From assembly GCA_021228405.1 (NCBI GenBank), contig JAJQRF010000004.1:186001-250000 (forward strand): a DNA stretch of 64,000 nt, written 5' to 3'. Both the position numbers and the translations under genes were made by a program. Shown piece by piece: positions 1-64,000 of this stretch; positions within the stretch are counted from its first letter, which is position 1, and the number at the start of each line of letters is the position of its first letter. The notes beneath the pieces were generated by a model. It worked only from the letters and a program-made list of their open reading frames with translations. It made no database searches and had not been told where the DNA came from. Source of the stretch: Pyrinomonadaceae bacterium. GTDB lineage: Bacteria; Acidobacteriota; Blastocatellia; Pyrinomonadales; Pyrinomonadaceae.

Positions 1-867
1 ATTAAGCGGGTCGTAACTGTCAACGACCTGATGATCGGTCGGCAAAAGAAGCTGAACGCCCGCCTCATCCGCCTGTTTGACGATTTCGAGTGCGGTCGGC
101 ATCATTTCGTCTTCGACGAGCGATTTGCCGACGGTCATCCCGTTCGCCTTGAAAAACGTATAAGCCATCGCGCCGCCGATCAATAATTTATCGACTTTGC
201 GTTCGATCAAAGATTTGATGACGGGAATCTTGTCGGAAACCTTTGCGCCGCCGAGGATCGCGACGAACGGACGTTCGGGATTATGTAATGCTTTGCCGAG
301 AAAATTCAATTCCTTTTCCATCAAAAGTCCCGCCACGGCAGGTTGGACAAATTTCGTGATTCCCGCCGTCGAAGCGTGTGCACGGTGTGCTGTTCCGAAC
401 GCATCGTTGACGTAAACATCGGCAAGCTCGCTCAATTGTCTGGAAAAGTCTTCGTCGTTCTTTTCCTCGCCTGCGTGAAGGCGCAGGTTTTCGAGTAAAA
501 CAACGTCGCCGTCGTTCAACGAAGCGACGATTTGTTTCACTTCTTCGCCGATACAGTCGGACGCGAATTTTACTTCTTTGCCGAGCTTTTCGGAAAGGTT
601 TTCGGCGACGATCTTTAAGGAATACTTCGATTCATCATACGGTAAACCCTTTTCTTCCGCCTTTTTCCTGTCTTTCAAAGGTCTGCCGAGATGCGAGGCA
701 AGGATGACTTTCGCGCCTTGTTCGACCGCGTATTCGACCGTCGGCAATGCGCCTTTTATGCGTGTGTCGTCCTCGATCACGCCGTTTTTGATCGGAACGT
801 TGAAATCGACGCGGATGAAAACTCTTTTGCCTTTAATGTCAATGTCTTTAATCGTTTGTTTGTTCAT
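1..867 (-). CDS. pgk: Phosphoglycerate kinase, C-terminal part outside window
   Basis: This cytoplasmic glycolytic enzyme transfers phosphate between 1,3-bisphosphoglycerate and ADP. The start ATG is at 867 and the frame stays open to base 1, giving 289 of the roughly 395 residues usual for the family. The N-terminal substrate loop RVDFNVP lies at about residues 19-25, followed by SHLGRP, the ENLR segment, and a [15 protein letters not shown] stretch typical of PGK. The C-terminal nucleotide-binding half begins with [14 protein letters not shown] and then runs off the window. It lies downstream of gap on the same strand with a lipoprotein gene between them. The identity is secure; only the 3' end is missing. 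Confidence 0.96.
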
Positions 868-956
868 ATATATAAAAAATAAGCATTGGAATAAGAGCGA
901 TTTTATCATTAAAATTCGCCAATATCCGAATGCTTACCGACAGATAATTTTTAGTT

Positions 957-1337
957 TTATTTCAAGCCCGATTGCGATTTCGACAACATTTTATCGTTTT
1001 GAAAGACCGCGAAAACGAATTGGAAATTGTCGCCCGACCATTTATATGAAACCGTTTTGTAGTTTCCGATCTCCGAACTGCTCATTTCCTCGCCTTCACT
1101 GCCCATCACCGCAACCGCTTGTTTGTATGACATTCCGTTTTTCAATTGATTGTATTTGTCCATTGAAATTCCCGCGTTTTCTTTTGCCGCAGGGGTTGCG
1201 GACGGGTTCGTTCCGTTCGGTGTCGAGCTCGGCGCAGTCGTATCCTGAGATTTTTTCAATTCGTCTAATTTCGGACACGAACATCCCAAAACGACAAGCA
1301 CCACAACAATCAAACCTAAGTTGAATTTATTCTTCAT
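957..1337 (-). CDS. Small lipoprotein with DUF3862/SmpA-like domain
   Basis: A 126-residue envelope protein. The N-terminus has a hydrophobic segment ending in a lipobox (VVLGC, Cys at about residue 19), so it is predicted to be lipid-anchored. A Thr/Ser/Pro/Ala-rich linker follows. The C-terminal half (about residues 58-120) has the pattern YNQLKNGMSYKQAVAVMG with a later YKW strand, which resembles DUF3862/SmpA-OmlA domains related to the beta-lactamase-inhibitor fold. ATG at 1337 is preceded by a GGAGAG ribosome site. It sits between gap and pgk, but a terminator separates it from gap. The function is unknown; the family assignment rests on pattern only. Confidence 0.8.
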   Translation of the reverse strand: MKNKFNLGLIVVVLVVLGCSCPKLDELKKSQDTTAPSSTPNGTNPSATPAAKENAGISMDKYNQLKNGMSYKQAVAVMGSEGEEMSSSEIGNYKTVSYKWSGDNFQFVFAVFQNDKMLSKSQSGLK

Positions 1338-1415
1338 TTTCTCTCCGGCAGAATTATTTTTGTTTGAACATTACAATAAGATAGGTTTTCGTGTCAAAAA
1401 TTTCATCGCAAAAAA

Positions 1416-1445
1416 GAAAAACCGCCGATTTTTCAGCGGTTTTTC
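1416..1445 (-). terminator. Rho-independent terminator after gap
   Basis: A perfect 10-bp stem (GAAAAACCGC at 1416-1425 against 1436-1445) with a 10-nt loop. On the minus strand it is followed by a U-run from bases 1415-1411. It lies 27 bases past the gap stop codon and so separates gap from the lipoprotein gene. Confidence 0.85.
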
Positions 1446-1471
1446 TCATAACTGTCAGTTGTCAGATAAAA

Positions 1472-2479
1472 TTACAAACCCTTTTCGGCAATGAATTTGA
1501 CCAGATCGCGCACACGGCACGAATAGCCCCATTCGTTGTCATACCACGAAAGAATTTTGATGCAGGTTCCGTCGATGACCTTCGTATTTTCCGCATCAAC
1601 GATCGAAGAATTGGAGTTTCCGCGAAAATCTATCGAAACGAGCGGTTCTTCCGAAACGGCAAGAATTCCCTTCATCGCACCGTCTGCCGCTTCCTTCAAC
1701 ACGGCGTTGACTTCTTCGACCGAAGTCGATTTTTCGACGTTCATCGTGACATCGACGAGCGAAACGTTCGGTGTCGGCACGCGCACCGAAATGCCGTCAA
1801 ACTTCCCTTTCAGATCGGGAATGACGAGCGCAACGGCTTTTGCCGCGCCGGTCGAAGTCGGGATCATCGAAAGTGCCGCCGCACGCGCACGGCGCAAATC
1901 CTTATGCGGTAAATCCAAAAGCTGTTGGTCGTTCGTGTAGCTGTGAATCGTATTCATCAAAGCGTTTTTGATGCCGAATTTTTCGTGAATCACTTTCGCA
2001 ACGGGTGCCAGACAGTTTGTCGTGCACGAAGCGTTTGAAATGATCTTGTGCGCCGCCGCATCATACATTTCATCGTTGACACCCAAAACGATCGTCACGT
2101 CTTCGCCTTTTGCAGGTGCGGAAATAATGACTTTTTTAACCGAACCGCGCAGATGCTTGCCTGCGTCTTCGGCTTTCGTAAAACGTCCGGTCGATTCGAT
2201 GACGATCTCCGCACCGACCGATTCCCAATCGATCGCCGAAGGGTCTTTTTCGCTGAAAACCTTAAAACTGTCGTTATCGACCTTGATCGTATCGCCGTCC
2301 GCAGAAATATCATTATGCAGATTGCCCATGATCGAATCGTATTTCAAAAGATGTGCGAGCGTTTTTGTGTCCGTTAAATCGTTGACGGCGACGAAATCAA
2401 TATCCGCGTCGCCGAGGCAGGTTCTCAAAACATTTCTGCCGATGCGTCCGAAACCGTTAATACCTACTTTAATTCCCAT
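1472..2479 (-). CDS. gap: Glyceraldehyde-3-phosphate dehydrogenase, type I
   Basis: This enzyme oxidises glyceraldehyde-3-phosphate to 1,3-bisphosphoglycerate with NAD. At 335 residues it has the normal family length. The Rossmann motif INGFGRIGR lies at about residues 7-15. An Asp follows at the end of the second strand (AVNDLTD), which favours NAD over NADP. The catalytic motif SCTTNC gives Cys152, and the partner His179 is in the [10 protein letters not shown] segment. The ATG at 2479 has a GGAGG site about 12 bases upstream. It is divergent from the TolC-like gene and ends in a strong terminator. Product and start are well supported. Confidence 0.97.
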
Positions 2480-2595
2480 TTTATTAAATTCCTCCAGAAA
2501 GACATTATATTAAAACACTGAATATGTTATTTATTTTCACAAACTTTCAGGTGAAAAACAATTGCGATTTTCAATAAATTATGAGTTTCTCAGGT

Positions 2596-2626
2596 TTGAC
2601 AAAATGTTGAAACAATCACAAATTAA
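2596..2626 (+). promoter_or_regulatory. Possible promoter for the TolC-like gene
   Basis: A perfect TTGACA at 2596-2601 is followed about 18-19 bases later by a weak AT-rich -10 (AAATTA, near 2620-2625). It lies in the divergent region between gap and the exporter gene. The -10 is poor, so this is tentative. Confidence 0.35.
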
Positions 2627-2696
2627 ATGACGTAAAACGGTTTTGAGTTTTTACCCGATAACTAGTCAAGCAATTAAAACTCGGAGCAATCATATA

Positions 2697-4430
2697 ATGA
2701 AAATTTCGCGCTACTTTTTTTTAAATATATCTCTTTTTGCGTTTTTATTCGGTGCTTCACTACAGGAAGTTTCTGCCCAAACTCCGCAAATCGCAAAAAA
2801 TATTTCCGAATCCAAAGAAGTATCGGAAGAACCCGAAAAGAAATCGTCCGTGTCGTCCAAAGCCGATACCGGCTTGGTTTCCGAAAGACTATTGAACCGT
2901 GTCGGGATTCAAACCGATCAAACCATTTCCATAACTTTAAATGACGCGATCAAAAAAGCTCTAGAAAACAATAACGATATTGAAATAGCCAAAAACGATG
3001 TCAGAATTGCCGAATCTACCTTGCGTTCACTGCTCGGTGTTTATGATCTGACCTTTACTTATTCGCCGACCTATTCCAGACAATCGACGACCGGCGCGGC
3101 GGATTCGTCAATCACAAACCGCACGGCTACCAACTCTTTTACAAATGACATCGGCATCGGCAGTCCGATAAAATTCGGCGGCGGAAATTATTCTACTTTT
3201 TTCAATACCCGCCGCACGAGCGGAAATCTGACCTTTAATTTTTTGCCGAACCCGACAACGGGCGAAGTTATTACCATTCCCATTCTGACAACTCAATATA
3301 CGGCTAACTTAGGCGTGAATTTTACACAGCCGATTCTTAGAAACCGCAACATCGATCAAACGCGGCGGCAGATAAAAATTCAACGGAAACGCATCAGCCA
3401 AACCGATGCCGATTTTCGCCGTCAAACCATTTTGACCATCTCGCAGGTGCAATCCGCTTACTGGGATTTGGTTTTTGCTCTGCGCGATCAGCAAAACAAG
3501 GTAGCGAATTTAAATCTTGCGAAAGAAAATCTAAGACAGGTCGATGCCAGAATCGAAGCGGGCGCGGCGGCTCCGCTCGAACGTGCGGAAGTTGCAACCG
3601 AACTGGCAAATCGTGAATCCGACGTTCTGGTTGCGTCACAGCAGGTTACGATCAACGAAAATCGTTTGAAACAATTGATTATTAAAGACCAGACGAATCC
3701 CGAATGGCAAAATCAATTGATGCCGACCGACAAACCCGTTTTCAGCAACGACGACATCAATCTGGATTTGGCTTTAAAGGACGCGATCGAAAACCGTCCC
3801 GAATTGTCGCGGTTAAAACTGGAAAAGGAAGTGAACAAGATCGACATCAGCTTTTTCAAAAATCAGGCACTTCCGCAAGTCGATTTCGTTTCGAGTTTTT
3901 CCCTGCAAAGCCTCTCCAATTCGAGAAATGCCGATTCGTTTCCGCCGTATTTTACCGGCGGCTATGGTCAAGCCGTTCAAAATTTATTTCGCTCGGACGC
4001 GCCTAATTATTCTGTCGGACTGACGATCTCGTTTCCTTTGAGAAACAAAACCGCCAAAGCTGATTTAGCGACCGCCAGAATCGAGTCGGAACGAATCGAA
4101 GCGCAAACCAGATCGCAGGAACAGACGATCGTCGTCGAAGTGCGCAATGCGGTGCAAGCCGTCGAAACGGCAAAGCAAAGAGTTTTCTCGGCACGTCGGG
4201 CGCGTGAAAATGCCGAGATTCAGTTGGAAGGCGAAAGACAATTGCTGGCGGCAGGACGTTCGACGACATTTCTCCTTTTTCAGCGCGAAAATGCTTTGAC
4301 GACGGCGAGAAATTCCGAGATCAGAGCCGAAACGGATTTGAACAAGGCATATTCTGATTTACAACGCGCAACCTCGACGACATTTCGTGCCAACGGCATC
4401 GAAATCGAATCGCCGATGGAAGATAAGTAA
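2697..4430 (+). CDS. TolC-family outer membrane efflux protein
   Basis: A 577-residue outer-membrane channel protein of the OEP/TolC type, which normally joins an inner-membrane pump and a periplasmic adaptor to export drugs or other substrates. The chosen ATG (2697) has GGAG ten bases upstream and opens directly into a signal peptide ending near VSAQ; a longer upstream frame would bury that peptide. The mature part has two similar OEP halves, seen as the repeated helical patterns LNDAIKKALENNNDIEIAKNDV and LALKDAIENRPELSRLKLEK, with long coiled-coil regions. No adaptor or pump gene is adjacent, so the partner is unknown. A terminator closes the gene. Confidence 0.9.
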   Translation: MKISRYFFLNISLFAFLFGASLQEVSAQTPQIAKNISESKEVSEEPEKKSSVSSKADTGLVSERLLNRVGIQTDQTISITLNDAIKKALENNNDIEIAKNDVRIAESTLRSLLGVYDLTFTYSPTYSRQSTTGAADSSITNRTATNSFTNDIGIGSPIKFGGGNYSTFFNTRRTSGNLTFNFLPNPTTGEVITIPILTTQYTANLGVNFTQPILRNRNIDQTRRQIKIQRKRISQTDADFRRQTILTISQVQSAYWDLVFALRDQQNKVANLNLAKENLRQVDARIEAGAAAPLERAEVATELANRESDVLVASQQVTINENRLKQLIIKDQTNPEWQNQLMPTDKPVFSNDDINLDLALKDAIENRPELSRLKLEKEVNKIDISFFKNQALPQVDFVSSFSLQSLSNSRNADSFPPYFTGGYGQAVQNLFRSDAPNYSVGLTISFPLRNKTAKADLATARIESERIEAQTRSQEQTIVVEVRNAVQAVETAKQRVFSARRARENAEIQLEGERQLLAAGRSTTFLLFQRENALTTARNSEIRAETDLNKAYSDLQRATSTTFRANGIEIESPMEDK

Positions 4431-4470
4431 TTTTTTTACAGAACTTAGAGCATTAAAAATGAAGTTTCAT

Positions 4471-4494
4471 AAAGAGTCGGCACGCCGACTCTTT
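4471..4494 (+). terminator. Terminator hairpin after the TolC-like gene
   Basis: A 24-base near-perfect palindrome with arms AAAGAGTCGGC and GCCGACTCTTT (4471-4481 and 4484-4494), followed by a T-rich stretch. It lies 40 bases past the exporter stop. It also lies inside the longest open frame of the next gene, which argues that that gene starts further downstream. Confidence 0.75.
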
Positions 4495-4527
4495 ATGTTT
4501 TACGTGAAGTTTGCGACAATCGATTTC

Positions 4528-5286
4528 GTGAAAATTTCCGCCGTCATCATCGCTTTTAACGAGGAAGATAAAATCGCCGCCGCCGTCAGATCGGTTTCCT
4601 GGGCAGACGAAGTTTTATTGATCGATTCGGAAAGCACCGACCGAACCCGCGAGATCGCCAAGGATTTCGGCGCGCGGGTGCTCGTTCAAAAATGGCTCGG
4701 ATTTTCAAAACAAAAACAATTTGCCGCCGACAATGCGAAATATGACTGGATTTTCAGCCTCGACGCAGATGAAACGGTGTCGGCTGAATTGCGCCACGAG
4801 ATCGACGATCTGCGAACGGCTTCCGAAGTTGCCGACGGTTATAAAATTCCGCGCCTTTCGATCTATATGAACCGCCCGATTCGTCACGGCGGTTGGTATC
4901 CCGATTGGCAATTGCGATTTTTCAACCGCACAAAAGGCAAATGGAAGGACGTTTTGATCCATGAATCGGTCGAAATGCTTGAACCGGCGAGAATTGGCAA
5001 AATGAAAGGCGATATTCTCCATTACAGCGTCGAAAACGCTCTGCATCATCATAAAATGATCGGCGAACGCTACGCGCCGCTCGCCGCCGAACAGATGTTT
5101 GCGAAAGGCAGACGCACTTCACCGCTCAAGATCGCTTTTTCGGCTTGGGGTGCATTTCTTCAGACCTATTTTCTAAAAGCCGGGTTTCTCGACGGCTTTC
5201 CCGGTTTCTGCATCGCTTATTTTGCGGCTCACCACGCTTTTTTGAAACATCTTCTGCTTTACGAAATTCAAAAAAAGAAGTCTTGA
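4528..5286 (+). CDS. Glycosyltransferase family 2 (WaaE/KdtX-like)
   Basis: An inverting GT-A glycosyltransferase of about 252 residues that probably adds a sugar to a lipid-linked acceptor in the envelope. The family N-terminus KISAVIIAFNEEDKI follows the GTG at 4528. Then come LLIDSESTDRT, the metal-binding LDADE motif and RHGGWYPDWQLRFF, which matches LPS core glucosyltransferases of the WaaE/KdtX group. The frame is open further upstream (ATG at 4495 and 4459), but those starts lie in or before the exporter terminator, so GTG 4528 is preferred. No clear ribosome site is seen, and the exact start is uncertain. The acceptor is unknown. Confidence 0.85.
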   Translation: MKISAVIIAFNEEDKIAAAVRSVSWADEVLLIDSESTDRTREIAKDFGARVLVQKWLGFSKQKQFAADNAKYDWIFSLDADETVSAELRHEIDDLRTASEVADGYKIPRLSIYMNRPIRHGGWYPDWQLRFFNRTKGKWKDVLIHESVEMLEPARIGKMKGDILHYSVENALHHHKMIGERYAPLAAEQMFAKGRRTSPLKIAFSAWGAFLQTYFLKAGFLDGFPGFCIAYFAAHHAFLKHLLLYEIQKKKS

Positions 5287-5411
5287 TTTCATCAATAAAA
5301 TATTATATTCCGCCGATTACAACCTAATAAATTATCGATACATCAAACCTTTCGTTAAAGCCTTTTTTCCGCTATTCTATATTACAAATAGGATTGCCCC
5401 TGAATAATTTT

Positions 5412-6047
5412 ATGAAACAAATTTCCATTATATTTTCAATCGCTTTTTTGCTGACGACCGCTGTTTTCGCGCAAAAGGGCGTTGATTCGCAAACTCAGAA
5501 GATCAAGGAAGAAGGCAACAAATCGACTTCACGAAGCAACGATGTGACACGTTCGTTCGATTGGGGCAAAGGCAAAACGAAAGTGCGCGAAATGTTGGCA
5601 AATCCTTACAAGATCAATTCCCGGCGCGATGTTTTGGTCGAAAATATCCTTTTCACGCTCAGGGAAAAGAAAATTCTCGTTGACGAAGCCGCTTCGAGAG
5701 TCAAAGACGGTTTCATCATCACCCAGCCGTTCGTTTTCGCAAAAGGTGCCGTTATTACGCAGAACGAACTCAATCGTTACGCCGTTATCCAAGACCCCGG
5801 AACGGTCTGGACGCGCGGTCAGTTTACTTTAACGATCGAAGTTCAGCCGATTGACGGGATTCAAAATAATATAAATGTGACCGCAAAGGTCGAAGGCAGA
5901 GCCGGAAACGGACTGGTCGCCGAATGGACGACCTTGCAAAGTTCGGGCGCGGCGGAAGACGAATTTTTATCAAAACTGGTCGAACTGGTTACGGGAAATT
6001 CGCCCGATGCTCCGCAGGATGTCGAGCAACCGTTGAATAAAAAATGA
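5412..6047 (+). CDS. Secreted protein of unknown function
   Basis: A 211-residue protein with an N-terminal signal peptide (MKQISIIFSIAFLLTTAVFA), so it is predicted to be periplasmic or outer-membrane associated. The mature part has a charged N-terminus, then alternating hydrophobic strands (VLVENILFTLREKKILVDEA, TVWTRGQFTLTIEVQPI), suggesting a small alpha/beta domain. I do not recognise the family. An upstream TTG in frame (5394) would only add residues before the signal peptide, so ATG 5412 is preferred. Its stop overlaps the next start (ATGA), making a translationally coupled set with the two secreted proteins that follow. Confidence 0.75.
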   Translation: MKQISIIFSIAFLLTTAVFAQKGVDSQTQKIKEEGNKSTSRSNDVTRSFDWGKGKTKVREMLANPYKINSRRDVLVENILFTLREKKILVDEAASRVKDGFIITQPFVFAKGAVITQNELNRYAVIQDPGTVWTRGQFTLTIEVQPIDGIQNNINVTAKVEGRAGNGLVAEWTTLQSSGAAEDEFLSKLVELVTGNSPDAPQDVEQPLNKK

Positions 6048-6583
6048 TCGATAGCATTTTCAAATTTCTTTTATTTGTAGGCATTTTCAGCTTTGCGTCC
6101 GTGCTGTGTGTTGCCCAAACACCGGGCAATCGGGATGAACAGAAAGAAGATTTGCCGAAAAACATCAAGGAATCATTAATAAAAAGCCGCATCGAACAGG
6201 AGAAGAAAGACCACGAAGAACTTTTGCAAAAAGCTGAAGAAGCCACGAAATTGAGCGCGGAGCTTCAGGAGGCTTATGAGAAAAACAAAACTTTATCGGC
6301 TGAAGACAAAAAGAAACTGGAAAGGCTGGAAAAACTTCTGAAAAAGATTCGCAAAGACCTCGGCGGCGGTGACGATAACGACGACTCCAAAGATAATTCG
6401 GATAATTCGACCGAAACTGAGAAACCTTCAAATGTTGTGACCGCTTTAAGTAAACTGCGTTCGACTTCGGTCGGTCTTTTCGACGAATTAAAGAAAACTT
6501 CCCGTTTCAGCATTTCGGTCGTTGCTATTCAGAGTTCCAATGCGATCTTGAAAGTCATTCGCTTTTTGCGTTTCAATAATTAA
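6044..6583 (+). CDS. Secreted coiled-coil protein, unknown function
   Basis: A 179-residue protein starting in the ATGA overlap with the preceding gene. It has a signal peptide (residues 1-25, ending near CVAQ). Next is a highly charged helix (about residues 45-110) rich in Glu, Lys and Leu that should form a coiled coil. An acidic GGGDDNDDSKD linker and a C-terminal hydrophobic/basic segment follow. No known domain was recognised. The coupling with its neighbours suggests one envelope complex or export set together with the VWFA protein 15 bases downstream. Confidence 0.75.
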   Translation: MIDSIFKFLLFVGIFSFASVLCVAQTPGNRDEQKEDLPKNIKESLIKSRIEQEKKDHEELLQKAEEATKLSAELQEAYEKNKTLSAEDKKKLERLEKLLKKIRKDLGGGDDNDDSKDNSDNSTETEKPSNVVTALSKLRSTSVGLFDELKKTSRFSISVVAIQSSNAILKVIRFLRFNN

Positions 6584-6598
6584 ATTTTCGATCTGCCT

Positions 6599-7489
6599 AT
6601 GAAAAATCTTTCGTTTTTCATTCTTTTTCTCTCATTTTTATTCACGATTCCCGTTTCGGCGCAGGACGACGATGTGATTAGCGTCGATTCGTCGCTCGTG
6701 ATTCTGAATGCGAGTATCAATGACGCGAAAGGAAATGCCGTGACTAATCTCAGGCAAAATCAATTCAAGGTTTTTGAAGACGGCGTAGAACAACAGATCA
6801 GCCTTTTCGAGTCGACCGAATCGCCTTTTGCCGCCGTGATCTTGCTCGACACGTCGGGAAGTATGGAATCGCGCATCAGCCTTGCGCGTTCGGCGGCGAT
6901 CACGTTTCTCGACGGACTGGACGCGGAAGATGTCGCGGCGATCTATAATTTCGATTCAAAAGTGACGCTCGTGCAGGATTTTTCAAATTCGCGGGACATT
7001 AGCGATAAAGTTTATGATTTGAAGGCTTACGGCTGGACGGTTCTGAACGATGCGGTTTTCAAAGCCGCCGACGAGCTTTCAAAACGTCCCGAAAAACGCC
7101 GTGCGATCATCGTCATTTCGGACGGTGCAGACACGAAAAGCGGAAGATCAGCCGAGAAAGCCTTAAAAGCCGCACTCGCCGCCGACGTGACGATTTACAC
7201 GGTCGATATGTCGGCGATCGACACGGGCGGCAAGGAAAGAATTCAAAATCAAGGCGTTTTGAAGAATTTCGCCGAAAAAACCGGCGGATTCTTTATTGCC
7301 ACGCCCGGCGGACAAGCGATGCGCGATGCCTTCAAACAAATCGCTTCCGAACTCGGCACCCAATACACCATCGGCTATCAGCCCGCAAACATCAAAAAAG
7401 ACGGCAAATGGCGCGCGCTCGAACTCAGAGTCCAACGCCCGAATCTGACGATCCGCACACGCAAAGGCTATAACGCACCGAAAAAATAG
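6599..7489 (+). CDS. VWFA-related acidobacterial-domain protein
   Basis: A 296-residue secreted protein with a von Willebrand factor A domain of the type expanded in Acidobacteria. The signal peptide ends near PVSAQ. The stretch VDSSLVILNASINDAKGN with FKVFEDGVEQQISLF is the characteristic region before the VWA domain. The metal-site motif DTSGS is at residues 84-88, and the later VISDGADTKSG loop supplies further MIDAS contacts. The C-terminus YTIGYQPANIKKDGKWR is typical of the family. Such proteins probably bind protein partners through a divalent metal; the partner is unknown. It is the third gene of a likely operon. A long inverted repeat begins at its stop codon. Confidence 0.88.
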   Translation: MKNLSFFILFLSFLFTIPVSAQDDDVISVDSSLVILNASINDAKGNAVTNLRQNQFKVFEDGVEQQISLFESTESPFAAVILLDTSGSMESRISLARSAAITFLDGLDAEDVAAIYNFDSKVTLVQDFSNSRDISDKVYDLKAYGWTVLNDAVFKAADELSKRPEKRRAIIVISDGADTKSGRSAEKALKAALAADVTIYTVDMSAIDTGGKERIQNQGVLKNFAEKTGGFFIATPGGQAMRDAFKQIASELGTQYTIGYQPANIKKDGKWRALELRVQRPNLTIRTRKGYNAPKK

Positions 7490-7549
7490 TTGATAGTGGA
7501 TAGTTGATAACGAAAAGTTTTTCACCATCAACTATCCACTATCAACTAT
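7486..7549. repeat. Heptad-repeat inverted repeat between VWFA gene and ddl
   Basis: A perfect 23-bp inverted repeat (7486-7508 against 7527-7549) with an 18-nt loop. Each arm is built from degenerate 7-bp units (GTTGATA, GTGGATA, GTTGATA). It overlaps the VWFA stop codon and ends 10 bases before the ddl stop. It probably serves as a bidirectional 3' end for the convergent genes. The same 7-bp style recurs elsewhere in the window. Confidence 0.85.
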
Positions 7550-7559
7550 CCGTTATCCA

Positions 7560-8693
7560 CTATTTTGTCGTCAAATTACGCGACTTGTCTTTGTGTCTTT
7601 CAATTGCGTAATTTATCAATTCATCAATGATTCCGGTAAATTTTTTGCCCGTTCCAGCCCACATTTTGGGAAAACCCGAAGCGTCGGTCAAACCCGGCAT
7701 CGTGTTGATTTCATTGACCAAAAGCGAACCCGTTTTGTTCAAAAGAAAGAAATCGACCCGCGCCAGTCCCGAACCGTCAACAGCTTTGAAAGCCGTGACC
7801 GCCATTTGCTGAATCTTCTTGCTCAATTCTTCCGAAACCGCCGCCGGCACGACGAAATCGTTGTTTCCCGTTCCCGCATATTTTTCGGTGTAATCGAGAA
7901 AGGCTTTGTCGGCTGAATGGATGATATATTCGCCCGGCAAGCTCGCTTGCGGTTCGTCGTTTCCGATCACGGCACATTCGATCTCGCGCATATCGAGGGC
8001 TTCTTCGACAATAATTTTGCGGTCGTAATTGGCGGCGAGCGAAATGGCTTCGCGTAACGATTCGGCATCGGTCGCTCTTGAAATACCGACCGATGAACCA
8101 AGATTGGCAGGTTTAACGAAACACGGATAACCGAGTTTCGATTCGATCTGGCGAATCACGATCTCGTTGCCGCGTTCCCATTCGCTCCGCAAAAACCAGA
8201 CGTATTTGCAGATCGGCAAATCGGCATCGCGGAAAAGCGTTTTCATCACGACTTTATCCATTCCGCACGACGAAGCCAAAACGCCGCATCCGACATACGG
8301 AATGTCGCACATCTCGAAAAGCCCCTGAATCGTGCCGTCTTCGCCGTATGTTCCGTGCAGAACGGGAAAGATCACGTCGAGCTTCAAAACTCTGTCCTCG
8401 CCTTCGTTCGGGTCGAGTTTGGTCAAGCCTTTATACTTCGTGTCGCCGAGAAATCCGACCGCGTTGCGCGGAAAACTGCCGACTGAATTTATCAATAACT
8501 GTTGTGTTTCGGTTGGAAACATTCCGAGCGATTCAACCGGATTGAGCCAGTTTCCTTCCTTCGTGATGGCAATGGGAAAGACATCGTATTTTTCTTTGTC
8601 AATTTGTTCGATGACCGTTTTTGCCGAACGAATCGAGATTTCGTGTTCGCCCGAACGACCGCCGTAAACCACGCCGACTTTGATTTTTTCCAT
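7560..8693 (-). CDS. ddl: D-alanine--D-alanine ligase
   Basis: This cytoplasmic ATP-grasp enzyme makes the D-Ala-D-Ala dipeptide for peptidoglycan. At 377 residues it is the longer form of the family. The N-terminus KVGVVYGGRSGEHEISIRSA is diagnostic. FPVLHGTYGEDGTIQGL forms the D-Ala site, and the ATP-grasp core shows FVKPANLGSSVGISR and, near the C-terminus, RVDFFL and VNEINTMPGLT for the metal ligands. It lies 34 bases downstream of the arginase gene on the same strand, at the end of the long PTS/envelope gene series. Confidence 0.96.
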   Translation of the reverse strand: MEKIKVGVVYGGRSGEHEISIRSAKTVIEQIDKEKYDVFPIAITKEGNWLNPVESLGMFPTETQQLLINSVGSFPRNAVGFLGDTKYKGLTKLDPNEGEDRVLKLDVIFPVLHGTYGEDGTIQGLFEMCDIPYVGCGVLASSCGMDKVVMKTLFRDADLPICKYVWFLRSEWERGNEIVIRQIESKLGYPCFVKPANLGSSVGISRATDAESLREAISLAANYDRKIIVEEALDMREIECAVIGNDEPQASLPGEYIIHSADKAFLDYTEKYAGTGNNDFVVPAAVSEELSKKIQQMAVTAFKAVDGSGLARVDFFLLNKTGSLLVNEINTMPGLTDASGFPKMWAGTGKKFTGIIDELINYAIERHKDKSRNLTTK

Positions 8694-8727
8694 ATTTCGT
8701 AAAGTTTATATTTTTTTCGTAGATTTT

Positions 8728-9684
8728 TTATAAAATTGTTTTCCCTAAAGCCGAAAGAATCAGTTCTCCGGCGAGTTCGACCGTGATGTTGCTTTGATCG
8801 AGCATTGGATTGACTTCAACAATTTCAAACGAACGCATTCCCCCTTGTTCGGCAATTACTTCTAAAGCAAGATGTGCTTCACGATACGTCGTTCCGCCGC
8901 GCACGAGCGTTCCCGAACCGGGAGCAAATCGCGGGTCGATCATATCGACATCAAACGTTACGGCAAATCCGCCCGGCGCACGCGAAGCGATCATTATCGC
9001 ATCCTTGACACAGGCAAGCATTCCGCGTTTATCAATGTCGCTCATCGTGAAAAAATTATCACGCATACCGAGTTCGTGAATCCGTCTTTTTTCGCCTTCA
9101 TCCAGATCACGCGCACCGACGTGAGCAAAATATTCGGGTTTCAACTTCGGTGAAAAACCTTCCAAATTAACCAATTTTTCGTTGCCGAGCCCGAGCAGAA
9201 CCGCGAGCGGCATTCCGTGAATATTACCTGATGGCGAAGTTTCGTGCGTGTTTATATCCGCGTGAGCGTCAAACCAGATCAGCCCGATCTCGTTGTTCTG
9301 TTCTTTGTAAAACGACGAGATCGCCGAAAATGTCCCGATGGCAATTGAATGATCGCCGCCGAGAATGACGGGCATTTCACCGCTTGCCAAAATCTCTTTC
9401 AAAGAGTCCGACATATTTTTACACGAAGCGATCATTTCGTGCAAATACTTTGGATTCTCCGATTTATCAGAAACCCGGTGCGGTTTGACGATCTCGACAT
9501 CGCCGACATCTCTCACCTCGTAACCGAGTTCGGCAATATGCTCGATCAGCAATTTGTCGCGAATCAGAGAAAGACGCATCGCATCGACACCGAGTTCGCT
9601 TCCTGCGCGTCCTGCGCCGAATCCGAGCGGAACTCCCAGAATTCCGACTTTTTTATCCTTCCCCGGCTTTTCTATAAATTTCAT
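8728..9684 (-). CDS. rocF: Arginase (ureohydrolase family)
   Basis: A Mn-dependent cytoplasmic enzyme that probably hydrolyses arginine to ornithine and urea. At 318 residues it has the usual length. The metal ligands are in the expected motifs GGDHSIAIG, WFDAHADINT and TFDVDMIDP. The substrate-side segment SGNIHGMPLA and the late GTLVRGGTTYREAH with EVNP match arginases more than agmatinases. It starts 13 bases after the HPr gene, so arginine catabolism is apparently co-transcribed with the phosphotransfer proteins. Agmatinase or formiminoglutamase activity cannot be fully excluded. Confidence 0.9.
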   Translation of the reverse strand: MKFIEKPGKDKKVGILGVPLGFGAGRAGSELGVDAMRLSLIRDKLLIEHIAELGYEVRDVGDVEIVKPHRVSDKSENPKYLHEMIASCKNMSDSLKEILASGEMPVILGGDHSIAIGTFSAISSFYKEQNNEIGLIWFDAHADINTHETSPSGNIHGMPLAVLLGLGNEKLVNLEGFSPKLKPEYFAHVGARDLDEGEKRRIHELGMRDNFFTMSDIDKRGMLACVKDAIMIASRAPGGFAVTFDVDMIDPRFAPGSGTLVRGGTTYREAHLALEVIAEQGGMRSFEIVEVNPMLDQSNITVELAGELILSALGKTIL

Positions 9685-9696
9685 ATATTTTTATTT

Positions 9697-9969
9697 CTAA
9701 AGTTCGCCGAAACCGTTTTGGAAAATTTCCTCAATCGCATCGAGTGCTTTTTCCTCGTCAACGCCTTCGACCGTGACAAAAATCTCCGTTCCCTTCGGCG
9801 CGGCTAAAGTTAAAACGCTCAAGATCGACTTTGCATCGGCAACGACGGAATTATCCGCCCGTTTCAGCGTAATACTGCTTTGAAACTTGGAAGCCAGCTT
9901 AACCAGCTGCGCGGCGGCGCGTGCGTGAAGCCCGAGTTGATTGACGATTTTAACTTTACGTTCAGGCAT
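9697..9969 (-). CDS. ptsH: HPr phosphocarrier protein
   Basis: A 90-residue phosphocarrier of the phosphotransferase system. The active-site GLHARAA places the phospho-acceptor His at residue 15, exactly as in known HPr. The regulatory Ser, the target of HprK, corresponds to Ser48 in DAKSILSVLTLAAPKG. It is separated by one base from the EIIA gene and lies in one series with hprK, rapZ and rpoN. No enzyme I or sugar permease gene is in the window, which is consistent with a mainly regulatory role here. Confidence 0.94.
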   Translation of the reverse strand: MPERKVKIVNQLGLHARAAAQLVKLASKFQSSITLKRADNSVVADAKSILSVLTLAAPKGTEIFVTVEGVDEEKALDAIEEIFQNGFGEL

Positions 9970-9970
9970 C

Positions 9971-10390
9971 CTATTTCAATTTTTGCGGTTCGAGCAATGC
10001 GCTTGTCCTGTAAATCGCCTGTTTTCCCTGCGATTCGACCTGCGAAGCAAGTTCGATCAGCGAAAGTTCCTTGTTTTGCGAAGCGAGTTTGATGACCATC
10101 GGCAGGTTCACGCCCGTCACTATTTCGACTTCGTTTTCCTTCAAAAACATTGCCGAAATATTGGTCGGCGTTCCGCCGAACATATCCGTCAGCAACAAAA
10201 CGCCTTTACCGCTCGAAACTTGTTTGATAGCGCGTGAAATTTCGTCCTTTGCCATTTCGACATCATCGTGCCAGCCGATCGAAACCGCGCGAATATGATT
10301 CAGATTTCCGACGACCGTTTCCGCCGCCGCTAAAAGTTCGTTTGCAAGCTGTCCGTGCGTGACGATCACGCCGCCGATTTTTTCACTCAT
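9971..10390 (-). CDS. PTS EIIA component, mannose family
   Basis: A 139-residue EIIA-Man-type domain. The phosphorylatable His is residue 12 in GGVIVTHGQLANEL, and the LLLTDMFGGTPTN segment is diagnostic for the fold. It would accept phosphate from HPr. No EIIB, EIIC or EIID gene is nearby, so it is probably a stand-alone regulatory EIIA, as in other Gram-negative rpoN-hpf-hprK-rapZ clusters. It is tightly packed between rapZ (11 bases) and ptsH (1 base). Confidence 0.92.
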   Translation of the reverse strand: MSEKIGGVIVTHGQLANELLAAAETVVGNLNHIRAVSIGWHDDVEMAKDEISRAIKQVSSGKGVLLLTDMFGGTPTNISAMFLKENEVEIVTGVNLPMVIKLASQNKELSLIELASQVESQGKQAIYRTSALLEPQKLK

Positions 10391-10401
10391 AAACTGATTT
10401 A

Positions 10402-11295
10402 TTATTTAATAATATCGCGGTGCATTACCGCAACGTTGTATTTATCCGCTTCCAATTTTTCGCCGATCCGATTGGCGACCATCACCGAACGATGCCGTCC
10501 GCCCGTGCATCCGACCCCGATCGTCAGATATGATTTTCCCTCGCGTTTGTAAAGCGGCAAAAGATATTCGAGCAGATCGACGAACCGCCTGATGGTTTCG
10601 TGAACTTCGTCGTGTTTTTCCAAAAATTCGATCACTTTCGGTTCGGTGCCCGGAAAATCCTTCAATTTTTTGTCGAAATAAGGATTCGGCAAATGACGGA
10701 CATCGAACAAAAGATCGACCTCGCGCGGAACACCGTATTTATGCCCGAAGCTCACGATTTGAATCGTCAGCGGCGTGCCTTCCTCGCTTTCGCTGAACTT
10801 TTGCACGACCAAACGGCGCAAGGTGTGCACCGTATGTTCGGAAGTGTCGATTATCAAATCCGCCGCCTGACGGACTTTTTCCATTTCGTTGCGCTCTTCG
10901 ATGATCGCTTCGCGCAAACCTTTTCCTTTGTCCGCCGGATGCGGACGGCGCGTTTCGGAAAACCGCCGATGCAAAACCTCGTCCGAAGCCTCGAAAAAAA
11001 CAATGTATGGATCGAGATTTTTGCCTCTCAGTTTTTTCATTTCCCCGGGAAACTCAGCGAGAAAATGACGTTCGCGAATATTGATGACCAGCGCGGCTTT
11101 TTCGATGGCGATCGCGTCTTCTTCGTTCGGAAGTAGCAGACGCGCAAACGTCGGAAGAATCGAGATCGGCAGATTATCCACGCAAAAATAACCTAAATCC
11201 TCAAACGCGTTCGTTGCCGAACTCAGCCCCGAACCGCTCAAACCTGTAATAATTATTAATTTTGGGAGATTGATTTTTTCTTTCTTTTTCGGCAT
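10402..11295 (-). CDS. rapZ: RapZ/YvcJ-family nucleotide-binding protein
   Basis: A 297-residue protein of the RapZ family. In E. coli the protein is an RNA-binding adaptor for RNase E that controls glucosamine-6-phosphate synthase; in Bacillus it hydrolyses GTP. The N-terminal P-loop region reads GLSGSGLSSATNAFEDLGY with CVDNLP after it. The usual Walker A lysine is replaced by leucine (codon CTG), which should weaken or abolish normal nucleotide binding. The C-terminal domain has SFGHKYG and IGVGCTGGRHRSV, both diagnostic. It is placed between hprK and the EIIA gene, the usual context for this family. Confidence 0.93.
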   Translation of the reverse strand: MPKKKEKINLPKLIIITGLSGSGLSSATNAFEDLGYFCVDNLPISILPTFARLLLPNEEDAIAIEKAALVINIRERHFLAEFPGEMKKLRGKNLDPYIVFFEASDEVLHRRFSETRRPHPADKGKGLREAIIEERNEMEKVRQAADLIIDTSEHTVHTLRRLVVQKFSESEEGTPLTIQIVSFGHKYGVPREVDLLFDVRHLPNPYFDKKLKDFPGTEPKVIEFLEKHDEVHETIRRFVDLLEYLLPLYKREGKSYLTIGVGCTGGRHRSVMVANRIGEKLEADKYNVAVMHRDIIK

Positions 11296-11305
11296 AAATT
11301 CGGAT

Positions 11306-12262
11306 TTACTCTCCGCTCACCATTGCGCTGTGTTTTTCGATCAAAAGTTGTGCGGCATCAAAGCCTTCTTCACGCAAAAGATGAACTTTGACGGCGGTTT
11401 CGACCAACGTTGAAATATTTCTTCCCGGGCTCACCGGCAAAACTACTTCGGGAATTTTTATCCCTAGAAAATCCTCTTCGCGTAATTCGCAACCGAGTCT
11501 TTCGATTTCCTGAAATTCGTCCCATTTTTTCAGCTTGATGCAGAGAATGATACGTTTTCTTTTTCCGACCGATGAAATTCCGAACAGTTCGCGAATATTT
11601 AAAATGCCGAGTCCGCGAATTTCGAGATGTTCATACGTAAGTTCGGGAGATTCGCCCATCAAACGATTTCCGACCTTTTTGATAATCACCGAATCGTCCG
11701 CGATCAAACGATGCCCGCGCGTCAGCAAATCCAGCGCGCATTCCGATTTTCCGATGCCCGATTTTCCCAGAATCAAAACGCCGATTCCATACATTGCGAC
11801 CAAAACGCCGTGAAGATTCGCGACCGGCGCAAGTTCTTCCTGCAAAAAACTCGTCACTGCCGTGATCGTGCCCGAACTCAAAAGCGAAGTTTGCAGAATC
11901 GGAATTTCGTTCTGTTGGGCAAATTCCTTAAATTCCTGCGGGGGTTCGAGGCTTTTGGTGATTAAAATACAGCAAATCTGCGTCAGATCGAGATTTTTCA
12001 GAACTTCTTTTTTCTTCGACGGTTCGAGCTGATTCAAATATTGAATCTCACTTTGCCCGACGATTTGAATTCTGCCCGAATGAATGTAATGCGCGAATCC
12101 GGCTAAAGCCAAGCCGAGTTTTTGAATTCTTTCCGAAGTGATTTTTCTTTTAGACAATCCTAAATCGCCTGCCAGAACTTTTATGTCGAGTTCGGCAGGC
12201 GATTTTTTGACGAATTCTTCAACCGTCATCTGCGGATTTTCGTTTTGCAAATTCAATTGCAT
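11306..12262 (-). CDS. hprK: HPr kinase/phosphorylase
   Basis: A bifunctional enzyme that phosphorylates and dephosphorylates the regulatory serine of HPr. At 318 residues it is of normal length. The C-terminal catalytic half has the catalytic-His segment LHGVLVAMYGIGVLILG, the Walker A GKSGIGKSE, and GHRLIADDSV. The family signature LEIRGLGILNIRELFG and the later LPVSPGRNISTLVE follow. Together with its substrate HPr in the same gene series it forms a carbon- or nitrogen-status switch. The start is eight bases from the hpf stop. Confidence 0.95.
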   Translation of the reverse strand: MQLNLQNENPQMTVEEFVKKSPAELDIKVLAGDLGLSKRKITSERIQKLGLALAGFAHYIHSGRIQIVGQSEIQYLNQLEPSKKKEVLKNLDLTQICCILITKSLEPPQEFKEFAQQNEIPILQTSLLSSGTITAVTSFLQEELAPVANLHGVLVAMYGIGVLILGKSGIGKSECALDLLTRGHRLIADDSVIIKKVGNRLMGESPELTYEHLEIRGLGILNIRELFGISSVGKRKRIILCIKLKKWDEFQEIERLGCELREEDFLGIKIPEVVLPVSPGRNISTLVETAVKVHLLREEGFDAAQLLIEKHSAMVSGE

Positions 12263-12269
12263 TTATATT

Positions 12270-12800
12270 TTATGGTTCGATCAGACCGTAATTTCCATCC
12301 TTTCTTTTGTAAATTACGGCAATTTTTTCGGTTTCCGCATTTCTGAAAACGAGAAACTGATTTTCCTCTTCGTGCAGACGAAGGATGGCTTCTTCATCGG
12401 TCAAAGGCTTGACCGCATAGCGTTTCGCCGAAATGATGCGCGGTGAAGCAGGTTCGGGCTTGACTTCGGTTCCCTTGGTCGAAACCGCGCTTACCTTGAC
12501 GGCTTTTTGTTTTTTGTCAATGACTTTGTTCTTTAATTTGAGTGCTTGCTTTTCGATCTTGGCGATCGTCTGTGAAAGCGATTTATACATATCGGGCGAA
12601 GTTGCATTAGCGGTCAAAACATCATTGCGCCATTTCACAATGATTTCCGAACGATGTCTGCCCCGTTCAACTTCGATAACAACGTGTGCCTTTGCAGGTT
12701 TCCCGTTAAATAAATGTCCGATTCTGTCAAAATGTTCTTCAACATGAGATTTCAGAGCCGGTGTCACATCAATATGTCTTCCCGTGTATTCGTATTTCAT
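12270..12800 (-). CDS. hpf: Ribosome hibernation promoting factor, long form
   Basis: A 176-residue ribosome-associated protein that pairs ribosomes into inactive 100S dimers in stationary phase. The N-terminal domain starts YEYTGRHIDVTPALKSHVEEHF and has the basic surface typical of YfiA/HPF. A linker leads to the C-terminal dimerisation domain (about residues 120-176, with KPLTDEEAILRLHEEENQFLVF and the end motif RKDGNYGLIEP), which makes this the long form. It lies between rpoN and hprK, a widespread arrangement. Confidence 0.95.
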   Translation of the reverse strand: MKYEYTGRHIDVTPALKSHVEEHFDRIGHLFNGKPAKAHVVIEVERGRHRSEIIVKWRNDVLTANATSPDMYKSLSQTIAKIEKQALKLKNKVIDKKQKAVKVSAVSTKGTEVKPEPASPRIISAKRYAVKPLTDEEAILRLHEEENQFLVFRNAETEKIAVIYKRKDGNYGLIEP

Positions 12801-12868
12801 ATATTTACTCCAATTTCTTTAAGATCAATAAAACATAAAATCCGGGTTTTGGATTCAAAGAACAAAAC

Positions 12869-14452
12869 TTAAATAACAGTTTTTCTTTCCCGCGAACCCG
12901 GAATTTGCATTTGGTCGCGGTATTTGGCAACTGTGCGGCGCGACAATTTCACGCCTTCCTTGCTCAAGATTTTAGCAATCTGGTCGTCGGTCAGAGGTTT
13001 TTTCGTATTTTCCTCTTCGATCATTTTCTTGATTTTTAATTTCAGGATTCGTGTCGAAACTTCTTCGCCGTCTTCGTTCATCATTCCTTCGGAAAAGAAT
13101 CGGCGAAGCTCGATCACGCCCTGCGGCGTGTGCGCGTATTTTCGGTTGACGACACGCGAGATCGTCGAAAGGTGCATCCCGATGTCTTCGGCAACGTCTT
13201 TCAGCATCATCGGTTTGATAAATTCAACGCCTTTGTCCAGAAATTCGGTCTGGCGATGAACGATACATTCGACGACGCGATAGATCGTCTGACGGCGATG
13301 TTCGATATTTCTCAAAAGATCGACCGCCGAACGCACTTTTTCCTTGATAAAATCTTTGGTTTCCTTATTTACTTCCTGCTGATCGAGCAGTTGATGATAG
13401 GTCGGGCTGATGCGCAGACGCGGACTTCCGTCGTCCGTAAAATAGATGACGTAATCTTCTTCGACCTTTTCGATGTAAACCTCGGGCGAAACATAGATCG
13501 GTTCCTGCGAAGAATACATTCTGCCCGGATACGGATTCAGCACACGGATTTTGTTAATTTCTTCATTCAGCGCGTGAAGTTCAACGCCCGTGTCCTTCGA
13601 CAAATGCTGTAAACGGTGCGGCTGTAAATCTTCGAGATGATCTCTCACCAGTTCCGCCGCCAGACTGTTGCCCTCTCCGTTCACGTCAAGCTGAACGAGC
13701 AAACATTCTTTCACGTCACGCGCACCGCATCCGACCGGATCGAGCCGCATCACGATCTGCCGCGCTTTTTCGGTCGTTTCCTCGTCGCAACCGCACATAT
13801 CGCCGATCTCGTCGTTAGAAGTCGTCAAACGTCCGTCTTCATCAAGATTTCCGATAATGCAGGTCGCGGCTTCGTCGAGTGTTTCACTGATATTTTGCAG
13901 ATTCAACTGCCATTCGAGATGTTCGCTCAAGTTCGGCGAATGCGACAAAAACTGTTCAAAACTCGGCGCGTCGTCTTTATATTCGATTTCCTGCGTTTTA
14001 TAACCCGGATCGAGATACTCCTGAAACTCTCTGCCGTAATCTATTTCCTCGAAAGCATCCGATCTGTCCTCGGCGTAATTATCCCCGTCGCTTTCAAAAT
14101 CCGCCGTGTGTTTTTCCTCGAAGCCGTTATCGGAAGGAATCTCAGCCGTGTAATTTTCGCCTGCAATCTCGGAAAAATTTTGACTCGAATTTAAAAGTTC
14201 TACATTGCTGTCAAACCCGTTTTCAAATGAATCGACTTGCCCGTTCGCATTTTGATCGAGAATATTTTCGGATATTTCCTGCACTTCGTCGCCCGGCTGA
14301 ACTTCTTCCAGAATAGGATTTGAAACCATTTCCTGTTGAATCAGTTCGGACAGTTCCAGAGAGGTCATCTGCAGCATTTCGATTCTCTGCCGTAACTGCG
14401 GCGTTAGAACCATTTGCTGTTTTAGGGATGTTTGAAGTCTTAAAGATGACAT
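12869..14452 (-). CDS. rpoN: RNA polymerase sigma-54 factor
   Basis: A 527-residue alternative sigma factor that directs RNA polymerase to -24/-12 promoters and needs AAA+ activators. Region I (residues 1-50) is Gln/Leu-rich (LKQQMVLTPQLRQRIEMLQM). An unusually acidic segment (about residues 55-165) follows, then the core-binding domain with DPVGCGARDVKECLL. The helix-turn-helix is about residues 395-430. The RpoN box, SRRTVAKYRDQMQIPGS, is at the C-terminus. No cognate activator is in the window. It begins the hpf-hprK-rapZ-PTS series. Confidence 0.96.
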   Translation of the reverse strand: MSSLRLQTSLKQQMVLTPQLRQRIEMLQMTSLELSELIQQEMVSNPILEEVQPGDEVQEISENILDQNANGQVDSFENGFDSNVELLNSSQNFSEIAGENYTAEIPSDNGFEEKHTADFESDGDNYAEDRSDAFEEIDYGREFQEYLDPGYKTQEIEYKDDAPSFEQFLSHSPNLSEHLEWQLNLQNISETLDEAATCIIGNLDEDGRLTTSNDEIGDMCGCDEETTEKARQIVMRLDPVGCGARDVKECLLVQLDVNGEGNSLAAELVRDHLEDLQPHRLQHLSKDTGVELHALNEEINKIRVLNPYPGRMYSSQEPIYVSPEVYIEKVEEDYVIYFTDDGSPRLRISPTYHQLLDQQEVNKETKDFIKEKVRSAVDLLRNIEHRRQTIYRVVECIVHRQTEFLDKGVEFIKPMMLKDVAEDIGMHLSTISRVVNRKYAHTPQGVIELRRFFSEGMMNEDGEEVSTRILKLKIKKMIEEENTKKPLTDDQIAKILSKEGVKLSRRTVAKYRDQMQIPGSRERKTVI

Positions 14453-14553
14453 AATTGCTGATTTGAAATTTTTCGATGTTCCCCGTTACTAAAAATATTC
14501 GGTCGCTGATTGGATTATAACCGATTTATGCGTGAAAAGTGAAAACTAAAGCA

Positions 14554-15339
14554 TTATAAGCTGAATCTTTCTCCGAGATATAACCTCCGCACGTCCGCAT
14601 CTTCGACCAAAGTTTGCGGATTGCCGCTTTTCAGGATTTTTCCCTCAGCCATAATGTAAGCGCGGTCGGTGATGCCCAAAGTTTCACGCACGTTATGATC
14701 GGTTATTAAGATGCCGATTCCCTGATTTTTGAGGTAAATAATAATTTCCCGAATATCGTCGATCGCGATTGGATCGATGCCCGCAAAAGGTTCATCCAAA
14801 AGAATAAACTGCGGCTCGGTCGCTAAACAACGGGCGATTTCGACGCGCCGCCGTTCGCCGCCCGAAAGCGCGTCGCCGCGGGTTTTGCGAACGTGCATCA
14901 CGCCGAATTCTTCGAGCAACTCTTCGAGCCGCGCATTTCTCTGCTCTTTCGACATTTTCATCGTTTCAAGCACGGCGAGAATGTTTTGTTCGGCAGACAT
15001 TTTGCGAAAGATCGAAGGTTCCTGCGGAAGATAACCGAGTCCGAGCCGTGCGCGAAGATACATCGGCAAACCCGTTACATCGTCGCCGTTCAGAAAAATA
15101 TTTCCCTTTTCGGCGCGTTCCAGCCCGACCATCATATAAAAAGTCGTCGTTTTTCCCGCACCGTTCGCGCCCAGAAGCCCGACAACTTCACCTTGCCCGA
15201 CATTCAATGAAACATCATCAACGACGCGCCGCCGACCGTAAGTTTTTTGCAAATGAAAGGCAGACAAAGAATCGGCAAGCACATTTTCGTGATTGCCGTT
15301 CGTTTGAGAAACATCTTTTTTTCCAAAAAAACCCAACAT
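14554..15339 (-). CDS. lptB: LPS export ABC transporter ATPase LptB
   Basis: The cytoplasmic ATPase that powers lipopolysaccharide extraction by the LptBFG complex. About 261 residues. It has the Walker [11 protein letters not shown], the Q-loop [10 protein letters not shown], the ABC signature [14 protein letters not shown], Walker B with [13 protein letters not shown], and the H-loop [10 protein letters not shown]. The N-terminus is extended by about 30 residues relative to common LptB. ATG 15339 is preferred to the TTG one codon upstream. It follows the fused LptC/LptA gene by five bases and precedes rpoN, the standard proteobacterial order. No lptF or lptG is in the window. Confidence 0.95.
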
Positions 15340-15344
15340 CAAAA

Positions 15345-18092
15345 TTAATTATTTTTCACCTTGTAAACCGAACGAATTCTGCCGCCGCCGTTTTGTGGCG
15401 ATTTCCCCTCGCTGATAACGCGTTTTTCGCGCAGATAAACGATCATTTGTCCGCCTTGCGATGAACCGTTTTCGGCATCGTCGATCTTTGCGGGATTTCC
15501 GCGCAGCGTGACGACTTCATCTGCCGCATTATATTGAGCGTAATCTCCGACTGCTTTCCGATTAGGCTGTGTAATTACGACGTTTCTTTCGACCACTGTT
15601 TGCGAAACATCGTTTCTTTCGTTCAAATAAATATTCGCCACACCGCCGACAATTCTGTCCGTTCCCTGTCGAATATCCACGTCATTTTCATAACGTAAAA
15701 TCCGATTATCCCGATTATAAAGTAATTTGTCTGACGACGCATAAACGGGAACTTCCGTTTCCTTACCGTTTTCCTTGCGTTTCGCGTTATACAAAACGCT
15801 TTGCACGTTGCCGTCGGCGTTCAATTGTCCTTGTTTCTGCTGAATCGTCAATTTATCGGCGCGCACATAATTATTTTCCTGCCAGGCGCGTGCATTTCCC
15901 GAATAAACCCCGACTTCCTGCCGATGATTGAATTCCGCCGCTTCAGCCGTCAAAAATACAGGCTTACTCGTTTGCCCGAAAGGAGTTGCGCCGCCCGTTT
16001 GTTTTTGGCTGTAATAAGTCGTCGAAACATTTCCGCGCAGATTTGAAACGTCGCTTCGCGTGTTCCAGTCGATCTCGTTCGCCTTCACACGCGCTTGCGA
16101 ATCCCAAACGGTCGGTTCGCCGCCGCGCAAACGAACGACTTCATCATTTGCGGTAAAGGTGATATTTTCGGCAATTCCGTTTCGGTCAAGTTCGGTGAAT
16201 TTCGTATTTCCGGTCGCGTCAAGCTGTTGAATATCCTGAGTTTGCTGATTAAATACCGCATTTAAACGGTCAGCCGAAAGAGTCTGCGTGCCGCGATTGT
16301 CGTTCGGCATTGTCGGAACGCGAACGGTTTTCGTTTTCGTCGCGGCGACGCAATTTTTCGCATTATTTCCCGTCGGAAAAAATTCGCAGTCGAAACGCGG
16401 CGCAGTCAGCGTCGTTTTATAATTCTGCTCGCCGTTTCGCAAAGGCTCGATAAAAAGCTCGGCATTTCCGACGGCTTCGGCTTTTGCCAACTCCTTTCCG
16501 TTCGCATTGAAAATCGTTTTGACCGTATCAGCCGAAAGTTTTTTATTTGCCGAATCTGCGAAATTGTTCGGCACATTCAGCAATATCGTCGTGCGCCCTT
16601 CGGTTTGCATCTGGTCGAGCAAACCCACACCTTTGAAATTAAGATGTATCGCATTCGGCGCGGAAAGCGTGACGCGTGTATATTCTTCAACTTTCGCGGG
16701 AATCAAAACCGCGCTTCCGTTTCCGAGCGCGTTCGCGTTTTGTAGCGCATTGCTTTCGTTAAAACTCGCATTCAGTTCATTTGCGGAAATTTCCGTGGTG
16801 CGCTCGGGCGAAATCTGACGTAAATAAGCGTTTCCTTTTGAATTCGCAAACTTCAATTTTTTACTCGGAAAAAGTTCTGCGATCAGATTATCGCCTTTGA
16901 TAAAATCGTCGCCCTGCGTGACTTCGGCATTTCCGTAAAGAAAGATTTTGCCGTTCGTCTGTTCATAAACCGCATCGTTCGATTTAATGTTCGTCGGCTT
17001 TGCATCTTCGATCGTAATGATATTTACGCCGTTTTTGAGTTCAAATTTATCCGCGTCTTTCTCATAAACCGCGTAGCCCGAATTTATCTTCGTCGGTTTG
17101 CTGTCGTTCATCGTCGTTTCGATCTGAACGTTTTCGACCAACTCAAGTCTTTTCAGTTCTTTATCGACTTTCGCGGTCGCTTTATGCGCTTTCGTTTTCG
17201 ACCATTTCGAGTTTGCATTTGTCGGCTTTTGATAAACTTCAACATTGCCGACCAAATCGATTTGTCTGATCTCTTTTTCGATAAAAATCGCGGTTGCTTT
17301 GTTCGATTTAATATCGGTCGGCTGTTGCAGTCTGTCCGATTTTTCGTCGGGCGTGAGGTTGATCTTCACGTTTTCGTTAAGTTCGATCTTGCCGTTCAGT
17401 TGATCGAACATCGCATAATTTGCGGCGATTTTCGCGCTTTGCAGTTTGTTTTGCGCCAACTCGTCATCGGGATTTAAAGCATAAGCATTGATCTCGACAT
17501 CCTTTAAAAGCTCGAGTTGTTTATCCTTGATCTTGACGAATGCGCCGAAGGATTTTCCCTTCACGTTTTCGCGTTCAAATTCTATGAGTTCGTCGGCTTC
17601 GGCGGTTTCCGTCGCTTTTTTGTAATTCAGCGTTTCGGTTTTGACCTTCAAAGCGTCACGTGTTTCGATGTTGACGTTTCCGGCGAAATAAGCACGAAAA
17701 TTTTTGTTTTCTTCCGGAATATAGATCGCTTTTTGCGCCGTTATCAAATCGGAATATTCGCCTTTGTCATCAAAAACCTGCAAATAAACATTTTCCAATT
17801 CCTGATGATTGTCCGTAAAAGTCGTTGCTTTGTCGGCTTTGATGAAATACTTTTTGAGGTCGCCTTCGGTTTCGGTGCGTTCGTAATTGGTAATCACACC
17901 CATCACATCCTTTGAAAGCTGTGTATCTTCGGGTTTCAAACGAAAATCAGGCTGACGGTCGCGCAGATACAATCCGATGCCGATGCCCAAAATCGTCAAA
18001 ATGAAAAATACAACCGCGCCGATGCGAAAATATTTCGGCAAATCGGCGCGTTGCTGTAATTTTTTGATATTTTGGGGTTTCGTTTCGGTCAT
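15345..18092 (-). CDS. Giant LptC-LptA (OstA-like) envelope protein
   Basis: A 915-residue single-pass protein. Residues about 20-43 form a transmembrane helix ([20 protein letters not shown]), followed by an LptC-like beta region. After that comes a long series of OstA/LptA-type strands with recurring patterns such as [38 protein letters not shown] and [16 protein letters not shown]. LptC is about 190 residues and LptA about 180 in enteric bacteria, so this is several times longer and may span much of the periplasmic bridge by itself. It sits directly upstream of lptB, supporting a role in LPS transport. Its ATG overlaps the Uma2 stop by one base. Confidence 0.85.
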
Positions 18093-18568
18093 TAAAAATC
18101 CAAGTCTTTTACTTGTTTCGATTTCTCGATTTTTCCTGTATGAGTGTAGAAATTTATATTGGCGGTTTCATCTACAATCCAAACTTCCAATGCACCTTTT
18201 TCCAGATAAAGCCTTATTTTTTCATCCATTTCGGCTTTACTGTTTGCCGGAGATTTGATTTCGACACAAATTTCCGGTGCTTTCGGATAAGGCGTTTCGT
18301 CGCCGAATTCAGTATAAAATTCATCCGAAGCCCAAGCCACATCAGCAACTTTTACGCCGTCGCTGGTCAAAATCGAACATTCGATAATGATAACGCCGCT
18401 CTGTTTGGCGTTTTCGATTGCGCGAGCAGTCCGATTTTGCAAAATCCCGTGCCGATTTGAGGCAGGACTCATTAAAATCTGTCCGAATTTATTTAGTTCA
18501 ACTTTATACGGCGCGTCTTTAAAAAAAGGATTATTCAAAACTTCTTGCCATTTAACCGCTAAATTCAT
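18092..18568 (-). CDS. Uma2-family (DUF820) putative restriction-like nuclease
   Basis: A 158-residue protein of the Uma2 family, which has a PD-(D/E)XK nuclease fold and is abundant in cyanobacteria and acidobacteria without a proven role. The core shows KVADVAWAS (acidic residue), then PEICVEIKSPANSKAEM, giving the Asp...Glu-x-Lys triad. YLEKGALEVWIVDE follows as expected. It is wedged between recJ and the lptC/A gene and overlaps the latter by one base (TAATG), so it is co-translated with an LPS transport gene. It looks like a hitchhiker in an otherwise housekeeping operon. Confidence 0.88.
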   Translation of the reverse strand: MNLAVKWQEVLNNPFFKDAPYKVELNKFGQILMSPASNRHGILQNRTARAIENAKQSGVIIIECSILTSDGVKVADVAWASDEFYTEFGDETPYPKAPEICVEIKSPANSKAEMDEKIRLYLEKGALEVWIVDETANINFYTHTGKIEKSKQVKDLDF

Positions 18569-18584
18569 TCGTTTCTCTCCGACA

Positions 18585-20294
18585 TTAATTATCCGTTCTT
18601 AAATCTTCCACGACAAGCTGTAATCTCGTATTTCCCTGCCAAGTATTCGCTTCGGGCGTGTAAGCCAATTCGATGCGTGTTTTGGGTTTAAGAGTTTGCT
18701 CTTTTGATTTTTCCACGCCGTCCCACCAGACGGCTTCAAACTGTTTTCCCTTCCCGTCGGAAAGTCTGAGTTTCAGGTGTTTTTCTTTCATAACATAAGG
18801 CTCGTCAACGATATACAAATCTTTCGTAACAAATTTCGGCTTCGGATTTCCCGCACCGTAAGGTTCTAATTTTTTCAGATCGGCGACCGTTTCAAGATTC
18901 AAAGTTTGTGCTGTAACGTCGGCATCGATTTTCAATTCGGGAATCAAATCTTCATCGGAAAGTTTCGCGGCGGCGTATTTATTCAGATTTTCGCGCAAAG
19001 GTTCGATGTTTTCGCGTTTGATAGTAAAACCGCAAGCTGCCGCGTGTCCGCCGAATTTTTCAAAATATTCGGCGCAATGTTCAAGTGCATCGTGCAGATT
19101 GAAATTTTCAATGCTCCGTGCGCTTCCGTGTCCGAGTCCGTTTTCGAGCGAGATAACTAAAGACGGGCGATAAAGTTTATCCGTGATGCGCGATGAAGCC
19201 AACCCGATCACGCCGCGATGCCAGTTTTCGCCCGCGATCACGGCAACGTGTTTCTGATTCGCGCTTCCGCCGTTTTCGATGTATTCGAGCAAAGCGAGTT
19301 GGCTGATTTCCATTTGAACTTTCTGCCGCTCACGATTTCGGCTGTCGAGCGTTTCTGCATATTCACGCGCCTTTTCAAACGATTTTGCTTCAAAAAGCTT
19401 CACGACCGTCATCGCTTCGTCCATTCTTCCAGCCGCATTAATACGCGGCGCGATGCGGAAACCGATGTCGTAACTCGACATTTCCGATTTACAATCGGCG
19501 ACTTCCATTAAGGCTTTCAAACCGTAATTCGTCGCGCGCGGCAGATCGCGCAGACCGAGCGCAACGATCGCCCGATTTTCGCCTGTAAGTTGCATAATGT
19601 CGGCAATCGTCCCGATTGCAACGACCTTCAAAAAACCTTTGACGACGTTTTCCTTGCCTTTTTCACGAAGCAAAGCGTGGGCGAGTTTGAACGCAACGCC
19701 AACTCCGGCAAGATTTTTATCCGGGTATTCGTCGCCGATCTGATTCGGATTTACAACGGCGTAAGCGTTCGGATTTCCGACCTTTTCATCCGACAAATGA
19801 TGATCGGTGATTATCAAATCCATCCCGTTTTCACGCGCCCAATCAGCCGCTTCAAAAGCCCGCGAACCCGTATCGACCGAGATCGCTAAAGTATAGCCTT
19901 TGTCTTTTGCTTCCTTTAATTTTTCGATATTTAAGCCGTAACCTTCGGTAAAGCGATGCGGAACGTGATAACCCGTCTGCGCGCCGAGCATTTCAAGGGC
20001 TTTTCGCAAAACGACCGTTCCCGTCGTTCCGTCCACGTCGTAATCGCCCCAGATCAGAATTTTTTCTTCGTTTTCTATCGCCTTCAGAATTCGCTGAACG
20101 GCTTTGTCCATATCCTTCAGCAAATACGGATCGTGCAAATCTTCATATGAAGGATTGAGAAACTTACGTGCTTTTTCCTGAGTTTCATAGCCGCGCGAAA
20201 TGAGCAAAGCGGCAACGAGCGGCGAAACATCTACGGCTTTGGCGAGCTGTAAAACCTTTTCACGGTCGTGTTTTTTGATGTTCCAACGCTTCAT
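18585..20294 (-). CDS. recJ: Single-stranded-DNA exonuclease RecJ
   Basis: A 5'-3' single-strand exonuclease for recombination and mismatch repair. It has about 569 residues from ATG 20294. DHH-family metal motifs are present: WGDYDVDGTTGT, then ITDHHLSDE, followed by VVNPNQ. The DHHA1 segment includes RINAAGRMD and GLGHGSARSIENFNL with a GGHAAACGF signature. A C-terminal OB-like domain binds DNA. An upstream in-frame ATG (20306) lies inside a heptad-repeat hairpin, so the internal ATG that begins MKRWNIKKHD is preferred. Confidence 0.94.
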   Translation of the reverse strand: MKRWNIKKHDREKVLQLAKAVDVSPLVAALLISRGYETQEKARKFLNPSYEDLHDPYLLKDMDKAVQRILKAIENEEKILIWGDYDVDGTTGTVVLRKALEMLGAQTGYHVPHRFTEGYGLNIEKLKEAKDKGYTLAISVDTGSRAFEAADWARENGMDLIITDHHLSDEKVGNPNAYAVVNPNQIGDEYPDKNLAGVGVAFKLAHALLREKGKENVVKGFLKVVAIGTIADIMQLTGENRAIVALGLRDLPRATNYGLKALMEVADCKSEMSSYDIGFRIAPRINAAGRMDEAMTVVKLFEAKSFEKAREYAETLDSRNRERQKVQMEISQLALLEYIENGGSANQKHVAVIAGENWHRGVIGLASSRITDKLYRPSLVISLENGLGHGSARSIENFNLHDALEHCAEYFEKFGGHAAACGFTIKRENIEPLRENLNKYAAAKLSDEDLIPELKIDADVTAQTLNLETVADLKKLEPYGAGNPKPKFVTKDLYIVDEPYVMKEKHLKLRLSDGKGKQFEAVWWDGVEKSKEQTLKPKTRIELAYTPEANTWQGNTRLQLVVEDLRTDN

Positions 20295-20303
20295 AACATT
20301 TAT

Positions 20304-20365
20304 CATCCATCATTCATCATTTAACAAAAATAGAGTGACAAATGTTAAATGATAAATGATGGATG
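20304..20365. repeat. Heptad-repeat inverted repeat between uppP and recJ
   Basis: A 23-bp inverted repeat with one mismatch (20304-20326 against 20343-20365), made of degenerate 7-bp units (TCATCCA, TCATTCA, TCATTTA). One arm abuts the uppP stop, while the other overlaps the longest possible recJ start. It probably forms a transcript-end hairpin for uppP. It belongs to the same repeat style as 7486-7549. Confidence 0.8.
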
Positions 20366-20366
20366 T

Positions 20367-21263
20367 TTACACTTGAGGACTTAGATAACCGAACCAAAGT
20401 GCGGCGAGAATAGCCGACCCGACGATGATTCGGTAAATAATAAAAATTGCCGTCGAATTTTTCCGTAAAAAAGCCAGCAAAAACCAGATCGAAAGATAGC
20501 CGACAATGCCCGCAACCAAAGTTCCGACACCGAGCGCGATAAATTCATCACTTGAAAGCAGATGCTTTTCGATCACTTCCTTGAGTTCCAACAAACCGCT
20601 TGCCGTGATCGCTGGAATCATCAACAGAAAAGAAAATCGGGCGGCGGCTTCGCGTTTCTGTCCCGCAAAAAGTCCGCCCATAATTGTCGAACCCGAACGG
20701 CTTGCGCCGGGAATCAAAGCCAAAACCTGCGCGAATCCGACCGCGAGCGAATCGAGTAAACCAAATTCACGCAACTCTTTGCGCTGACTTCCGACGAGTT
20801 CGGCTAAGATCAGCAAAACCGCGACTACGATCATCATCGTTGCGATCACCCAGAGGTTTTTGGTTGACGGACCTTCGATTATTTTCTTGAAATATAAACC
20901 GACCGTCCCGATCGGGATCGAGCCGATAATAATGAGCCAACCGAGCCACGCGTCTTCCGAAAGCCAGATCGGACGCACACCGCCCGTTCCCGAAAATCTC
21001 ATTCCGCGTTTTCCCGTCATCGCCGCCCAATGATCGCGGATAAAAGCGGTCATAATTGCCCAGATGTCAGCCGCAAAATAAATGAAAACCGCCGCCAGTG
21101 TTCCGAGTTGGATAACCGCCATCGTCGCCGTTATCTGTTCGGCGTTTCCGTTGTAAATATTCGTCCAACGGCTTGCAAAAACGAGATGCGCGGTGGAACT
21201 GATCGGAATAAATTCGGTCAAACCCTGGACGATTCCGAGTATGATTGCCTGTAAAATGTTCAT
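20367..21263 (-). CDS. uppP: Undecaprenyl-diphosphatase
   Basis: An integral membrane phosphatase (BacA/UppP family) that recycles undecaprenyl pyrophosphate for cell-wall synthesis. 298 residues with about eight hydrophobic segments. The active-site motifs are GLTEFIPISSTAHLVF near the N-terminus, where the usual SSGHL is SSTAHL, and PGASRSGSTIMGGLF in the middle. It lies upstream of recJ on the same strand, separated from it by a hairpin. Confidence 0.94.
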   Translation of the reverse strand: MNILQAIILGIVQGLTEFIPISSTAHLVFASRWTNIYNGNAEQITATMAVIQLGTLAAVFIYFAADIWAIMTAFIRDHWAAMTGKRGMRFSGTGGVRPIWLSEDAWLGWLIIIGSIPIGTVGLYFKKIIEGPSTKNLWVIATMMIVVAVLLILAELVGSQRKELREFGLLDSLAVGFAQVLALIPGASRSGSTIMGGLFAGQKREAAARFSFLLMIPAITASGLLELKEVIEKHLLSSDEFIALGVGTLVAGIVGYLSIWFLLAFLRKNSTAIFIIYRIIVGSAILAALWFGYLSPQV

Positions 21264-21308
21264 AAACTAAGAATTGGATTAATTCTTACGGTCTGTCAAA
21301 ATAAATTT

Positions 21309-21324
21309 GGCGGGCAAGCCCGCC
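21309..21324 (-). terminator. Possible terminator/REP hairpin after the SDR gene
   Basis: A perfect GC-rich palindrome with arms GGCGGGC and GCCCGCC. On the minus strand an AT-rich stretch follows. It lies between the SDR stop and uppP. It could be a terminator or a dispersed palindrome. Confidence 0.45.
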
Positions 21325-21407
21325 GAAGCTGAAAATCGGAAGTTCAAATTAAAAAAACTTTAAGAATTTTCTTATTTTTATCTACTTTCGTCAAAGCGGA
21401 AAGCCGT

Positions 21408-22181
21408 TTATTCACGATATTTCGCGCCGCCCGCGATTTTATCGTAGAGCCACGCCGGAAAAATCTTTCCGGCACGCACGATAGTGGCTAATTGCCAAGG
21501 GAAAGCGGCGAATTTTTTCTTTTTCTCGATGGCGCGTAAGAAATACGGGAGCGACTCTTCGAGTTCCATCAAAAACGGCATTTTATTGACTCTTCCCGAA
21601 GTCAAAGGAGTTTTAATAAATCCGGGCTGGATGATCGTCACCGAAACGCCTGAACGCTGAACGTCGAGCCGGAGGCTTTCAAAATATGCGGTCATTCCCG
21701 CTTTGCTCGCCGAATACGCGCCCGATTTCGGAAGTCCGCGAAAACCTGCAAGCGACGAGATCGCAACGATTTGTCCGCTTCCGTAATCGAGCATTTGCGG
21801 CAAAACCGCCGTGACTGAATTGACCGCGCCGACCAGATTCGTATCGATCACGCGCCGAAAATCTTCGGGACGCATATCTCTCGCGTGTTTTGCGCCGCCG
21901 CCGATTCCCGCATTGGCGATCAAAATATCAATCTTCCCAAATTCGTGACGCAGACTTTCCGCCGCGTCCGAAACCGCCACGTCGTCCGTAATATCGCAAG
22001 TAAAAGCCCGCGCCGCCGTTCCGTGACGCTCGCATTTGGCGACCAGATCGCGCAAAAGACTTTCGCGCCGCGCCAGTAAACCCAAAATCGCACCGCGTTT
22101 TGCCAGTTCAATCGCCAAAGCCTCGCCGATCCCGCTCGATGCGCCGGTTAGAAAAATGACCTTATTCTTGAAGTAATTCAT
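21408..22181 (-). CDS. Short-chain dehydrogenase/reductase
   Basis: An NAD(P)-dependent oxidoreductase of the classical SDR family, about 257 residues. The cofactor motif TGASSGIG is at about residues 12-19. The NAG motif is in LIANAGIGGG, the catalytic Ser in ISSLAGFRG, and Tyr/Lys in YSASK. The C-terminal part (FLRAIEKKKKFAAFPWQLA) resembles DltE/YqjQ-like SDRs, but the substrate cannot be predicted. A TTG in frame at 22193 overlaps the ACT gene; ATG 22181, five bases after that gene, is preferred. Confidence 0.9.
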   Translation of the reverse strand: MNYFKNKVIFLTGASSGIGEALAIELAKRGAILGLLARRESLLRDLVAKCERHGTAARAFTCDITDDVAVSDAAESLRHEFGKIDILIANAGIGGGAKHARDMRPEDFRRVIDTNLVGAVNSVTAVLPQMLDYGSGQIVAISSLAGFRGLPKSGAYSASKAGMTAYFESLRLDVQRSGVSVTIIQPGFIKTPLTSGRVNKMPFLMELEESLPYFLRAIEKKKKFAAFPWQLATIVRAGKIFPAWLYDKIAGGAKYRE

Positions 22182-22186
22182 AGGTT

Positions 22187-22621
22187 TCAACAAAGTTCTT
22201 CAACGTAATTTCCTAAAACCTTTAAAGCCCTTGCCAAATCGTCTTGTCTTATCAACAAATGATCGCGTGAAAACGCTGAAAGTGCGACGATTGAAATATT
22301 TTCCTCGGCTAAAATCCGCGTAATTTCCGCCAAAAATCCGACAACCGTAAAATCCAATTCAATATCGAACGTCAGAAGCCGAAAATTTCGCTCGATCTTG
22401 GCATCACGAACGGCGTGGCGAATCGTTTCAAAGTCGATTTCATCGAACAAAAGCGTCGTTTCAAATTTATCCCGAAAAATCATAAATGTCGCCGTCATTC
22501 GCGGTCCGAGCTCCCGATTTTCAAGCAATCTCGTCCAATCATCGTGGCGCAATGATAATAATGTAAAGGTTTCGGGCGCAACTTCAATACGCGTTTTTTT
22601 CAATAAATCGATATTTTTCAT
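22187..22621 (-). CDS. ACT-domain protein
   Basis: A 144-residue protein without an enzymatic domain. The C-terminal half (about residues 70-140) has an ACT/CASTOR-like pattern, FRLLTFDIELDFTVVGFLAEITRILAE with the NISIVALSAFSRDHLLI turn, so it probably binds an amino acid or similar ligand. The start overlaps the RNase J stop by one base (TAATG), and the SDR gene follows five bases later. This makes a tight three-gene unit, rnj-ACT-SDR. The ligand is unknown. Confidence 0.82.
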   Translation of the reverse strand: MKNIDLLKKTRIEVAPETFTLLSLRHDDWTRLLENRELGPRMTATFMIFRDKFETTLLFDEIDFETIRHAVRDAKIERNFRLLTFDIELDFTVVGFLAEITRILAEENISIVALSAFSRDHLLIRQDDLARALKVLGNYVEELC

Positions 22622-24291
22622 TAAACTTCAACAATCGTCGTAACGATGACGGGTTTCGTGCCGATCTCTTTTTGCAAAAATCTTTTCAGATGAACGCGCA
22701 GATTTTCCTGGAAAAGGTTCGTATCCGTAATTTGCGCTTTGGTCATCGCTTCGACGGCTTCCGTGATCGTTTTTCTCGCGTCGCTGACAACTCCGTTCGT
22801 CAGATCGATTCCGGCAACGCCCTGAAAAGAAAGTTTCGGCTCACCCGCTAATTCTTTGGTTTTTTTGTTGACGGTAACGACCAGCGAAACCGCGCCGCCG
22901 TAAGCAAGTTTTTTGCGTTCGCGGATAACGTCGTATTCGATCTCGCCGAGCGATTCTTCGTCAATAAATGTTCGGTTAAGCTCTTTTTTATCCAACAATC
23001 TCGCGCCCGTTTCGTCAAATTCGAGCACGTCGCCGTTTTCGATCAGGATCACGTTTTCGTCCGTGTAGCCCTCGACGTGATTTTTGATAAATTCCTTATG
23101 CCGGAAAAGCATTCGATATTCGCCATGAATCGGCACGACGTATTTCGGACGCGCCGTTTCGGTCATAATTTTAATGTCTTCCTGCGAAGCGTGTCCCGAA
23201 ACATGAATCAGACGGCGTTTTTCCTCGATGATGTTTGCGCCGCGTTTGTATAAATGACCGATCAGGCGGGAAATCGCTTTGTCGTTTCCGGGAATGATAC
23301 GCGCCGAAAGCACGACCGTATCGCCTTTTTCGATTTCCAATCCTTTATAAGTCGAAGTCGCCAGATTCCAGAGCGCGGCGCGTGTTTCACCCTGCGAACC
23401 CGTCACGAGATAAACGATCTCGTCGGCGTATAACGAACGCGATTCGCCGAGTTCGACCAAAGTATTATGCGGAATGTCGAGCAAACCGAGTTCTTCGGCA
23501 ATTTCGACGTTTTTCAGCATCGAACGACCGAGCACGCAAACTTTTCGGTCGAAGGCGTGGGCGATTTCAAAAATGATCTGCAAACGGTGTATCGAAGACG
23601 AAAAGGTTGAAATGATAATTCTGCCTTCGGCTTGTTCAAAGATTTCTTCAAATGCCGGAATCACGTCGCGCTCCGACGGCGTTCTGCCGGGAACGGTCGC
23701 GTTCGTCGAATCGGCAAGCAGTGCCAAAACACCTTCGTCGCCGTATTTTGCCAGCGTTTTCAGATCGTAAGGTTTACCGATCACGGGCGTGTCGTCAATC
23801 TTGTAATCGCCCGTATGAATCAATGTTCCGAGCGGCGTTTTAATGGCGAGCGAAAAGCACTCGACCAACGAATGCGACGCGTGAATGAATTCGATCTCGA
23901 AACTTCCGATCTTTGCCACGTCGTTCGGCTTTACGCGGTGAAGCAAAACTTCATCGAGCATTTTATGTTCGTCGAGCCGTTTATCAGCCAGAGCCGCCGT
24001 GAATCTCGAAGCGTAAACGGGTAAGTTAAATTTTTTCAGGATATACGGCAATGCGCCGATGTGATCTTCGTGTCCGTGCGTCAGTATCAAAGCCGTCAGA
24101 TCGTCGCGATAGTCTTCGAGAAAATCGAAGTTCGGAATCGAAATGTCGACTCCGTAAGGCGTTTCTTCGGGAAATCCCATTCCGGCATCGACGATTATCA
24201 TCTCGTCACCGTAACGTATTCCCATACAATTCATCCCAAATTCGCCGATTCCCCCCAGAGGTATTATTTCTATTTTTTTCACTTTTACCAT
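22621..24291 (-). CDS. rnj: Ribonuclease J
   Basis: A metallo-beta-lactamase/beta-CASP ribonuclease (556 residues) with 5'-3' exonuclease and endonuclease activity in RNA turnover. The zinc motif is LTHGHEDHIGALPY. IHTGDYKID and LLADSTNATVPG are typical for the family, and HVSGHASQEDIK provides the beta-CASP His motifs. The C-terminal domain resembles that of RNase J1. Its presence next to a RapZ homologue is notable, because RapZ partners RNase E in enteric bacteria. Confidence 0.95.
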   Translation of the reverse strand: MVKVKKIEIIPLGGIGEFGMNCMGIRYGDEMIIVDAGMGFPEETPYGVDISIPNFDFLEDYRDDLTALILTHGHEDHIGALPYILKKFNLPVYASRFTAALADKRLDEHKMLDEVLLHRVKPNDVAKIGSFEIEFIHASHSLVECFSLAIKTPLGTLIHTGDYKIDDTPVIGKPYDLKTLAKYGDEGVLALLADSTNATVPGRTPSERDVIPAFEEIFEQAEGRIIISTFSSSIHRLQIIFEIAHAFDRKVCVLGRSMLKNVEIAEELGLLDIPHNTLVELGESRSLYADEIVYLVTGSQGETRAALWNLATSTYKGLEIEKGDTVVLSARIIPGNDKAISRLIGHLYKRGANIIEEKRRLIHVSGHASQEDIKIMTETARPKYVVPIHGEYRMLFRHKEFIKNHVEGYTDENVILIENGDVLEFDETGARLLDKKELNRTFIDEESLGEIEYDVIRERKKLAYGGAVSLVVTVNKKTKELAGEPKLSFQGVAGIDLTNGVVSDARKTITEAVEAMTKAQITDTNLFQENLRVHLKRFLQKEIGTKPVIVTTIVEV

Positions 24292-24372
24292 TTCCTTGTT
24301 TCCTTGAAATTAACACAAAATCGGAAAGAATAACAGATATTCATACATTTTTCAGCGACTTAAAGTAAAAAA

Positions 24373-24402
24373 AGCGGCTGAAAGTTTTCACTTTCAACCG
24401 CT
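24373..24402 (-). terminator. Terminator of the surface-protein gene
   Basis: A 12-bp stem with one mismatch (24373-24384 against 24391-24402) and a 6-nt loop. On the minus strand it is followed directly by a run of T. It lies 22 bases past the stop of the large surface protein. Confidence 0.8.
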
Positions 24403-24424
24403 GATTAAGACAATCAAATTTAAT

Positions 24425-27400
24425 TTACTCGATTGCCGTAACGTTCAAATCGGTCACATCTTCATTGAGCGTAATTACCTGTTGGTTAAATTGATAACCT
24501 CTGTGGACGACGGTCAGAACATAGGTCGAACCTGTCGACAGACCTTCGATGCGGAAATAACCGAACGAATTGGTGGTTGCCGTGTAAATCGTTCCGTTTT
24601 GGGCAACTACCGAAACTTTCGCTCTGGTGATCGCCTGATTTCCGGCGGTTAAAACGCGTCCGCTGATCGAAGCCGGAGCAGAAGTGATCGGCAGAACCGT
24701 ATGGCTGACTCCGGGCGAAACATCCGTGTTAAAGTTCGCATCGCCGTTGTAAGTCGCCGTCAAGGTTCTCGGTCCGAGTGTTGTTAAATTAAGCTGACAA
24801 ACACCTGCCGCAACCGTTCCGGTACAGCTTTGGACACCATCCGTAACCGTCACGTTTCCGGTCGGTGTTCCCGAACCCGGCGCATCGACCGTCACCGTGA
24901 AATTGACAAAGAAGCTCTGTCCCTGCGGTGTCGAAGTATTCGATTGTCCGGTGATCGTCGCCGAAGTATTTGCCTTATTGACAACTTGTGTAAAGCCCGG
25001 CGAAGTTGCACCGTTATAGTTGGCATCACCTGCGTAAGTTGCCGTCAAAGTCTTCGTTCCGGCGGTCGTGATCGTCAAATTACATTGTCCGGCGGCAACT
25101 GTTCCGGTGCAACTGCTCGTTCCGTCAGTGACCGTCACGTTTCCGGTCGGAGTTCCGCCGCCCGGAGCCGCTGCGGGTACACTGTAAGTTACGACGATCG
25201 ATTGTCCTGTCACGCTCGGTGCAAGTGCGGCGATGTTCGCCGAGTTGATAACAGGCGATGTATTTGCTTTGGCTACCGTCAGATTTGTCGATGCCGTTCC
25301 GCTGTCAACCGTTGCGGTTCCTGTTTTCGCTCCGATTGCAAGTGCTGAAAATGTCGCCGTTGCCGTTCCCGAAGATTGGATCGTATTTTGCGGACTCGTA
25401 ATAGTCGCGCCTGTTCCGCCCCAAGTAACCGGCACACCGATCAGAGCGTCCAAGTTGCTTGCCGCAACCGCTGTTCCATCCGAATTTTGAAGGAACGACG
25501 CAGTCAAAGTCGTTGTCTGTCCCGTCACAAGCGAGGTTAACGCGGCACTGATTCTTAACTGCAACCAAGGATTGGCATCGAGCGTTCCGCCCGTAGCATT
25601 TGTTGTGTTACAAGGTGCGGCTGACGGACCTGTATTACACGCCCACCAGTTATTTTCAGCCGTCACGGTTCCGCCTGCCGATTGCAAGCCCGTGCCGCCG
25701 CCGCCAGTATTACCGCTAAATCTCGAAAAACTTACATTGAGTGTTCCGGCATTATTATAAATTCCGCCGCCGCCTGTTGTGGCAGTGTTTCCCGTGAAAG
25801 TTGCCTCGCTGATCGTGGTCGTTCCGGTCACGCTGTGATACATTCCGCCGCCTATTGTGCCCGAAGTATTTCCATTGAAAGTGATCGGGCTTGTAAACGA
25901 GATCGGTTGCGAAGTATTGATTCCACCACCGTTTTGCGGAGCCGCATTGGTCGAAAAAGTCGAATTTGCAATGGTTGCAATTCCGAACGCTCCCGTTCCT
26001 GCGAAGGAGAAAATTCCGCCGCCCAAACCTGCACCGCCTGAACCGTTGACGTTATTTCCCGACATCGTCACATTGTTCAAAGCAAAATGCGTCGCGTTTC
26101 CGGCAAATAATGCACCGCCGAAAGGCGATGCGGCTCCGGCGCGTCCCGGAACGTTTCCTGAAAAAGTTACGCCCGTAAAACTCGTGTTCCCGTTTCCGGC
26201 GGACGAATTGGTAATAACGACACCGCCGCCGTCGCCGTCAACCGTGCGGTTATTGGAAATAGTTACGTTTGTTACGCTTAAAGTTCCGGTTCCGGTTCCT
26301 TCCCAGTCGAAAGCACCGCCGAAACCGTCGCCGCTGAAAGGACTCGGATTTCTGCCGAACTGCAATGTCATTCCCGACATACTGGTAGCAAAAGCCGAAG
26401 TAAACGTCGGATTGATCGACATAATCTTGTCGATTCCGTTTGTCGTATTTGTTCCCGATTGCAGGATCGTATTTGCCGCACCGTTTCCGGTGATCGTCAA
26501 CGGTTGCGTAATATCCAAATCGCCCGTTGCACCCGAATTTTCATTGATTCCGGCAATCGTCAGTTGATGCGTTCCGTTTAGGGAAAAAGTAATGATATCC
26601 GCTCCGGCGGCAGTGTTTGCGGCGATCTTTGCTTCGCGCAAACTGCAATCGGCGTTACACACACCGTCTGCCGTGTCCGCTACTTTCGTCACGGTAAAGG
26701 TCGCATTGGGCGCAAGCATAATCGGAGTCGGTTCGAGTTTTCCGTTTTCGAGAACGACGATTCCCTGCTGTCCCATCACATTCAAACGAACGGGCAAAGC
26801 CGCAACCGGGGAACGCGAAAATCCGACATTTTCGATTTTTGTATCGCCTGAAAATGACGCGGCGTTCGGTTCGTAATTAGGTTCTTTGAAAATAACCTGA
26901 ACTTTACCGTTTGAAGGATTTACGACCAATAAATCTTCCGTCGAATTGCCCGTAATATATGATTTCTGGAGCAATGCGGTCGAGTTTTGCCGGTTTGCTT
27001 CGTAAATTCCGAGATTATGTTCTTCGGCGGTCGTCCAATTGTCTGCCAAACTGCTTTCGCGGTCGGTCGAATCCAGAATCATATCTCTGCCGCGACCGTC
27101 TTTTGCAAAATGTTCGCGCATTTCGCTTTCGGTGAACGGGCGCAGATCGAGCGAACCGTTTTGGAGATAATAAATATTTCCGTTTTCAGCCAAAACTGCG
27201 ATTTCGGCTTTCGCGCGGCGGTCACGGATAAATTCGCCGACTGCAAAATCGTTGACGCGATACGGAAGATCGATTCTGGTTAAATTTTGTGCATTTTTGC
27301 CGATCTGCGGAATTCTCAACATTCCGCCGTCGGCTAAAATAAATAAATCGCGATCAGCCGTTGCGCCGTCGGGCGAAGCCAAAATTAACGAACTAGCTTC

Positions 27401-28195
27401 TTTTCCGATCGTCACCGTTTGCGGTTTCGACGCATCGAGCGCGCGATTTCCGCTGAATACCAAAAGTTCGCCGCCGTTCGATTTGGTCGCAACGGTCAAG
27501 CCTGTAAAGGCTTTTGAAACATCAAGGCGATCAGCCGCCAAAGCCGTAACGGTATCATTGAGCCGAATTTCCTTCGGTGCATTGAATCCGCCGTTGCGAT
27601 TTGATGAAAAAATAAAAATTGAATTGCTCGTTCTCGAACCGACGACCAGATCGAGCGGCGAACCGCTGATGAATTTGCCCGTCACGATAAAATCAGGCGC
27701 GATCGGGGTTTCGATAACGGTTGCAAGTTTTTCAAAGGAAACCGGAAATTGACCGTTTCTGATTCCGGCGAGAACCTGCGGGTCTTCCGGCGAAAAGGCT
27801 TCCTTATTTCCTTTGTGGAGCGTAATGACTCCGCCGTTCGGCGAAGAAAATCCGCTCAGAACATCGATAAAACCGTCAAAATTGAAATCGGCTGAAGCCA
27901 ATGAAGTCGGACTCAATGAACCGTTTTCAAATTGATCGATCGCAGAATCAGTGCCGACAAATTCAGAATTGATCGGCACTCCCTGCTTTAATTTGATCCA
28001 TGGAGAACCGCTTCTTTCTATTTCGACCGGAACTGCGTTGTCCTGTGAAAGGGTGAAATGTTTGAAACTTTTCGATCTTGATTCAGCTTTTGCAGAGTGG
28101 TTTTGAAAAACCATAACCGTTACTGCGAAAGCTAAAATCAAACTCGAAACGAACGCTAACTTTATTTTGCTAAAACTACTTACTACTCTACTCAT
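24425..28195 (-). CDS. Large CSLREA / Ig-like repeat surface protein
   Basis: A 1256-residue exported protein. The first 38 residues form a long signal peptide. About residues 60-480 contain FG-GAP/VCBS-like blades (SADFNFDGFIDVLSG). A CSLREA domain follows (CNADCSLREAK near 512). A Gly/Asn/Thr-rich right-handed beta-helix runs to about 870. Three Ig-like (Big-type) domains follow, two of them near-identical in design (GTPTGNVTVTDG with paired Cys). A C-terminal carboxypeptidase-regulatory-like domain closes the protein (SISGRVLTAGNQAI). No anchor such as LPXTG or a T9SS tail is evident. A strong GGGAG site precedes ATG 28195. It is 36 bases downstream of the tail-collar genes, so it may be their co-expressed partner; adhesion is a guess. 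Confidence 0.85.
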   Translation of the reverse strand: MSRVVSSFSKIKLAFVSSLILAFAVTVMVFQNHSAKAESRSKSFKHFTLSQDNAVPVEIERSGSPWIKLKQGVPINSEFVGTDSAIDQFENGSLSPTSLASADFNFDGFIDVLSGFSSPNGGVITLHKGNKEAFSPEDPQVLAGIRNGQFPVSFEKLATVIETPIAPDFIVTGKFISGSPLDLVVGSRTSNSIFIFSSNRNGGFNAPKEIRLNDTVTALAADRLDVSKAFTGLTVATKSNGGELLVFSGNRALDASKPQTVTIGKEASSLILASPDGATADRDLFILADGGMLRIPQIGKNAQNLTRIDLPYRVNDFAVGEFIRDRRAKAEIAVLAENGNIYYLQNGSLDLRPFTESEMREHFAKDGRGRDMILDSTDRESSLADNWTTAEEHNLGIYEANRQNSTALLQKSYITGNSTEDLLVVNPSNGKVQVIFKEPNYEPNAASFSGDTKIENVGFSRSPVAALPVRLNVMGQQGIVVLENGKLEPTPIMLAPNATFTVTKVADTADGVCNADCSLREAKIAANTAAGADIITFSLNGTHQLTIAGINENSGATGDLDITQPLTITGNGAANTILQSGTNTTNGIDKIMSINPTFTSAFATSMSGMTLQFGRNPSPFSGDGFGGAFDWEGTGTGTLSVTNVTISNNRTVDGDGGGVVITNSSAGNGNTSFTGVTFSGNVPGRAGAASPFGGALFAGNATHFALNNVTMSGNNVNGSGGAGLGGGIFSFAGTGAFGIATIANSTFSTNAAPQNGGGINTSQPISFTSPITFNGNTSGTIGGGMYHSVTGTTTISEATFTGNTATTGGGGIYNNAGTLNVSFSRFSGNTGGGGTGLQSAGGTVTAENNWWACNTGPSAAPCNTTNATGGTLDANPWLQLRISAALTSLVTGQTTTLTASFLQNSDGTAVAASNLDALIGVPVTWGGTGATITSPQNTIQSSGTATATFSALAIGAKTGTATVDSGTASTNLTVAKANTSPVINSANIAALAPSVTGQSIVVTYSVPAAAPGGGTPTGNVTVTDGTSSCTGTVAAGQCNLTITTAGTKTLTATYAGDANYNGATSPGFTQVVNKANTSATITGQSNTSTPQGQSFFVNFTVTVDAPGSGTPTGNVTVTDGVQSCTGTVAAGVCQLNLTTLGPRTLTATYNGDANFNTDVSPGVSHTVLPITSAPASISGRVLTAGNQAITRAKVSVVAQNGTIYTATTNSFGYFRIEGLSTGSTYVLTVVHRGYQFNQQVITLNEDVTDLNVTAIE

Positions 28196-28231
28196 TTGGA
28201 TTCTCCCTTGGATTAAAAGTATTTCCTGATT

Positions 28232-28750
28232 CTAATTTCTTGCCGGAAACACGCCTTGCGTTGCGATGATAATTAAAACCGTCAGATACGGTTGCATATT
28301 TTCATGCGGTGAATTTCCGCCCGTATTTCCAAGCGGCTGCATCGGAACCGGTCCTGCAAGCGTTGTGTAATACGGTGAACGTCCACGACCTGCCGAGCCA
28401 AAGGTAGCAGAATCGGGATTTGTCGTTGATCCTGACGAACTGCTGCCGTTAAGCGCGTGGGTATGAAAAGGAATCTGGGTCGAAAGAAGCGTTACCGTCG
28501 AAGTTCCGCCCGTTTCACCGAGGACGCGCGGAGTTAATCCGGGTCCGTTGCCCCAAAACATCGGTGCTCTGCCTTGAAAATTAGGCAAGGCAAAAGTTGT
28601 CGTGCCGTTTCCGCCGTAAGTCGTTCCCAGAAGGGAAAAAAGTGCCGTATTTTGTGCGATGCCGATCAATTGACCATCGCAGGTTGCATATCCGCGCGGC
28701 GCAAAGTTGAACCCGACCATTTTAATTTCACCAATAAATGGTTCTGCCAT
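28232..28750 (-). CDS. Phage tail-collar domain protein (Mdp-like), copy 3
   Basis: A 172-residue protein of the tail-collar/microcystin-dependent-protein family. The N-terminal collar domain reads GEIKMVGFNFAPRGYATCDGQLIGI, then ALFSLLGTTYGGNGTTTFALPNFQGR. The C-terminus has the family ending PYLTVLIIIATQGVFPARN. No signal peptide is seen. A GGAGG site precedes the ATG. It is the last of three tandem paralogues (18-base gap to the previous one). No capsid, terminase or other tail genes are present, so this is not a prophage remnant by content. The biological role of such stand-alone collar proteins is unproven. Confidence 0.88.
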   Translation of the reverse strand: MAEPFIGEIKMVGFNFAPRGYATCDGQLIGIAQNTALFSLLGTTYGGNGTTTFALPNFQGRAPMFWGNGPGLTPRVLGETGGTSTVTLLSTQIPFHTHALNGSSSSGSTTNPDSATFGSAGRGRSPYYTTLAGPVPMQPLGNTGGNSPHENMQPYLTVLIIIATQGVFPARN

Positions 28751-28768
28751 TTTATTTTCCTCCTATTT

Positions 28769-29269
28769 TTAGTTACGTGAAGGGAAAATCCCTTGCAACG
28801 CGATGCAAAAGCTAATGACCAAAGACGGTTGAATATTCGGATGCGGTTGGTTTCCTCCCGTTGCGCCCGTCGGTGCCATTGCCGTGTTTGACGAACCTGC
28901 GCCCGAATAAGCATTGTCAGTTGTAAATGTTGACAAATAGCTTCCGTTCGGTGATCCCTGCGACGGATTATTGCTCGATGCGATCAGAATATGTGTATGC
29001 GCAGGAAGTTGCGGCGTTATCAAAGTTACATTTTCAACACCGCTGGTTTGTCCCTGAACGAAACCGCCGCCGCGACTGATCGGAACTCTACCCTGAAAGT
29101 TGGGTAGCGCAAAATTCGTTGTGCCGTTTCCGCCGTAAGTCGTTCCCAAAAGGGAAAATAACGCTTGATTCTGGTTAATGGCAAGCAATTGACCATTGCA
29201 TAATGCCCAAAAACGCGGGGGAAAGTTAAATGAAAACATCTTAATTTCCCCGACAAATGGTTCTGACAT
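28769..29269 (-). CDS. Phage tail-collar domain protein (Mdp-like), copy 2
   Basis: A 166-residue paralogue of its two neighbours, with the collar core FSFNFPPRFWALCNGQLLAI and LLGTTYGGNGTTNFALPNFQGR. The middle segment between the collar and C-terminal cores is the most divergent part, Ser/Asn/Gly-rich. The C-terminus has HPNIQPSLVISFCIALQGIF followed by PSRN. It has an AAAGGAG site and a 16-base spacing to copy 1, so all three are one transcription unit. Sequence divergence between copies suggests old duplications with different targets rather than recent amplification. Confidence 0.88.
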   Translation of the reverse strand: MSEPFVGEIKMFSFNFPPRFWALCNGQLLAINQNQALFSLLGTTYGGNGTTNFALPNFQGRVPISRGGGFVQGQTSGVENVTLITPQLPAHTHILIASSNNPSQGSPNGSYLSTFTTDNAYSGAGSSNTAMAPTGATGGNQPHPNIQPSLVISFCIALQGIFPSRN

Positions 29270-29285
29270 AATTTAGTTTTCTCCT

Positions 29286-29804
29286 TTAGTTTCTACTCGG
29301 AAAGATTCCTTCCATTGCAATAATAAAACTGACGCATAAAAACGGCATCATATTTGAATGCGGCTGGCTTCCGCCGGCACCGTTAATTGACTGCGAACCG
29401 AGCGGTTGGTCGGTCGGCACACTCTGCACAAACGGAGTCAGCGCACATCCGGCAACAAAACTTGCTGACGGGTTCGGCGATGTACCGTTATTTGAATTTG
29501 CCGCAACCGCGTGTTGATGCGCGGGCATCTGATTCGACGTTAAAGTTACCGTTTCAGAACCTAAAGCCTGTCCGATGACGTATGTGGAGCCGCCCGGCAA
29601 AGTTCCTTGATGGATCGGCAATCTGCCTTGTAAACCGGGTAAACCGAAAGTAGTTTGCCCGTCGCCCCCGTAGGTTGTGCCGATCAGAGCATACAAAGCA
29701 TCGTTTTGCGAGATCGCGACTAGCGCGCCGTTGCAAAACGCCCAACCTCTGGGAGCAAAATTCCCTCCAAACATTCTAATTTCACCTATAAATGGTGTTG
29801 ACAT
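29286..29804 (-). CDS. Phage tail-collar domain protein (Mdp-like), copy 1
   Basis: A 172-residue first gene of the collar trio. The core motif reads GEIRMFGGNFAPRGWAFCNG, with ALYALIGTTYGGDGQTTFGLP following. The C-terminal FLCVSFIIAMEGIFPSRN matches the paralogues. A GGAGG site lies six bases before ATG 29804. Upstream, 116 bases separate it from a same-strand GNAT acetyltransferase gene. In this family the central His (QMPAHQHAV here) coordinates metal in phage fibres; whether that holds here is inference. Confidence 0.88.
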   Translation of the reverse strand: MSTPFIGEIRMFGGNFAPRGWAFCNGALVAISQNDALYALIGTTYGGDGQTTFGLPGLQGRLPIHQGTLPGGSTYVIGQALGSETVTLTSNQMPAHQHAVAANSNNGTSPNPSASFVAGCALTPFVQSVPTDQPLGSQSINGAGGSQPHSNMMPFLCVSFIIAMEGIFPSRN

Positions 29805-29920
29805 ATTTCCTCCATACTTTGTTGAAAGTGTAATTTTTGAACTTATTAATTTAAGCTCAGGGTTATAGTTAAATTATTCATTTTGTTAGATTCCGGTTAA
29901 ACTTCAAGACCGAAATTTGA

Positions 29921-30442
29921 TTAAGCAGTCGCCTGATTCGTTTCCGGCTCGGCTGATGAAGAACCGGATTTCTCATCATTCAAATCCAACTGCCAAAGCT
30001 GATAAACCTCATCACCGCTGACAGGTTTAAAACCGAATCTTGAAAAAATTGAAGCCGATCTGCCTGTTGTTTCAAGATAAATTTGAATTGACTTGTTTTC
30101 CTGCCTTCCCTTTTTCACGATTTCGCCGATCAGTTCGGTTCCGATTCCCTGCCCCCGTTTTGCAGAAGCAATTGTTAAATCCAGAATGCGAATCTCATCA
30201 TCGAAGTCTGCGGTGTAAAGTCTTCCGACATTTTCCCCTTCGACCGATAAGATCAGGAAATCTGCGGTAGGAAATTTTGAAGTGTAATAATTATGCTGGG
30301 CTTGAAACTGCTGAAACAAAAAAGCATTTTTTTGTTCTTCGTTCCAATTTACAAGCGACATTTCTTCGTGCCTTGTTTCTGCATACAAAGCAAAAAGAAA
30401 TTGTTCATCCGCAGTAGTTACGGGGGTTTTATTAATTTGCAT
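29921..30442 (-). CDS. GNAT-family N-acetyltransferase, copy A
   Basis: A 173-residue GCN5-related acetyltransferase. The acetyl-CoA motif A is ILDLTIASAKRGQGIGTELIGE, with the RGQGIG loop for the pyrophosphate. Motif B follows with RSASIFSRFGFKPV. It ends with a short acidic/Ser-rich tail. The second GNAT at 31365-31853 has the same architecture (ETRHEEMSLVNWNEEQKNAFL compares with the copy B N-terminal region), so they are paralogues. It is beside the collar genes and two DUF6916 genes; the substrate is unknown but may be a cluster protein. Confidence 0.88.
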   Translation of the reverse strand: MQINKTPVTTADEQFLFALYAETRHEEMSLVNWNEEQKNAFLFQQFQAQHNYYTSKFPTADFLILSVEGENVGRLYTADFDDEIRILDLTIASAKRGQGIGTELIGEIVKKGRQENKSIQIYLETTGRSASIFSRFGFKPVSGDEVYQLWQLDLNDEKSGSSSAEPETNQATA

Positions 30443-30626
30443 AACCTTAGGGGTTCGGTATTAGTTACTGCAAAAGCTCTTAATGATAAAAAATAACTCT
30501 ACAATCCTATAATGAAAACGGCAGAAAAACAAGAAGAATTTTTTATGAGAAAAACATTTGATTTTTCCGACAGTTTAGATGTAGCCTATTCATAACTTTT
30601 TTCTTCCCATTAGCAGCCGACTTTCC

Positions 30627-31043
30627 ATGAGAACAAACAGACGTATTTTTTTGAAAACCACCGGGTTTTCCGTTATCGGACTGGTTGCAGCAACCGGTTT
30701 ACCAAAACAGATTTTCGGAGCAGATCAGGAATTTGTACTACAAAATCCCGTTTCATTCAGGAACCTGATCGGAACGAATTTTACTTTGTATAAAAACGAT
30801 TCAGCCATCGAAGCCGTTTTGTCCGATGTAAAAGTATTTACTCCGAAAAAATCAGCCGCGGTCGCCAGAACGCCTAAAACTGCCAGTTTCAGACTTATTT
30901 TCAGAGTTCCCGAAGCTGAATCAGAGCAAAACATCTATCAAGTCTTCCATCCGTCAATCGGTCTTTTTAATTTAATGCTCGTGCCGGGTTCGACCGAAAA
31001 TAATCAGCCGACTTTAAGTGCGGTTATCAATAAACTCGCCTGA
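30627..31043 (+). CDS. Tat-exported DUF6916-like protein
   Basis: A 138-residue protein with an N-terminal twin-arginine signal (RRIFLKTTGF, then a hydrophobic stretch, cleavage near IFGAD), so it should be exported folded. The remainder has a small beta-rich domain (FRNLIGTNFTLYKND, KTASFRLIFRVPEAES, YQVFHPSIGLFNLMLVPG) that matches the pattern of the neighbouring protein and of DUF6916. The gene is convergent with that neighbour, and their stop codons abut with no base between them. The function is unknown. Confidence 0.78.
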   Translation: MRTNRRIFLKTTGFSVIGLVAATGLPKQIFGADQEFVLQNPVSFRNLIGTNFTLYKNDSAIEAVLSDVKVFTPKKSAAVARTPKTASFRLIFRVPEAESEQNIYQVFHPSIGLFNLMLVPGSTENNQPTLSAVINKLA

Positions 31044-31352
31044 TTATTCGGTTTTATTTTCAATTAACCGGTTAAAAACGGACTGGTAAAGATAGCCGTT
31101 TTCGCTTTCTTCAATGGGGACGATGAAAATTTCGCCCTCGCCTAGTTCTGTGTGCGCCAATCTGTAAATCTGTTGAGGCAGAAAATAATCCTTCGGACTC
31201 GTGAAAAAGAGAGAAAACATTTCGTATCCGTTTCGCTCTTTATTTTCCGAAACTTCGCTCAACTCGATTTCATAAGGTTCATCGAAGCCCAGAACCGTAA
31301 ATTTCGTATCTTTTGCATTCTTATAAAGTTCGTATTTTAATTGATCCAACAT
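31044..31352 (-). CDS. DUF6916-like cytoplasmic protein
   Basis: A 102-residue protein without a signal peptide. The pattern FTVLGFDEPYEIELSEVSE, then EMFSLFFTSPKDYFLPQQIY and the ending GYLYQSVFNRLIE is that of DUF6916, a small family found beside tail-collar and GNAT genes. It is the cytoplasmic counterpart of the Tat-exported protein encoded convergently. It starts 12 bases after the second GNAT gene on the same strand, so the two are probably co-transcribed. The function is unknown. Confidence 0.75.
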   Translation of the reverse strand: MLDQLKYELYKNAKDTKFTVLGFDEPYEIELSEVSENKERNGYEMFSLFFTSPKDYFLPQQIYRLAHTELGEGEIFIVPIEESENGYLYQSVFNRLIENKTE

Positions 31353-31364
31353 TAATTTTTTTGC

Positions 31365-31853
31365 TTATTTTTTCTCCATCGAAATATATATGTCGTCTTC
31401 GCCGACGATCTCAAAGCCGAGTTTTTGATATAAACGAAATGCCTTCTGATTGTTTTTCTCCACTTGTAAACCGACGGGTATATTGCTTTTTTCAGCTTCA
31501 ATAAATAAATCGCCGATTAGTTGACCGCCGATACCGAGGCTCCTGAATTCGGGCAGAATCGCAATATCGACCAATCTGATCTCATCTTCCGAACGATCGA
31601 CGATCAGCCTTCCGACTTTTTTATCTTCAAACACGATCATCGAAAATTCGGCAGTCGGAAACTGCATATTGTAAGACTGGCGTTGAAAATCGCACTGCAT
31701 TTTCAAAAAAGGTTTGAGCTGTTCGTCGCCCCATCCGGTCGCGGCAAATTCTTCGTTTCTGGTGTAGAAATAGATTTCCTCGACTAATGCGCCGTCTGAT
31801 TCGTGGACGGGAACTAAAACTATATTTTTTCTCACTCGGGACGATTCAGACAT
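31365..31853 (-). CDS. GNAT-family N-acetyltransferase, copy B
   Basis: A 162-residue acetyltransferase paralogous to 29921-30442. Motif A reads RLVDIAILPEFRSLGIGGQLIG, followed by NQKAFRLYQKLGFEIVGED, the usual motif B. The N-terminal region (YFYTRNEEFAATGWGDEQL) matches copy A in spacing. It is the upstream gene of a two-gene unit with the DUF6916 protein. Having one GNAT and one DUF6916 in each half suggests a duplicated module rather than chance neighbours. Confidence 0.88.
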   Translation of the reverse strand: MSESSRVRKNIVLVPVHESDGALVEEIYFYTRNEEFAATGWGDEQLKPFLKMQCDFQRQSYNMQFPTAEFSMIVFEDKKVGRLIVDRSEDEIRLVDIAILPEFRSLGIGGQLIGDLFIEAEKSNIPVGLQVEKNNQKAFRLYQKLGFEIVGEDDIYISMEKK

Positions 31854-31923
31854 ATTTTGTAGTTATGATTCAATAAATTTGAAATAGAATCAAATCGCAC
31901 ATTACATTTTTAAGATTTCAATC

Positions 31924-31953
31924 TTGACTTAATTATAAAGTTTTAAGTATTCT
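31924..31953 (+). promoter_or_regulatory. Likely promoter of the Mn riboswitch-terC unit
   Basis: TTGACT at 31924-31929 and TATTCT at 31948-31953 are separated by 18 bases. The expected transcript start near 31960 would place the aptamer's first stem at the 5' end of the RNA, which fits the riboswitch well. Confidence 0.55.
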
Positions 31954-31964
31954 AATAAGGACAA

Positions 31965-32099
31965 TTTAAGAAGGGGAGTAGATAGCCCGTTCGGTTCGGC
32001 GAAATCGTCAATACGATTAAATAAAAACTAATCCGGTTCGTCGTCGCAAGTATCGAGACCTTCTGTCAAGCAATTTAACTTGCTTGCAGAAGGCTTTTT
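31965..32099 (+). promoter_or_regulatory. yybP-ykoY manganese riboswitch with overlapping terminator
   Basis: The leader contains the conserved GGGGAGTAG box at 31973-31981 and GAGACC at 32055-32060, both hallmarks of the yybP-ykoY class. The closing stem pairs AGAAGG (31969-31974) with CCTTCT (32059-32064). The same CCTTCTG (32059-32065) can instead pair with CAGAAGG (32087-32093), with an inner CAAGCAA/TTGCTTG stem, followed by a T-run: an intrinsic terminator. Mn binding should therefore favour the aptamer and read-through into terC. The class and its Mn ligand are established knowledge; the folding is read from the sequence. Confidence 0.93.
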
Positions 32100-32146
32100 C
32101 TTTTGCGGCAAATCTTTAATTGAGATTAACGGAGGATTTTTATTTA

Positions 32147-33154
32147 ATGACTTTATTTCCATTCGCAGATTACTGGTGGTTTTACGGACTGTTCACACTT
32201 TTCGTCCTTTTTATGCTCGCGCTCGATCTCGGCGTTTTCAACCGCAAGGCGCACGTCGTTTCGTTCAAGGAAGCAACGATCTGGAGCATCGTCTGGGTTT
32301 CGCTCGCGCTCGTTTTCAATTACATTTTCTTTCAATACGCTTCGTATAAATTTGGTGAGGCAACTGGCGGAACGCTCGGACTCGAATTTTTAACGGGTTA
32401 CATTCTCGAAAAATCGCTTTCGGTAGATAATATTTTTATCTTCGTGATGGTCTTCGCGTATTTTTCAATTCCTGCAAAATATCAGCACCGCGTTTTGTTT
32501 TATGGGATTCTGGGCGCGCTCGTTTTCAGGGCGATCTTTATCGCGCTCGGTTCGGCGTTAATGCAGTTTCACTGGGTCATTTACATTTTCGGCGGATTTT
32601 TGGTGCTGACCGGAATCAAAATGTTCTTTGCCAGCAACGAAAAGATCGAACCCGAAAAGAATTTCCTGATTCGTCTTTTTAAGAAATTTATGCCCGTCAC
32701 GCACGAGATCGACGGCAAAAACTTCTTCATTCGCAAAGACGGATTATGGCACGCAACGCCGCTTTTCATCGCGCTTTTGTTTTTGGAAGCGACCGACATT
32801 ATTTTTGCGGTTGACAGCGTTCCGGCGATCTTTGCGGTAACGAAAGAGCCTTTGATCGTATTTACGTCAAATATTTTCGCGATTCTCGGACTTCGTTCGA
32901 TGTATTTTATGCTCGCGGGCGTGATCGATAAATTTCATCTTTTGAAATACGGATTAGCCATCGTGCTGGTTTTCGTCGGTTTGAAAATGGTTTGGCTGAA
33001 CGATGCCTTCGGCGGCAAATTCCCGATTTCCTACAGCTTAGGATTTATCCTTGCAACGATCACGATTTCCGTCATCGCTTCGTTGATATTTCCCCCGAAA
33101 GCGGCAATTGTCAAAGCGGACTTAGAATCGGAAGAACTTCAAACTGAAAACTAA
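32147..33154 (+). CDS. terC: TerC/Alx-family membrane protein (Mn exporter type)
   Basis: A 335-residue polytopic membrane protein of the TerC family, which in several bacteria exports Mn, partly to supply secreted enzymes. ATG 32147 has GGAGG eleven bases upstream; the longer TTG frame before it lacks one. Characteristic pieces are MLALDLGVFNRKAHVVSFKEA, YILEKSLSVDNIFIFVMVF and EATDIIFAVDSVPAIFAVT, with conserved acidic residues within membrane segments. Control by the Mn riboswitch just upstream agrees with a Mn role. A strong terminator follows. Confidence 0.95.
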   Translation: MTLFPFADYWWFYGLFTLFVLFMLALDLGVFNRKAHVVSFKEATIWSIVWVSLALVFNYIFFQYASYKFGEATGGTLGLEFLTGYILEKSLSVDNIFIFVMVFAYFSIPAKYQHRVLFYGILGALVFRAIFIALGSALMQFHWVIYIFGGFLVLTGIKMFFASNEKIEPEKNFLIRLFKKFMPVTHEIDGKNFFIRKDGLWHATPLFIALLFLEATDIIFAVDSVPAIFAVTKEPLIVFTSNIFAILGLRSMYFMLAGVIDKFHLLKYGLAIVLVFVGLKMVWLNDAFGGKFPISYSLGFILATITISVIASLIFPPKAAIVKADLESEELQTEN

Positions 33155-33166
33155 CGTTTGAACTCG

Positions 33167-33200
33167 AAAGCGGAATCGGTTTAATTACAGATTCCGCTTT
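33167..33200. terminator. Terminator between terC and rsmA
   Basis: A perfect 11-bp stem, AAAGCGGAATC (33167-33177) against 33190-33200, with a 12-nt loop and a T-run following on the plus strand. It lies 13 bases after terC. Confidence 0.88.
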
Positions 33201-33244
33201 TTTCGTTTACACCTGATTTTTGAATCAAAAAAATAATTTCCCTT

Positions 33245-34075
33245 TCACTCGACTGAAAACCGCTCTATTTCCGCATAAAGTCTTTTCCATTCCAGGTTTG
33301 TTAATGATTCAGCGCGTCTTTGCGGTTCGATCGCGGCATTTTCCAAAACTTTTTGCCAATCCAAATCCGCCATTTTTTGGACATTTTTCAAATTATTCAA
33401 GATCGTCTTACGTTTTTGCAGAAATGCGAAACTCACGATTTCACGAAATAATTTTTCATTTTCGATCTCGTTTTTTTCCTTCGGTCTGAGCAAAGCGACC
33501 GCGCTCCAGACCTTCGGGATCGGACGAAAAGCTTTTGGCGGAACGTCGAAAAGTTTTTCGGTTTCGAGATAATTTTCGACCAAAACAGTCAAAAAACCGC
33601 GTTCGCTGTTGCCGATCTCAGCCGTGATTCGTTCGACGACTTCGCGCTGAAACATCAGAACAAACCCCGAAAAAACCTCGCGCTGTTCGATCAATTTCTG
33701 CAAAATCGCGGTCGAAATATAATACGGAAGATTGGCGGCGAGCTTGATTTTTTGATTCGGAAAATGAGTTTTTTGCAGTTCGGCAAAATCGATTTTCAAA
33801 GCGTCCGATTCGATCAGATGAAAGTTTGAATTTGCCGGAAACCTATCGCGCAAAACCGCGATCATATCTTTTTCGAGTTCGATCGCGACAACATTTGCGC
33901 CCGAATCGATCAGTTTTTCGGTCAATGCGCCGCGCCCCGCGCCGATCTCGATAACCGCGTCGTTTGCGCATAAATCCAGTGCCGAAATAATCTTGTCGAT
34001 ATAATTTTCATCGACCAGAAAATTTTGTCCGAAAGATTTTTTGGCGAAAGGTTTTTTGTGCTTTTTCTTTTGCAT
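33245..34075 (-). CDS. rsmA: 16S rRNA dimethyladenosine transferase
   Basis: This S-adenosylmethionine-dependent enzyme dimethylates two adjacent adenines in the helix-45 loop of 16S rRNA during 30S assembly. 276 residues. N-terminal KKSFGQNFLVDENYI is diagnostic for the KsgA family. The SAM motif is VIEIGAGRGALTEKLI and the catalytic motif is AANLPYYIST. The C-terminal helical domain is complete. The gene stands alone, convergent with terC. Confidence 0.95.
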   Translation of the reverse strand: MQKKKHKKPFAKKSFGQNFLVDENYIDKIISALDLCANDAVIEIGAGRGALTEKLIDSGANVVAIELEKDMIAVLRDRFPANSNFHLIESDALKIDFAELQKTHFPNQKIKLAANLPYYISTAILQKLIEQREVFSGFVLMFQREVVERITAEIGNSERGFLTVLVENYLETEKLFDVPPKAFRPIPKVWSAVALLRPKEKNEIENEKLFREIVSFAFLQKRKTILNNLKNVQKMADLDWQKVLENAAIEPQRRAESLTNLEWKRLYAEIERFSVE

Positions 34076-34176
34076 CGGGCTTGAGTCTAAACTTTTTAGT
34101 TTGCGGTTTTCAAACCGAATTCTTGTATTTTTCGCTTCGATAGCTTATAAACCTTGAAGAAGTTTTCTGAAAAAAT

Positions 34177-34935
34177 ATGTCAAAGATCGACCTTAACTGC
34201 GATATGGGCGAAAGTTTCGGCGCGTGGAAAACGGGCAATGATTTCGCTCTGATGGATTTTGTTTCATCCGTCAATATCGCCTGCGGTTTTCACGCCGGCG
34301 ATGCGACCGTCATTCGCAAAACGGTCGAAAAAGCCGTCGAAAAAAATATTGCCGTCGGCGCGCATCCTTCTTTTCCCGATCTGCAAGGCTTCGGCAGACG
34401 CGAAATGAAAATATCTGAAACGGAAATTTTCGACCTCGTTCTGTATCAGGTTTCCGCCGTCAAAGGAATCTGCGAAGCATTCGGCGCAAAATTCCGCCAC
34501 GTGAAACCGCACGGCGCGCTTTATAATCAAGCCGCAAAAGATGAAAAAATCGCAAAAGCGATCACCGAAGCCGTTAAAATGATCGATAAAAATCTGATAT
34601 TTTACGGACTTTCGGGAAGTTTTTTGATTTCCGAAGCTGAAAAGATCGGCTTGAAAACCGCCTCGGAAGTTTTTGCCGACCGAACTTATCAGCCTGACGG
34701 AAGTTTAACGCCGCGAAGTTTGGAAAATGCTTTGATCGAAGACGCGGAAACATCGCTGAATCAGGTTTTGCAGATGATAAATTCGCAAACCGTGACCGCG
34801 ACGAACGGCGAAATCGTTTCGATCAAAGCCGAAACCGTCTGCATTCACGGCGACGGGAAAAACGCACTCGCATTTTCCGAAATCATCAATAAAAAACTGA
34901 CCGATGCAGGAATTTCAATCGAAAGTCCGAAATAG
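34177..34935 (+). CDS. pxpA: 5-oxoprolinase subunit A (LamB/YcsF)
   Basis: A 252-residue PxpA/LamB-YcsF protein. Together with PxpB and PxpC it forms the bacterial ATP-dependent 5-oxoprolinase, which opens 5-oxoproline to glutamate. The start KIDLNCDMGESFGAWK is diagnostic. NIACGFHAGDATVIRKT, GAHPSFPDLQGFGRR and HVKPHGALYNQA follow. No pxpB or pxpC is in the window. Four bases downstream starts an NRAMP-like carrier. The same pair (ycsF-ycsG) occurs in Bacillus subtilis, which suggests the carrier imports the substrate or a cofactor. Confidence 0.93.
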   Translation: MSKIDLNCDMGESFGAWKTGNDFALMDFVSSVNIACGFHAGDATVIRKTVEKAVEKNIAVGAHPSFPDLQGFGRREMKISETEIFDLVLYQVSAVKGICEAFGAKFRHVKPHGALYNQAAKDEKIAKAITEAVKMIDKNLIFYGLSGSFLISEAEKIGLKTASEVFADRTYQPDGSLTPRSLENALIEDAETSLNQVLQMINSQTVTATNGEIVSIKAETVCIHGDGKNALAFSEIINKKLTDAGISIESPK

Positions 34936-34939
34936 AAAT

Positions 34940-36118
34940 ATGAAAAAAACTTCGTTAAGATCGGCAATTCTCGGCGCGGCTTTTTTGATGGCGACTTCTG
35001 CCGTCGGTCCGGGATTTCTCACGCAGACGACCGTTTTCACGAAACAACTTTTGGCGAGCTTCGGTTTCGTCATTCTGCTGTCGATCATTCTCGATATTTT
35101 TGCCCAACTCAACATCTGGCGCGTTCTGACCGTAAGCGGAAAACGCGGACAGGACGCGGCGAACGAAACGATCTTCGGGAGCGGATATTTGCTCGCTTTG
35201 CTGATCGTTTTCGGCGGATTGATCTTTAATATCGGAAATATCGGCGGTTCGGCTCTCGGTTTGAATGTTTTGTTCGGATTGCCGCTCGAATACGGCGCGA
35301 TCATTTCGGCAATTATCGGTATCGGGATTTTCCTGTTCAAGGAAGCCGGAAAAGCGATGGACATTTTCGTCAAGATTCTCGGCGTGGTGATGATCCTGCT
35401 CATCGTTTACGTCGTTTTCGCATCACAACCGCCGCTCGGCGAAGCCGTTTTCCGCACTTTTATTCCCGAACAGATCGACGCGAGAGCAATCGTCACATTG
35501 GTCGGCGGAACGGTCGGCGGCTACATCACTTTTGCGGGCGCGCATCGTTTGATAGATGCGGGAATTACAGGCGAAGAATCGCTATCGGAAGTAAACCGCG
35601 CCGCCGTGACGGGCATTTTGCTGACGGCGATCATCAGATTTTTGCTGTTTCTCGCTTCGCTCGGCGTAATCGTTCTGGGAATGTCGATCGACGAAAAAAA
35701 TCCGGCGGCTTCGGTTTTTCAGAATGCGGCGGGAAACGTCGGCTACAAAATCTTCGGTGTCGTCATCTGGTCGGCGGCGATCACGTCGGTCATCGGCGCG
35801 GCTTACACTTCGGTTTCGTTTCTCAAAACTTTTCACGAAAAGCTCGAAACCAACGCGAAAACTCTGACGATCATCTTCATAATTTTTTCGACCGCCGTGT
35901 TTTTATATTTCGGAAATCCCGTTAAAATCCTTGTCTGGGCGGGAACGATTAACGGATTTATTCTTCCCGTCGGGCTTGCGCTGATCTTACTTGCGTCGCG
36001 CAAAAAATCCATTATCGGCGAATATCGGCATCCGCTTTGGCTCGAAATTTCGGGTTGGCTCGTCGTTTCGGTGATGTTCGGCTTTTCTTTACAAACTCTT
36101 TACAATAATCTCGGTTAA
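34940..36118 (+). CDS. NRAMP-related transporter (YcsG-like)
   Basis: A 392-residue integral membrane protein with about eleven hydrophobic segments. The overall pattern (AAFLMATSAVGPGFLTQT in segment 1) is that of the NRAMP-related YcsG group. The canonical metal ligands are absent: the DPGN of segment 1 and the methionine motif of segment 6 (MPH) are not seen, the latter being replaced by FAGAHRLID. A divalent-metal substrate is therefore doubtful, and an organic substrate connected with 5-oxoproline is a reasonable guess. ATG 34940 is four bases after the pxpA stop; a longer frame overlapping pxpA is less likely. Confidence 0.86.
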   Translation: MKKTSLRSAILGAAFLMATSAVGPGFLTQTTVFTKQLLASFGFVILLSIILDIFAQLNIWRVLTVSGKRGQDAANETIFGSGYLLALLIVFGGLIFNIGNIGGSALGLNVLFGLPLEYGAIISAIIGIGIFLFKEAGKAMDIFVKILGVVMILLIVYVVFASQPPLGEAVFRTFIPEQIDARAIVTLVGGTVGGYITFAGAHRLIDAGITGEESLSEVNRAAVTGILLTAIIRFLLFLASLGVIVLGMSIDEKNPAASVFQNAAGNVGYKIFGVVIWSAAITSVIGAAYTSVSFLKTFHEKLETNAKTLTIIFIIFSTAVFLYFGNPVKILVWAGTINGFILPVGLALILLASRKKSIIGEYRHPLWLEISGWLVVSVMFGFSLQTLYNNLG

Positions 36119-36195
36119 TCTACTGAAACTTTTCAGACAAATTACGCATCTTAAACAGCAAGTATTTTCCAAAATTTTGAAAGGACTTTGTTGTT

Positions 36196-37362
36196 ATGAA
36201 ACCATTTTCGACCGCGATCTTGTTTTTGTTTTGTTTTGTTTCGATCATTTCCGCGCAATCGGGCAGACGCATCACGGCAACACCGACTCCGACTCCGGCG
36301 GCGGTCGAAGATGCGTCGGAATATTCCGAATCGAAAGCGAGCAAACGCATCAAGCCGAGCACCGAACCGCGTTTTCGCGGCGTAAATGCGGGAAACGATG
36401 CGACCGTTCAGCCGAAAAGCATCGAAACGCCGAATGGCGACGAGGATGAAGTCGTCAAGGTCGAAACCAATCTCGTGACGATTCCCGTTTCGGTTTTCGA
36501 CCGCAACGGTTTGTATATTCCGAATCTGCGGCGCACCGATTTCAAAATTTTCGAGGACGGCAAGGAACAGGAAATCGCTTATTTCGGAACGTCGGAAAAG
36601 CCTTTTACGGTCGTTTTACTGCTCGATACGAGTCCTTCGACCGAATACAAGATCGACGAGATCAGACAAGCCGCGATCGCTTTCGTTGACCAACTCAAAG
36701 CGCAGGACAGCGTAATGGTCATCGAATTCGACGCGAACGTGCACGTTTTGACCGAAGCGACGAACGACCGGCAAAGAATTTACAAAGCGATTCAGGAAGC
36801 GGATTTCGGCGGCGGAACTTCGCTTTACGATGCGGTCGATTTTTCGCTCCGCAAACGTTTGAGCAAGGTTGAAGGCAGAAAAGCGATCGTTTTATTTACC
36901 GACGGCGTTGATACGACTTCGAGCAAAGCGGGCTATGACAGCACGCTCCGCGATGCCGAAGAATCCGATTCGCTCATCTTTCCGATCTATTACAACACCT
37001 ATTTTCAAAACCGAAACAGCGGCGGCGTGATGTCTTCGCCGTTTCCCTTTCCCGGTAGCGGGCAAAGACAAGCGCGCGGAACGCGTCCGCAGGATTACGC
37101 GCTCGGCAGAAAATATCTCGACGAGCTTGCCGAAAGCACGGGCGGCAGAGTTTTTCGCCCCGAAGCGACGGCGGGCGGTTTGACGGCGGCGTTTGAAGGA
37201 ATCGCCGAAGAACTACGCCGTCAATACAGCATCGGCTATTATCCGAGCGAAGAAGGCAGAGCCGGACAGCGCAAAAACATCAAAGTCCGCGTCAATCGCC
37301 CGAATCTGGTCATTCGTTCGCGTGACAGCTACATCGTCGGTTCGGAGAATAAACCGGGCTGA
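36196..37362 (+). CDS. VWFA-related acidobacterial-domain protein 2
   Basis: A 388-residue secreted protein, the second of its family here. The signal peptide ends near IISAQ, followed by a Thr/Pro-rich linker (ATPTPTPAA). The pre-domain VKVETNLVTIPVSVFDRNG and FKIFEDGKEQEIAYF is the acidobacterial-type signature. The metal site reads LLDTSPST, and VLFTDGVDTTSSKAG supplies the second loop. The insert FPFPGSGQRQARGTRPQ and the C-terminal YSIGYYPSEEG complete the fold. An AAAGGA site precedes ATG 36196. It is longer than the 6599-7489 paralogue. The partner is unknown. Confidence 0.88.
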   Translation: MKPFSTAILFLFCFVSIISAQSGRRITATPTPTPAAVEDASEYSESKASKRIKPSTEPRFRGVNAGNDATVQPKSIETPNGDEDEVVKVETNLVTIPVSVFDRNGLYIPNLRRTDFKIFEDGKEQEIAYFGTSEKPFTVVLLLDTSPSTEYKIDEIRQAAIAFVDQLKAQDSVMVIEFDANVHVLTEATNDRQRIYKAIQEADFGGGTSLYDAVDFSLRKRLSKVEGRKAIVLFTDGVDTTSSKAGYDSTLRDAEESDSLIFPIYYNTYFQNRNSGGVMSSPFPFPGSGQRQARGTRPQDYALGRKYLDELAESTGGRVFRPEATAGGLTAAFEGIAEELRRQYSIGYYPSEEGRAGQRKNIKVRVNRPNLVIRSRDSYIVGSENKPG

Positions 37363-37392
37363 TTTTGTGCGTTCGCGCCAGCATCGGGCGAT

Positions 37393-37587
37393 TGTGGCGG
37401 ATAAAAGCCATCTGCCGTGTAAAAACCTGTCTGACGTGTAAAAAGCCATTTGTGGCGGATAAAAGCTAACTGGCTCGTAGAAAGCCGTCTGGCTCGGTAA
37501 AAAGCTATCTGGCTTGTAAAAGTCTGTCTGGCTCGTAAAAATTCATCAGAAACTTAAAAAGTCTGTCTGAAACTGCAAAAGACGGTT
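37393..37587. repeat. Degenerate 19-20-bp tandem array
   Basis: About ten adjoining, imperfect copies of a unit resembling TGGCTCGTAAAAAGCCGTC, each 19 or 20 bases long, with conserved core GTAAAA. There are no unique spacers between the copies, so it is not a CRISPR. It fills part of the 376-base gene-free stretch after the VWFA gene; the rest of that stretch holds a terminator and paired palindromes. Confidence 0.8.
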
Positions 37588-37609
37588 CGGATTTCCCGAA
37601 GCCGTCTTT
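37578..37609 (+). terminator. Terminator-like hairpin at the end of the array
   Basis: AAAGACGG-TTCGG (37578-37590) pairs with CCGAA-GCCGTCTTT (37596-37609), with one bulge and a short loop. The following tract is T-rich but interrupted. It may end VWFA gene transcripts. Confidence 0.5.
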
Positions 37610-37620
37610 CGTCTTAACGG

Positions 37621-37708
37621 TCGAACAAACTTCAGTTTGTTCAAAAGCGTTAGATTAAAGTCAGTTTTTTTACCTTTCCACGAATTGAACAAACTGAAGT
37701 TTGTTCGA
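37621..37708. repeat. Paired 24-bp inverted palindromes
   Basis: A near-palindrome (GAACAAACT-TC-AGTTTGTTC, 37623-37642) and its exact reverse complement at 37687-37706. The identity extends to 24 bases (37621-37644 against 37685-37708). Each unit alone can form a hairpin, and the pair can form a long stem. It lies between convergent genes. Confidence 0.85.
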
Positions 37709-37738
37709 CATTTTTTCACTTCTTTTGTGATCGAATCT

Positions 37739-39289
37739 TTATACTTTATCGCGCCATTTCAAGACTTCTTCGCGTAAGATCGGGTTTTGCTGAAAACTTC
37801 CCGTGTGACCTTGCGCGGCGGTGGCGCGTTGGATGTGCCAGTAACTCAAGCCGAGTTTGCCCGTCGCTCTCACAAAACGGCTTCGTGCGAGAAATTTGCC
37901 GTTAAATAATCCGCCGAGAATCCACGCCGAACTTTTGAACGCCGAGGTCGCCGTGTCCGCTAGTTCCTGAGGAATCAAACCTCGTGCGATGTCTATCGCC
38001 AGCATTTCCTTGAGAATCTTGTTCTGGCGATACATCACGTAGAACGAAAATCCGACGAAGATCAGGAAAAACGGCACTTGCAGAAGAACGTAAGAAACGA
38101 AAAATCCCTGAATTCCGCCGACGGTCGCCACGCCGTTCCAGAAAGCGTGAAGCGCGACGGCGGCAAAATAGCCGACCAAAGGCATCGCAATCCGCACGAA
38201 AATATTATGCGATTCGCGCGCAATGCCGCATCCGATTCCCGTCATCGCCGTAAACGTAACGTGCGCAAAGGGCGACATAATCCCGCGCAGAACGAACAGC
38301 ATCACCAGACCGTCCGTGCCGCCCAGACTGATTCCGCGCCCGTAATAAAGCACGTTTTCAACCGTCGCAAACCCGAGCGCGATCACGCCCGCAAACACGA
38401 TTCCGTCGAGTATATCGTCAAAATATTTGCGGAAAAATATCAAAAGAATCACCACGCCCAAGCCTTTCGTGCCTTCTTCAAAAACGGGCGCGGAAATGAC
38501 TGCGCCGATAAATTCGCCGAAAAGCGAACCCAAAACCGTGTTGATGACAAACGAGATCAGCACCGCGACCAACGCGCCCCAAGCAAAAGCGAGCGCGAGC
38601 AGCCAGACCGGTTCGGGATCGTAGCGGTCGATCCAGATGAGCGGCAAAATATAGAACATCGCGGGAATGAACGCCACGAACGTCGCCATCACCGCCGCGC
38701 CGATGCCGACGCTCGCAAACATTATCAAACTCACGATGATTCCGAGAAAAATTATCCCGAACATCGTCACGCCGATGCCGATGTATTTTCCCGTGTTGTT
38801 TTCGGGCTTTGCCGCCGCAATATCCAGATTTCCCAGACCGAGATGCGAAATCGATTTTTGAACGCTGACGGGCTGATTTTGCGCCGCTTGGTTGAACTGT
38901 TGCGCCTGATAATCACGGAAGCTCGCTTGCGGTTGATAATTTGCGGTTTGCGGTTGATATGAACTCTGCGCCGCAAAAGATGTTCCGTCGATTCTGACAA
39001 AAGCTTCGACCCCGTTTTTGCCGAACTGCACCGTGTCGCCCGAATTCAGCCTGACAGTCTGCACTTTCTCGCCGTTGACGAGCGTTCCGTTCGTGCTGTT
39101 GTTGTCTGTAATGTAAAAACCGTCCTGTTTCGCTTCGATAAAGGCGTGCTGTTTGGAAGCCACGCGTTCCGATAAAGGATCGAAACGGATACTGCAATTA
39201 TCGCCCCTGCCGATGGTTAAAAAACCGCTCTCCAAATCGAAACTTCTGCCTGAAAGCGAGCCGCCGTTGATTGTCAGAATTAATTTCAT
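37739..39289 (-). CDS. FHA-domain PrsW-family membrane protease
   Basis: A 516-residue fusion. Residues 1-100 are a forkhead-associated domain that reads phospho-threonine: GRGDNCSIRF, the SKQHAF turn and NNSTNGTLVNG are all present. A Gln-rich linker (about residues 100-150) leads to a polytopic PrsW domain (M82 family) with the catalytic motifs FEEGTKGLG, FATVENVLYYG, SPFAHVTFTAMTG and LHAFWNG. PrsW proteases cut anti-sigma factors or similar membrane proteins. The fusion suggests that proteolysis is gated by a Ser/Thr kinase signal. No kinase or anti-sigma gene is nearby. The C-terminal tail is about 75 residues. Confidence 0.88.
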   Translation of the reverse strand: MKLILTINGGSLSGRSFDLESGFLTIGRGDNCSIRFDPLSERVASKQHAFIEAKQDGFYITDNNSTNGTLVNGEKVQTVRLNSGDTVQFGKNGVEAFVRIDGTSFAAQSSYQPQTANYQPQASFRDYQAQQFNQAAQNQPVSVQKSISHLGLGNLDIAAAKPENNTGKYIGIGVTMFGIIFLGIIVSLIMFASVGIGAAVMATFVAFIPAMFYILPLIWIDRYDPEPVWLLALAFAWGALVAVLISFVINTVLGSLFGEFIGAVISAPVFEEGTKGLGVVILLIFFRKYFDDILDGIVFAGVIALGFATVENVLYYGRGISLGGTDGLVMLFVLRGIMSPFAHVTFTAMTGIGCGIARESHNIFVRIAMPLVGYFAAVALHAFWNGVATVGGIQGFFVSYVLLQVPFFLIFVGFSFYVMYRQNKILKEMLAIDIARGLIPQELADTATSAFKSSAWILGGLFNGKFLARSRFVRATGKLGLSYWHIQRATAAQGHTGSFQQNPILREEVLKWRDKV

Positions 39290-39309
39290 AAAGCAATGAT
39301 AAAAAGAAA

Positions 39310-39346
39310 AAATCCAAAGTCAAATTTTTAAAATGACTTTGGATTT
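39310..39346 (-). terminator. Terminator of the LVIVD/FG-GAP gene
   Basis: A perfect 13-bp stem, AAATCCAAAGTCA (39310-39322) against 39334-39346, with an 11-nt loop. Reading the minus strand, a T-rich run follows. It lies 23 bases past the stop of the surface protein. Confidence 0.85.
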
Positions 39347-39369
39347 CAATGCAGGAATTTACGAATTAT

Positions 39370-41955
39370 TTACTGCGCCTGAACCGAAGCGGGAGAAGGT
39401 CGGTCGCCCGTCTGTCCGAAAGTTTTCGAGGCAAACGCGCCGTTTGAGCTGTTCAACCGATACCAGGCGTTCGCGCCCGGACGAAAGACGGAAACATCCG
39501 TTTTGCCGTCGCCGTCGTAATCGGCAGGAACGGGAATATCGTCCGACAAACCGAATCCGAGAATGCTCAACGAATTGTTGGTCGAATTCAGAATATACCA
39601 GTAACCTTCGGATGCGCGGTAAACGGCATAATCCGTTTTGCTGTCGCCGTCGTAATCGCCGACCAGAGGTTTATCGGTCGCCGTTCCGAACGAAACGAAA
39701 AGCGGAATGCTCGACGAGCTTTGCAAAACATACCAAACGCCGTTGCGGTAAACCGCCTGATCGGGCTTTCCGTCGCCTTCAAAATCGCCGACGACGGGTT
39801 TATCGCCGGCGGTTCCCCAACCGACCGCTTTAAAACCGAGCGTGCTCTGCAAAATATACCAAACGCCGTTCGACGGTCGGAAAACCGCCACGTCCGTTTT
39901 GCCGTCCGCATCGTAATCAGCCGCAACGGGAATATCGCCGCTCGATCCCCAATTGACGGCGCGGAATCCGCTCGAACTTCCCAGAATATACCAGCTTCCC
40001 GCCGAGGCGCGGAAAACCGCATAATCCGCTTTGCCGTCGCCGTCATAATCGCCCGCCGCGATTCGATCTTCGCTCGTGCCGAAAGGCGTTGACGAAAACG
40101 CATTGTTCCCGCTTGATTCGATGCTCCAATTTCCGTTTGAAGGCGTAAAGACCGAAAAATCCGTCTTGCCGTCGCCGTCAAAATCGGAAACGTTGTTTTT
40201 CGCGGGTGCGTTTGAATTTCTGGTATCAAGGATCAGCAACCCGCTGTTCATATCAGCCGCGATGACTTTGTCCTCGCCCAGAAGCGGGAAAACCGTCCAG
40301 TTTCCGTTGTAATTCGTCGGAATCGCATTCGCAAAATCACTCAGCCCGCAAGCCACGTCCCAGGGTTCTTCCGATGTCGTAAACGGATTTTCGAGCGCAG
40401 TAAATTGCGGTTGATAAGTATCGTATTGTCCGACTCTTTTCGGGTCGGTCGGATTTGAAAGATCGAAAACCTGCGTTCCCGCCTGATACCAAGCAATGTA
40501 AAGTTTATTTCCCAAAACGACCGGATTATGCGGCGTGATCGCGTTCAAACCGAGTTGCGTCGTTCTGATCGTTCTAACGATGAAAGGAGATGCCGGATTG
40601 ACGACATCGATCACGCGCAGATCGCCTGAATTTACGTCGTTTGCGTCCGCCGCTTCACGGCAACTGTATAAATAGTTGCAATCGTCACAGCCCGAAGCCT
40701 TGCTGATCGTATTTCCACTGATAAATATTTGATTGTCGGGACTTTTCCAAACAATTGATGCCGAATCGATCTTCGCGCTCGAAATCGTCGTGTTTTTGTG
40801 AAACAGAACGCCGTTTACCAATAAAGGTTTGGCAAGCAGATTAGGCGAACCCGATTGTGTTGGAAGCGGAGTTTGGCTCGTGTATAAAAGTTCCGAATTT
40901 CGGAAATATTTCACCGTTCCCGCTTCGATGGAGATTTTCAAAACGTCGCCGACGGCAGGTGTAAACGTCGCTTTGCTCGAATTTCTTTCGACCACTTCGC
41001 CCGTAAAAACTCCCGAACCGTTCTTTTTAACTAAAAACGAGAACGGAAAATCTGGAAATTCGGTCGTGCGGTGCGTTACCAGACCGAAACGCCGTTCGGC
41101 AGTCGAAGTTTCGCCTTGCCCGGGCTGAAAAGTAAATTCAGCCGAACTCGTCGCATTCGTTATTTTCTGGTCGGAATTCGCGTAAATTATCCCGTCATAG
41201 TTCCAGGTGCTGTGATTCTGCGTGTTTCCCGCGCCCGAACCGAGGATCGAACCGAGCGAAACGGGCGTTTGCGTCGCGACGTTGGAAATATCCCAAATTT
41301 CGGTTCGTCCGCCCCAACCCGAAAGATAAAGCCGATTATGACGCACGAACATCGCGTGAATGAAAACCGTGTCCGCCGGAGTGATGTCGCGCACGAAAAC
41401 GGGACTTGCCGGATTGCTGATGTTGATGATCCTGATATTTCTCTGCGCCGAGTTGAAATTTGAATTTTCGATCAGATAATCGCCCCAGACGACCATTTCG
41501 TGAATTCCGCGATAACCGTTTCCGCTGTTCGGATCGACTACGCCGAGCAAAACCGGATTATACGGATCGCTCAGATCGACAATGTGCACGCCGACTCCCG
41601 TCGTGTTGCTTCCCGAACCGAAATAGCCGCGATTTCCGACGACGATCGCTTCCAGAAATTGCTGATTCGGCGACGGGTTATACCACGAAGCCAGCACCGG
41701 CGCGTCGGGGTTTGAAATGTCGTAAATAAACACGCCGCGGCAATTATAACTTCCCTGCACGGCGATGTTCCCGTCGGCATAAATATCCGAAAACTTCCAG
41801 GTTTGCGTTCCCGAAACGACCGTGCAATTCGGCGTTAACTGCGAACGAAGCCGGACTTTCTGGGCAGTAGCCTCAAAAGCCGAACTGACAATAAATACTC
41901 CGATGGCGAAAAAAATAAATGAAAATCTTCCGATTTTGTTGGCTGAACGACTCAC
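39370..41955 (-). CDS. LVIVD/choice-of-anchor and FG-GAP repeat surface protein
   Basis: An exported protein of about 861 residues. The preferred start is GTG 41955, which has AGGAG five bases upstream and opens into a signal peptide ending near ATAQ; the longer ATG frame would place 25 residues before it. Residues about 30-560 carry LVIVD-type blades (VFIYDISNPDAPVLASW, VHIVDLSDPYNPVLLG, IRIINISNPASPVFVRD). The C-terminal 270 residues hold about six VCBS/FG-GAP repeats of about 45 residues, each with a DYDGDGKTD-type calcium loop and an FRPSNGVWYIL strand. The secreted location and Ca binding are inferred from these families. The function is unknown. Confidence 0.87.
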   Translation of the reverse strand: MSRSANKIGRFSFIFFAIGVFIVSSAFEATAQKVRLRSQLTPNCTVVSGTQTWKFSDIYADGNIAVQGSYNCRGVFIYDISNPDAPVLASWYNPSPNQQFLEAIVVGNRGYFGSGSNTTGVGVHIVDLSDPYNPVLLGVVDPNSGNGYRGIHEMVVWGDYLIENSNFNSAQRNIRIINISNPASPVFVRDITPADTVFIHAMFVRHNRLYLSGWGGRTEIWDISNVATQTPVSLGSILGSGAGNTQNHSTWNYDGIIYANSDQKITNATSSAEFTFQPGQGETSTAERRFGLVTHRTTEFPDFPFSFLVKKNGSGVFTGEVVERNSSKATFTPAVGDVLKISIEAGTVKYFRNSELLYTSQTPLPTQSGSPNLLAKPLLVNGVLFHKNTTISSAKIDSASIVWKSPDNQIFISGNTISKASGCDDCNYLYSCREAADANDVNSGDLRVIDVVNPASPFIVRTIRTTQLGLNAITPHNPVVLGNKLYIAWYQAGTQVFDLSNPTDPKRVGQYDTYQPQFTALENPFTTSEEPWDVACGLSDFANAIPTNYNGNWTVFPLLGEDKVIAADMNSGLLILDTRNSNAPAKNNVSDFDGDGKTDFSVFTPSNGNWSIESSGNNAFSSTPFGTSEDRIAAGDYDGDGKADYAVFRASAGSWYILGSSSGFRAVNWGSSGDIPVAADYDADGKTDVAVFRPSNGVWYILQSTLGFKAVGWGTAGDKPVVGDFEGDGKPDQAVYRNGVWYVLQSSSSIPLFVSFGTATDKPLVGDYDGDSKTDYAVYRASEGYWYILNSTNNSLSILGFGLSDDIPVPADYDGDGKTDVSVFRPGANAWYRLNSSNGAFASKTFGQTGDRPSPASVQAQ

Positions 41956-42081
41956 GATAACTCCTGATATTTTGAAATAGTGCGTGGAAAATTTAAGCAA
42001 TAATTTATGCGTAATAATGCGAAAAAGCAAGAAATGACGATTTGATAAAATCGTTTATCCTGCTTTTTCTGAAATTTATTT

Positions 42082-42855
42082 TTATGACGCTTGCGAAGCC
42101 GAACGCATCACAAGATCAAAAGTTCCCGGCGCGACTTTTTTGAAGCGGCGGTTTCGGTTTAATGAAACTGCAATGGAAATGGTCGGATTGTTTCCCTTAA
42201 ATTCCATTCCGCCCGCCACCAAAAGATTAAAAAGCTCGTTGACGTGCAAAGACGTTCCCGCTTCGCGCAGCAGCAATGTGCAAGCCTGCGTGATCGTGCG
42301 GTCGGCAAACCGGTTGCTGATCGGTTCGATATTATGTCCGATCGAAGGAACGTTCCGCGCATTATTGATATAAGCTATCGGATTATTATTGTTGTTCCGA
42401 TAATTGTTCGGCTGATTATTCTGCGGCGGCTGATTGTTATAATAATTCGGCTGATTATTTTGCTGATTATTATGCTGATTCGGCTGATTGTTATAATGAT
42501 TCGGCTGATTATTTTGCTGATTATTATAATGATTCGGCTGATTATTTTGCTGATTCATCCGCGGTGCCGGACGGCGAATGTCTTGCGGAATTTCGTAATC
42601 GTCGTCAACGTGCATACTTTTGGGCAAATTCCAATTGTTTTTGCCTGAACGCATCGTCGCCAAAAGGCTGTAAATAGCCGATTCAGTCTGCGCCGCACTG
42701 TTTTCGAGTGCTTCGATCTCCTGCCGCAAACGGTTTGCTTCCGCTTCCACTTCATTTAAACGGGTAATCAGACGCTGTTGGGCGTTTCGTGTTTGGCGCA
42801 AACTTTGTTCCAAAGTGGCGATTAAATTTTCATCTAGCATAAAGTCGTTTGACAT
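42082..42855 (-). CDS. Coiled-coil, N/Q-rich, HARE-HTH-like protein
   Basis: A 257-residue cytoplasmic protein. Residues about 6-70 form a coiled coil (LRQTRNAQQRLITRLNEVEA). About residues 100-170 are a low-complexity Asn/Gln/Pro/His/Tyr tract with repeated units such as NQPNHYNNQQN. The C-terminal 65 residues form a winged helix resembling HARE-HTH (ACTLLLREAGTSLHVNELFN, then FKKVAPGTFDLV). HARE-HTH domains link DNA-modifying or chromatin enzymes to DNA in other proteins. The middle tract is prion-like. The ATG at 42855 touches a heptad repeat; an ATG at 42840 is an alternative start. The function is unknown. Confidence 0.78.
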   Translation of the reverse strand: MSNDFMLDENLIATLEQSLRQTRNAQQRLITRLNEVEAEANRLRQEIEALENSAAQTESAIYSLLATMRSGKNNWNLPKSMHVDDDYEIPQDIRRPAPRMNQQNNQPNHYNNQQNNQPNHYNNQPNQHNNQQNNQPNYYNNQPPQNNQPNNYRNNNNNPIAYINNARNVPSIGHNIEPISNRFADRTITQACTLLLREAGTSLHVNELFNLLVAGGMEFKGNNPTISIAVSLNRNRRFKKVAPGTFDLVMRSASQAS

Positions 42856-42910
42856 TTAGCATCTAATATTTGAAACGAAAATGTCAGATATTAAATGATA
42901 GATATTAAAG
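42851..42910. repeat. Imperfect heptad-type inverted repeat
   Basis: Two arms (about 42853-42872 and 42890-42910) pair at roughly 15 of 20 positions and share 7-bp periodicity (ATATTAA, ATGATAG). It fills the gap between the HARE-HTH start and the polyprenyl synthase stop, as the clearer hairpins do at 7486 and 20304. Confidence 0.55.
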
Positions 42911-42916
42911 AATTTG

Positions 42917-43936
42917 TTATTTTGCCCGCTCGATCATATAGCCCGGAATGTCTTCCAAAGCTAAACGATACTCTGTTTCCGTTAAAACATCAAGATTTTT
43001 TCGTGCTTTGTCGGCAAACGAATAAGCCATTTCGCGGGTTTCGGTAAGCGTGTGGTGAGTTTCGAGCAGTTCGAGCACAGATTCTCTCGAAATCACCGTG
43101 TAATCGCCGTCGCGCATTATCTGATCGAGTTTTTCTTTGATCTCAGGTTTCTTTTTAACCAGTAAGATGAGCGGATAAGTGAGTTTTCCTTCCAAAAGAT
43201 CGGCTCCGGCGGCTTTTCCGAGAACGTCTTCATCCGCCGTAAAATCGAGCGAATCGTCGGCAAGCTGAAAGGCAACGCCGAGATTCATCCCGTAATCGCG
43301 TAAAGCGTTTTGCGTTTTCTTGTCCGCACCGCCGAGAATCGCGCCGATCTCGCAACAGGCTGAAAATAAGAAAGCGGTCTTGCGGCGCAAAATGTCGAAA
43401 TAATCTTCTTCGCCGATGTCGGTTCGACCGAGCATTGTCAATTGAATCAATTCGCCTTCGGTCATCTTTCGCGTCAAACGCGTCAAAATGTCGAGAATTT
43501 CCAGGCTTCTTTCCTTCAAACTTGTTTCAAACGCCGACATATAAAGCCAATCGCCCATCAAAACCGCCGATTGATTTCCGAAACGCGCATTGACCGATGC
43601 ACGGTTCCGGCGCGTATTCGCATTGTCGATTATGTCATCGTGCACGAGCGTTGCCGTGTGGAGCATTTCCATCACGGTCGCCAAACGAATCGCGTTTTCC
43701 TTCGACGCATTGCCGCCGACCGCATAAGTCGAAAGCAGAAGTAAAGCCGGACGCACGCGTTTCCCGCCCGACGCGCGCAGATAATCGCCGAGATAATTGA
43801 TGACCTGAATATTAGAACTCGCCTGCCGTTCGTATTCGGTTTCGACCAGAGCCATCTCGTTTTTGATGAGGCTGAAAATCTTTTTCGCCGCGATCTGCGG
43901 GTTTAATTTGTCTGTAATCGGTGCAAATTTCTGCAT
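42917..43936 (-). CDS. ispB: Trans-polyprenyl diphosphate synthase
   Basis: A 339-residue isoprenyl synthase that extends farnesyl or geranylgeranyl diphosphate to the long side chain of quinones. The first Asp-rich motif is LVHDDIIDNANTRR and the second is QLADDSLDFTADE. GKRVRPALLLLSTYA is also typical. The second motif and overall length fit the octaprenyl/heptaprenyl group, but the chain length cannot be read from sequence alone. The gene follows a membrane protein on the same strand by six bases. Confidence 0.92.
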   Translation of the reverse strand: MQKFAPITDKLNPQIAAKKIFSLIKNEMALVETEYERQASSNIQVINYLGDYLRASGGKRVRPALLLLSTYAVGGNASKENAIRLATVMEMLHTATLVHDDIIDNANTRRNRASVNARFGNQSAVLMGDWLYMSAFETSLKERSLEILDILTRLTRKMTEGELIQLTMLGRTDIGEEDYFDILRRKTAFLFSACCEIGAILGGADKKTQNALRDYGMNLGVAFQLADDSLDFTADEDVLGKAAGADLLEGKLTYPLILLVKKKPEIKEKLDQIMRDGDYTVISRESVLELLETHHTLTETREMAYSFADKARKNLDVLTETEYRLALEDIPGYMIERAK

Positions 43937-43942
43937 TGAATT

Positions 43943-45361
43943 TTAATTTCCTAATCCGAATTGCTGTGCTAAAAAGGCTCCGTAACTTTCTGAAACCGTC
44001 GCAAAGAAAATCTTCTCAAAACCATAGTTTACCGCATCTTTTTCATTGAAAGTGCTCGATTTCAACCTCGGCGGCAAAATATCGAACTGTGTTTCAAAAG
44101 GAGCTTCCGAATCGCCCGTTTTCATTGAAAAATTAAATAAATATCTCGCTCCCGGATAATAACTCGTTTGCCCGCTTCCGTTGGCTGTCATAAAGAACGT
44201 GTAAAACATTTCCTCTGATTTTGACGTGTAATTTATTTCAATCGACGGTTTGTCGTTCGGCAGATCATTGACTCTTTCAAAATTTACGAGATTGTTTTTG
44301 GCAAATTTATAAAAAACCTGCCGAATGTCGCCGAAGAGTTTATTTTTTCGATCTTCTTCGAGATTTGCGGGAATCGCCGAATAATAAGGATAGACCGAAA
44401 GCCGATATTCATTTTTCAGTTTTTCGACCACGGCATCGTCCAATTCTCTTTTTTCCGTGACTTTGACATAAATCTTTCGGTCGGGATTTTTGGAAACTTT
44501 GTCCAGAACGCTCGAAAAAATTCTGACCGCGTCGGGATTCGAGTCCTTCTTGACGGTCGCTTCGTAATCGGTTTTCAATTTCCCGACAAATTCGCCGATC
44601 TTTGCATCGGCTTCGGCGACAAATGCGCCGTTCGGATGCGCCGATTTGTATTTTTCGTATGATTCGATCGTGTTTTCCCTGAGCGTCTGTTCCCAGATCA
44701 ATCGGTCGTCCGAGTTTCGGTTCAGTTTCTGCGCCGTAAAACTCAAAACGCCTGTTAAGATCAAAGCCGCCGCCAAACCGCCGACATAAAGCAAAACCGA
44801 TTTTGCGGGTTTGTAGGCAAATTCCGTTTTTTGAAAATCTTCCAATAAACCTTTGTTCGCATTTGCCTTCCATCCGTCAAAAGCATCGACTATTTCGTGC
44901 GCCTCCTTTTCAAACGAAACGGGAACGAAAATCTGTCTTTCGCCGCTCCAAACTTCCAATCTTTTCGTATCTTCCAGATAACGAACCGCTTCAAGCTGTT
45001 TCAGATTCCAGGCTTCGACCGAATCAGAATCGAGGATCAAAAATTCGTCGCGCGTGAAAACGTAGGTATTTTTCAGTTTTGCCGCGTAAAATTTCAGAAT
45101 TTTGAAAGCGCAGAAAACGAGAATCAGCGCGGCAATAAATGTCAGTCCGGCAAAAAGCCAGAACATCCAATCTTCCCAGAGAATGTTTTGCGTGGCGGCA
45201 AACAAATAAATAAACCAAACGACCGCCGCCGCCAGTCCGACCCAGTAAAGAATCGAAAGTTTGGCGGAAAAAACGATTCGTTCGTCGCCGCGTCTTTGCA
45301 GAATAAGTAATTTATTTCGTATTTCCTGAGGGAGCTTTGCGAAACTCAGTTTGGTATTCAT
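43943..45361 (-). CDS. Membrane-anchored protein, unknown function
   Basis: A 472-residue protein. Two hydrophobic helices lie near the N-terminus (about residues 38-56 and 70-93), followed by a PH-like segment (YVFTRDEFLILDSD) that resembles the bPH/DUF domains of membrane proteins. A further helix near residues 190-208 precedes a long periplasm-facing or cytosolic C-terminal part with AHPNGAFVAEADAKIGEF. It is next to the polyprenyl synthase on the same strand (six bases). I do not recognise the family as a whole. Confidence 0.75.
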   Translation of the reverse strand: MNTKLSFAKLPQEIRNKLLILQRRGDERIVFSAKLSILYWVGLAAAVVWFIYLFAATQNILWEDWMFWLFAGLTFIAALILVFCAFKILKFYAAKLKNTYVFTRDEFLILDSDSVEAWNLKQLEAVRYLEDTKRLEVWSGERQIFVPVSFEKEAHEIVDAFDGWKANANKGLLEDFQKTEFAYKPAKSVLLYVGGLAAALILTGVLSFTAQKLNRNSDDRLIWEQTLRENTIESYEKYKSAHPNGAFVAEADAKIGEFVGKLKTDYEATVKKDSNPDAVRIFSSVLDKVSKNPDRKIYVKVTEKRELDDAVVEKLKNEYRLSVYPYYSAIPANLEEDRKNKLFGDIRQVFYKFAKNNLVNFERVNDLPNDKPSIEINYTSKSEEMFYTFFMTANGSGQTSYYPGARYLFNFSMKTGDSEAPFETQFDILPPRLKSSTFNEKDAVNYGFEKIFFATVSESYGAFLAQQFGLGN

Positions 45362-45406
45362 TGTTCTTTCGGTAATTTTATAATTCGAGAAAATTATTCG
45401 GCGGAA

Positions 45407-45898
45407 TTAACGGTAATTATCGAACTGCATATCAATCTTAAAATCTTTCGCCTTCAAGCTTGCAATGACTGCCTGCAAAGTATCGCGGTCTTTGCTCGTA
45501 ACACGGACGATTTCGCCTTGTATCGAAGCCTGAACTTTGAATTTCTCGTCTTTGATAAATTTAACTATTTCTTTTGCTTTGTCGGTCGGAATTCCTTGTT
45601 GGATTTTGACGACCTGGCGAACGGTTCCGCCCGCGGCGGGTTCGACCTTTTGATAATCGAGAGCCTTCAGGGAAACGCCGCGTTTGACGAGTTTCGATTG
45701 CAAAATGTCGTTCATATTGCGGAGTTTCGTATCGTCTTCGGCGGTCAGGATCAAATCCTTGTCGGACAGTTCGACGGTCGCTTTACTGCCCTTGAAATCG
45801 AAGCGTTGCGAAACCTCTTTCGTCGTCTGATTGACGGCGTTCGTAACTTCCGGGTAATTTGTTTTTGAAACAATGTCGAATGAATTTTCTTTAGCCAT
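45407..45898 (-). CDS. yajQ: YajQ-family nucleotide/c-di-GMP-binding protein
   Basis: A 163-residue YajQ protein. The family has a double ferredoxin-like fold, and some members bind cyclic di-GMP and act with transcription factors. It begins ENSFDIVSKTNYPEVTNAVNQ and contains FDFKGSKATVELSDKDL and IQGEIVRVTSKDRDTLQ, ending QFDNYR, all characteristic. It stands alone with about 440 bases lacking a confident gene upstream. Confidence 0.95.
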   Translation of the reverse strand: MAKENSFDIVSKTNYPEVTNAVNQTTKEVSQRFDFKGSKATVELSDKDLILTAEDDTKLRNMNDILQSKLVKRGVSLKALDYQKVEPAAGGTVRQVVKIQQGIPTDKAKEIVKFIKDEKFKVQASIQGEIVRVTSKDRDTLQAVIASLKAKDFKIDMQFDNYR

Positions 45899-46167
45899 AA
45901 TTTGTGATCTATCTATTTTTATTTTTTGAAAATCAAAAGCATATCATAAAAAGAATTCTGGAAAAATTTCGCTTTTTGATCGACTCTTATTTTATTATGT
46001 TTAAATTCTGCAAAACAAACGATTTTCTATTTTATTTTTTCGCAATTTTTTGTATTATAGAAACAGCTTTTTTGAAAAGAACGCAACATACCGACAAAAC
46101 AGCGAACTTCCACTTCTTTTAATAATCTAAGAAATCTAACAATCAGGCAGTATTTTTCCCTAAAAAT

Positions 46168-46362
46168 ATGAAGACTAGAAGTGTGAGCAAATCCAAACGG
46201 AACTTCTGCAAACATTGCTGTATTAAATTTAATCGGCTGCATATCCATTGTCCATACTGTAACGAATTACTGATGACCAATTTACCGCAAATGCTTGTTT
46301 TAGCAACGAGCATTTGCATCGCGATCGTTTTGCTGATTTTACTGATTCCCTTCCGGTATTAA
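46168..46362 (+). CDS. Possible small zinc-ribbon membrane protein
   Basis: A 64-residue frame in the 440-base gap between yajQ and tatD. It has CKHC and CPYC pairs (a possible zinc ribbon) in residues 14-33 and a single hydrophobic helix near the C-terminus. It overlaps the 3' end of the convergent tatD by 24 bases. No ribosome site is clear. It may be spurious; it is included for the ribbon pattern. The rest of the gap (45899-46167) is AT-rich with no supported gene. Confidence 0.35.
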   Translation: MKTRSVSKSKRNFCKHCCIKFNRLHIHCPYCNELLMTNLPQMLVLATSICIAIVLLILLIPFRY

Positions 46363-47142
46363 GTTCAGGCGAAAAAAATTCAGAAAATTTTCACTCGTGC
46401 GGTTCGCTATTTTCTCCAATTCTACCCCGTAAAAACCAGCCAAAAACTGCGCCGTGTGAACAACGAAAGCGGGTTCATTGCGCTTTCCGCGAAACGGGAC
46501 CGGTGTCAGAAACGGGCAATCGGTTTCGATCAGGAGTTTTTCCAACGGAACGACTCGCGCCGCGTCGCGCAGATTTTCCGCCTTTTTAAAGGTCACATTT
46601 CCCGCAAAAGAGATCAGAAAACCGAGTTTCATCAAACTTTCCGCCATCTCCGCCGTTCCGCCGAAACAGTGCATAATGCCGCGAAAACCTTCATAGGAAC
46701 ATTCGTCCGTCAAAATCCCGACCGTTTCATCATCGGCATCGCGTGAATGAATGATGATCGGCAAATCCAGTTCCTTCGCTTTCCGAATCTGCCTGATAAA
46801 AACTTCACGCTGGACATCGCGCGGGCTGTGATCGTAATAATAATCCAGTCCGATTTCGCCCCAAGCGATGACTTTTGCGGATTTCGTCAGATTTACGAGC
46901 GTTTCTTCCGCTTTGTCGTCGTAAAGTTTTGCATCGTGCGGATGAACGCCGACCGATGCGAAAACGTTTTCATAATGTTCGGCAACCTCGACCGCCCGCG
47001 CAATTTCGCCGTCGTGCGGATTTCCCGTGCCGATGTTGAGCAATGCTTTCACGCCCGCCGCTTTCGCCCGCCGGACGATTTCATCGCGTTCTCCGTCAAA
47101 CGCTTTGCCGTCAATGTGGCAATGTGAGTCTATAAATATCAT
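46339..47142 (-). CDS. tatD: TatD-family metal-dependent nuclease
   Basis: A 267-residue TIM-barrel hydrolase of the TatD family, linked to 3'-5' DNA exonuclease activity and DNA repair. The metal motifs are IDSHCHIDGKAF at the N-terminus, GEIGLDYYYDHSP, IIHSRDADDET, MHCFGG and, near the end, IETDCPFLTPVPFRG. Its ATG overlaps the stop of the upstream gene (ATGA). Confidence 0.94.
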   Translation of the reverse strand: MIFIDSHCHIDGKAFDGERDEIVRRAKAAGVKALLNIGTGNPHDGEIARAVEVAEHYENVFASVGVHPHDAKLYDDKAEETLVNLTKSAKVIAWGEIGLDYYYDHSPRDVQREVFIRQIRKAKELDLPIIIHSRDADDETVGILTDECSYEGFRGIMHCFGGTAEMAESLMKLGFLISFAGNVTFKKAENLRDAARVVPLEKLLIETDCPFLTPVPFRGKRNEPAFVVHTAQFLAGFYGVELEKIANRTSENFLNFFRLNLIPEGNQ

Positions 47143-48899
47143 TTTTCCGTATTTTCAAATTTCGCGGATTCCAACGATTTCAGGAGTGTTCTCAAATCTT
47201 CCTGATCCTCATAAACGAAGAAAATTTCAAACATCAAACCTTTTCGATTACCGATATAAATTCTTTGTCTGGTTTTATCGACAGTATTTTCCGCCTCGAT
47301 CCAATAAAACTCAACCCCGCCGATCATTGCCTGAGTCGGGTCGATCACAAGTTTTTCGTTCTCTTCGATAAAAGTGGTCTTGAGAGTTTCGATGGCAATT
47401 TTCGGAAGAAAGTTCGGAAATGAAGACCGCTCCGCCGCAACCGTCAACACCGCATTATTGACGGAGGTTTGAATTTCCGATTTTGAACTGAGAAATAGTA
47501 TTTCGGTATTTTTCAGCGATAGATTATATACTTCCTTATTTTTATTATCCTGCACTCTTTGAGCCCCGATCTCTTTGAAAAGTTGCGTTTGCGCTTTTGA
47601 AACAACATTCCATTTTTCGGGCAAGTCCATTGAAAACTTGAAGTAATCGATTTTGATCTTGTTGCCGGCTACCGAAACTCCGAAATTTTCGGGCAAATTG
47701 ACGGCTTCTTCGGTCGGATTCGGAAGCGACGTGACTTCAAATGAATTAAAGAAATTGTCCTTTATTTCTTTCTTATAACTTTTCAACGTTTCCGACGAAG
47801 AGCTGTAATTTCCGTTTGTAATTACGATGATTTGAAAAAGCCTTTGCTTGACTGTGACCAGGCGGACATTCATCGTCGCCAGACCGTTTTCCATCAAATA
47901 TTCCTGCCCGTAATTTTCGCCGTAGAACAAATCGTTTTCACTTAACAAACGATTTCCGGGAAGTGCCGTTAATTTTTCCTTGATCGCCGTGTATCTTATT
48001 TTTAATTCGGTCTTGTCGTCGATTGCCGTCGGAAAGTCAAAATAATTTATGCCGTAATACGCCACTGTCGTCTGCAATGCAAACTGGTGCATTTCGGCGT
48101 TTCCGAAAGCGGCTTGAAACCTGCTTACCGTTTCAGTCGGATTTGCCGGAAATCTGATCTTAAATCCGCCCGACTTCGACTCGAAAATCTTGTTCGTAGG
48201 CAATGGCGCAACCATCGGCAGAACATTGCGCCTGTTTTTATCTACGGGGGGAAACAATCTAAAACTCCCTTTTGCGATCGTCTTGAGTGGTTTCGCGGCA
48301 GTTATACCAACCGGCTCGACAATCTCGAATGAAGCAAAAAAGCGGGCGGCTTCGTCCCTGAAAGCTTTTACTTTATCGGGATTATATTCGCTTAGAATAT
48401 GCCAGTTCGTAACATCGATATATTGTTCGTAGATTCGGTCGTTGCGGATCAAAACCCTGATCTTCTTAAGTTCCAGATCGTCTTTTATTTCAAATTCCTT
48501 TCCGGGTTTCCCGTTGAGCGAAAAATCCTTCTCGCTCACCAGTTCATTGCCCGGTTCGTCGAGATATTTTGATTTGAACAAACCGAAAATCTCGTCCTTA
48601 TCAACGCTTTTTTCGATGTTAAAATCAAAATCGATCACCCTGATATGTGCCTCAGAGCCTTTGTGGTTTATCTTAAATAAATTTTCCGTTCCTTCGATCA
48701 ATTTGCCCTGTGTGAGATTCGGCACACCGACAAAATCCGCCTTAAAGTCGAAATCTTTCGATTCAAATTCTTTTATTTCATCTTTTCCCGGAGCACTGTA
48801 AATTAATGGCTTCGGCGGCGGCGGCGGCGGCGGCGATTGTGAGTAAATTGAGATTACAAAAATCTTTAGCGCAATAATTAAAAAAAGATAATTTTTCAT
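47139..48899 (-). CDS. Secreted protein with poly-proline start, unknown function
   Basis: A protein of about 586 residues. ATG 48899 has AAGGA eight bases upstream and opens into a signal peptide (MKNYLFLIIALKIFVISIYS). The longer start would add six residues before it. A run of seven prolines follows immediately. The remaining sequence is mixed alpha/beta with three related segments (FDFKADFVGVPNLTQG, GFKIRFPANPTETVSRFQA and FKFSMDLPEKWNV), hinting at repeated domains that handle a lipid or peptide. I do not recognise the family. It lies between metG and tatD and is coupled to tatD. Confidence 0.78.
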   Translation of the reverse strand: MKNYLFLIIALKIFVISIYSQSPPPPPPPKPLIYSAPGKDEIKEFESKDFDFKADFVGVPNLTQGKLIEGTENLFKINHKGSEAHIRVIDFDFNIEKSVDKDEIFGLFKSKYLDEPGNELVSEKDFSLNGKPGKEFEIKDDLELKKIRVLIRNDRIYEQYIDVTNWHILSEYNPDKVKAFRDEAARFFASFEIVEPVGITAAKPLKTIAKGSFRLFPPVDKNRRNVLPMVAPLPTNKIFESKSGGFKIRFPANPTETVSRFQAAFGNAEMHQFALQTTVAYYGINYFDFPTAIDDKTELKIRYTAIKEKLTALPGNRLLSENDLFYGENYGQEYLMENGLATMNVRLVTVKQRLFQIIVITNGNYSSSSETLKSYKKEIKDNFFNSFEVTSLPNPTEEAVNLPENFGVSVAGNKIKIDYFKFSMDLPEKWNVVSKAQTQLFKEIGAQRVQDNKNKEVYNLSLKNTEILFLSSKSEIQTSVNNAVLTVAAERSSFPNFLPKIAIETLKTTFIEENEKLVIDPTQAMIGGVEFYWIEAENTVDKTRQRIYIGNRKGLMFEIFFVYEDQEDLRTLLKSLESAKFENTEK

Positions 48900-48920
48900 T
48901 TTAAGTTCCTTCGGCAAGAC

Positions 48921-50996
48921 TTATTTCAATCTCGCTCCGATGTCGACATTTTCCAAAAAAGTGGCGACCGCAGGTTTTTCGCCCGTGCCGTCTTCCAAAC
49001 TCGCGGCGCAGATCATCCCCTGAGATTCGAGTCCGCGCATCATTCGCGGTTTCAGATTGGCGACAACGACGACCTTGCGTCCGATCAGGCTTTCGGGTTC
49101 ATAATATTCAGCCAAACCCGCCAGAATCTGGCGCGGTTTTTCTTCGCCGAGATCGATCTCGAAACGCAGAAGTTTATCGGCTTTCGGGATTCGTTCGCAA
49201 ACTTTTACTTCGCCGATCTTTAATTCGACTTTGTAAAAATCGTCGATGGTTATAAATTGTTCGTCGTTCGTGGCTGGTTGTTCGTTGGTTGTTTTTTCTC
49301 CAGCATTTTCCGTTGATGCTTCGTTTTCCATTTTCAATTTTCCGTTTTCAACTATTTCACTCATAATTTTCTTCTTATCCAAACGCGGGAAAACGGCTTG
49401 CGTTTCGCCGATCTTCGCATTGGCGGCGAGTTCGCCCCAAACCAGATTTTCCGGGTTAATTTTTGCAATGTCGTCGTTTAATCCGAGTTGCGCGTAGATT
49501 TTTCGTGCCGATTCGGGCATCACCGGATAAATTAAAACCGAGATCCAACGCAGTGTTTCGAGCGCACGATAAAGAACGGCGTTCAGCGTTTCAGCCTGAT
49601 TTTCGTCTTTTATCAATTCCCAGGGTTTTGCATCCGAGATCATTTTGTCGATTCGTGCGATCACCGTCCAGATTAATTCCAACGCCTGCGAAAACTCGAA
49701 ATTATCGAATCTGCGCAGAAATTCATCGCGTGTGTGCTGTAAAACCGACACCAATTCCTGTTCGTCCGCGTTGATTCCGGCGCGTTTTGCATTCAGATAA
49801 TTAGATTCCCGAATCTTTCCGCTTGCGATCAGTCCGTCGCGATATTTCGAGATCATCGAAAGCGTGCGCGAAGAAAGATTTCCCAAACCGCTGGCGAGAT
49901 CGGCATTTGCACGGTCGATCAAATTTTCATAACCGAACTTTCCGTCCTGCCCGAAAACCATTTCGCGCATCACGAAATATCGAATGGCATCGACCTGAAA
50001 ATATTTCTGCAAAACTTCGATCTCGATCACATTTCCGAGCGTTTTGCCCATTTTCCGACCTTCCGCGTCGAGCCACATTCCGTGCGCATAGATCGTTTCG
50101 GGCAGAGAAATTCCCGCCGCGAGCAAAAACGCCCACCAATAAACCGTGTGAAAACGCAAAATGTCTTTCCCGACCAGATGCGTCACGTTTTGCCAGTATT
50201 TATCGAAACCCGTTTTTTCGGAATTGCCGTAACCGATAGCCGTGATGTAGTTTGAAAGCGCGTCGAGCCAGACATACATCACGTGATTTTCGTCACCGGG
50301 AACGGGCACGCCCCAACTGACCGATTTTTTCTCGCGCGAAACCGACAAATCCTGTAAACCGCTTTTGATAAATGAAACAACTTCATTGCGGCGCGCTTCG
50401 GGACGGATTCTTTCGGGTTTTTCCTCGATTATTCGCAAAAGTTCGTCGCCGTAATCTGAAAGGCGGAAAAAATAGCTTTCTTCCGAAACCTTGTCGAGCG
50501 GTCGTTCGTGGATTTTGCAAAGCGGAATGTCCGAACCTTCGACCGTATAATATTCATCTTCGAGCTTGAAAGCCGCGCACGGCGCACAAAACCAGCCTTC
50601 ATAAAAGCCTTTGTAGATCGGCGCGTTTCCTTTCGGCGTTTTGTTTTTCAGGATTTCCCGCCACAGCGTTTGCGCTCCTTCGTAATGAAACCTTTCGGTT
50701 GTCCGCATAAAAATGTTGTATCCGCCGTTTTCGGTGTTCAGACCGAATTCGGCAAACATCTTTTTGAGTTCAGCGGAAACATAATCGACTTGTTCCTTCG
50801 GAGTTCTGCCTTCTTTTTCGGCGGCGCGCTGAATATTGATGCCGTGTTCGTCGGTTCCCGTCAGAAAATAAGTATCGAATCCGCGCTGTTTTTTATACCG
50901 CTGAATCACGTCGGCAACGATCGTCGTGTAAAGATGCCCGAGATGCGGCAACGAGTTCGCGTAATAGATCGGCGTTGTTATGTAAAAAGTCTTCAT
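48921..50996 (-). CDS. metG: Methionyl-tRNA synthetase with C-terminal tRNA-binding domain
   Basis: This class I synthetase charges tRNA-Met. 691 residues. The first nucleotide motif is HLGH at residues 18-21 and the second is KMGKT at about 313-317, a normal variant of KMSKS. A CAPC pair with a later LCKIH gives the zinc knuckle. A linker (about residues 545-585) is repeat-derived: it contains 7-bp DNA repeats and reads as Glu/Asn/Thr-rich residues. The final domain (about 590-691) is an EMAP/Arc1-like tRNA-binding fold (VELKIGEVKVCERIPKADK). Confidence 0.95.
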   Translation of the reverse strand: MKTFYITTPIYYANSLPHLGHLYTTIVADVIQRYKKQRGFDTYFLTGTDEHGINIQRAAEKEGRTPKEQVDYVSAELKKMFAEFGLNTENGGYNIFMRTTERFHYEGAQTLWREILKNKTPKGNAPIYKGFYEGWFCAPCAAFKLEDEYYTVEGSDIPLCKIHERPLDKVSEESYFFRLSDYGDELLRIIEEKPERIRPEARRNEVVSFIKSGLQDLSVSREKKSVSWGVPVPGDENHVMYVWLDALSNYITAIGYGNSEKTGFDKYWQNVTHLVGKDILRFHTVYWWAFLLAAGISLPETIYAHGMWLDAEGRKMGKTLGNVIEIEVLQKYFQVDAIRYFVMREMVFGQDGKFGYENLIDRANADLASGLGNLSSRTLSMISKYRDGLIASGKIRESNYLNAKRAGINADEQELVSVLQHTRDEFLRRFDNFEFSQALELIWTVIARIDKMISDAKPWELIKDENQAETLNAVLYRALETLRWISVLIYPVMPESARKIYAQLGLNDDIAKINPENLVWGELAANAKIGETQAVFPRLDKKKIMSEIVENGKLKMENEASTENAGEKTTNEQPATNDEQFITIDDFYKVELKIGEVKVCERIPKADKLLRFEIDLGEEKPRQILAGLAEYYEPESLIGRKVVVVANLKPRMMRGLESQGMICAASLEDGTGEKPAVATFLENVDIGARLK
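49257..49352. repeat. In-frame heptad repeats inside metG
   Basis: Two blocks of degenerate 7-bp units lie in the coding region: TTGTTCG-type (49257-49291, five units) and CCATTTT-type (49321-49352). They encode the flexible linker between the anticodon and tRNA-binding domains. The reading frame is kept. Confidence 0.75.
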
Positions 50997-51053
50997 ATTC
51001 CAAAATATAAAAGTGTAGCGTGTAAAGAGATTTTTTTCTAGAAACTAAAAAAC

Positions 51054-51147
51054 ATTTGCCTGCGAAATACACGAAAAGAACGAAAAAGGAAAAAATAAAA
51101 CAGTTTTCTTTCTTCTTTTCGTTTCTTTCGTATATTTCGCAGGCAAT
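51054..51147 (-). repeat. Long inverted repeat, GCCTGCGAAA family
   Basis: Arms of about 40 bases (51054-51094 and 51103-51147) form an imperfect hairpin whose base begins GCCTGCGAAATA. It lies between the M28 peptidase stop and metG. The same family, with arms starting GCCCGCGAAA, occurs at 57429-57515. It may act as a transcript end. Confidence 0.75.
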
Positions 51148-51162
51148 ATTCTTTTCTTTATT

Positions 51163-52797
51163 CTATTTGCCCAAACGCTTTTTGTCGGCGGCGGAAAATT
51201 CATCCGTTTCGTTATAGCGCGGAAGTTCGCCGGCGTTGGCGAGCTTCATCCCGATCGCCAGACAATATTCCGCTTCCTGGATCATCGCGGACATATCCCA
51301 CCAATCATAGAATTGATCCGACGGCTGATGATAATGATTTGCCGTGTAGCCCTTGAAAAACTTTTCGGCTTCGCCCGTCAGAGGTTGCAAAAACGCACTT
51401 CCGTGCTGAATGGAAACCGCCGGAACGCCGACCTTTGCAAACGGAAAATGATCGGAACGGAAAAAGAAACCCTGTTCGGGTCGGTCATCGCCCGTAACGG
51501 TCAATTTTCGTTCGTTCGCAACTTCTTTGACGACATTCATCAGCGACGAACGGTCTGCGCCGAGCGGTTTGAAATCAGATGTTTGACCGAAGAAATTCAC
51601 GCCGTCGATGTTCACGTTGGCGATGGTTTTATTGAGCGGAATCAAAGGATTCTGCGAATAATATTCGGTTCCGAGCAAACCTTGTTCTTCGGCGGTCGGA
51701 AATAAGAACAGGAACGAACGCTTCGGTCTTTCCTTTTTCGGCATTTTCGCCAAAACCTGCGCGATTCCCAAAACCGTCGAAACGCCCGAAGCATTGTCGT
51801 ATGCGCCGTTGAAAATCTTGTCGCCGTCCTTGTTGGCTTCGCCGACACCAAGATGATCCCAGTGCGCCGTGTAAACGACATATTCGCTTTTCAGCTTTTT
51901 ATTACTGCCTTCGAGCATTCCGACCACGTTCGGCGAATCCTGCGTCTTACCTTCGCTTTTCAGATCGACTTTGACCTTCACACCTGTTTTGACCGGCTGA
52001 AAATCGCGCATCGTCGCTTTCTTTTTCAATTCTTCAAGATTCAGATTTGCCGAATTGAGCATTTTCGCCGCGGCTTCGTTCGTCGCCCACGATTTCAGAT
52101 TCAGAAACGGTTTCGTCGAATTTGCCGCCCGCGCCACGTCGTAACGCCAATTTCCGTTTGAAGTGCGGACGACATTCCAGCCGTAACCCGCCGAATCGGT
52201 CGTGTGAACGAGAATCACGCCCGCCGCACCTTTTCGCGCCGCTTCCTCGTATTTGTATGTCCAACGCCCGAAATACGTCAAAGCCTTGCCGCCGAAAAGA
52301 TTCGGCTCGGCTTCGGTCGCGGGCGGATCGTTGACGAGAATCATCAAAACTTTTCCTTTATAATCCGCCGCGTTTCCCTTGTAATCGTTCCAATTATAAA
52401 GCGGCGCATCGATGCCGTAACCGAGAAAAACGATTTCCGAATCGATCGAAACATCGGTTTTCTGCGCGTCCGTGTAACCAACCCAATCGTCGCCGAATTT
52501 GTAGCTTTCGCCGTTTCCGACCATTAATTTCGTATCGGGATTCGTTTTCGTCGCGTAAAGTTTGACGTTCTGAAAATAACTGCCGTTGACGGGCTTCGCG
52601 CCGACTTTTTTCAGCTCGGCGGCAATATATTTCGCCGCCCGGTCATCGCCGGGACTGCGCCCTGCAAACTCGTCAGCCGAGAGTTTTTTGATTCTCTCTT
52701 TCAAAATCATCGAATCGAACGAATTCGTGTAATTCGTCTGCCCGAAAGCCGAAACGCAAAATGAAATCAACAATAGAACCGCAAATATTTTCTTCAT
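51163..52797 (-). CDS. M28-family secreted aminopeptidase with PA domain
   Basis: A 544-residue exported zinc aminopeptidase-like protein. The signal peptide ends near AFGQ. A protease-associated (PA) insert occupies about residues 130-240 (GKVLMILVNDPP, GAAGVILVHTTD). The M28 catalytic core has YTAHWDHLGVG and NGAYDNASGVST for the two metals, PTAEEQGLLGTEYY with the catalytic Glu, and later SDHFPFAKVGVPAVSIQHG. It most likely trims peptides in the periplasm or outside. It lies upstream of metG, separated by a long hairpin. Confidence 0.92.
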   Translation of the reverse strand: MKKIFAVLLLISFCVSAFGQTNYTNSFDSMILKERIKKLSADEFAGRSPGDDRAAKYIAAELKKVGAKPVNGSYFQNVKLYATKTNPDTKLMVGNGESYKFGDDWVGYTDAQKTDVSIDSEIVFLGYGIDAPLYNWNDYKGNAADYKGKVLMILVNDPPATEAEPNLFGGKALTYFGRWTYKYEEAARKGAAGVILVHTTDSAGYGWNVVRTSNGNWRYDVARAANSTKPFLNLKSWATNEAAAKMLNSANLNLEELKKKATMRDFQPVKTGVKVKVDLKSEGKTQDSPNVVGMLEGSNKKLKSEYVVYTAHWDHLGVGEANKDGDKIFNGAYDNASGVSTVLGIAQVLAKMPKKERPKRSFLFLFPTAEEQGLLGTEYYSQNPLIPLNKTIANVNIDGVNFFGQTSDFKPLGADRSSLMNVVKEVANERKLTVTGDDRPEQGFFFRSDHFPFAKVGVPAVSIQHGSAFLQPLTGEAEKFFKGYTANHYHQPSDQFYDWWDMSAMIQEAEYCLAIGMKLANAGELPRYNETDEFSAADKKRLGK

Positions 52798-52815
52798 ATA
52801 TTTAATTTCTCAAAA

Positions 52816-53286
52816 TCAACCACATTTGACCAATCCTTTTGAAAACGACAAATTAAAATAATTTCCGCCATCGCCGAAAATTCCGCCGCTACCTTCCCAC
52901 TCAATTACGGCACTTTGTTTATCCCGACAAAATTCCAGGTTTTGGAAAACTTTCTTTTTGAATTTCCAGTTCCTTTTTTCCAATTCACGAGTAAAATATT
53001 CATTGATTTCACTCACGCTCAATTCAGTTCTGTAACGGGTCAACACCAAAATCTTGAAATCTTTCGCATTATTTTCAAATTTATTTTCAACAGTTTTCGG
53101 AGGTTTTGGAATCCCCTTCATTTCTTTAGCCAACTGTTCAGCCAGATCATATCTTAAATTGCTATCGCTCAAATCCTTATCTGTTGTGAGAATACTATAA
53201 ATTGTAAATGGTGCAATGACTGCCATCAGTGCAAAATACAAGATAAACTTCCAATTATTGAAAAAGAATTCTAAGCTACTTTTCAT
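52816..53286 (-). CDS. Single-pass membrane protein, unknown function
   Basis: A protein of about 156 residues starting at ATG 53286. The folE stop overlaps this ATG by one base (TGATG), showing translational coupling. Residues about 12-35 are a transmembrane helix (KFILYFALMAVIAPFTIYSIL). The remainder is a small soluble domain with FKILVLTRYRTELSVSEIN, which looks like a periplasmic ferredoxin-like fold. No family was recognised. The longer open frame reaching 53622 lies antiparallel to nothing but within folE and is rejected. Confidence 0.7.
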   Translation of the reverse strand: MKSSLEFFFNNWKFILYFALMAVIAPFTIYSILTTDKDLSDSNLRYDLAEQLAKEMKGIPKPPKTVENKFENNAKDFKILVLTRYRTELSVSEINEYFTRELEKRNWKFKKKVFQNLEFCRDKQSAVIEWEGSGGIFGDGGNYFNLSFSKGLVKCG

Positions 53287-53861
53287 CAACCTTTTATTAG
53301 ACTCATCGCTTCCGAACGCGTTCGCGGATCGCGTCTGAAACCGCCGAGAACTGCCGAGGTTATCGTTTTTGCGCCGGGCTTTTTCACACCGCGCATCGTC
53401 ATACAAGTATGTTCGGCTTCCATCACGACCATCACGCCGAGCGGTTGCAGATTGTCGTTCAGAGCATTGGCGATCTGCTGTGTCAGGCGTTCCTGAACCT
53501 GCAAACGCTTTGCAAAAACTTCGACGATTCGCGCCAATTTCGATAAACCGACGATGCGACCGTCTTTCGGAATATAAGCGATCGAACATTTCCCGATAAA
53601 CGGTGCAAGATGATGTTCGCAAACGCTCGAAAACGAAATGTCCTTGACGATCACCATTTCATCGTGCGAATCGCCCGGAAGCGGTTTGACGTGTTCCGCC
53701 GGATCGTCCCACATTCCTTCGGTCAATTCCTGATAAAACTCGGCGACACGCAGCGGGGTTTTCTGTAAACCGTCGCGGTCGGGGTCTTCGCCCATTCCTT
53801 CGAGCATCAAACGCACGCCTTGGGCGATCTTTTCCAAATCTACTTTTTTATTTTCAGCCAA
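53286..53861 (-). CDS. folE: GTP cyclohydrolase I
   Basis: This enzyme makes 7,8-dihydroneopterin triphosphate from GTP, the first step to folate. 191 residues. [20 protein letters not shown], the zinc motif [10 protein letters not shown] with the later HTCMTMRGV Cys, and [15 protein letters not shown] are all present. It starts with TTG at 53861, four bases after the larC stop, with AAAGG upstream; no ATG gives a complete family N-terminus. Its stop overlaps the next gene. Confidence 0.95.
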
Positions 53862-53865
53862 TTTA

Positions 53866-55080
53866 TTAACCTTTAATTTCTCTTAAAATCCTTCTTTCGA
53901 TTTCCTTTACCGGAATTTTCGATTTTACCGCAATTTCGCGCATTTGGTCATATTCGGGTTTTACATTCACGATTTTGCCGTTATATTTGGCGATTTTTAG
54001 CGCGATTTCGCCGAATTCCGTTTCAATTTTCTGCGTTTCTCTCTCCAAAAATTCGCGGTCGATGTTTGAAATACGCACTCCGAGCGTCGAGGTTTCGGTA
54101 AAGAGCAATTCTTTGAAGATTTCGACTTTGCCGTTTTCACAAAGAATCGAAATCGTCGTTGCAGGACGATTTTTCTTCATCTGAATCGGCGTAAACCAGC
54201 AATCCAGACAATCCGCTTCAAAGGCGCGTTCCATCACAAAACCCAATATTTCAGGCGAAATGTCGTCGAGATTGGTTTCGATCAAGATTAACTGTTCATT
54301 GTTCGTTGTTCGTTGTTCGTTGCTTTTTTCCCGTAATTCGTAATTCGTAATTCGTAATTGATTTGTCGTTTTTCCCAAAATCAATCGAAGCACGTTCGGA
54401 AAATCCACATAATCCCGCGTTCCCGCACCGTAAGCCGTTTTTTCGATTCTCATTTCGGGAATCTGTCCGAATTCTTCGCAAACCGCCGCAATGATCGCCG
54501 CGCCGGTCGGCGTGATGAGTTCACCTTCGATCTCGGTCGAATAGATCGGCATATTTTGCAAAATTTCGGCAACGGCAGGCGGCGGCACTGGAAATTTTCC
54601 GTGCGCCATATTTACGAAACCGCTTCCGACGTGGATTTTCGAGCAAACGAATTTTTCGATTCCGAGCATTTCAAAACCGATACACGCGCCGACGACATCG
54701 ATGATCGCGTCCATCGCGCCGACTTCGTGAAAATGGACTTTTTTCACATCGATTCCGTGAACTTTCGCTTCGGCTTCGGCAAGTTTTGTGAAGATTTTTA
54801 TCGCTCTTTCCTTTACCGAATCGTTCAAACGCGAATCGTTGATTATTTTTTCGATGTTGTGCAGATGTCGATGTGTTTTTTCTTCGGGAACTTTGACATC
54901 GGCGTGAATCGCCGAAATTCCCGCTTTGTTTTTTACCGAAAACTCGATCTCGAAATCCGCAATATCGAGTTTTTTCAATTCTTCGATGAGTTTGTTTCGA
55001 TCTATTCCGAGCGCGACCAAAGCACCGAGAATCATATTTCCGCTTGCCCCCGCAAAGCAGTCAAAATAGAGTGTTTTCAT
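53866..55080 (-). CDS. larC: LarC-type nickel-pincer cofactor insertion protein
   Basis: A 404-residue protein of the LarC family, which inserts nickel into the pincer cofactor of lactate racemase-type enzymes. The start [20 protein letters not shown] and [16 protein letters not shown] are diagnostic, as is [20 protein letters not shown]. LarB and LarE are not in the window. Residues about 238-263 are a low-complexity insertion ([20 protein letters not shown]) encoded by tandem 7-bp repeats. The insertion lies between the two halves of the protein and keeps the frame, so the gene is probably functional. Confidence 0.9.
54293..54360. repeat. In-frame heptad repeats inside larC
   Basis: Four TGTTCGT-type units (54293-54320) and four GTAATTC-type units (54333-54360) lie within the coding region. 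All are exactly 7 bases. They encode the linker of LarC (Asn/Glu/Gln/Arg-rich). Confidence 0.88.
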
Positions 55081-55256
55081 AAGTTATAGAAAAATTTTAA
55101 CCGATTTCGAGTTGATTTATAAACTAAAAAATTCATATTTCTTTCAATTTTATTGAGCAAAATGTGATTTGAGGATGCAAAAAAATCCCGAATTGAGTTA
55201 AATTAATGACATTCCACAAAACAACCAAAACTTCATTCAATTAAGGGAGGATTAAT

Positions 55257-55811
55257 ATGTCTCAATTAATCAGCGAAGATGCGATTGCCTTCGGCGGACA
55301 GGATTCGACCGTTGCAACGGGGTTCGATAGTTATAAAAGTGAAGATTTTGCGCCTTTGAGAAAGTATTTTTATGCGGTTATGCTTCACGGCACAAAATCC
55401 GGAGCTTATGTAAACGGTTTATACGATCCTTTTGAGTTTGCGCCGTTGCTCGTCAACTGTCATAAAAAATACGGCAAAGGCAGAGCTGTTTTGCTTATTT
55501 CCTGTATGGTCGGCTGGGCTTTTGCGCGACCTTTGGCAAGAAAGACGCAACTGCCGATTCTGGCGGGATTATCTTACGTCGTGTTCGGCGGTCATCTTGA
55601 ACAAAACAAAATGCATCAGCATCTGGCAGTGATGGACGGCAACGGGATTAAACTGCGAAATTCCGTTTCAGGATCGAATCTTTCAAGCGATAAATTTCGT
55701 CCCGAATGGATTTTTTATCATCCGAACGGAAATACCGAAGTTTTGCCCGGCGGCAGTATTTTGAATGAAGAAGAAGCGATCAATCGCGCCAAACTATACG
55801 TCAAAGCATAA
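55257..55811 (+). CDS. Possible caspase-like cysteine-peptidase-fold protein
   Basis: A 184-residue soluble protein of no family I can name. It has a perfect GGGAGG ribosome site before ATG 55257. The arrangement LHGTKSGAY (His44) and, about 39 residues on, VLLISCMVGWAFARPLA (Cys83) followed by TQLPILAGLSYVV is the spacing of the His/Cys dyad in caspase-fold peptidase and toxin domains. The match is pattern-based, and the second half (RPEWIFYHPNGN) is unassigned. It ends in an 11-base overlap with the convergent sirtuin gene. No immunity gene or carrier is seen. Confidence 0.65.
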   Translation: MSQLISEDAIAFGGQDSTVATGFDSYKSEDFAPLRKYFYAVMLHGTKSGAYVNGLYDPFEFAPLLVNCHKKYGKGRAVLLISCMVGWAFARPLARKTQLPILAGLSYVVFGGHLEQNKMHQHLAVMDGNGIKLRNSVSGSNLSSDKFRPEWIFYHPNGNTEVLPGGSILNEEEAINRAKLYVKA

Positions 55812-56538
55812 AAACGGTCAAAGAAGGTAGAAATTCTCCCGCTTTTTCTCTGATCTGAAAATCGCAAAAATCCGTCAGCGGCGTGTCTTCGGGATTTATT
55901 TCGATCAATTTTGCGCCCGAATATTTGGCAATCTCCGCTAGACCCGCCGCCGGATAAACCAAAGCGGAAGTTCCGATAATGAAAAACAGATCGCATTCGC
56001 GCGATTTTTGTTCGGCTTTACGAAAAACTTCCAACGGCAGTATTTCCCCGAAAAGCACCACGTCGGGACGCACTTTTGCGCCGCATTCGTCGCAACTATC
56101 AGGTTTGTGCGGGATGTCTTCGGCATTCATCTGAAAACGTTTTTCGCAGTTCGTGCAATACGAACGGTTGATGTTTCCGTGCAGTTCGAGCAAATCTTCG
56201 GAACCTGCGCGGGTGTGCAAACCGTCGATGTTTTGCGTGACAAGCGTAAAATCTTCAAATTTTTTCTGCCATTTGGCAAGCGCGAAATGCGCCGCGTTCG
56301 GCTGACAATTTTGCAAAACTCCGCGGCGGTAATCGAACCATTCCCAAACTTCCGCCAAATTTTCGCGCACCATTCGCGCCGACGAGATTTGATCGAACGG
56401 CATTCCCTTCCAAACCGCCGAATTTCCGCCGCCGCGAAACGTCGGAACGCCCGATTCCGCCGAAATTCCCGCACCTGTCAAGACGCACACTTTCTTCGCA
56501 GATTTGATCACTTTTAATAATTCAGATGAAATTTCCAT
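55801..56538 (-). CDS. cobB: Sir2-family NAD-dependent deacylase
   Basis: This NAD-dependent protein deacylase removes acetyl or longer acyl groups from lysines. 245 residues from ATG 56538. The NAD motif GAGISAESGVPTFRG and the catalytic TQNIDGLHTRAGS (His) are present, with four Cys of a zinc ribbon (CTNC, then a later CDEC pair), plus VVLFGEILP. It is convergent with the preceding gene and overlaps it by 11 bases. Two GNAT acetyltransferases elsewhere in the window are unrelated in position. Confidence 0.94.
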   Translation of the reverse strand: MEISSELLKVIKSAKKVCVLTGAGISAESGVPTFRGGGNSAVWKGMPFDQISSARMVRENLAEVWEWFDYRRGVLQNCQPNAAHFALAKWQKKFEDFTLVTQNIDGLHTRAGSEDLLELHGNINRSYCTNCEKRFQMNAEDIPHKPDSCDECGAKVRPDVVLFGEILPLEVFRKAEQKSRECDLFFIIGTSALVYPAAGLAEIAKYSGAKLIEINPEDTPLTDFCDFQIREKAGEFLPSLTVFML

Positions 56539-56652
56539 ATTAAATAAGTCTGAAACGCCTAAACAGTTTGATGAATTCAATCCTCTGAATTATCCGCTTC
56601 ACTCCAATTTGAACATAAATTTTCGCTCATTTGTAATTTCGGTTGTGCCGAA

Positions 56653-56963
56653 AAACACAAAGTTTTTAGCAAAAGACACAAAGTTTTTCGTAAAAGACAC
56701 GAAGTTTATGGAAAACTTCGTGTCTTTTCTATCAAACTACACGAAGTTTCTACGAAAAGACACAAAGTTTTGTGTAAAAGACACGAAGTTTTTTATAAAC
56801 TTTGCATAGTTTGATGAAAAAGACACGAAGTTTTGTAAAATCTACACGAGATTTGATGAAAAGAACACGAAGTTTATTGCAAAGTTCACATAGTTTTTGG
56901 AAAACTTTGTGTTTTTTGCTGAAGACTTTGTGAACTTTTTGTGAAAAAACGCGAACTATCCAT
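56653..56963. repeat. Degenerate 21-bp tandem array with a 16-bp hairpin
   Basis: About fourteen imperfect copies with a 21-bp period and core ACACGAAGTTT. A perfect 16-bp stem with a 5-nt loop is formed inside (56692-56707 against 56713-56728). There are no spacers of unique sequence. Because 21 is three times 7, a frame stays open through part of it and would read as a seven-residue repeat (KDTKFxx), but this is taken as a by-product. It occupies most of the 540-base gap between the sirtuin and the next gene; the rest shows no supported gene. Confidence 0.85.
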
Positions 56964-57080
56964 ATACTTTTCTATAAAATATCGGCTTCCGATTAAAATT
57001 GAAGGAAATTTCATTCCTTTTTGAAACATTTCGATTGAAATTTGCGCGTATAAAATTGAAGTCTTTTTAAGGAGAAAACT

Positions 57081-57422
57081 ATGTTCAAAAATCAATTCTT
57101 TAAGTTTTTCGTGATCGCAATCGTTTTATTTTCTGTCGCAAGCGAAACATTTGCAGATACGCGTATTCGCTTTGCAAAAGGCAGAAGTTCGGCGACCGTT
57201 TCGGGCAAGATCGGGACGGGCGGGCGCGTTTGTTACGTCGCGGGCGCACGTGCCGGACAAACTTTGACGGCAACCGTCAGTTCGCGCAGCGGCAAGGTTC
57301 AAATATTTGAAAGCGGCGAAACGAGTTACACTCTAAACGTCGATTATTCGGGCGATCAATCCGTTTGCGTCGATAATCTGCGCGGCGCAACGTCCTATAC
57401 TTTGACCGTTTCGATTAGATAA
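57081..57422 (+). CDS. Small secreted beta-rich protein
   Basis: A 113-residue exported protein with a signal peptide ending near TFAD. The mature part is a compact beta sandwich (RIRFAKGRSSATVSGKIG, GGRVCYVAGARAGQTL, SGDQSVCVDNLRGATSYTLTV) with two Cys, resembling the prepeptidase C-terminal (PPC) fold. It has a good AAGGAG site. A large hairpin directly follows the stop. The role is unknown. Confidence 0.72.
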   Translation: MFKNQFFKFFVIAIVLFSVASETFADTRIRFAKGRSSATVSGKIGTGGRVCYVAGARAGQTLTATVSSRSGKVQIFESGETSYTLNVDYSGDQSVCVDNLRGATSYTLTVSIR

Positions 57423-57428
57423 TTTTTT

Positions 57429-57515
57429 TTAGCCCACGAAACACACGAAAGAAACGAAAACAAAGATAATATTTTTTGTCTTTTTTTCGTGATTTTCGTG
57501 CGTTTCGCGGGCAAA
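57429..57515. repeat. Long inverted repeat, GCCCGCGAAA family
   Basis: Arms of about 37 bases (57429-57465 and 57475-57515) with base GCCCACGAAACACACG against the complement of GCCCGCGAAACGCACG. It is the same family as at 51054-51147. It lies seven bases after the small secreted protein, so it is a plausible terminator. Confidence 0.78.
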
Positions 57516-57593
57516 TCTTTTTTACTTTCGAGAGTCTTTTGCTTTATATGCGTCGAAATGAATATAATTTCAGTTTTACGCATACGAGCAATT

Positions 57594-59600
57594 ATGAATC
57601 TGTCTGAAATACAAAACACTTTACGCGCAAAGGTTATCGAAACGGCGGCGCAGGTTTTCAACGTCGAAATGGAACAAATCGCCGCCGAAGTTCCGCCGAA
57701 AACCGAACTCGGCGACCTCGCTTTTCCCGTCGCTTTCGAGCTTGCGAAACAGATAAAACAGCAAACCGGCGAAAAACAAAATCCGCGCAACATTGCCGAA
57801 CAACTGAAAGCCGCGCTCGAAACGTTCGATTTCGTCGAAAAGATCGAAATTGCCGGTCCGGGTTATCTGAATGTTTTCTACAAGCGCGCCAGATTCGTCG
57901 CCGCAAATCTGAATTCCAATCCTTTGCCGAAGCTTGCCGATTCAAACGACGAATCTAAACCGAAAATCTGCGTCGAACACACTTCCGTCAACCCTAACAA
58001 AGCCGCGCACATCGGACACGTCCGAAATTCGGTTCTCGGCGATACTTTCGTGAGAATTTTGCAGGCAAACGGCAACCGCGTCGAGGTTCAAAATTATATC
58101 GATAACACCGGCGTTCAGGTCGCCGATGTCGTCGTCGGGTTCATTTATTTAGAAAAAAAATCGCTCGAAGACATCAAACAACTCAACGCGGATTTACAGG
58201 AAAAAGGCGTTTCATTCGATTACTATTGCTGGGATTTGTATGCAAAGGTCGGGCAGGAATATCAGGTCAACGAAGAACTCAAAGCCAAACGCGCCGAAGT
58301 TTTGCATCTGATCGAAGAAGGCGGAAACGAAACCGCGATTCTGGCGGATTATGTCGCCACGCGAAATGTCGAATGTATTTTAAATACGATGGAGCGTTTC
58401 GGAATCCGTTACGATTTACTGCCGCGCGAATCGGAAATTCTGCATTTGAAATTCTGGGCAAAAGCCTTTGATTTGATGAAACAACTCGGCGTGATTCATT
58501 TTGAAACGACGGGCAAAAACGCGAATTGCTGGGTGATGCCGTTTGACGACCACGCCGGCAACGACGACCACGAAGCCAATAAAATCCTCGTCCGCTCGAA
58601 CGGAACGGTGACTTATACGGGCAAAGACATCGCTTATCAGCTTTGGAAACTCGGATTGCTCGGAATGGACTTTAATTACAAACTCTTTTCGACCTATTTC
58701 GACGGCAAGGAAGTCTGGACTTCGACGACGGAAGAATCAGACCACGCGAGCGTTCCTAAATTCGGCAGCGGCGAAACGGTTTACAACGTCATCGATACGC
58801 GCCAATCTTACCCGCAGGAAGTCGTCAAAAAAGGCGTTTCGCTGATCTCGCCTGATAAAGGCGAACGTGCGAGCGTTCATTTGAGTTATGAAATGGTCGC
58901 GCTTTCTCCTGCCGCGGCGGAAGAATTGAACTTTCAGCTTTCCGACGAAGATAAAACCAGAACTTTTATCGAAATGTCGGGCAGAAAAGGTCTGGGCGTA
59001 AAAGCCGACGACCTGCTCAACCGCCTGGAAAAAAACGCTTTAGCCGAAGTCACGAAACGCAACACGGAACTTTCGCCCGCCGTTCAAAAAGACATCGCGC
59101 ACAAGATCGCCGTCGGTGCATTGCGCTATTTTCTGCTGAAATTTACGCGCAACACCGTTATCGTTTTCGATTTCAAAGAAGCGTTGGCGTTTGAAGGCGA
59201 AACGGGCGCGTATTGCCAAAATGCAACCGTCCGCATCAATTCGATCTTCAAAAAAGCCGAACCGAACGCTTTGGAAAATGCTTTCAAAATCGTTTCCGAA
59301 AAACAAATCGAAGCGGCTGAGATTTTGAACTCCGAAACCGAAATCTGGTCGCTCATTTCGCTTGCTTCGCGTCTTGAAGAAACGATTTCGAGCGCGGTTT
59401 CCGCAACCGAGCCCGCCATTTTAGCAAAATACGTTTTCGGATTGGCGAAAGCCTTCAATCTTTTCTATCACAATCACAAAATCCTGATCGAAGAAAATGA
59501 AGTCAAAAAAGCCGTCTTGCTCGTCACCGCCGAAATCACGCGCCGTTCCCTGACCGCAGGTTTGAACACGATGGGAATCGAAATCCCCGAAAGAATGTAA
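57594..59600 (+). CDS. argS: Arginyl-tRNA synthetase
   Basis: This class I synthetase charges tRNA-Arg. From ATG 57594 it has 668 residues, longer than the common 550-590. The N-terminal domain (about 1-110) is the ArgRS additional domain. The first motif is HIGHVRNSVLGD at about 138. FDDHAGNDDHEANKI is followed by KDIAYQLWKLGLLG. The ending LTAGLNTMGIEIPERM is of the DALR anticodon domain. As in other ArgRS, KMSKS is degenerate (MSGRKGLGV). The longer ORF before ATG 57594 overlaps the hairpin and is not used. Confidence 0.93.
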   Translation: MNLSEIQNTLRAKVIETAAQVFNVEMEQIAAEVPPKTELGDLAFPVAFELAKQIKQQTGEKQNPRNIAEQLKAALETFDFVEKIEIAGPGYLNVFYKRARFVAANLNSNPLPKLADSNDESKPKICVEHTSVNPNKAAHIGHVRNSVLGDTFVRILQANGNRVEVQNYIDNTGVQVADVVVGFIYLEKKSLEDIKQLNADLQEKGVSFDYYCWDLYAKVGQEYQVNEELKAKRAEVLHLIEEGGNETAILADYVATRNVECILNTMERFGIRYDLLPRESEILHLKFWAKAFDLMKQLGVIHFETTGKNANCWVMPFDDHAGNDDHEANKILVRSNGTVTYTGKDIAYQLWKLGLLGMDFNYKLFSTYFDGKEVWTSTTEESDHASVPKFGSGETVYNVIDTRQSYPQEVVKKGVSLISPDKGERASVHLSYEMVALSPAAAEELNFQLSDEDKTRTFIEMSGRKGLGVKADDLLNRLEKNALAEVTKRNTELSPAVQKDIAHKIAVGALRYFLLKFTRNTVIVFDFKEALAFEGETGAYCQNATVRINSIFKKAEPNALENAFKIVSEKQIEAAEILNSETEIWSLISLASRLEETISSAVSATEPAILAKYVFGLAKAFNLFYHNHKILIEENEVKKAVLLVTAEITRRSLTAGLNTMGIEIPERM

Positions 59601-59728
59601 GGCGATTTTGGATTGGCAGGAAAATTGCGATCACAAGAAATAGTTCTTGTTTTTTGAGTTTTTGTTGAGTTTTATCTGCATTTTGCAAATATTCTTGGGC
59701 AGAATGCGAATTGTTTTTATAAATTTTT

Positions 59729-60760
59729 ATGTTAATTGTAATGAAACCCGACGCGTCTGAAAGCGATATTCAACGCGTCATCGAAGTAGTCGAAAAATTA
59801 GGTTTTCGTCCGCATCAAATGCCCGGCGCATCACGCACGGCGATCGGAATTACGGGCAATAAAGGCGCGGTCGATCCGACGCATTTTGAGAATCTCCCGG
59901 GCGTTGCCGATGCGATCCGCGTTACGAAACCTTACAAACTGATCTCTAGGGATTTGCGTCCCGAAAAATCGGTCGTCAAAGTCGGAAATGCGGAAATCGG
60001 CGGTAGCGAATTGGCGATGATCGCCGGACCTTGCGCGGTCGAAACCGTCGAACAGGTTTTTCAAGTCGCGGAAGTCGTCGCCAATTCGGGTGCGAAATTC
60101 TTTCGCGGCGGCGCATTCAAACCGCGCACTTCTCCTTATGCCTTTCAGGGAAAAGGCGAAGACGGTTTGAAAATCCTGGCGGAAGTCCGTGAAAAATACG
60201 GTTTGAATATCGTCACCGAAGCAATGGACGAACGCGGCATCGATCTCGTTGAAAAATACGGCGATTGCATCCAGATCGGCGCACGAAATATGCAGAATTT
60301 TTCGCTTTTGAAATACGTCGGTCAAACGCGCAAACCGGTTCTCTTAAAACGCGGTATGGCGGCGACTCTGGAAGAATTTCTGCTTGCGGCTGAGTATATT
60401 ATGGCGGAAGGAAATTACGACGTGATTCTGTGCGAACGCGGCATCAGAACCTTCGGCACACATGCCCGAAACACGCTCGATCTTTCCGTCGTTCCCGCAG
60501 TCCAAAAACTGACGCATCTTCCGATCATCGTCGATCCTTCGCACGGAACGGGCAGAAATTATATGGTTAATCCGCTCGCCCGTGCCGGAGTCGCCGTCGG
60601 TGCGGACGGTCTGATTATCGAAGTTCATCCGTGTCCCGAAGAAGCTCTCTGCGACGGCGCACAAGCTCAGACTTTGGAACAATATCAGGAACTTTATACG
60701 CAGATTAAAGCGATTCACTCAATTCTGACACAAGAAGAAATGACGATTGCTTCGGCTTAA
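59729..60760 (+). CDS. aroF: 3-Deoxy-7-phosphoheptulonate synthase (DAHP synthase)
   Basis: This enzyme condenses phosphoenolpyruvate and erythrose-4-phosphate, the first step of the shikimate pathway. 343 residues, with an N-terminal ferredoxin-like regulatory domain (residues 1-70, [20 protein letters not shown]) followed by the TIM barrel with [31 protein letters not shown] and [10 protein letters not shown]. This matches type I-beta DAHP synthases, in which the N-terminal domain gives feedback inhibition. No other aro gene is nearby. A terminator follows. Confidence 0.95.
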
Positions 60761-60782
60761 AATATTTAGAATTTATCTAAAG

Positions 60783-60814
60783 AAAAACTTCGGTAAGACT
60801 AAACCTACCGAAGT
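60783..60814 (+). terminator. Terminator of the DAHP synthase gene
   Basis: An 11-bp stem, AAACTTCGGTA (60783-60793) against 60804-60814, with a 10-nt loop and a T-run following. It lies 22 bases after the stop. Confidence 0.88.
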
Positions 60815-60900
60815 TTTTTGTTCTCTAAATGGTTGAGTTTCGCTTTCTTATGTCTGAAGAATCGTTTTTAACTGATAAAACCCGTCCGAAAAATAAAAAA

Positions 60901-60933
60901 ATGCGCTGACTATTTTCCCGAACGTCAGCGCAT
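60901..60933. terminator. Bidirectional terminator
   Basis: A 10-bp stem, ATGCGCTGAC (60901-60910) against 60924-60933, with flanking A-run and T-run on either side. It can end transcripts from both directions, including the membrane-protein gene at 60958. Confidence 0.85.
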
Positions 60934-60957
60934 TTTTTGTTTCGTTTTGCCTTTTGC

Positions 60958-61362
60958 CTATTTTGCCAAACGAATTTTCAGTAACCCATAATATTGAATG
61001 TAACAGCTTAACATCGCCGTGACGATCAATAGTGTCATTGGAATGAAACGAAACGTTTCAGGTAAAACCGTCCCAAGTGTTTGACGGAATATTATGCCTA
61101 AAATTACCGCAAAAAGCGCGATGAAAGTTCTGCCTAAAACCCAATTCCCAAAACTCGGTTTTTCTTCCGAAGGTAGAAAATAAGGAAGAATCAGCATCAT
61201 TGTTAAAGTGATTGCCAATAAAACCGTATCAAAAGCAAAATTTCCGAGCGTTTGTCCGAATTCGACCGCTAAAAAGAAAAGAACAAATGTGGTATCGATG
61301 GCGAAACTTTTTTCACTTGCAGTTTCAATTTGCATCGGTTCGATTTGCGTTAATGTTTTCAT
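60958..61362 (-). CDS. Small four-helix membrane protein, unknown function
   Basis: A 134-residue protein with about four hydrophobic segments (TTFVLFFLAVEFG, TVLLAITLTMMLILPYFL, FIALFAVILGIIF, MTLLIVTAMLSCYI) and a charged N-terminus. No known domain. It stands alone, between a double terminator and the XRE regulator gene (73 bases). The function is unknown. Confidence 0.7.
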   Translation of the reverse strand: MKTLTQIEPMQIETASEKSFAIDTTFVLFFLAVEFGQTLGNFAFDTVLLAITLTMMLILPYFLPSEEKPSFGNWVLGRTFIALFAVILGIIFRQTLGTVLPETFRFIPMTLLIVTAMLSCYIQYYGLLKIRLAK

Positions 61363-61435
61363 ATATTTTACGTATTAAAATCAAACACTTTCAAAACTCG
61401 CTCAAACTTCAAGCAATTTTTATGCCTATTATAAA

Positions 61436-61834
61436 TTATTTATTACCGGGATTTTTGAATTGCGTGTATGCAACTCTGAATAATTCCGATAAGGCTTTGG
61501 CGGTTTCGGGTGTTAAATTTTTATCGGCACGTAAATGCGCTTCGACGATTTCCGGCGTAGCTTCGTGCGGATAATATATAACAGGTTCAATCTCTTCTTC
61601 ATTCCCGTTTTTTCTCATCACGCGATCGACCGGCATATCCAGCCAGGTGGTCAGACGCGCAATGTTGTCTGCGTCGGGTTTTCCCGTTCCGTTTTCAATG
61701 CGTGAAAGCGTCGAAGCCGAAACATTTGTGACATCGGCAACGTCACGCAAACTTAATTTCAATTCCTCGCGGCGGCGTTTAATGGCACGTCCGAGTTCGA
61801 TTGTATTGATAAGACTTTCATTTTTGAATGCCAT
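61436..61834 (-). CDS. XRE-family HTH transcriptional regulator
   Basis: A 132-residue DNA-binding regulator from ATG 61834, which has a GGAG ten bases upstream. The longer frame lacks a good start. The helix-turn-helix is at residues about 15-65 (GRAIKRRREELKLSLRDVAD, then VSASTLSRIENGTGKPDADN). A short C-terminal extension (residues 70-132) has no recognised domain. It is divergent from the SWIM-Rad52 gene with a 220-base shared upstream region containing operator-like repeats, so it is a candidate repressor of that gene. Confidence 0.87.
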   Translation of the reverse strand: MAFKNESLINTIELGRAIKRRREELKLSLRDVADVTNVSASTLSRIENGTGKPDADNIARLTTWLDMPVDRVMRKNGNEEEIEPVIYYPHEATPEIVEAHLRADKNLTPETAKALSELFRVAYTQFKNPGNK

Positions 61835-61934
61835 AATTTTGTTTCTCCACTTTATATCAAAATCAAGTGCCATAGATGCACCTGCCATTTCATAGATAAA
61901 ACATAACATAGGAAAATTTTAAATGCAACACCGC

Positions 61935-61988
61935 GTTTCACACTTGCAACAAAGAAATTGTTTTGATACAATGTTTCACAGATGAAAC
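61935..61988 (+). promoter_or_regulatory. Promoter with operator-like repeats for the SWIM-Rad52 gene
   Basis: TTGCAA (61944-61949) and TACAAT (61967-61972) are 17 bases apart. An inverted repeat GTTTCA-N4-TGAAAC (61973-61988) begins immediately after the -10. A second GTTTCACA half-site (61935-61942) lies before the -35. Such placement would let the divergent XRE protein block transcription. The motifs are seen; the regulation is inferred. Confidence 0.6.
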
Positions 61989-62055
61989 GAATGGGTATTT
62001 ATCTGATTGCAAACATTGAGTAATCACTAATTGCAAAACAAAAGGGAGAAAAGAA

Positions 62056-63288
62056 ATGACAGCAATAGCAGAAGAAAAAAATTTAGCGGAGAAACGCGAT
62101 AAGCGGGCAAGATCGATTGCCGCGATGGGATTGGTCAATCGTGAAGGCGATAAATTTCGTGTTTCAACGCCGAGTTTGCGCGGAAAACAGAACACTTACG
62201 ATGTTTGGCGCGATGAAGCGGGTAAAATCCGCTGCAATTGTTTGGAGTTTGAAGAAGCTGCTGTCACGGATCCGGGATTTCGATGCGAACATATCTTAGC
62301 GGTGAAATACGCTCTGGTCGCCAAGAATACCGAACCCGTCACGAAACAATCGGTCAACGTGAAAACCGAGATTGAAGTTGTTTCAAAGGACAAAAGCGCA
62401 ACTGAGTCGTCCGAAACGTCCGCGGACGGCGAACAGAAGCCGATCGAGGTTTCAGCCGATGTTTCAACCGCAGGACAAGTTGAAACAGTTGAAGCGAAAC
62501 CGAGATCACTTGCGAACACAAAAGGAGAAAATAAAATGTTACAGGAAAATTTAAAGGAAATGGAAGGTTTCGTGACGGCTGAAGAGGCTTCGTTTGAGAT
62601 GAATGAATCGCTGAATAATGTTTTGACTTTTACTTCGACCTTGAAGGAATTGAGAAAAAACGTTGATCCGAATCTGGTCAAACAACGTGAAGGCTGGCGC
62701 GACCGCAACGGAAATGCGCATTACGTCGATTATGTCGAATGGCACACGGTTGCCGATATTCTCGACCAGCACGCGCCGAACTGGTCGCACACGGTCAAGG
62801 ATATTCGTCAGATCGGAGGAATCTTCACGGTTACGGTCGCGATCACCATCGACGGCGTGACGCGTGAAGGAATCGGAACGGGAATGGCTGACAGCGAACT
62901 GGGCATCAAAAAAGCCGAACACGACGCGCTCAAACGGGCGGCGGTCAAATTCGGTATCGCCCGCGATCTTTACAAGAAAGAATCGGACGTGATCGAACGC
63001 GACGGTGCCGTGCCGACTTCGCCCAATGACGGCGGCAACGGCGGCAATGCAGGTTTTCCGACCAACCCGATCGCGCGTTCGCTTTCCGATCTCGTTACGG
63101 CGAAACAACTCGGGATGATTCGGGCGATCGCGCGTGAAATGAATGTCGATCCGGACGAAGAATGCAACACCGTAATGGAATGCAAAACGGACGAACTCTC
63201 GAAAAAAGCGGCTTCGGCACTGATCCAGCATTTGCAGGATTTGCAAAAGGAACAACAGACGGAAGTTCCGATGCGCCGTGCCGGGTAA
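62056..63288 (+). CDS. SWIM zinc-finger / Rad52-Rad22 fusion protein
   Basis: A 410-residue protein. Residues about 45-85 form a SWIM zinc finger (CNCLEF, then FRCEHILAV). A Glu/Ser/Thr-rich linker (about 90-160) follows. Residues about 200-310 match the Rad52/Rad22 single-strand-annealing family (YVDYVEWHTVADILDQHAPN, GTGMADSELGIKKAEHDALK, RAAVKFGIARDLYKK). The C-terminal 60 residues (TAKQLGMIRAIAREMNVDPD) resemble a helical domain found with phage recombinases. A GGGAG site precedes ATG 62056. At the linker end an AAAGGAG with ATG 62536 eight bases later could start a Rad52-only product of 250 residues. DNA-repair or annealing function is inferred from the family. Confidence 0.87.
   Translation: MTAIAEEKNLAEKRDKRARSIAAMGLVNREGDKFRVSTPSLRGKQNTYDVWRDEAGKIRCNCLEFEEAAVTDPGFRCEHILAVKYALVAKNTEPVTKQSVNVKTEIEVVSKDKSATESSETSADGEQKPIEVSADVSTAGQVETVEAKPRSLANTKGENKMLQENLKEMEGFVTAEEASFEMNESLNNVLTFTSTLKELRKNVDPNLVKQREGWRDRNGNAHYVDYVEWHTVADILDQHAPNWSHTVKDIRQIGGIFTVTVAITIDGVTREGIGTGMADSELGIKKAEHDALKRAAVKFGIARDLYKKESDVIERDGAVPTSPNDGGNGGNAGFPTNPIARSLSDLVTAKQLGMIRAIAREMNVDPDEECNTVMECKTDELSKKAASALIQHLQDLQKEQQTEVPMRRAG
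62521..62538 (+). promoter_or_regulatory. Internal ribosome-binding site and ATG in the Rad52 fusion
   Basis: AAAGGAG at 62521-62527 is eight bases before ATG 62536 in the same frame. The spacing and strength equal or exceed those of the gene's own start. It would give a product that lacks the SWIM finger. Confidence 0.65.
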
Positions 63289-63300
63289 TTTGACTTGAAA

Positions 63301-63530
63301 TTTGTATCGGCAGAAAAACGTTCGGTTGCAGATATTAGAAGAACGTTAAAAGACCTCATAATTTTGCCGATACAAACCCGGAAGTCCTCACCAATCGGTT
63401 GTTTTGAGTTGTGAAACCGTCCAGCTTTCTCCACGGAGCCAGCAATCTCACACACAACTCAAAACACTCTCACTTACAGACTTTTGAAACATTCGAGTGT
63501 TTTGAAGAGCAATAACTCCCAAAGTTATAG
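63301..63530 (+). ncRNA. Candidate structured RNA with alternative stems before a DUF1579 gene
   Basis: Four sets of complementary arms occupy this gap. A: 63301-63312 against 63365-63376 (12 bp) with an inner 7-bp stem. B: 63401-63413 against 63453-63465 (13 bp). C: 63460-63469 against 63495-63504 (10 bp), which cannot form together with B because they share 63460-63465. D: 63512-63517 against 63523-63528, followed by five T and then the next ATG (63536). It matches no riboswitch class I know. It may control the downstream gene or end the Rad52 transcript. Confidence 0.55.
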
Positions 63531-63535
63531 TTTTT

Positions 63536-64000
63536 ATGCAAGTCCCTGAAAATTTAAGTAAATTCGTTGGAAGCTGGAAAGGTAATTACCGTCTTTATCT
63601 GAGTTGGCTGGAAGAATCGATCTTTAATTCCGAAACCAACGCTTTGGTCGATTTTACGGCTAAAGGACGTTTTTTGAAGATCGAATACGACTGGAGTCAC
63701 CAGGAAAAACCGCACGAAGGCTTGATCTTACTCGGTCAGGACAAAACTTCGGACAAGATCATCGCATTTTGGATCGATTCATTTCATTTGAGCGACAAAT
63801 ATATGGTTTCCGAAGGCGATCAAGACGAAAACGGCAATCCTTCGCTGAAAGGATTCTATGCGGTTCCGGGAAATCCCGATTGGGGATGGCGGACGATGTT
63901 CGATTTTCACGCGGAAGATTCCTTCAAAATCATAATGTATAACGTTTCGCCCGAAGGAGATGAAGAATTAGCGGTCGAAGCGGTTTATACAAAGATGGAT
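63536..64000 (+). CDS. DUF1579-like lipocalin-fold protein, cut by window
   Basis: 155 residues are visible; the frame remains open at base 64000. The pattern LSKFVGSWKGNYRL, ETNALVDFTAKGRFLKIEYD, then GLILLGQD and IAFWIDSFH is typical of the DUF1579 family, which has a lipocalin-like beta barrel. The function is unknown. It starts 248 bases after the Rad52 fusion, directly behind the structured RNA candidate. Confidence 0.8.
   Translation, partial: MQVPENLSKFVGSWKGNYRLYLSWLEESIFNSETNALVDFTAKGRFLKIEYDWSHQEKPHEGLILLGQDKTSDKIIAFWIDSFHLSDKYMVSEGDQDENGNPSLKGFYAVPGNPDWGWRTMFDFHAEDSFKIIMYNVSPEGDEELAVEAVYTKMD

Follow-up and report, generated by a model that had tools for sequence, protein, structure and literature searches.

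Internal in-frame starts and leader operators are both already known. An internal in-frame start in T7 gene 4A/4B, which encodes the 63- and 56-kDa primase-helicase proteins, drops the N-terminal zinc domain of a ring-forming DNA protein, and SpaO is another known case of such a start. Rad52 protein species of yeast reportedly arise from multiple start codons as well, as described in a 2006 paper cited in PMC12218292. The T7 proteins belong to a different protein family from the SWIM-Rad52 protein considered here and the yeast example is eukaryotic; to our knowledge, no RNA control element is known for T7 gene 4 and no SWIM-type domain is involved in the multiple starts of yeast Rad52.

In type I-B CRISPR-Cas, Cas11b is made from inside cas8b, so that one gene gives two in-frame products by means of an internal start; the shorter of the two is a small subunit in its own right, and the passages considered describe no structured upstream RNA (PMC11899642). 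The operator of T4 gp32 comprises a pseudoknot of ~28 nt and a less structured region of >40 nt with the ribosome site, the pseudoknot nucleates binding of gp32, which then spreads over the ribosome site, and it overlaps an upstream reading frame, segG (PMC535899). The locus analysed here resembles T4 gene 32, a case of own-message control by a single-stranded-DNA protein, in that a folded element is followed by a less structured segment with the ribosome site. In contrast to T4 gene 32, the element is larger, consists of two hairpins with complementary loops and is embedded in the one in-frame ORF whose internal start it precedes; the likeness is one of layout read from the sequence.

The comparative analysis makes it quite likely that one gene specifies two in-frame products here, with a cis-acting RNA controlling the start of the Rad52-only product. 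One DNA stretch would then serve three purposes at once: its sequence would encode the protein linker, specify the folded control RNA and supply the ribosome site. Gene prediction based on the longest frame would report the long protein only. Neither a SWIM-Rad52 protein, nor an RNA motif beside Rad52 in Acidobacteria, nor a covarying element common to leaders and to the ORF interior before an internal Rad52 start was found in the open-licence PMC literature.

Gene organization and relatives of the SWIM-Rad52 locus

The window, i.e. the whole analysed stretch of 64,000 nt, is part of a genome of 5.7 Mb in 20 contigs. Based on ORF reading, Pfam and orthologues, positions 62056–63288 of the forward strand were assigned to a single open ORF of 410 codons, comprising a SWIM domain, a disordered linker and a Rad52 domain (long product of 410 aa). 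The SWIM zinc-finger domain covers residues 52–87 (62209–62316; PF04434, E 1.1e-3) with 18.9 bits, slightly below the gathering score of 19.6 bits, and its ligands C60, C62, C77 and H79 (CxCx(n)CxH) are invariant in 22 of 22 aligned fused proteins. The Rad52/Rad22 annealing domain at residues 197–310 (62644–62985) was assigned by Pfam (PF04098, E 1.6e-9, 38.3 bits, above the gathering score of 20.3) and by fold comparison. The Rad52 profile matches all of the 22 aligned fused proteins, the SWIM profile 16 of them at E 0.01 or better. In the AlphaFold model the SWIM and Rad52 parts are confident, and the linker in between (residues 94–186, 62335–62613), which holds the RNA element and the internal start, is predicted to be disordered with pLDDT <50 for residues 94–174 and 176–186. 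Additionally, a conserved helical C-terminal region was assigned to residues 349–403 (63100–63264) by alignment and AlphaFold.

Matches to the protein were obtained in 38 of 60 sampled relatives and in 106 of 162 genomes of the class, both counts including paralogues and partial matches, and at least 80 public contigs with matches were used. Among the matches listed, the nearest named relatives are Acidobacteria MAGs, many of them labelled Pyrinomonadaceae. After removal of duplicates the main set consisted of 85 loci, namely 46 fused genes, 35 genes without SWIM and 4 truncated loci, the latter being left out of the fused and Rad52-only counts. Two SWIM-less paralogues (L002 and L108) were set aside from the first tree and from the Rad52-only set, leaving 33 Rad52-only genes. 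The core fused genes (n = 38) were divided into G1 (17 genes, including that of the window) and G2 (21 genes), eight fused outliers being left out of the G1/G2 statistics. Protein identity to the window, measured for 17 of the 38 core fused genes, is 52–82%.

Upstream of the ORF, a divergent regulator gene of the XRE family (HTH_3) is located on the reverse strand at 61436–61843, as assigned by Pfam and synteny. Such a regulator gene is found upstream on the opposite strand in 76 of the 85 main-set loci, and the main-set genes therefore represent one orthologous locus; six of the nine loci without it run off the contig, and L002, L065 and L108 have no regulator gene. The likely main promoter of the window (TTGCAA-17-TACAAT, 61944–61972, forward strand) is weak evidence if taken alone (2 sites found vs 1.1 expected), and a resembling block is also present upstream of Rad52-only genes. 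It is directly followed by the palindrome GTTTCACAGATGAAAC (61973–61988, forward strand), a probable operator of the divergent regulator. A promoter match within the linker (TTGCGA/TAAAAT, 62510–62537) is no more than expected (2 sites vs 1.1).

Internal ribosome site and predicted Rad52-only product

Within the linker, the Shine-Dalgarno (SD) sequence AAAGGAG (62521–62527) is followed at a spacing of 8 nt by an in-frame ATG (62536–62538), from which a putative Rad52-only product of 250 aa would start at Met161 (62536–63288). The initial annotation had reported this ribosome site and the 250-residue frame opened by it within a SWIM-Rad52 fusion, and both were confirmed in the sequence. Its placement of the site exactly at the domain junction stood insofar as the start is located between the two domains; it is not exactly at the end of SWIM, and Met161 precedes the Pfam Rad52 match by 36 residues.

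The internal start occupies one aligned column in 17 of 17 G1 and 21 of 21 G2 genes (37 ATG, 1 GTG), so the possibility, also raised in the initial annotation, that the AAAGGAG might not be kept in close relatives did not hold. The SD is mostly read as xAA GGA GAN in G1 and in another codon phase, [GA]AG GAG, in G2. In most G1 genes AAGGAGA is unaffected by the amino-acid changes at the site (K/Q before, E/D after), other or weaker versions being present in L040, L043, L044 and L064 of G1 and GAG GAT or GAG GAA in L053 and L057 of G2. In G1 and G2 alike, SD energies average −8.06 kcal/mol. Synonymous recoding weakened this to −5.57 ± 0.50 kcal/mol in G1, where 0 of 2000 recodings were as strong, and to −6.73 ± 0.62 kcal/mol in G2, where 28 of 2000 were. 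These comparisons indicate that the internal SD and start are conserved beyond peptide constraint, decisively in G1 and moderately in G2. At other in-frame ATGs, SD energies of −5 kcal/mol or better were obtained in 8 of 129 cases (G1) and 28 of 166 cases (G2). A cruder test, in which any SD and start anywhere in the linker was counted, gave 43 of 46 genes vs 24.6 in codon shuffles and 33.2 in synonymous recodings; this test is much weaker because the linkers are Glu/Lys-rich. Chance origin of the SD from such a linker was rejected on the position-specific column and SD-energy tests. Moreover, the 30 nt before the start are predicted to be unpaired at 0.60 in G1 and 0.68 in G2, compared to 0.38 (sd 0.10) for 190 positions drawn at random from these genes. 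Of the eight fused outliers, three (L029, L065 and L102) carry an SD with an ATG in their linkers and one (L070) offers just a GTG candidate; no convincing internal start was found in the linkers of L031, L075, L093 and L103.

The 33 Rad52-only relatives, located at the same locus, begin at the position of the internal start and keep the SD-ATG arrangement. The suggestion of two products in the initial annotation is therefore well backed by these comparisons, namely by the conserved start, SD, open region and Rad52-only starts, the short product itself being a predicted one.

A search of the PDB with the single protein sequence gave no match, and in a profile search of the PDB RAD52 was no better than E 0.22. 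The fold of the short product was settled by comparison of folds. The AlphaFold model of residues 161–410 has a mean pLDDT of 82.3 and aligns with human RAD52 at Z 13.0 (131 aligned residues, rmsd 4.4; Foldseek E 2.4e-8), with Mgm101 at Z 11.9 and with Sak of phage 80alpha at Z 11.7. Because Met161 sits in the linker, the modelled 250-residue product keeps the whole Rad52 fold. Annealing proteins of the phage Sak/Erf type and of the Rad52/Mgm101 type share this fold; in contrast to them, the protein described here is encoded by a syntenic genomic gene with a SWIM domain and an embedded RNA element.

Structured RNA element in coding linkers and leaders

Upstream of the internal ATG of the window, the comparisons indicate a structured RNA with two hairpins, P1 and P2, whose loops are complementary. 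P1 (62402–62436) has the form CUG-AG-stem-loop-stem-CGNA-CAG and was assigned by motif, covariation and recoding; its loop GUCC (62418–62421) is the proposed kissing partner of GGAC (62473–62476) in the loop of P2 (62461–62486), which was assigned by pairing in G1 and by the predicted fold. A third, closing helix P0 is tentative and would pair CGCAA (62397–62401) with UUGCG (62510–62514), based on pairing in G1. The RNA of the window has a predicted fold of −43.5 kcal/mol (z −2.99) in which SD and ATG are unpaired, and prediction and covariation together point to a folded element upstream of an unpaired ribosome site. The initial annotation contained no mention of an RNA element upstream of the site.

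The Rad52-only genes share the motif CTGAG-stem-loop-stem-CGNACAG between promoter and ATG. By pattern search P1 was found in 31 of 32 leaders, and the A of CGNA, not a criterion of that search, is present in all 31 of these leaders as well as in 17 of 17 G1 genes. The leader of L095 had been left out of the leader searches (regulator 2.2 kb away). Model R1 later identified P1 there (38.7 bits) as well as in L080 (31.4 bits) and in the truncated locus L067 (43.6 bits), all three being outside the training set, so that by pattern and model together P1 is present in the leaders of 33 of 33 Rad52-only genes. When the search required no fewer than 5 of the 6 inner pairs as well as the A in CGNA, P1 was detected for 28 of 32 leaders and for 16 of 17 G1 genes; put through the same search, shuffled sequences gave 0 of 960 and 0 of 510, respectively. 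As the sequences are related, none of the shuffle counts given here are probabilities. In an alignment of 39 copies, 31 from leaders and 8 from coding sequence, 93.4% of the cells pair, and 58 double-sided changes were counted vs 17.0 in shuffled alignments, 0 of 500 being as high. The alignment is best at slide 0 and slid registers are far worse, a shift by one column reducing pairing to 56.4%. At the first stem pair of P1, 30 of the 39 copies have U-G and the other 9 have C-G, which fits an RNA of the sense strand.

In the fused genes, motif and covariation place P1 within the coding linkers of 38 of 38 core genes, always in one frame phase. In G1, 146 of 153 pairs are formed vs 93.5 after synonymous recoding, and in G2, 176 of 189 vs 126.8, with 0 of 3000 recodings as good in each group; the arms were located by the motif YYGAG/CGNNCRG, and the outer pairs and those bases, in G2 also the fourth base, are therefore partly pre-chosen in these counts. 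The outer helix is CUG/CAG in G1, CCG/CGG in G2 and UCG/CGA in L011, differences that, with caution since the arms were located by motif, appear to be compensatory changes within coding DNA. For the GNA codon of G2 the column was taken from the protein alignment, independent of the P1 motif search. The codon specifies Glu (8), Gly (6), Val (4) or Ala (3), and its third base is A in 21 of 21 genes; the codon behind it is CGG in 20 of 21. In the codon usage of these genes GTA, GGA and GCA account for 4%, 13% and 16% of their families and CGG for 9% of Arg codons.

Nine G1 genes carry in-frame stretches of 77–86 nt at the tip of P1 that fold as hairpins. Model R1, which was built on copies with short loops, detected only the one in L038 (E 0.018) among these nine and missed all 21 G2 hairpins; the missed copies were equated with P1 by motif, position and covariation. 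P1 is absent from eight of the 46 fused genes (L029, L031, L065, L070, L075, L093, L102 and L103) and, according to model R1, from the divergent fused genes L136 and L137 and the SWIM-less genes L134, L135, L138, L140, L141 and L143.

The support for P2 covers the leaders and G1, and that for the kissing interaction mainly the leaders. P2 forms 118 of 136 pairs in G1 vs 94.5 ± 4.0 (0 of 5000 as high). In the leaders P2 follows P1 and the two loops are complementary, e.g. GUCUGA/UCAGAC and GCCUGA/UCAGGC; own partners scored 14.13 vs 12.43 ± 0.50 for permuted ones, with 1 of 2000 as high. In G1 the corresponding values of 13.32 and 12.70 do not differ significantly (211 of 2000), only 2 of 17 genes being variable: the P1 loop GUCC stands opposite GGAC in 15 of 17 genes, and GUCU opposite AGAC in L045 and L064. 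P0 forms 74 of 85 pairs in the 17 G1 genes compared to a shuffled mean of 67.3 (0 of 2000 shuffles reached this count), and L032 provides a clear compensatory example. The distance from P1 to the ATG is only about 60 nt in L062 and L063; L063 is the locus of the cultured Pyrinomonas methylaliphatogenes K22, in which the G2 element is reduced.

The comparisons show that P1, and in G1 also P2, is under selection at the level of the sense-strand RNA, and that the Rad52-only relatives have kept the element and the start as an ordinary 5′ leader, an in-frame stop being present between P1 and ATG in 28 of 31 of these leaders. Since the pair is retained without the SWIM part, it probably works as a self-contained unit of Rad52 expression; the lineage without the upstream coding half and with the RNA and start amounts to evolution's own control experiment.

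In a search with the Rfam 15 covariance models, up to E 5, no match near a gathering score was found for positions 61400–63400 of the window and eight Rad52-only loci. Model R1 detects a single copy in the genome of the window, at the SWIM-Rad52 locus. In the genus rich in Rad52-only genes, R1 matches were obtained in 35 of 41 genomes, and 36 of 37 matches are located at most 300 nt from a Rad52 gene; many of these genomes also supplied training sequences for R1, so the single-copy result is the informative part. Among 297 genomes of the phylum, four matches outside the family at E 0.01 or better, about the level of chance, had no Rad52 nearby. The matches away from the locus (G361, G244, G163, G187, G112:C1 and G023) were taken as chance, and no SWIM, Rad52 or regulator match better than E 0.47 was found within 2.3–2.4 kb of them. 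The element is essentially single copy per genome and adjoins the Rad52 gene, and no regulon was seen.

Candidate mechanisms and origin of the fusion

Based on these comparisons, ribosomes starting at 62056 would produce the SWIM-linker-Rad52 protein of 410 aa, and ribosomes starting at the internal SD and ATG would produce a complete Rad52 annealing protein of 250 aa without the zinc finger. The codons of the linker would double as a cis-acting RNA, in which P1 and P2 with their kissing loops are followed by an A-rich unpaired ribosome binding site. We infer that both products are made and that the element tunes internal initiation. Rad52 protein might nucleate on P1/P2, spread over the unpaired leader and cover the internal ribosome site, and ribosomes that translate the SWIM part would melt the element, by which the ratio of long to short product would be coupled to upstream initiation. 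Such autogenous translational control, with Rad52 as the presumed ligand, appears to be the most likely mechanism and is put forward tentatively; the likeness to T4 gene 32 is drawn because the element is restricted to the Rad52 locus and because a folded element is followed by an open leader with the ribosome site. Two questions become testable with this proposal, namely whether annealing rings of mixed subunits exist and whether a Rad52-type protein of bacteria controls its own synthesis via its mRNA.

Several other explanations of the conserved linker were weighed against control of the internal start by a protein-binding operator. A ligand-sensing riboswitch acting on the same start would be in line with the closing helix P0 covarying in G1, with the loop-loop complementarity, with conserved unpaired bases beside a helix and with the window fold (z −2.99) that leaves SD and ATG unpaired. 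We regard it as unlikely, since the element accompanies one gene only, in about a single copy per genome and with no regulon seen, the spacers between the helices vary, the support for P0 comes from G1 only, and no Rfam class matches. Stable mRNA hairpins are common processing sites, and a site of processing or stability (e.g. RNase III-type cleavage) from which a short Rad52-only mRNA is released would be compatible with the leaders of the Rad52-only genes too; however, the conserved single-stranded bases and the loop complementarity suggest a tertiary or binding role, and we give this explanation a rather small chance.

An element acting at the level of DNA, either as operator of a regulator or as recombination site, is very improbable. 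The P2 arms of most G1 genes do begin with GTTTC/GAAAC like the operator palindrome, and two relatives of family f8 contain exact operator palindromes inside the linker, but the conserved T-G mismatch (U-G in 30 of the 39 P1 copies, C-G in the other 9) fits sense RNA and not duplex DNA. That the linker is kept as a short linear peptide motif, with RNA structure and SD as by-products, is close to negligible in our estimate: although every one of the 38 core fused genes carries the motif in the same frame phase, with partial conservation as TES...GEQK, it is also kept in the 33 Rad52-only leaders, 28 of 31 of which have the in-frame stop between P1 and ATG, the GNA codon of G2 changes its amino acid freely while base 3 is fixed, and synonymous recoding destroys the pairing.

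The origin of the fusion was addressed with two trees. In the first, a maximum-likelihood tree with 83 rows computed from the Rad52 part and rooted with five fused outgroup genes, the 33 Rad52-only genes are placed in a clade of 37 rows together with three fused genes and one truncated gene, and the domain label needs 3 changes. In a second tree with eight additional rows, rooted with three distant SWIM-less paralogues, they are placed in a clade of 39 rows together with five fused genes and one truncated gene, and the label needs 8 changes; two of these five fused genes, L136 and L137, are on very long branches, of which the second tree has several. L138–L141 and L145 were left out of the second tree on account of too much divergence, of the missing Rad52 part in L139 and of L145 duplicating L070. 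Since both trees place the 33 genes within fused genes, loss of SWIM on the line of the Rad52-only genes is the simplest and most likely reading of the comparison. The fused form was not accepted as ancestral state of the whole class, because the first rooting used fused outgroups only and the SWIM-less rows leave the base unsettled.

According to the initial annotation, two once-separate genes might also have been fused through the loss of a stop codon. This explanation is hardly tenable for a recent fusion in which the ribosome site would be a non-functional relic. Decay of an intergenic region would leave behind a strong SD and an ATG in the inter-domain linker; on the other hand, the SWIM-less genes of the main set nest within fused ones on both trees, none of the 33 SWIM-less loci has an adjoining ORF with the SWIM pattern, and in a relic the SD, the start and the covarying RNA pairs would not have been preserved throughout the 38 core fused genes. 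In a scan for C-x-C...C-x-H in ORFs of at least 60 aa around the SWIM-less main-set genes, three stray matches were obtained, none of them adjoining the gene, and no SWIM-only relative was present among the matches listed for the genus rich in Rad52-only genes. Close relatives with two separate SWIM and Rad52 genes were not found among the loci examined.

Loss of SWIM on this line would also indicate how an internal start can precede, and permit, the loss of a domain. The element may represent a new class of regulatory RNA within an ORF, with two kissing-loop hairpins and, in some lineages, a third closing helix, acting as a protein- or ligand-responsive switch between a long subunit with the zinc finger and a short Rad52-only subunit of one annealing ring; one lineage would later have lost the upstream half, the RNA being left as 5′ leader.

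Further relatives were found outside the main set. SWIM-less relatives from other families are L134 (f6, regulator adjoining), L135 (f8) and L143 (f2), and the more diverged SWIM-less genes L138, L140 and L141 belong to the same family and also have the regulator adjoining. L136 and L137 are fused and divergent, and L139 consists of SWIM and the C-terminal part. The separate coding of SWIM and Rad52 parts in relatives, for which a check had been proposed, was thus negative in the main set and positive in 2 of 12 distant loci with small Rad52 paralogues (L142, L144 and L146–L155). In these two, L144 and L150 (both f6), a small Rad52 gene is immediately preceded by a small SWIM-like ORF in a different frame. 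Because of these adjacent genes, an old fusion of neighbouring SWIM and Rad52 genes is plausible as the deep origin of the locus, and such an old event is compatible with the two-product explanation. In L144 the SWIM-like ORF, with a Pfam SWIM score of 16.6 bits (below the cut-off of 19.6), ends at position 1423 and the Rad52 ORF begins at position 1447.

Possible regulator contact and palindromes in the linker

In the window, the gene for the Rad52/Sak-fold protein (62056-63288, forward strand) adjoins a divergent gene for an XRE-family regulator (61436-61843, reverse strand). Since the PDB matches obtained by fold comparison include 8qe9, the complex of phage Sak with the SaPI2 Stl repressor, a direct contact between the Rad52 protein and the XRE regulator would be a possibility worth testing. 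Exact copies of GTTTCANNNNTGAAAC, the palindrome of the probable operator upstream of the window gene, are found within the coding linker of relatives from another family, with three in L093 (3337-3424) and two in L102 (3352-3403), and both loci carry further copies upstream. These linker palindromes hint that the regulator may also bind inside the gene.

Inserts at the tip of the first hairpin

P1, the first hairpin of the RNA element upstream of the internal ATG, carries in-frame stretches of 77-86 nt at its tip in the loci L032, L033, L034, L035, L036, L038, L040, L042 and L069. The stretches fold as hairpins that lengthen P1, and several of them encode runs such as IRNPKS or IQNPKS. They look like a palindromic repeat that coding sequence can tolerate because the stem gets longer.

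Possible domain loss, two-gene loci and additional copies

In the leaders of 3 of 31 SWIM-less genes (L078, L084 and L111), the reading frame of the ATG continues 5′ across P1 without a stop codon, possibly as a trace of recent SWIM loss. The protein of L139 (G048:C46) has a SWIM domain and, towards its C-terminus, the conserved helical region, with no Rad52 domain between the two. At two distant loci of another family, a small SWIM-like gene immediately precedes a small Rad52 gene that is read in another frame (L144, 1028-1878; L150, SWIM-like ORF 1068-1493 in reverse strand reading), an arrangement that could picture an ancestral two-gene state.

The window's genome encodes a second, short Rad52-like protein (G000:C9:125932-126375; L002, L146; about 150 aa, 35% identity), and similar short proteins occur in several relatives. 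Two Rad52 loci were found in one public MAG as SWIM-less genes both adjoined by the regulator (L066 and L071), and in a second public MAG as a fused gene (L034) and a paralogue without regulator (L108).
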